In this document: positions 1-11,589 of the stretch, in pieces
Layout of the letters: each line of letters starts with the position of its first letter
Position numbering within the stretch: position 1 is the stretch's first letter
The notes under the pieces: generated by a model
Database searches by the model: none
What the model saw: only the letters and a program-made list of their open reading frames with translations
What the model was told of the DNA's origin: nothing
From: Streptomyces katrae
GTDB taxonomy: Bacteria; Actinomycetota; Actinomycetes; Streptomycetales; Streptomycetaceae
Direction of reading: 5' to 3'
Length of the DNA stretch: 11,589 bases
Assembly (NCBI RefSeq): GCF_000717655.1
Contig: NZ_JNZY01000077.1
Span: 1-11,589 of the forward strand
Translations under genes and position numbers: made by a program

Positions 1-9
1 GGCAAGTGA
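1..9 (+). CDS. 3' end of a further small secreted protein gene (Gly-Lys-stop)
   Basis: Only the last two codons and the stop are inside the window: GGC AAG TGA, giving Gly-Lys-stop. The same nine bases end the complete small secreted protein gene at 4155-4163, and the terminator that follows here (28-80) is clearly homologous to the one following that gene. The likeliest reading is that a paralogue of the 141-residue secreted protein lies immediately to the left and ends here. The nine-base match alone would be weak; the matching terminator carries the argument. No more of the protein can be seen. Confidence 0.55.
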   Translation, partial: GK

Positions 10-27
10 CAACCACCCACCCCAACC

Positions 28-80
28 CGCCCCACACAGCAGACGCCGGAGAGGCCCACCGCCCCTCCGGCATCCGCATG
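28..80 (+). repeat. 3' module repeat, left copy
   Basis: Aligned by eye with 4175-4228, this stretch is identical at 46 of 54 columns, with one single-base gap. It starts in the C-rich run after the stop codon and runs through the terminator hairpin to the CCGCATG just past it. Beyond base 80 the similarity stops. The intervening bases 10-27 do not align convincingly with 4164-4174. Confidence 0.75.
42..74 (+). terminator. Hairpin terminator of the left-flanking gene copy
   Basis: The core stem is GCCGGAG (45-51) with CTCCGGC (65-71). An A-C mismatch (52/64) follows, then GGC/GCC closing a CCACC loop (56-60). Outside the core, C44 and A72 do not pair but GA/TC (42-43/73-74) do. There is no T-run, as is usual for actinobacterial terminators. 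It is a weaker version of the perfect 15-bp stem at 4190-4222. It lies between this plus-strand gene end and the convergent PfpI-family gene. Confidence 0.6.
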
Positions 81-315
81 CACCACGACAACCCACGGGA
101 CGGCGATCTGAACCGGCCGTCGCCCCGCCTGGTAAGGCCGACGGGCGCGGGAGACCCGTTCCCATCCCGCGCCGTACGCGGAGCAGGTCCGGCGGCAGCT
201 CGCCCTCGAGGGCGAGGCCCGCGTCCGCGAGCTCCGCGCCGAGCGCCGGGGCCGTCATCGCCGCGCGAACCTCGTCCCACGACCCAGGATCCGGCCACCA
301 CGGGGGAGTTCGGCG
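81..315. other. Intergenic stretch without a supported gene; possible coding relic
   Basis: I find no gene with a convincing start, RBS and family resemblance here. The minus frame that continues past the PfpI-family stop stays open to the window edge. From about 306 down to 155 it reads like coding sequence (WWPDPGSWDEVR, then ATG at 258-256, then LEGELPPDLLRVRRG) before turning into low-quality codons. The plus frame from 136 also stays open and reads as an Arg/Glu-rich helix. High GC makes both weak evidence. A degraded gene tail is possible but not assignable. Confidence 0.3.
141..175 (-). terminator. Candidate hairpin downstream of the PfpI-family gene
   Basis: An inverted repeat pairs ACGG(G)CGCGGGA (141-152, one bulged G) with TCCCGCGCCGT (165-175) around a 12-nt loop, giving an 11-bp GC-rich stem. 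It lies about 140 bp beyond the stop of the minus-strand PfpI-family gene and between two convergent genes, so it could terminate either. No T-run follows on either strand. It could also be an incidental GC-rich repeat. Confidence 0.35.
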
Positions 316-924
316 TCAGCGCAGGGCGGGCTCGCCCGCCCGGACGGCACTCATCACGCGCTCGACCGTCTCCTGCTGCTCACCGACCGGGGCCGCGTAG
401 CCGATGGAGCCGCGCGCGGCGTCCTCGCCGAGCGTCCGGGCCATCACCCATGCGGCGAGGTACTGCGAAGCCAGGCAGCCGCCGGCCGTTGCGATGTTGC
501 CCTCGGCGTGGAACGGAGCGTCCAGCACGGTGACGCCGAAGTCCTCGACGAACGGGCGGCTCGTCATGTCCGCGCAGACCGGCATACCGCCCAGCAGCCC
601 GAGCCGTGCGAGCACCAGTGCGCCGGAGCACTGGGAACCGATCAGCTGTCGGGCGGGGTCCAGGGGCAGCATGGCGAGCAGCCGGTCATCGGCGATCACG
701 TCGCGGGTCTTCACCCCGCTCCCGATCAGGACGACGTCGGCCTCGGGGATGAACTCCATCGGGCGCTGCCCGCTCACCTCGACGCCGTTCATCGAGGTGA
801 CCACGGGTGTCGGTGTGGTGATGAACGCCTCCAGGCCGTCCTTGCGGCAGCGGTTGATCAACGCGGAGGCGATGAAGCTGTCCAGCTCGTTGAATCCGTC
901 GAAGGTGACCACGGCTACCTGCAT
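316..924 (-). CDS. DJ-1/PfpI family protein
   Basis: This 202-residue protein has the single-domain length and fold signature of the DJ-1/PfpI (class I glutamine amidotransferase-like) superfamily. The N-terminal strand is VAVVTFDGFNELD (residues 3-15). ADVVLIGSG (62-70) is followed by the nucleophile-elbow segment IGSQCSGA (95-102), whose Cys99 is the expected reactive cysteine. A C-terminal NIATAGGCLASQ (143-154) is typical of the family. Members act as glyoxalases, hydratases, proteases or chaperones, and the substrate here cannot be read from sequence. The start was set at the internal ATG (924-922) because AAGGAG (930-935 on the plus strand) lies five bases upstream; a longer in-frame start at 972 has no such site and adds a non-family extension. 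It diverges from the ABC transporter gene across a 221-bp spacer. Confidence 0.88.
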   Translation of the reverse strand: MQVAVVTFDGFNELDSFIASALINRCRKDGLEAFITTPTPVVTSMNGVEVSGQRPMEFIPEADVVLIGSGVKTRDVIADDRLLAMLPLDPARQLIGSQCSGALVLARLGLLGGMPVCADMTSRPFVEDFGVTVLDAPFHAEGNIATAGGCLASQYLAAWVMARTLGEDAARGSIGYAAPVGEQQETVERVMSAVRAGEPALR

Positions 925-1001
925 CGGAACTCCTTGGTTGCGGCGTCGGAGGTCCAGTGTTCCACCGGCCACGCGCTCGCCCCCGGGCCAATCGGCGCCA
1001 G

Positions 1002-1042
1002 GTGGCCTGCCACTCCCGGGACATGGGGCACGGTCCCGTGCC
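1002..1042. promoter_or_regulatory. Two palindromes in the PfpI / ABC transporter divergent spacer
   Basis: Two palindromes lie 13 bp apart in the 221-bp spacer. GTGGC-CT-GCCAC spans 1002-1013, and GGCACGG-TC-CCGTGCC spans 1027-1042 with perfect 7-bp arms. Their size and place would suit operators of a regulator acting on one or both divergent genes. No regulator gene is adjacent, and I see no confident -35/-10 pair around them. The assignment is an inference from position and symmetry only. Confidence 0.35.
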
Positions 1043-1145
1043 GCGGTGAAGTCCGGGCGTCACCCACACGGAAAAGGCTTGGACGGCGCTGACGCGCCCG
1101 CGGGACACTGCGAATTCCGTTCTGACACGAGATCACAGGGTTGCG

Positions 1146-2972
1146 ATGGAATCGTCTGCATCACGAGCGTTACCGCCACGCAAGGGCCCCGTGGTCCTCG
1201 CACTTCGCCACTACGGAAGGGAGTTGGTGCGGCTGCGCCGGCTGACGGCACCCGCCATGCTGATGCCGGCTCTCGGCAACATCGGCATCAACTACATCGC
1301 CCCGCTGGTCGTTGCGAAGCTCGTCGGCCGCATCGCCGATGACTCCACCGCCCCCGCCCTCGGCGCGATGCTCCCGTACGTCCTCGGGTTCGCAGGGGTC
1401 CTTCTGCTCTCCGAGGCGGCGTGGCGCGTCGGCCTGCACTGCCTGAACCGCCTCGACGCCCTCGGCATCGAGCACCTGTACGTGATCGGCATGGACGAGC
1501 TGTTCGCGAAGGACGCCGCCTTCTTCCACGACAACTTCGCCGGATCACTGACCAAGCGGGTCCTGAGCTTCGCCTCCCGCTTCGAGGAGTTCGTCGACAC
1601 GCTGACCTTCTCGGTCGTGGGCCGGTTCGTACCGCTGCTGTTCGGGTCGGTGGTGCTCTGGCAGTACGAACCGCTGCTCGTCGTGGCGCTCCTGGTCATG
1701 ATCACGGTGACGGGGGTGTGCGTACTGCCCCTCGTCCGGCGCCGCCAGGCGCTCGTCAACCGGCGGGAAGAGGCGATGGCCCGGGTGTCGGGGCACGTCT
1801 CCGACAGCCTGATGAACATGGACACGGTCCGCGCGTTCGCCGCGGAGGGGCGCGAGGCCGCCGAGCACCGGTCCCGGGTGGCGCACTCGAGGGCGCTCAT
1901 GCTGCGGTCGTGGGACTACGGCAACCTGCGTATCGACACCCTCGTCGCGCCGATGTCCGTGGTGACGAACGCGCTGGGCCTGCTGCTCGCCGTCTTGATC
2001 GCCGGGGACGGGCACGGGGTGGAGGCGGTCGTGGTCGCCTTCACGTACTACTCCAACGCCACGCGGATCATGTTCGAGTTCAATCAGATCTACCGTCGCC
2101 TGGAGAGCTCGATGACGGAGGCCGCGCAGTTCACGGCGCTGCTCCTGACGTCGCCGACCGTACTCGACCCGCAGTCGCCGGAGCCGGCACCGTCGCCGAC
2201 CCGGGCCGCCGACGTGCGGTTCGAGAAGGTGACCTTCGCCCACGCGGGCGCGCAGCCGCTCTTCGAGGGGCTGGACCTGGCCGTGCCCGGCGGAGCCAAG
2301 TTCGGGCTCGTGGGCCGGTCCGGCGGCGGCAAGACCACGCTCACCCGGCTGCTGCTGCGGATGACGGACATCGACGGGGGCCGGATCCTGATCGGGGGCC
2401 AGGACATCAGCAGGCTGCGCCAACGCGACCTGCGCGGCCTGATGGCGTACGTGCCGCAGGACCCGGCGATGTTCCACCGCACCCTGCGGGAGAACATCGC
2501 GTTCGCCCGGCCCGAGGCCACCGAGGCCGAGATCCGCCGCGCGGCCGAGGCGGCGCACGTCACGGAGTTCGCCGATGCGCTGCCGGACGGCCTCGACACC
2601 ATGGTCGGCGAGCGCGGCGTCAAGCTCTCCGGCGGGCAGCGCCAGCGGGTCGCGCTTGCCCGGGCGATCCTGCGCGACGCGCCGATCCTGCTGCTGGACG
2701 AGGCGACCAGCGCCCTGGACTCCGAGAGCGAGATCCTCGTCCAAGAGGCATTGTGGCGCCTCATGGAGGGGCGGACCGCCCTCGTGGTGGCGCACCGGCT
2801 GAGCACGGTGGCCCACATGGACCGGCTCGTCGTCCTCGACCACGGACGCATCGTCGAACAGGGCACGCACCAGGAGCTGCTCGCCACCGAGGGCGCCTAC
2901 GCAAGGCTGTGGCAGCACCAGTCGGGCGGCTTCCTCGACGACAGCTCCACACGCTCTCCCGACCTGCACTGA
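1146..2972 (+). CDS. ABC exporter half-transporter (fused permease and ATPase)
   Basis: This 608-residue protein has the usual length and order of a bacterial exporter half-transporter: a transmembrane domain (about residues 35-330) followed by a nucleotide-binding domain (about 355-590). Motifs are intact: Walker A GRSGGGKT (390-397), Q-loop Gln438 in YVPQDP, signature LSGGQRQR (494-501), Walker B ILLLDE with catalytic Glu519, D-loop SALD (522-525) and switch His550. Hydrophobic stretches fall near 38-60, 75-92, 158-172, 176-197 and 265-300. It should sit in the membrane and, having both catalytic halves' motifs, could work as a homodimer; no partner gene adjoins it. The cargo is unknown; lipid or drug efflux is common in this subfamily. 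The ATG at 1146 has only a weak SD-like ACAGGG upstream; GTG at 1191 is an alternative start. Confidence 0.92.
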   Translation: MESSASRALPPRKGPVVLALRHYGRELVRLRRLTAPAMLMPALGNIGINYIAPLVVAKLVGRIADDSTAPALGAMLPYVLGFAGVLLLSEAAWRVGLHCLNRLDALGIEHLYVIGMDELFAKDAAFFHDNFAGSLTKRVLSFASRFEEFVDTLTFSVVGRFVPLLFGSVVLWQYEPLLVVALLVMITVTGVCVLPLVRRRQALVNRREEAMARVSGHVSDSLMNMDTVRAFAAEGREAAEHRSRVAHSRALMLRSWDYGNLRIDTLVAPMSVVTNALGLLLAVLIAGDGHGVEAVVVAFTYYSNATRIMFEFNQIYRRLESSMTEAAQFTALLLTSPTVLDPQSPEPAPSPTRAADVRFEKVTFAHAGAQPLFEGLDLAVPGGAKFGLVGRSGGGKTTLTRLLLRMTDIDGGRILIGGQDISRLRQRDLRGLMAYVPQDPAMFHRTLRENIAFARPEATEAEIRRAAEAAHVTEFADALPDGLDTMVGERGVKLSGGQRQRVALARAILRDAPILLLDEATSALDSESEILVQEALWRLMEGRTALVVAHRLSTVAHMDRLVVLDHGRIVEQGTHQELLATEGAYARLWQHQSGGFLDDSSTRSPDLH

Positions 2973-3057
2973 TCGTGAATCCGAGGCAGTGGCCGGTGTG
3001 GCGAGGTCGCGGGCCGCCCGGCTGGGGCGAGGGAGGCGTCGCGGCCGCGGAGGGTCG

Positions 3058-3492
3058 CTACGGGGAGCCGAAGTCCGGGATGGTCAGCGAGCCGTCCTCG
3101 GCCAGGGGGAAGCCCGGGTTGTGGGCGATCTCCCACAGATATCCGTCGGGGTCGGCGAAGCACCCCGCGTAGCCGCCGTAAGCCGTTGCCCCGGCGGGCT
3201 TGGTCACGGTGGCTCCGGCCTGCTGTGCAGCAGTGAGGAGCGCGTCCACATCCTTCGGGGAGCGCAGGTTGTGGGCCAGGACGATACCGGCGAAGCCCGT
3301 TCCGCGAGCAGTGGCGAGGCCGGAGTCCCGTGCGAGCTTTTCGCGGCCCCACAGGACGAGCCCGAGGCCGCCCGCCTGGAAGAAGACGGTCTCTTCGACC
3401 TCTTGCCCCCGCCAGCCCAGGCTCTCGTAGAAGGCCCGGGAGCGCCCGAGGTCGGCGACACCCAGGGTGATCAGACTGACGCGTTGTTCCAT
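3058..3492 (-). CDS. Glyoxalase / VOC superfamily protein
   Basis: This 144-residue protein is a single vicinal-oxygen-chelate domain made of two beta-alpha-beta-beta-beta units. The first has ITLGVADLGRSRAFYESLGW (8-27); the second contains the hallmark GCFADPDGYLWEIAHNP (110-126), where Glu121 is the expected metal ligand. Family members include glyoxalase I, dioxygenases and resistance proteins such as bleomycin- and fosfomycin-resistance proteins. This one resembles the broad lactoylglutathione lyase-like group, with substrate unknown. The ATG at 3492-3490 is the only plausible start, although its SD sequence is weak. It converges with the ABC transporter across 85 bp and diverges from the secreted protein gene at 3738. 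Confidence 0.88.
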   Translation of the reverse strand: MEQRVSLITLGVADLGRSRAFYESLGWRGQEVEETVFFQAGGLGLVLWGREKLARDSGLATARGTGFAGIVLAHNLRSPKDVDALLTAAQQAGATVTKPAGATAYGGYAGCFADPDGYLWEIAHNPGFPLAEDGSLTIPDFGSP

Positions 3493-3572
3493 GATCGGAA
3501 GCTAGCACGCGTTCCAGCGCATTCCCAGGCTGCCGGACCCGCGCCGCCAGGCTTTACCAAGATCGATTCTCG

Positions 3573-3604
3573 GCGTCAAGCCACGTATTCGAGTGGCGTG
3601 ACGC
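3573..3604 (+). promoter_or_regulatory. Conserved interrupted palindrome (operator-like) upstream of the secreted protein gene
   Basis: The arms GCGTCAAGCCAC (3573-3584) and GTGGCGTGACGC (3593-3604) are complementary except for one A/G position, around the 8-bp spacer GTATTCGA. The whole core is identical in the second copy, while flanking bases differ, which suggests constraint on the site. A dimeric DNA-binding protein could recognise it, or it could fold as RNA if transcribed. Its distance from the start codon (about 134 bp) fits an operator or activator site. Confidence 0.6.
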
Positions 3605-3641
3605 ACGTACTCCCGTCGGGTTTATTTGAAGTACGCCCTCA

Positions 3642-3657
3642 CCGGGGAAAACCCCGG
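3642..3657 (+). promoter_or_regulatory. Conserved small hairpin CCGGGG-AAAA-CCCCGG
   Basis: A perfect 6-bp GC stem closes an AAAA tetraloop. The other copy (11567-11582) keeps the stem and changes only one loop base (AAAC). It lies about 80 bp before the start codon, after a conserved GGTTTATT-like stretch that may be part of the promoter, so it could form in the 5' leader RNA. No transcription start can be assigned from sequence alone. Confidence 0.5.
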
Positions 3658-3664
3658 AGGACAA

Positions 3665-3689
3665 AGGGCCGGAATAAACCCCCGGCCTT
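3665..3689 (+). promoter_or_regulatory. Second leader hairpin before the secreted protein gene
   Basis: GGCCGG (3667-3672) pairs with CCGGCC (3682-3687), extended by a G-U and an A-U pair, around the loop AATAAACCC. It lies 48 bp before the start codon. The other copy is cut off by the window end, so conservation cannot be judged. Together with the hairpin at 3642-3657 it would give a structured 5' leader. Confidence 0.4.
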
Positions 3690-3737
3690 ACTGCGGGGCG
3701 GAATACGAACCCTTTTTACACCGAATGGAGAATTACC

Positions 3738-4163
3738 ATGTTCGAGCTCTTCACGACCCGTCGTATCGTTCTGGCCGGAGCTTCCCTGGCGCTGGTCGGT
3801 GGTGGCATCGCCCTCCCCGCGACCGCCATGGCCGCGCCCACCGCCGCCCCGCAGCAGGCCGTCACCCTCCTCCCCCAGGACAGCGCCGACGGAATCGGTA
3901 CCGGCGGCGACGCCAACGCCGAGAACACCACGGTCGGCGGCGAGGCCACGGGCGGCAACGCGAGCACCGGTGTCGGCAACTGCAAGGGCAAGTGCGAGAT
4001 CAAGACCGGCAACGCCACCGGCGGCAACGCCAGCGCCGACGCCATCAACACCGGCGACGCCACCGCCGTAGGCGGCGACGGCACCGGCACCGGCGGCCAG
4101 GTCAACAAGCAGAGCATCAAGAACCAGGTCAAGGAAAACCTGAAGCAGAAGCTCGGCAAGTGA
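3738..4163 (+). CDS. Small secreted Gly/Asn/Thr-rich repeat protein
   Basis: This 141-residue protein belongs to no family I can name. It has a clear signal peptide: MFELFTTRR, then a hydrophobic core (10-29), with likely cleavage after the Ala-x-Ala at 30-32. The TRRIVL segment loosely resembles a Tat motif. The mature part has two similar low-complexity halves rich in TGG, GGNAS and TGDA units (about 54-80 and 90-120) around a short basic loop NCKGKCEI (81-88), whose Cys82 and Cys86 are the only cysteines. The tail (121-141) is a Lys/Gln-rich, probably helical segment ending LGK. GGAG at 3727-3730 is well placed for the ATG at 3738. It has its own leader and terminator, so it is probably monocistronic. 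Parts of its flanks recur at both window ends, suggesting paralogues. A surface or matrix role is possible but unproven. Confidence 0.85.
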   Translation: MFELFTTRRIVLAGASLALVGGGIALPATAMAAPTAAPQQAVTLLPQDSADGIGTGGDANAENTTVGGEATGGNASTGVGNCKGKCEIKTGNATGGNASADAINTGDATAVGGDGTGTGGQVNKQSIKNQVKENLKQKLGK

Positions 4164-4174
4164 GGGCGGGCAAT

Positions 4175-4228
4175 CGCCCCCACACCGCGGAAGCCGGAGA
4201 GGCCCATGGCCTCTCCGGCTTCCGCATG
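4175..4228 (+). repeat. 3' module repeat, internal copy
   Basis: This is the counterpart of 28-80, starting in the C-run after the stop codon and ending just after the terminator. Both the stem and the flanking CACAC and CCGCATG bases are shared, so the match is more than two unrelated terminators looking alike. Confidence 0.75.
4190..4222 (+). terminator. Strong terminator of the secreted protein gene
   Basis: This is a perfect 15-bp inverted repeat: GAAGCCGGAGAGGCC (4190-4204) against GGCCTCTCCGGCTTC (4208-4222), with a CAT loop (the innermost pairs may open). It begins 27 bp after the stop codon and is preceded by a smaller hairpin GGGCG/CGCCC (4164-4168/4175-4179). There is no T-run. It separates the gene from the convergent TetR gene and could serve both. 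Confidence 0.85.
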
Positions 4229-4290
4229 GCCCCACTGTCCCTGGAGCCAGTAGACGATGCCGACTGCCATGCCGGCTCCATGCGGCGCAA

Positions 4291-4932
4291 TCAGTGGCCT
4301 GAGTCGGTGGTTCGCGGCACGCTCCCAACCGGCTCCGGCGCGGCGCCACAAGCGCGGGCACCGAGGACGGCGGTGGTGAACCTCGCCAGCTGATCCCGCA
4401 TCTCCTCACGGGGCGCACCCTTCTCGCCCGCCAGGTACGCGACCAGGTCGGCCCGGGTCGCGGCGAGCAGCGCATGGGCGGTGAAGTCGCCGTCCGCCAG
4501 ACCCGGGATGCGCTGCAGCAGGTCCCGCAGCAAGGCGTGCCAGTGCTCGTAGTGGTCCGTCCCGTACGGACTGCCCGTACCGGCTCCCTCCAGGGCCATC
4601 GCCAGGTGGCGGTTGTCGAGCTTGAAGCACAGGACTGCGTCGAGCAGGGCCGGTACGCGCTCCAGCGGCGGGGTCGCGGGCCCCAGCGGCGGCGGGCCCT
4701 GCTCCACGGCGCTCCACACCGGCTCGAGCCGCGCCTCGTACAGCGCGTGGATCAGCCCGGTGCGATCGCCGAAGGCGCGGAAGAGCGTTGCCTTGCCGAC
4801 GCCGGCGGCTGTCGCGATGTCGGCCATGGTCACTTCTTCGGGGCTCCCACAGTGGGCGAACAGGGCGTCGGCGGCAGCGAAGACGGCCGCCCGATTACGG
4901 ACCGCATCCTTGCGCGGCTTGCGTTCGGTCAT
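4291..4932 (-). CDS. TetR/AcrR family transcriptional repressor
   Basis: This 213-residue protein has the TetR layout. The N-terminal DNA-binding domain contains the helix-turn-helix VTMADIATAAGVGKATLFRAF (34-54) followed by the typical GDRTGLIHALY. A C-terminal helical ligand-binding and dimerisation domain makes up the rest. The ATG at 4932-4930 was chosen because GGAGGG (4943-4948, minus strand) precedes it by 10 bases and the domain begins right after it. The longer in-frame start at 5010 would run through the operators. It diverges from the SnoaL-like/NmrA-like pair with two palindromes between, so it very probably represses that pair and possibly itself. The inducer is unknown. Confidence 0.92.
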   Translation of the reverse strand: MTERKPRKDAVRNRAAVFAAADALFAHCGSPEEVTMADIATAAGVGKATLFRAFGDRTGLIHALYEARLEPVWSAVEQGPPPLGPATPPLERVPALLDAVLCFKLDNRHLAMALEGAGTGSPYGTDHYEHWHALLRDLLQRIPGLADGDFTAHALLAATRADLVAYLAGEKGAPREEMRDQLARFTTAVLGARACGAAPEPVGSVPRTTDSGH

Positions 4933-4950
4933 GGGGGTTCCACCCTCCGG

Positions 4951-4979
4951 TTGCAATACGGACCGGCGGTCCGTATCTT
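4951..4979 (+). promoter_or_regulatory. Predicted sigma-70-type promoter of the SnoaL-like/NmrA-like operon
   Basis: TTGCAA (4951-4956) and TATCTT (4974-4979) are separated by exactly 17 bp, each matching four of six bases of the housekeeping consensus. The spacer is almost entirely the first palindromic operator, so a bound TetR protein would block polymerase directly. The start of transcription would fall near 4986, about 46 bp before the ATG at 5032. Confidence 0.6.
4956..4976. promoter_or_regulatory. TetR operator 1 (perfect palindrome)
   Basis: The arms ATACGGACCG and CGGTCCGTAT are perfectly complementary around a single central G (4966). A 21-bp perfect palindrome beside a TetR gene is very likely its operator. 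It overlaps the -35/-10 region of the divergent operon. Confidence 0.85.
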
Positions 4980-4991
4980 TCCGAGGGAGAA

Positions 4992-5008
4992 GCGGACCGC
5001 TGGTCCGC
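4992..5008. promoter_or_regulatory. TetR operator 2
   Basis: GCGGACC (4992-4998) and GGTCCGC (5002-5008) flank GCT. The shared half-site CGGACC/GGTCCG and its spacing are the same as in operator 1. The centres (4966 and 5000) are 34 bp apart, a little over three helical turns. It lies just past the predicted transcription start, where binding would reinforce repression. Confidence 0.78.
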
Positions 5009-5031
5009 ATCGTACGGGACGGAGGACCCGC

Positions 5032-5463
5032 ATGCCCGCAATCGCCTCACCCGCTGCCGATCTGTACCGCCACAGCCTGCGTCTGCTCCTGGACAAGGAC
5101 ATCGCCTCCTGGGCCGGCCTGTGGGCCGAGCACGGCTTCATGGAGTTCCCCTTCGCTCCCCCGGGGTGGCCCGGGCGGCTGGAGGGGCGGGAGGCCATCG
5201 CCGCCTACATGCGCGACTATCCCGACCACATCGACCTGCACGACTTCCCCGATCTGCGGATCCACGAGACCACCGGCCCGGGGACCATCGTGGTCGAGAT
5301 GCGCGGCGCGGGCCGGGTGGTCGCGACCGGAAGCCCCTTCGACATGACCTACATCGCCGTCGTGACCGTGCAGGACGGGCGGTTCACCTCCTACCGCGAC
5401 TACTGGAACCCGCTCGCCGTCCAGGAGCCCGGCATCGGCTTCGCCGCGGGCGGTGTCCGATGA
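5032..5463 (+). CDS. NTF2/SnoaL-like fold protein (PhzA/PhzB-like type)
   Basis: This 143-residue protein is a single NTF2-like alpha+beta barrel domain. An N-terminal helix (LYRHSLRLLLDKDIASWAGLW, 11-31) precedes EHGFMEFPFAPPGWPGRLEGREAIAAYM (33-60) and a C-terminal strand ending in YRDYWNPLAV (121-130). The latter is characteristic of the SnoaL-like group that includes phenazine PhzA/PhzB proteins. Such domains bind small hydrophobic molecules and act as isomerases, cyclases or binding proteins; the ligand is unknown. GGAGGA (5021-5026) is well placed for the ATG. Its stop overlaps the next start (ATGA at 5460-5463), so the two proteins are translationally coupled. It lies under the divergent TetR operators. 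Confidence 0.88.
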   Translation: MPAIASPAADLYRHSLRLLLDKDIASWAGLWAEHGFMEFPFAPPGWPGRLEGREAIAAYMRDYPDHIDLHDFPDLRIHETTGPGTIVVEMRGAGRVVATGSPFDMTYIAVVTVQDGRFTSYRDYWNPLAVQEPGIGFAAGGVR

Positions 5464-6344
5464 CCATCGCCCGCGCCACCCTGGTCATCGGCGCCACCGG
5501 CACCACCGGCAGCCGCACCGCCGCGCAGCTGATCGCCGCCGGTCGGCGCGTCAAAGCCGCGAGCCGTCGCGCCACCCCGATCGCGGGCGCCGAGCCGGTG
5601 CGCTTCGACTGGTACGACCCCGCCGGCTTCGGCGATGCCCTCCGTGATGCCGACCGCGTCTACCTCGTCCCGCCCGTCGGGGACCCGGACCCTGCCACGG
5701 TCATGCTGCCCTTCCTCGAGCAGGCCCGCGCCTCCGGCGTGCGCCGCGCCGTACTGCTCAGTTCCTCGGCCATCGCCGAGAGCGGCCCGGCGGTGGGACG
5801 GGTGCACCGGGCCCTGCCCGGCCTGTTCGGCGAATGGGCGGTCCTGCGGCCCTCCTGGTTCATGCAGAACTTCACCGGCACTCACGCCCACGCCGACAGC
5901 ATCCGCAACGACGGCGAGATCCGGACCGCGGCCGGGTCGGGCCGGGTCGGCTTCGTCGACGCCGACGACATCGCCGCCGTCGCCGTGCGGGCCCTCACCG
6001 ACGACCGCGCGCCCCGCGCCGACCTGGTCCTCACCGGACCGGAGGCACTCAGCCACGACGACATCGCAGCGCTCCTCACGGACGTCACCGGCCGCCCGGT
6101 GGTCCATCGCCGGCTGACCTACGACGCCATGCGTGACCGGCTGGCCGCGGTCGTGCCGGCGGAGTTCGCCGCGATGCTGGCCGGGATGGACCGGGCCATC
6201 GCCGAGGGAGCCGAGGACCGCACCACCGACACCGTCCAACGCCTCACCGGCCGCCCGCCCCACGGTTTCCGGGCGGTCGCCGAACGCGAGCTGTCCGCCC
6301 AGGCAGTGCCTCAGGCAGCCCCGGAACCCGGCCCGGCCCGCTAG
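5460..6344 (+). CDS. NmrA-like NAD(P)-binding protein (atypical SDR)
   Basis: This 294-residue protein has the N-terminal Rossmann motif GATGTTG (11-17) and the rest of the NmrA/isoflavone-reductase-like pattern: VYLVPP (68-72), AVLLSSSAIAESGP (97-110) and WAVLRPSWFMQNF (126-138). Family members are NAD(P)-dependent reductases or redox sensors; the Tyr-Lys pair of classical SDRs is not evident, as is common in this group. The start overlaps the previous stop by the ATGA arrangement, so it is the second gene of the TetR-controlled operon and probably handles the same small molecule as the SnoaL-like protein. The last ~20 residues (Pro/Ala-rich) are unlike the domain. Confidence 0.9.
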   Translation: MTIARATLVIGATGTTGSRTAAQLIAAGRRVKAASRRATPIAGAEPVRFDWYDPAGFGDALRDADRVYLVPPVGDPDPATVMLPFLEQARASGVRRAVLLSSSAIAESGPAVGRVHRALPGLFGEWAVLRPSWFMQNFTGTHAHADSIRNDGEIRTAAGSGRVGFVDADDIAAVAVRALTDDRAPRADLVLTGPEALSHDDIAALLTDVTGRPVVHRRLTYDAMRDRLAAVVPAEFAAMLAGMDRAIAEGAEDRTTDTVQRLTGRPPHGFRAVAERELSAQAVPQAAPEPGPAR

Positions 6345-6354
6345 GCGGGGCCCC

Positions 6355-6783
6355 ATGCACGCCCGGCTCCGGCGTCGCGTCGAAGCGACGCGGCAGGCAC
6401 GGGAGGTGCCGGACGCCGGTGTGCTGTTCACCGGGGACCTCGCCGAGACCGGGCAGTTCGCCATCTTCCCGTGGTTCCCGCCGTACGACACGGACGTCTC
6501 CGGCGTGCGCTGGCTCGGGGTGATGGACCGCCTTGCCGCAACCGCACCGCGGGTGGTGGTTCCCGGTCACGGCGAACCCGGCGGCGCGCAGGTGCTCACC
6601 GGCGTCCGCGACTACCTGTGCGAGCTGCGCGACGAGACCTGGCGGCGGCGTGACTCCGCGATGGGCGAGGCCGAGATCGTCGCCGAGGTCCGGGCGCTGC
6701 TGATCGAGCGGCATCCGGAGTGGGCCGGGCGGGAGTGGATCGAGCGCGGCATCGGATGCCTGTGCGCCGAGCACGCCGTATGA
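6355..6783 (+). pseudogene. 5'-truncated metallo-beta-lactamase-fold hydrolase
   Basis: The 142-residue reading frame matches only the C-terminal half of an MBL-fold hydrolase. It has GVLFTGDLAE (22-31) with metal-bridging Asp28, then WLGVMDRLAATAPRVVVPGHGEPGG (53-77) with the last metal His72, then the C-terminal helices. The N-terminal half with the HxHxDH metal motif is absent: bases just upstream belong to the NmrA-like gene, which ends 10 bp before. Residues 1-18 are Arg-rich and unlike the family, so the break is probably between about 6357 and 6410. No convincing SD is present (only GGCGGGG). It cannot form the usual two-metal site and is most simply a gene remnant. Confidence 0.82.
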
Positions 6784-6805
6784 CCCCGTCCCGCGACGCG
6801 GATCT

Positions 6806-6829
6806 GCGCCGCGGGCGCGGTCGCGGCGC
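6806..6829. terminator. Candidate bidirectional terminator hairpin
   Basis: GCGCCGCG (6806-6813) pairs perfectly with CGCGGCGC (6822-6829) around an 8-nt loop. It lies 22 bp after the stop of the MBL remnant and about 85 bp beyond the stop of the convergent membrane protein gene. Position favours termination of the TetR-controlled operon read-through. The GC-rich bases leave room for alternative pairings. Confidence 0.5.
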
Positions 6830-6914
6830 GTATCTGGCGGGCTGCCGACGTTCAGCGGCCGCCGGCAGCGTGCCCGGTCAGCCGCTCCCGGACTTCCGTC
6901 CGTCGCGGGCGGCG

Positions 6915-7748
6915 TCAGTTGCGGGCCGTCAGGGCCCTCGTGAGCAGGCCGCCGCCCACGATCAGGACCACGCCCAGCCACCACACGTTGTCGTCGAAGA
7001 TCAGGACGGCGATCCCGACGGGGACCAGCAGTCCGGCCAGTGGCAGGAACATCCCGGCCAGGTGAGGCGGCTCCGGCCCTGGCTGGCCCGCCGCGCGGAG
7101 GGCCCGGGCGCGGGCCACGTCCGGGTACCAGGCGGTGAAGCGCAGCGCCGCCACGATGGCCAGGATCTGGATGATCCATCCGGTCCAGATGTTGTCCGGA
7201 TTGTGCAGCACGAGGTCCCCGTACGCCCCCGCCACGGCGGCGACCAGGAACGCCAGCCCCCACACCCCGGTGATGAGGTAGTTGGTCCGCAGGAACGTGG
7301 GTGTGTGCCAGTACGCCGGATCGACCTGTTCCCGCGCGTACTGCAGGGTGAAGGGCATGCGCACCGCCATGGACCCGAAGGCGATCAGGACGAGGGCGAT
7401 GTTGGAGACCTCCCCGGCGTACGTCTCCAGCCAGCGGCGGGTGCCGTCGCTCGCGAAGGCGCCGATGACGGCCATGACGGTGAAGAAGACCAGGTCGGCG
7501 ATCTCCAGCAGTTTCCAGGTGCTGCCCCTGTTGATGATCCGCCCGGCCGCCACGAGCACGACCGTCGCCGCCAGGGCGAGCACGACGGCGATCTCGAACC
7601 TGCCGGGACCGACCAGGAGCGAGAAGATGATCCACGGCGCCATGCCGATGACGGGATTCTCGAGGAATCCGGCAACAGCACCGCGGGCCGTGACGGGCGC
7701 CTCGGTCTTCACCTCTCCAGGGTGCGCGTGGGCGGCCGATCGGGCCAT
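6915..7748 (-). CDS. Multi-pass membrane protein of unknown function
   Basis: This 277-residue protein is strongly hydrophobic, with about eight predicted membrane segments (near 33-48, 51-69, 82-99, 113-130, 156-175, 186-205, 234-250 and 254-270). Some polar loops contain distinctive residues, such as QYAREQVDPAYWHTPTF (136-152) and HNPDNIWTGW (182-191). I do not recognise a family, and no transporter signature or catalytic motif is evident. The ATG at 7748 lacks a clear SD; a later start (for example at the GTG for Val13 or Val19) would lose only a hydrophilic leader. It diverges from the RibD-like gene (128-bp gap) and converges with the MBL remnant. Confidence 0.75.
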   Translation of the reverse strand: MARSAAHAHPGEVKTEAPVTARGAVAGFLENPVIGMAPWIIFSLLVGPGRFEIAVVLALAATVVLVAAGRIINRGSTWKLLEIADLVFFTVMAVIGAFASDGTRRWLETYAGEVSNIALVLIAFGSMAVRMPFTLQYAREQVDPAYWHTPTFLRTNYLITGVWGLAFLVAAVAGAYGDLVLHNPDNIWTGWIIQILAIVAALRFTAWYPDVARARALRAAGQPGPEPPHLAGMFLPLAGLLVPVGIAVLIFDDNVWWLGVVLIVGGGLLTRALTARN

Positions 7749-7876
7749 TCGGGTGGACTCGGCCCGGGCGCAGAGCGAAATCCCGTGACGGGCCGCCGAT
7801 GATTTTCGGGGTTCCTGTCCGTCTACCTCATGAGAACGCGGACCGAACCCCCGCTCGGCAACCCAGGGAGCCCCCG

Positions 7877-8461
7877 ATGCGCAAGATCACCGCAGGCCTG
7901 TTCATCTCCCTCGACGGCGTCGTCGCCGAGCCCCAGAACTGGCACTTCCCGTACTACAACGACGAGATGGGCGCCGCAGTCATGGGCGACATCCAGGCCA
8001 GCGACACCTTCCTGTTCGGCCGCACGACGTACGACGTCTTCGCCGAGTCGTGGCCCGAGCGCGAGCGCGCGGGCGGCGACGACGCGGGACTGGCCAAGGA
8101 CTTCGGCGACACGCGCAAGGTCGTCGTCTCGAGCCACGACCTCGAGTTCACGTGGCGCAACTCCGAGCAGCTCCAAGGCGATTTCCTCGACGGCGTGAAG
8201 GCGCTGAAGGCCGAGGACGGCGACAGGCCCGTCGCTGTCACCGGCTCCGTCTCCCTCGTACGCCAGCTCCTCGCCGCCGGCCTCCTCGACGAGCTGCGGC
8301 TGCTGGTGCACCCGATCGTCCTCGGCGAGGGCCTGCGGCTGTTCGCGGACGGCGAGGGCCCGTACCCGCTGAAGCTGCTCAAGTCCGAGACTTTCACGAC
8401 CGGCGTGATGCACCTGCTCTACGCACCGGCCGACGCCCCTCGGACCCCGGCGGCCGGCTGA
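7877..8461 (+). CDS. Dihydrofolate reductase family protein (RibD C-terminal-like)
   Basis: This 194-residue protein carries the RibD C-terminal/DHFR-like fold. It opens MRKITAGLFISLDGVVAEP (1-19), has the nucleotide-site stretch TFLFGRTTYDVF (44-55) and KVVVSSHDLEF (81-91), then VTGSVSLVRQLLAAGLLDELRLLVHPIVLGEG (121-152), the usual C-terminal signature. Stand-alone members of this group are common in actinobacteria and are presumed NAD(P)H-dependent reductases; the substrate is unknown, and it is not expected to be the housekeeping folate enzyme. The ATG at 7877 is supported by AGGGAG (7865-7870) six bases upstream. The last dozen residues (APADAPRTPAAG) are outside the domain. It is monocistronic and converges with the carboxypeptidase gene. 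Confidence 0.9.
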   Translation: MRKITAGLFISLDGVVAEPQNWHFPYYNDEMGAAVMGDIQASDTFLFGRTTYDVFAESWPERERAGGDDAGLAKDFGDTRKVVVSSHDLEFTWRNSEQLQGDFLDGVKALKAEDGDRPVAVTGSVSLVRQLLAAGLLDELRLLVHPIVLGEGLRLFADGEGPYPLKLLKSETFTTGVMHLLYAPADAPRTPAAG

Positions 8462-8523
8462 CTCCGTACGGCAGCGGCAGCAGCCCCGGCCGGTGACCCG
8501 ACGGGCTGCGTGGGTCCCGCCGG

Positions 8524-10173
8524 TCAGGGCGACTCCTGGAGGTAGGCGGCGATCAGGGCCAGGTCGTTGGCGATCGTCAGGACACCGGCGGGGTCGGCGG
8601 TCGGCGTGGACGCGCCGTTGACGCCCGCGTAGAAAGTGTCGAAGCGGCCGCCGCCCTTGTCGAGGTAGCCGGCGATGGTGATGGCGCCGACGGCGAGCCG
8701 GTCGTTGAGGGTGTCCCCTCCGACGGCCGCGCCGGTCTTCGCGAACACCTTCCCGCGCGCCGGGCAGCTGCGGCAGTTCTCGGCCAGCAGACCGTCGACG
8801 CCGAGGATGGGCAGGGCCTCCCGGAAGCGCTGCGCGTCCGGTGTGCGCTGCCAGTACGCCAGCATCTGTACGAGCGCCTGCGGCGTGGCCCGGTCGGCGG
8901 GGTTGCCGCCGCGGCCGTCCATGAGTTCCGCCTGCCTGCGGTCGACGCCCGCCCGGTCCAGGAAGGCGGCGAGCACCGGGAAGCCGTCCTCGCACTGGTT
9001 GCCGCCGGTGGTGACGGCCATCAGGCAGATCCCGAGGTTCGCGCCCAGATTGTGGCTGACCTTGAGGATCAGCTTGGCGTACTGCTCGTACGGCGGTGAG
9101 GTGTACGCGGCCACCCGCGGGCGGCCGTCGTAGTCGCGCGGCAGCCGGGCGACCGGATTGGGAGCGGTCGCGGCGGCGGAGACCTCCACCCCGGCCCGGG
9201 CCAGTGCCTCGATCAGCGCGGTACGGCCGAACGCGGCCGGGTCCGTGATGGGCGAGGTCCGCAGCAGCGGCTCGGAGTCCGCCGCGATCGTGCCGGACAG
9301 CCGGATCCGGGTGCCGCCGTCGGCGGCCGTCACCGTGACGTTCGTCGGCTTCCCGGCCGCGACGGTCTTCACCGTGGAAGTGACTCGGTACGGGGCGGCC
9401 TTCGGCCGCCAGTCCAGCCGGGCGTCCGCGCCCGCCCGGTCGCCGGGCCTGGTCAGGAGGTCGATCAGGTTGTCGTTGATGATCAGGGGGGTCGGGGTGG
9501 GATCGAGGACCGGGTCGGGGGCGAAGAGCCGGCTGTCGACGATCACGTCGCCGTCGACGCGGGTGATGCCGGAGTCACGGACCTGTCGGGCGAGCTGGTC
9601 GATCCCGGCGAGCGGGTTCTCCGGGGTGAGGGTCGCGCCGGGGAAGTCGTTGGCGTAGGTGTGGTCGAGGTCGGTGTAGGCGACCGTGCCGTCGGGGCGC
9701 GTCCTGCCGCCCATGGTGAGATCGCCCTGGGCGACGAGATCCAGGTCACCGGTCAGCGTGGCCCCGGTCCGCTCGCCGACCGCGTAGACGGGGGTCACGA
9801 AGCGGTGGTCCGTGCCGAGGGTCCGCCACGTGCCGGAGACGGCGAACAGTTTCGCGGTGGAGCCGGGGATGAAGAACTGCCCGGGGAACAGGCTGTGCAG
9901 CACCTGCCCGTCGGCCGGTTCGGTCTGCAGGAGCCCCCACTGGGCATGGCGGTACTCCGGCTTCCGCATGATCTCCGTGATGCGCGGGTCGAGCCGGCCC
10001 GGATCTCCCACACCGGAGGACCACGACGTCGGGGACGGGGAGGGCGCCGGGGAGGGTGAGGGGGCTGCCCGGGCACCCGTACCCGAGGCGAGTGCCACCA
10101 ACAACAGGGCGGCGAAACCGGCACCCGCTCGGCGCCTCAGCGACAGCGCGCTGACACGGATCCGATTTCCCAC
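8524..10173 (-). CDS. dacB: PBP4-type D-alanyl-D-alanine carboxypeptidase/endopeptidase (family S13)
   Basis: This 549-residue protein has all three penicillin-binding motifs: STAK (105-108, nucleophile Ser105), SHN (373-375) and KTG (479-481). The long insert between the first two is characteristic of family S13 (DacB/PBP4), which trims D-Ala and cleaves cross-links in peptidoglycan outside the membrane. An N-terminal export signal (Arg-rich start, hydrophobic 19-30, cleavage near GARAA) precedes a Pro/Ser linker (38-51). Cysteines pair in sequence as 383/394 and 467/470, suggesting disulfides. The start is GTG (10173-10171) with GGAG six bases upstream. It converges with the RibD-like gene (62 bp). 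The symbol is given by family; specific orthology was not tested. Confidence 0.92.
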   Translation of the reverse strand: MGNRIRVSALSLRRRAGAGFAALLLVALASGTGARAAPSPSPAPSPSPTSWSSGVGDPGRLDPRITEIMRKPEYRHAQWGLLQTEPADGQVLHSLFPGQFFIPGSTAKLFAVSGTWRTLGTDHRFVTPVYAVGERTGATLTGDLDLVAQGDLTMGGRTRPDGTVAYTDLDHTYANDFPGATLTPENPLAGIDQLARQVRDSGITRVDGDVIVDSRLFAPDPVLDPTPTPLIINDNLIDLLTRPGDRAGADARLDWRPKAAPYRVTSTVKTVAAGKPTNVTVTAADGGTRIRLSGTIAADSEPLLRTSPITDPAAFGRTALIEALARAGVEVSAAATAPNPVARLPRDYDGRPRVAAYTSPPYEQYAKLILKVSHNLGANLGICLMAVTTGGNQCEDGFPVLAAFLDRAGVDRRQAELMDGRGGNPADRATPQALVQMLAYWQRTPDAQRFREALPILGVDGLLAENCRSCPARGKVFAKTGAAVGGDTLNDRLAVGAITIAGYLDKGGGRFDTFYAGVNGASTPTADPAGVLTIANDLALIAAYLQESP

Positions 10174-10224
10174 AGCGCGCTCCGTTCGTCGCGGCTGTCA
10201 TCTCCCCCCGGGGCATGTGAACAG

Positions 10225-10257
10225 GGTGGCACGGCACGATTCGGCGCGCATGCCACC
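10225..10257. promoter_or_regulatory. Inverted repeat upstream of the carboxypeptidase gene
   Basis: GGTGGCA (10225-10231) and TGCCACC (10251-10257) are perfectly complementary across 19 bp. A direct repeat CGGGGCATG occurs on either side (10209-10217 and 10267-10275). The site lies 52 bp upstream of the GTG start, within the likely promoter region. No regulator can be assigned. Confidence 0.3.
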
Positions 10258-10270
10258 TCCGGTCAGCGGG

Positions 10271-10468
10271 GCATGCGAGAAGGCGATGGCGCGGGCGACG
10301 GCTTGCGGCGCCATCGCAATCCTGTCCGCCGCCGGCGTGCCGCGGTCCCGCATCCGCCCGACCGACGTGTTCGCCATCCTGGCCGGCATCGCCCTCACCT
10401 CGGCCCAGCCCGAGCAAGGCGACCAGGCCGGACGCCTCCTCGACCTCACCCTCGACGGACTGAAGCCC
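10271..10468 (+). pseudogene. Remnant of a TetR family regulator (C-terminal domain only)
   Basis: The frame reads ACEKAMARATACGA, then a stretch AILSAAGVPRSRI that does not fit, then RPTDVFAILAGIALTS and GRLLDLTLDGLKP. The ends resemble the last helices of TetR-family ligand-binding domains, especially the DVFAILAGIAL and LDLTLDGL segments. No helix-turn-helix domain exists upstream: the bases there are the promoter region of the carboxypeptidase gene. The frame does not stop after DGLKP, where such proteins usually end, but runs on into the antisense of the next gene. The extra residues near 10310-10350 could be a small insertion. It is best read as a decaying fragment, perhaps of the former regulator of the convergent oxidoreductase. 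Confidence 0.68.
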
Positions 10469-10550
10469 GCACAGCCGCAGCTCCCGGCAGGCGGGCGGCC
10501 CCGCGCCGCACGACCAGGCCGTGCCCGTGCTGGGCCGGGGGTCCTCCGTC

Positions 10551-11147
10551 CTACCGGGCGAGCAGGGCCGACGTCTCTCGACGCGCCGCGGCCAACCATG
10601 CCGCGCGCTCGCCGGCCGTGGAGTCGGTGACCGTCCGGAACACCGTACGGCGTACGTCGGTCACCCCCACGTACGGCAGGACACAGGCGGCCCAGACCCG
10701 CGCCAGCGGGTCACCGAACTCGCCCGCCTCCCGCTCCTCGGGGGTGTCCGAGGTGTTCAGCACCAGCGCCCGTCCGGCCCGCAGCAGACCCGCCGGCTCG
10801 CCGTCGGCCCGCCCCAGCTTGTAGGCCACCCCGGGCACCAGCACCCGCTGCACCCAGCCGGCCAGGACGGCCGGTGGCATGCCCCACCAGTTGGGGTGGA
10901 TGAAGACGAGCGCGTCGAGCGTCGCGACTTCGGCGCGGTGCTGCGCCACCAGCGGATCGGTCGATGCCGCCGCCGCGTCGACCGTCTCGGTCTCCTCGGC
11001 GGTCAGCACCGGAGGGAACCCCTGCGCACACAGGTCGTGCGCGGACACCTCGCACCCCTCCACCGCCAAGGTGTCCGTCACCGCCTCGAACAGCGCGTGG
11101 TTGAAGCTCCCCGCCCGGGGGTGCGCCAGGTAGACCCCGACCTTCAC
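10551..11147 (-). CDS. Flavodoxin-fold NAD(P)H oxidoreductase (quinone reductase-like)
   Basis: This 198-residue protein matches the Flavodoxin_2 family of FMN/FAD-dependent NAD(P)H:quinone or drug-reductases (KefF/MdaB/YwrO-like). VGVYLAHPRAGSFNHALF (3-20) is the flavin phosphate loop region, and LVFIHPNWWGMPPAVLAGWVQRVLVPGVAY (80-109) is the family's central signature. LVLNTSDTPEE (128-138) follows. The start was set at GTG 11147-11145 because the domain begins at once and AGGGGAG (11157-11163) lies nine bases upstream; a longer frame to 11312 reads as unrelated low-complexity sequence. It probably reduces quinones or related electrophiles in the cytoplasm. The TetR remnant converges on its 3' end. 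Confidence 0.9.
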   Translation of the reverse strand: MKVGVYLAHPRAGSFNHALFEAVTDTLAVEGCEVSAHDLCAQGFPPVLTAEETETVDAAAASTDPLVAQHRAEVATLDALVFIHPNWWGMPPAVLAGWVQRVLVPGVAYKLGRADGEPAGLLRAGRALVLNTSDTPEEREAGEFGDPLARVWAACVLPYVGVTDVRRTVFRTVTDSTAGERAAWLAAARRETSALLAR

Positions 11148-11181
11148 GTCCGTCGACTCCCCTCGTCCGTCAGGCGATCCA

Positions 11182-11478
11182 TCATGCCTCCACGGGGACC
11201 GCCATCCGCACCGCGGGCGAATCACCGCCGGGACGGTCAGCCGTCGAAGTGGGTCGGGTCCAGTCGATGGGGAGCCCGGCCAAGGGGGCGAGGGCGCTTC
11301 GGTGGGTGGCATCCGCCGACGCCTCGTACGCTCGGCCGTCCTCGGCGCCTACCTGCACGACAACGCCCGGGCCGACGTAGAAGCGGGTGGAAGTCCAGGG
11401 CAGAAGGGCCGCAGCGGCACGGGGTGCAGCGCATCGCAGGGCCGAGTCGCCCTCGGGGCGTCCGCACCGGCCGGGCTT
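11182..11478 (-). pseudogene. Start-less coding fragment of unknown family
   Basis: A minus-strand frame with strongly G/C-biased third positions runs open from 11478 to a TGA at 11184-11182. It reads RFYVGPGVVVQVGAEDGRAYE, later LAPLAGLPIDWTRP, and ends VRMAVPVEA. It looks like the C-terminal part of a real protein but has no ATG, no RBS and no recognised family. An in-frame stop (11481-11479) closes it just where the repeat at 11483 begins, so the 5' part seems to have been replaced by the repeat. Its stop lies 34 bp before the oxidoreductase GTG on the same strand, so the two may once have been co-transcribed. A short gene starting at an internal GTG cannot be excluded. Confidence 0.5.
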
Positions 11479-11498
11479 CTATCAAGATCGATGCACCT

Positions 11499-11528
11499 CG
11501 TCAAGCCACGTATTCGAGTGGCGTGACG
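11499..11528 (+). promoter_or_regulatory. Conserved interrupted palindrome, right-hand copy
   Basis: CGTCAAGCCAC (11499-11509) pairs with GTGGCGTGACG (11518-11528) except for one position, with the same spacer GTATTCGA as at 3585-3592. The arm is one base shorter on the outside than in the internal copy because the flanking base differs. Confidence 0.6.
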
Positions 11529-11566
11529 CCCGCTCCCCCACACGGTTTATTGGAACTACGCCCCCA

Positions 11567-11582
11567 CCGGGGAAACCCCCGG
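11567..11582 (+). promoter_or_regulatory. Conserved small hairpin CCGGGG-AAAC-CCCCGG
   Basis: The 6-bp stem is the same as at 3642-3657, and the single difference is in the loop. This pattern is expected if the stem, rather than the exact bases, is what matters, although one loop change is slim evidence. Confidence 0.5.
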
Positions 11583-11589
11583 AAAACAA

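Follow-up and report, generated by a model that had tools for sequence, protein, structure and literature searches.

A recurring secreted-protein cassette

The window analyzed here is a complete contig (G000:C77) of 11,589 bases, from a genome of 8,582,897 bases in 151 contigs that is 99.77% complete. It contains an intact cassette, in which a conserved upstream element is followed by a gene for a small secreted protein and by a terminator-like hairpin, and both of its ends carry truncated copies of the same cassette (Table 1). The sequence-only reading had deduced this arrangement from two pairs of repeats, and both pairs were recovered. Positions 11483-11589 align with 3558-3664 without gaps and with 89 of 107 positions identical (BLAST E 2e-32), including the reported 31-nt identical core, which starts at 3574 and 11499; no exact direct repeat in the window is longer (maximum of 17 nt in 30 mononucleotide shuffles). 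Likewise, positions 30-80 are 86% identical to 4178-4228 over 51 nt (E 1e-14). The window opens with GGC-AAG-TGA, the Gly-Lys-stop of the gene at 3738-4163, followed by the cassette hairpin, and its right end corresponds to the cassette upstream region. The second conserved element of the intact cassette appears to resemble a promoter -10 sequence. The hairpin at its 3' end is designated terminator-like irrespective of any T run.

Table 1. Positions of the intact cassette and of the two truncated cassette copies in the window.
Feature	Position	Strand	Remarks
3' end of cassette copy A	1..99	+	last codons Gly-Lys, stop TGA at 7-9
Terminator-like hairpin of cassette copy A	39-77	+	
TACCAAGATC, family-specific element, left limit of homology between copies	3555..3564	+	from copy alignment
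28-bp dyad GTCAAGCCACGTATTCGAGTGGCGTGAC, proposed operator of the intact cassette	3575..3602	+	
GGGTTTATTTGA, family form of the second conserved element	3618..3629	+	fixed spacing from dyad
Gene for 141-aa secreted Gly/Asn/Thr-rich protein	3738..4163	+	
Terminator-like hairpin of the intact cassette	4187..4225	+	self-complementary arm; kept in own-genome copies
TATCAAGATC, family-specific left element of cassette copy C	11480..11489	+	
28-bp dyad of cassette copy C	11500..11527	+	sequence identical to 3575-3602
CGGTTTATTGGA, second conserved element of copy C	11543..11554	+	gene would be past contig end

The genes between the cassettes are ordinary. They encode a DJ-1/PfpI-like protein (just under the cut-off), an ABC exporter, a glyoxalase-like protein, a TetR regulator, a SnoaL-like protein, a RibD-C reductase, an S13 carboxypeptidase and a flavodoxin-fold protein; for one of the ten window proteins scanned apart from the cassette protein, no family matched. 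Between the divergent TetR and SnoaL-like genes, at 4948-5015, lie the inverted repeats ACGGACCGGCGGTCCGT and GCGGACCGCTGGTCCGC, which are probably TetR operators; Rfam gave chance miRNA matches there. By eye, the frame at 6358-6783 resembles a C-terminal piece of a metallo-beta-lactamase fold without the N-terminal part.

Cassette copies in the genome and the assembly

A genome search with the window protein, as the sequence-only reading had suggested, identified six intact full-length copies (one each on C77, C27, C37 and C10, and two on C12), in addition to two promoters at contig ends. The five other proteins are 76-92% identical to the window protein, and the alignments to the C77 copy span about 620-690 nt (e.g. 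3553-4164 with C37 and 3551-4220 with C10), the flanks in the fetched stretches being unrelated. The proposed count of two or three copies therefore holds for the window, which has three same-strand positions (one intact and two cut by the contig ends), but it is too low for the genome, which has eight family promoters; nor are the copies confined to roughly 12 kb, since they are found on several contigs. At most three mismatches being allowed, the genome has eight matches to the family-type dyad of the 31-nt core, all of them at family promoters, whereas a looser form of the dyad does precede other genes. The latter result widens the finding and does not refute the observation of a repeated cassette.

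The ends of several contigs coincide with cassettes. The left end of C77 is identical over 99 nt to the right end of C10, its right end is identical over 99 nt (117/118) to the right end of C24, and C27 and C47, which open with a LuxR 3' end and not with a cassette (see below), have exactly their first 99 bases in common. These three pairs are what would be expected as the remnant of a 99-mer assembly graph at unresolved repeats and, because exactly 99 bases are identical, two more copies, near-identical to each other, have probably been collapsed in the assembly. The most natural order would be C24-cassette-C77-cassette-C10, which places C77 between direct repeats; alternatively, C77 may be tandem or circular. 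Contigs of BR123 and NRRL S-87 likewise stop within cassettes, and cassettes may account for assembly breaks at these genes. Recombination at the copies, which had been anticipated, is plausible given that they cluster largely by strain in the protein tree (see below) and that two of the contig-end pairs are identical over 99 nt. A larger related secreted-protein frame, containing repeats with Cys pairs, lies on the opposite strand between the two small copies of C12 (L021:5123-6019); related larger frames are also seen between small copies in S. spinoverrucosus, AP-93 (with one stop in the matched part) and NRRL S-87, and beside small copies in BR123.

The secreted protein family

The precursor starts with an RR-motif signal sequence ending near AMA-AP (by eye), continues with a low-complexity Gly/Asn/Thr stretch and ends in a basic C-terminus; Cys82 and Cys86 are invariant in 45 aligned sequences. 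Searches of Pfam and NCBIfam returned no family for the window protein. The AlphaFold2 model computed from the 45 sequences has very low confidence (pLDDT 42.7), with a single helix at 125-139 and no other structure. Our guess of a role at the cell surface or in the matrix is based on secretion and on this apparent disorder.

The family is rare. It was found in four of 295 genus genomes at E 1e-6, counting the own genome and one partial match, and in three of 392 genomes at E 1e-15 in a second, overlapping draw. A large protein database contained 51 family proteins, and those with a legible organism are from Streptomyces. Two relatives are encoded on linear plasmids (NBC_01001 and NBC_00868), one of them covering just 67% of the query. 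A phage origin of the cassette was considered and rejected, as no relative was found among viral contigs and phage records.

In a tree of 55 proteins, the ten strain groups together take nine changes, against a shuffled mean of 23.4. Eight of the ten are each single and two are not, 23 of the 55 rows belong to no strain group, and bootstrap support is not settled; single orthologs are also shared with other strains (e.g. own_C12b with NBC_00069). One BR123 protein was entered twice (BR123_2 and P0043), and the alignment and tree omit 12 of the 51 database matches (P0002, P0004, P0027, P0042 and P0044-P0051), which had cut-off lengths or no named source. The pattern would fit amplification by lineage with some homogenization.

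A composite promoter element

Upstream of the family genes, an alignment of 24 elements, taken from the family copies of the own genome, S. spinoverrucosus, AP-93, BR123, NRRL S-87, G042 and the two linear plasmids, presents three conserved blocks: TAYCAAGATC, the dyad, and a third one resembling GGGTTTATTTGAAGTACGCCCTCACCGGGG. AP-93 contributes three elements for four gene copies, one copy following another at 61 nt without an element of its own. TAYCAAGA occurs in 17 of the 24 family elements, at most 32 nt ahead of the dyad, and in 2 of 4800 shuffled ones. This left block was tried as part of a wider regulon and rejected: T[TC]TAYC is present in only one of 40 other upstream stretches, and the block is hence family-specific.

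The more general form of the element comprises the 28-bp dyad, with half-sites GTCAAGYCMC, followed after 15 or 16 nt by GGGCKYAMTKGA, and it lies about 90-290 nt upstream of script-chosen start codons. A search of both strands with the dyad alone, allowing two mismatches, gave 31 sites in the own genome against 8 for the reversed control, with corresponding values of 20 and 10 in G319, 16 and 7 in G322, 17 and 12 in G257, 13 and 11 in G042, and, with fewer sites than the control, 9 and 13 in G153. Because of this high background, the composite pattern was used instead, the second block lying at a near-constant distance in most of the 26 dyad sites read. The strict composite pattern matched 43 times in 23 of the 295 genus genomes and its reverse not once; all matches are 55 or 56 nt long, though lengths of 53 to 57 were allowed. 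Positions left free in the pattern are nonetheless conserved (G11 in 39, A12 in 33, T15 in 33 and C17 in 34 of 39 sites), which means that the motif was not produced by the query itself.

The family itself has a variant of the second element that falls outside the strict pattern by two or three mismatches. The own genome has 16 sites, of which 14 share one spacing (at most three mismatches; control 0) and two, on C24 and C61, have the other. Half of the 16 are family promoters, and the remaining eight precede other genes (on C2, C5, C10, C11, C13, C24, C30 and C61); the proteins on C11, C13, C24 and C30 match the family protein weakly (E 0.004 to 0.4), chiefly in the signal sequence. The proposal that the copies are co-regulated is thus well supported, since a form of the shared upstream element precedes other secreted-protein genes at fixed spacing.

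Genes downstream of the promoter

The genes following 40 distinct sites were read (36 of the 43 strict matches, seven not being included, and four sites from BR123 and NRRL S-87). Classified by eye, they comprise 25 small proteins with a signal sequence, five membrane-anchored proteins, four SbnA-like and three Pls/PosA-like proteins, and three unclear cases. The one SbnA-like representative scanned scores above the NCBIfam cut-off, and the Pls/PosA-like representative, the stretch of which is cut by the locus end, below it. A DUF6777 protein adjoining the C10 copy also has a dyad. In G218 (L267:6020-9001), divergent SbnA-like and Pls/PosA-like genes, each with a dyad, lie about 3 kb from a LuxR gene, and this is possibly a poly-diaminopropionate locus.

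A candidate regulator at the LuxR/SpoIIE locus

In S. spinoverrucosus, a gene for a 76-aa GerE-domain protein lies about 2.8 kb from a cassette, past a gene for a PAS-GAF-SpoIIE phosphatase. The stand-alone LuxR protein P0052 (76 aa) has a GerE domain at residues 17-71 (47.1 bits against a cut-off of 23.5, E 2e-12) and neither a receiver nor a ligand-binding domain; no close characterized relative was found in the libraries scanned, the best NCBIfam matches being far under their cut-offs. The own C27 opens with the 3' end of a close LuxR relative, 1.2 kb from the cassette, and C47 opens likewise. The shared LuxR 3' end (L148:1-156 and L285:1-156) is identical over 99 nt and similarity stops a few bases past the stop codon; the LuxR gene itself seems to be duplicated in the own genome.

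Of the 295 genomes, 38 have the LuxR gene, among them 21 of the 23 that harbor the strict promoter, where about three would be expected (hypergeometric 9e-20, uncorrected for phylogeny). At E 1e-20, LuxR is unmatched in the other two promoter genomes, G040 and G042. Conversely, 17 LuxR genomes are without the strict promoter, ten of them also without a dyad at the locus read. The LuxR loci were read at 40 of 42 places, covering all 38 genomes and leaving out the second place of G285 and the own C27, which would add one dyad-bearing locus (1.2 kb away). Using a dyad matrix built from 39 dyads, some of which lie inside loci later scanned with it (e.g. G218), 19 dyads of at least 21 bits were detected in 15 of the 40 loci, and the same 352 kb reversed gave none above 12 bits; seven of the genomes with a dyad-bearing LuxR locus had been missed by the strict pattern. 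No dyad was found in the stretch fetched at the other 25 loci, nor directly upstream of luxR at any of the 40.

According to the gene maps, read by eye, a SpoIIE-type gene adjoins luxR in 23 of the 40 loci, about 16 of which also have a kinase gene. Dyads are present in 15 of these 23 loci and in none of the 17 without a SpoIIE-type neighbor. Since all 15 dyad loci hold a SpoIIE-type gene, the dyads are physically linked to the entire SpoIIE-LuxR locus, and LuxR was chosen as its probable acting gene by domain type. The commonest order is SpoIIE, LuxR, kinase and secreted proteins, with a dyad at a Gly-rich secreted protein about 3.5 kb away. Six promoter genomes (G230, G034, G012, G106, G273 and G164) have the LuxR gene without an adjoining SpoIIE gene. 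In G101 and G275 (L276:8048 and L296:7924), a dyad lies upstream of a Ser/Thr kinase gene near LuxR, and the kinase itself may hence belong to the regulon.

Proposed mechanism and alternative explanations

The reading we favor, with a probability of about 0.58, is that of a regulon for secreted and surface products, linked to LuxR/SpoIIE, of which the cassette would be a self-contained and amplified branch, with a LuxR dimer as the likely ligand of the dyad; this probability was lowered from 0.60 because all 15 dyad loci are of the SpoIIE type. The cassette would be a transcription unit complete with composite promoter, small secreted protein and terminator, and its family the amplified branch of a wider Streptomyces regulon. 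The dyad would most likely be bound by a dimer of the stand-alone LuxR/GerE protein. With the YAMTKG stretch taken as -10, 20 or 21 nt would lie between the two, placing the dyad center near -46 and its right half over the -35, such that a bound dimer would adjoin RNA polymerase, as a class II activator does. This geometry is like that of class II activation by LuxR-type proteins; repression by LuxR is the alternative to activation. The SpoIIE phosphatase and the neighboring kinase would presumably feed in the signal, and gene conversion confined to the homologous unit would best explain the identity of the collapsed copies.

The most substantial objection is that the dyad may be read by another factor, either a regulator of another kind or a sigma factor that uses an unusual promoter, and that the LuxR gene only co-travels with it. 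The two promoter-positive genomes without a LuxR match, a co-occurrence uncorrected for phylogeny, the linkage of dyads solely to loci in which a SpoIIE-type gene is also present, and the possibility that the GGGCKYAMTKGA block is a dedicated sigma promoter all point that way. We consider it a real but rather unlikely option, given a co-occurrence of 21 out of 23 that includes the six genomes with LuxR and without SpoIIE. The shared element could alternatively act as a structured, riboswitch-like RNA leader, in keeping with its distance from the start codons and the inverted repeat inside it. This was rejected as highly improbable: the five Rfam matches in the window, one of them over the terminator hairpin (4176-4229), are all under the gathering score, there is no Rfam match at 3555-3664 or 11472-11589, and variable positions of the dyad arms do not covary, pair 5/24 being complementary in none of 39 sites, which favors recognition of DNA over an RNA hairpin.

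Two further explanations concern the origin of the copies. The cassette, of about 690 nt, might be a mobile copy-paste unit that inserts whole with its own promoter and terminator aboard, as its sharp limits of similarity between unrelated flanks and the relatives on the NBC_01001 and NBC_00868 plasmids could suggest. Moreover, the left flank of the own C27 copy is syntenic with S. spinoverrucosus C20 (L136:13824-15010), where the gene map has no family gene thereafter. This origin is nevertheless unlikely, as neither a terminal inverted repeat nor a target duplication was seen by eye at the aligned limits, and no pair of occupied and empty sites was found among 61 genomes, of which only the own one matches both window flanks in one piece; in addition, the left part of the cassette is regulatory, since the dyad and second element also precede other genes. 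The copies could instead be ordinary old paralogs, in which upstream similarity is residual common descent and silent on regulation. Homology throughout the family and the orthologs shared between some strains would agree with this, yet the element precedes non-homologous genes (SbnA-like, Pls/PosA-like and DUF6777) at fixed spacing with a control of 0, and we give such an account scarcely any credence.

Starting from the regulon reading, a bolder model may be outlined, which we offer as speculation that is probably wrong in at least some part. In Streptomyces, a stand-alone LuxR protein, a SpoIIE phosphatase and a kinase would use a single composite promoter to turn on a variable coat made up of disordered secreted proteins and poly-diamino-acid enzymes; in certain lineages, the unit of promoter, gene and terminator would have become a self-dispersing, self-homogenizing cassette that generates strain-specific sets of surface proteins.

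Comparison with known systems

Word-based searches of limited extent in the open-licence literature returned no description of these features. Within the reach of these searches, the novel features are the secreted family, the composite promoter and its link to the LuxR/SpoIIE locus; the underlying logic, in which a regulator governs a regulon and a gene family has several copies, is already familiar. The analysis defines a precise cis-element and lists its target genes, and it puts forward a candidate regulator and a secreted-protein family that is as yet unnamed.

Chaplins and rodlins are small secreted Streptomyces proteins that occur in several copies. The window family is also small, secreted and multi-copy, but it is Gly/Asn/Thr-rich, has an invariant Cys pair and matches no Pfam or NCBIfam family. 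Among regulators, GerE is a stand-alone LuxR protein of the GerE-domain type, and P0052 similarly consists almost solely of a GerE domain, although its NCBIfam scores set it apart from characterized relatives in the libraries scanned. BldM and WhiI possess LuxR/NarL-type DNA-binding domains. In the parts of the source consulted, their regulons resemble the one proposed here in that regulators bind short sites before many genes, BldM and BldM-WhiI sites being given as TCACcCgnncGgGTGA and TGnnCCGnnCGGGTGA with a 16-bp consensus (PMC4125116). The dyad described here, in contrast, spans 28 bp with its own type of half-site, and the candidate is a 76-aa protein without receiver domain; identity with BldM group I or II targets was rejected, as the published sites differ by eye from the dyad counts (PMC4125116). 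RsrR was likewise discarded, since the GTCAAGTC match in the portion of PMC5015018 consulted sits within a primer and not within a dyad motif. Finally, genes like those for the Pls/PosA poly-diamino-acid synthetases and the SbnA diaminopropionate synthase, as described in the consulted parts of PMC10522769 and PMC9205021, are found here under the same composite promoter as the window family, which differs from them in being a secreted protein and not an enzyme.
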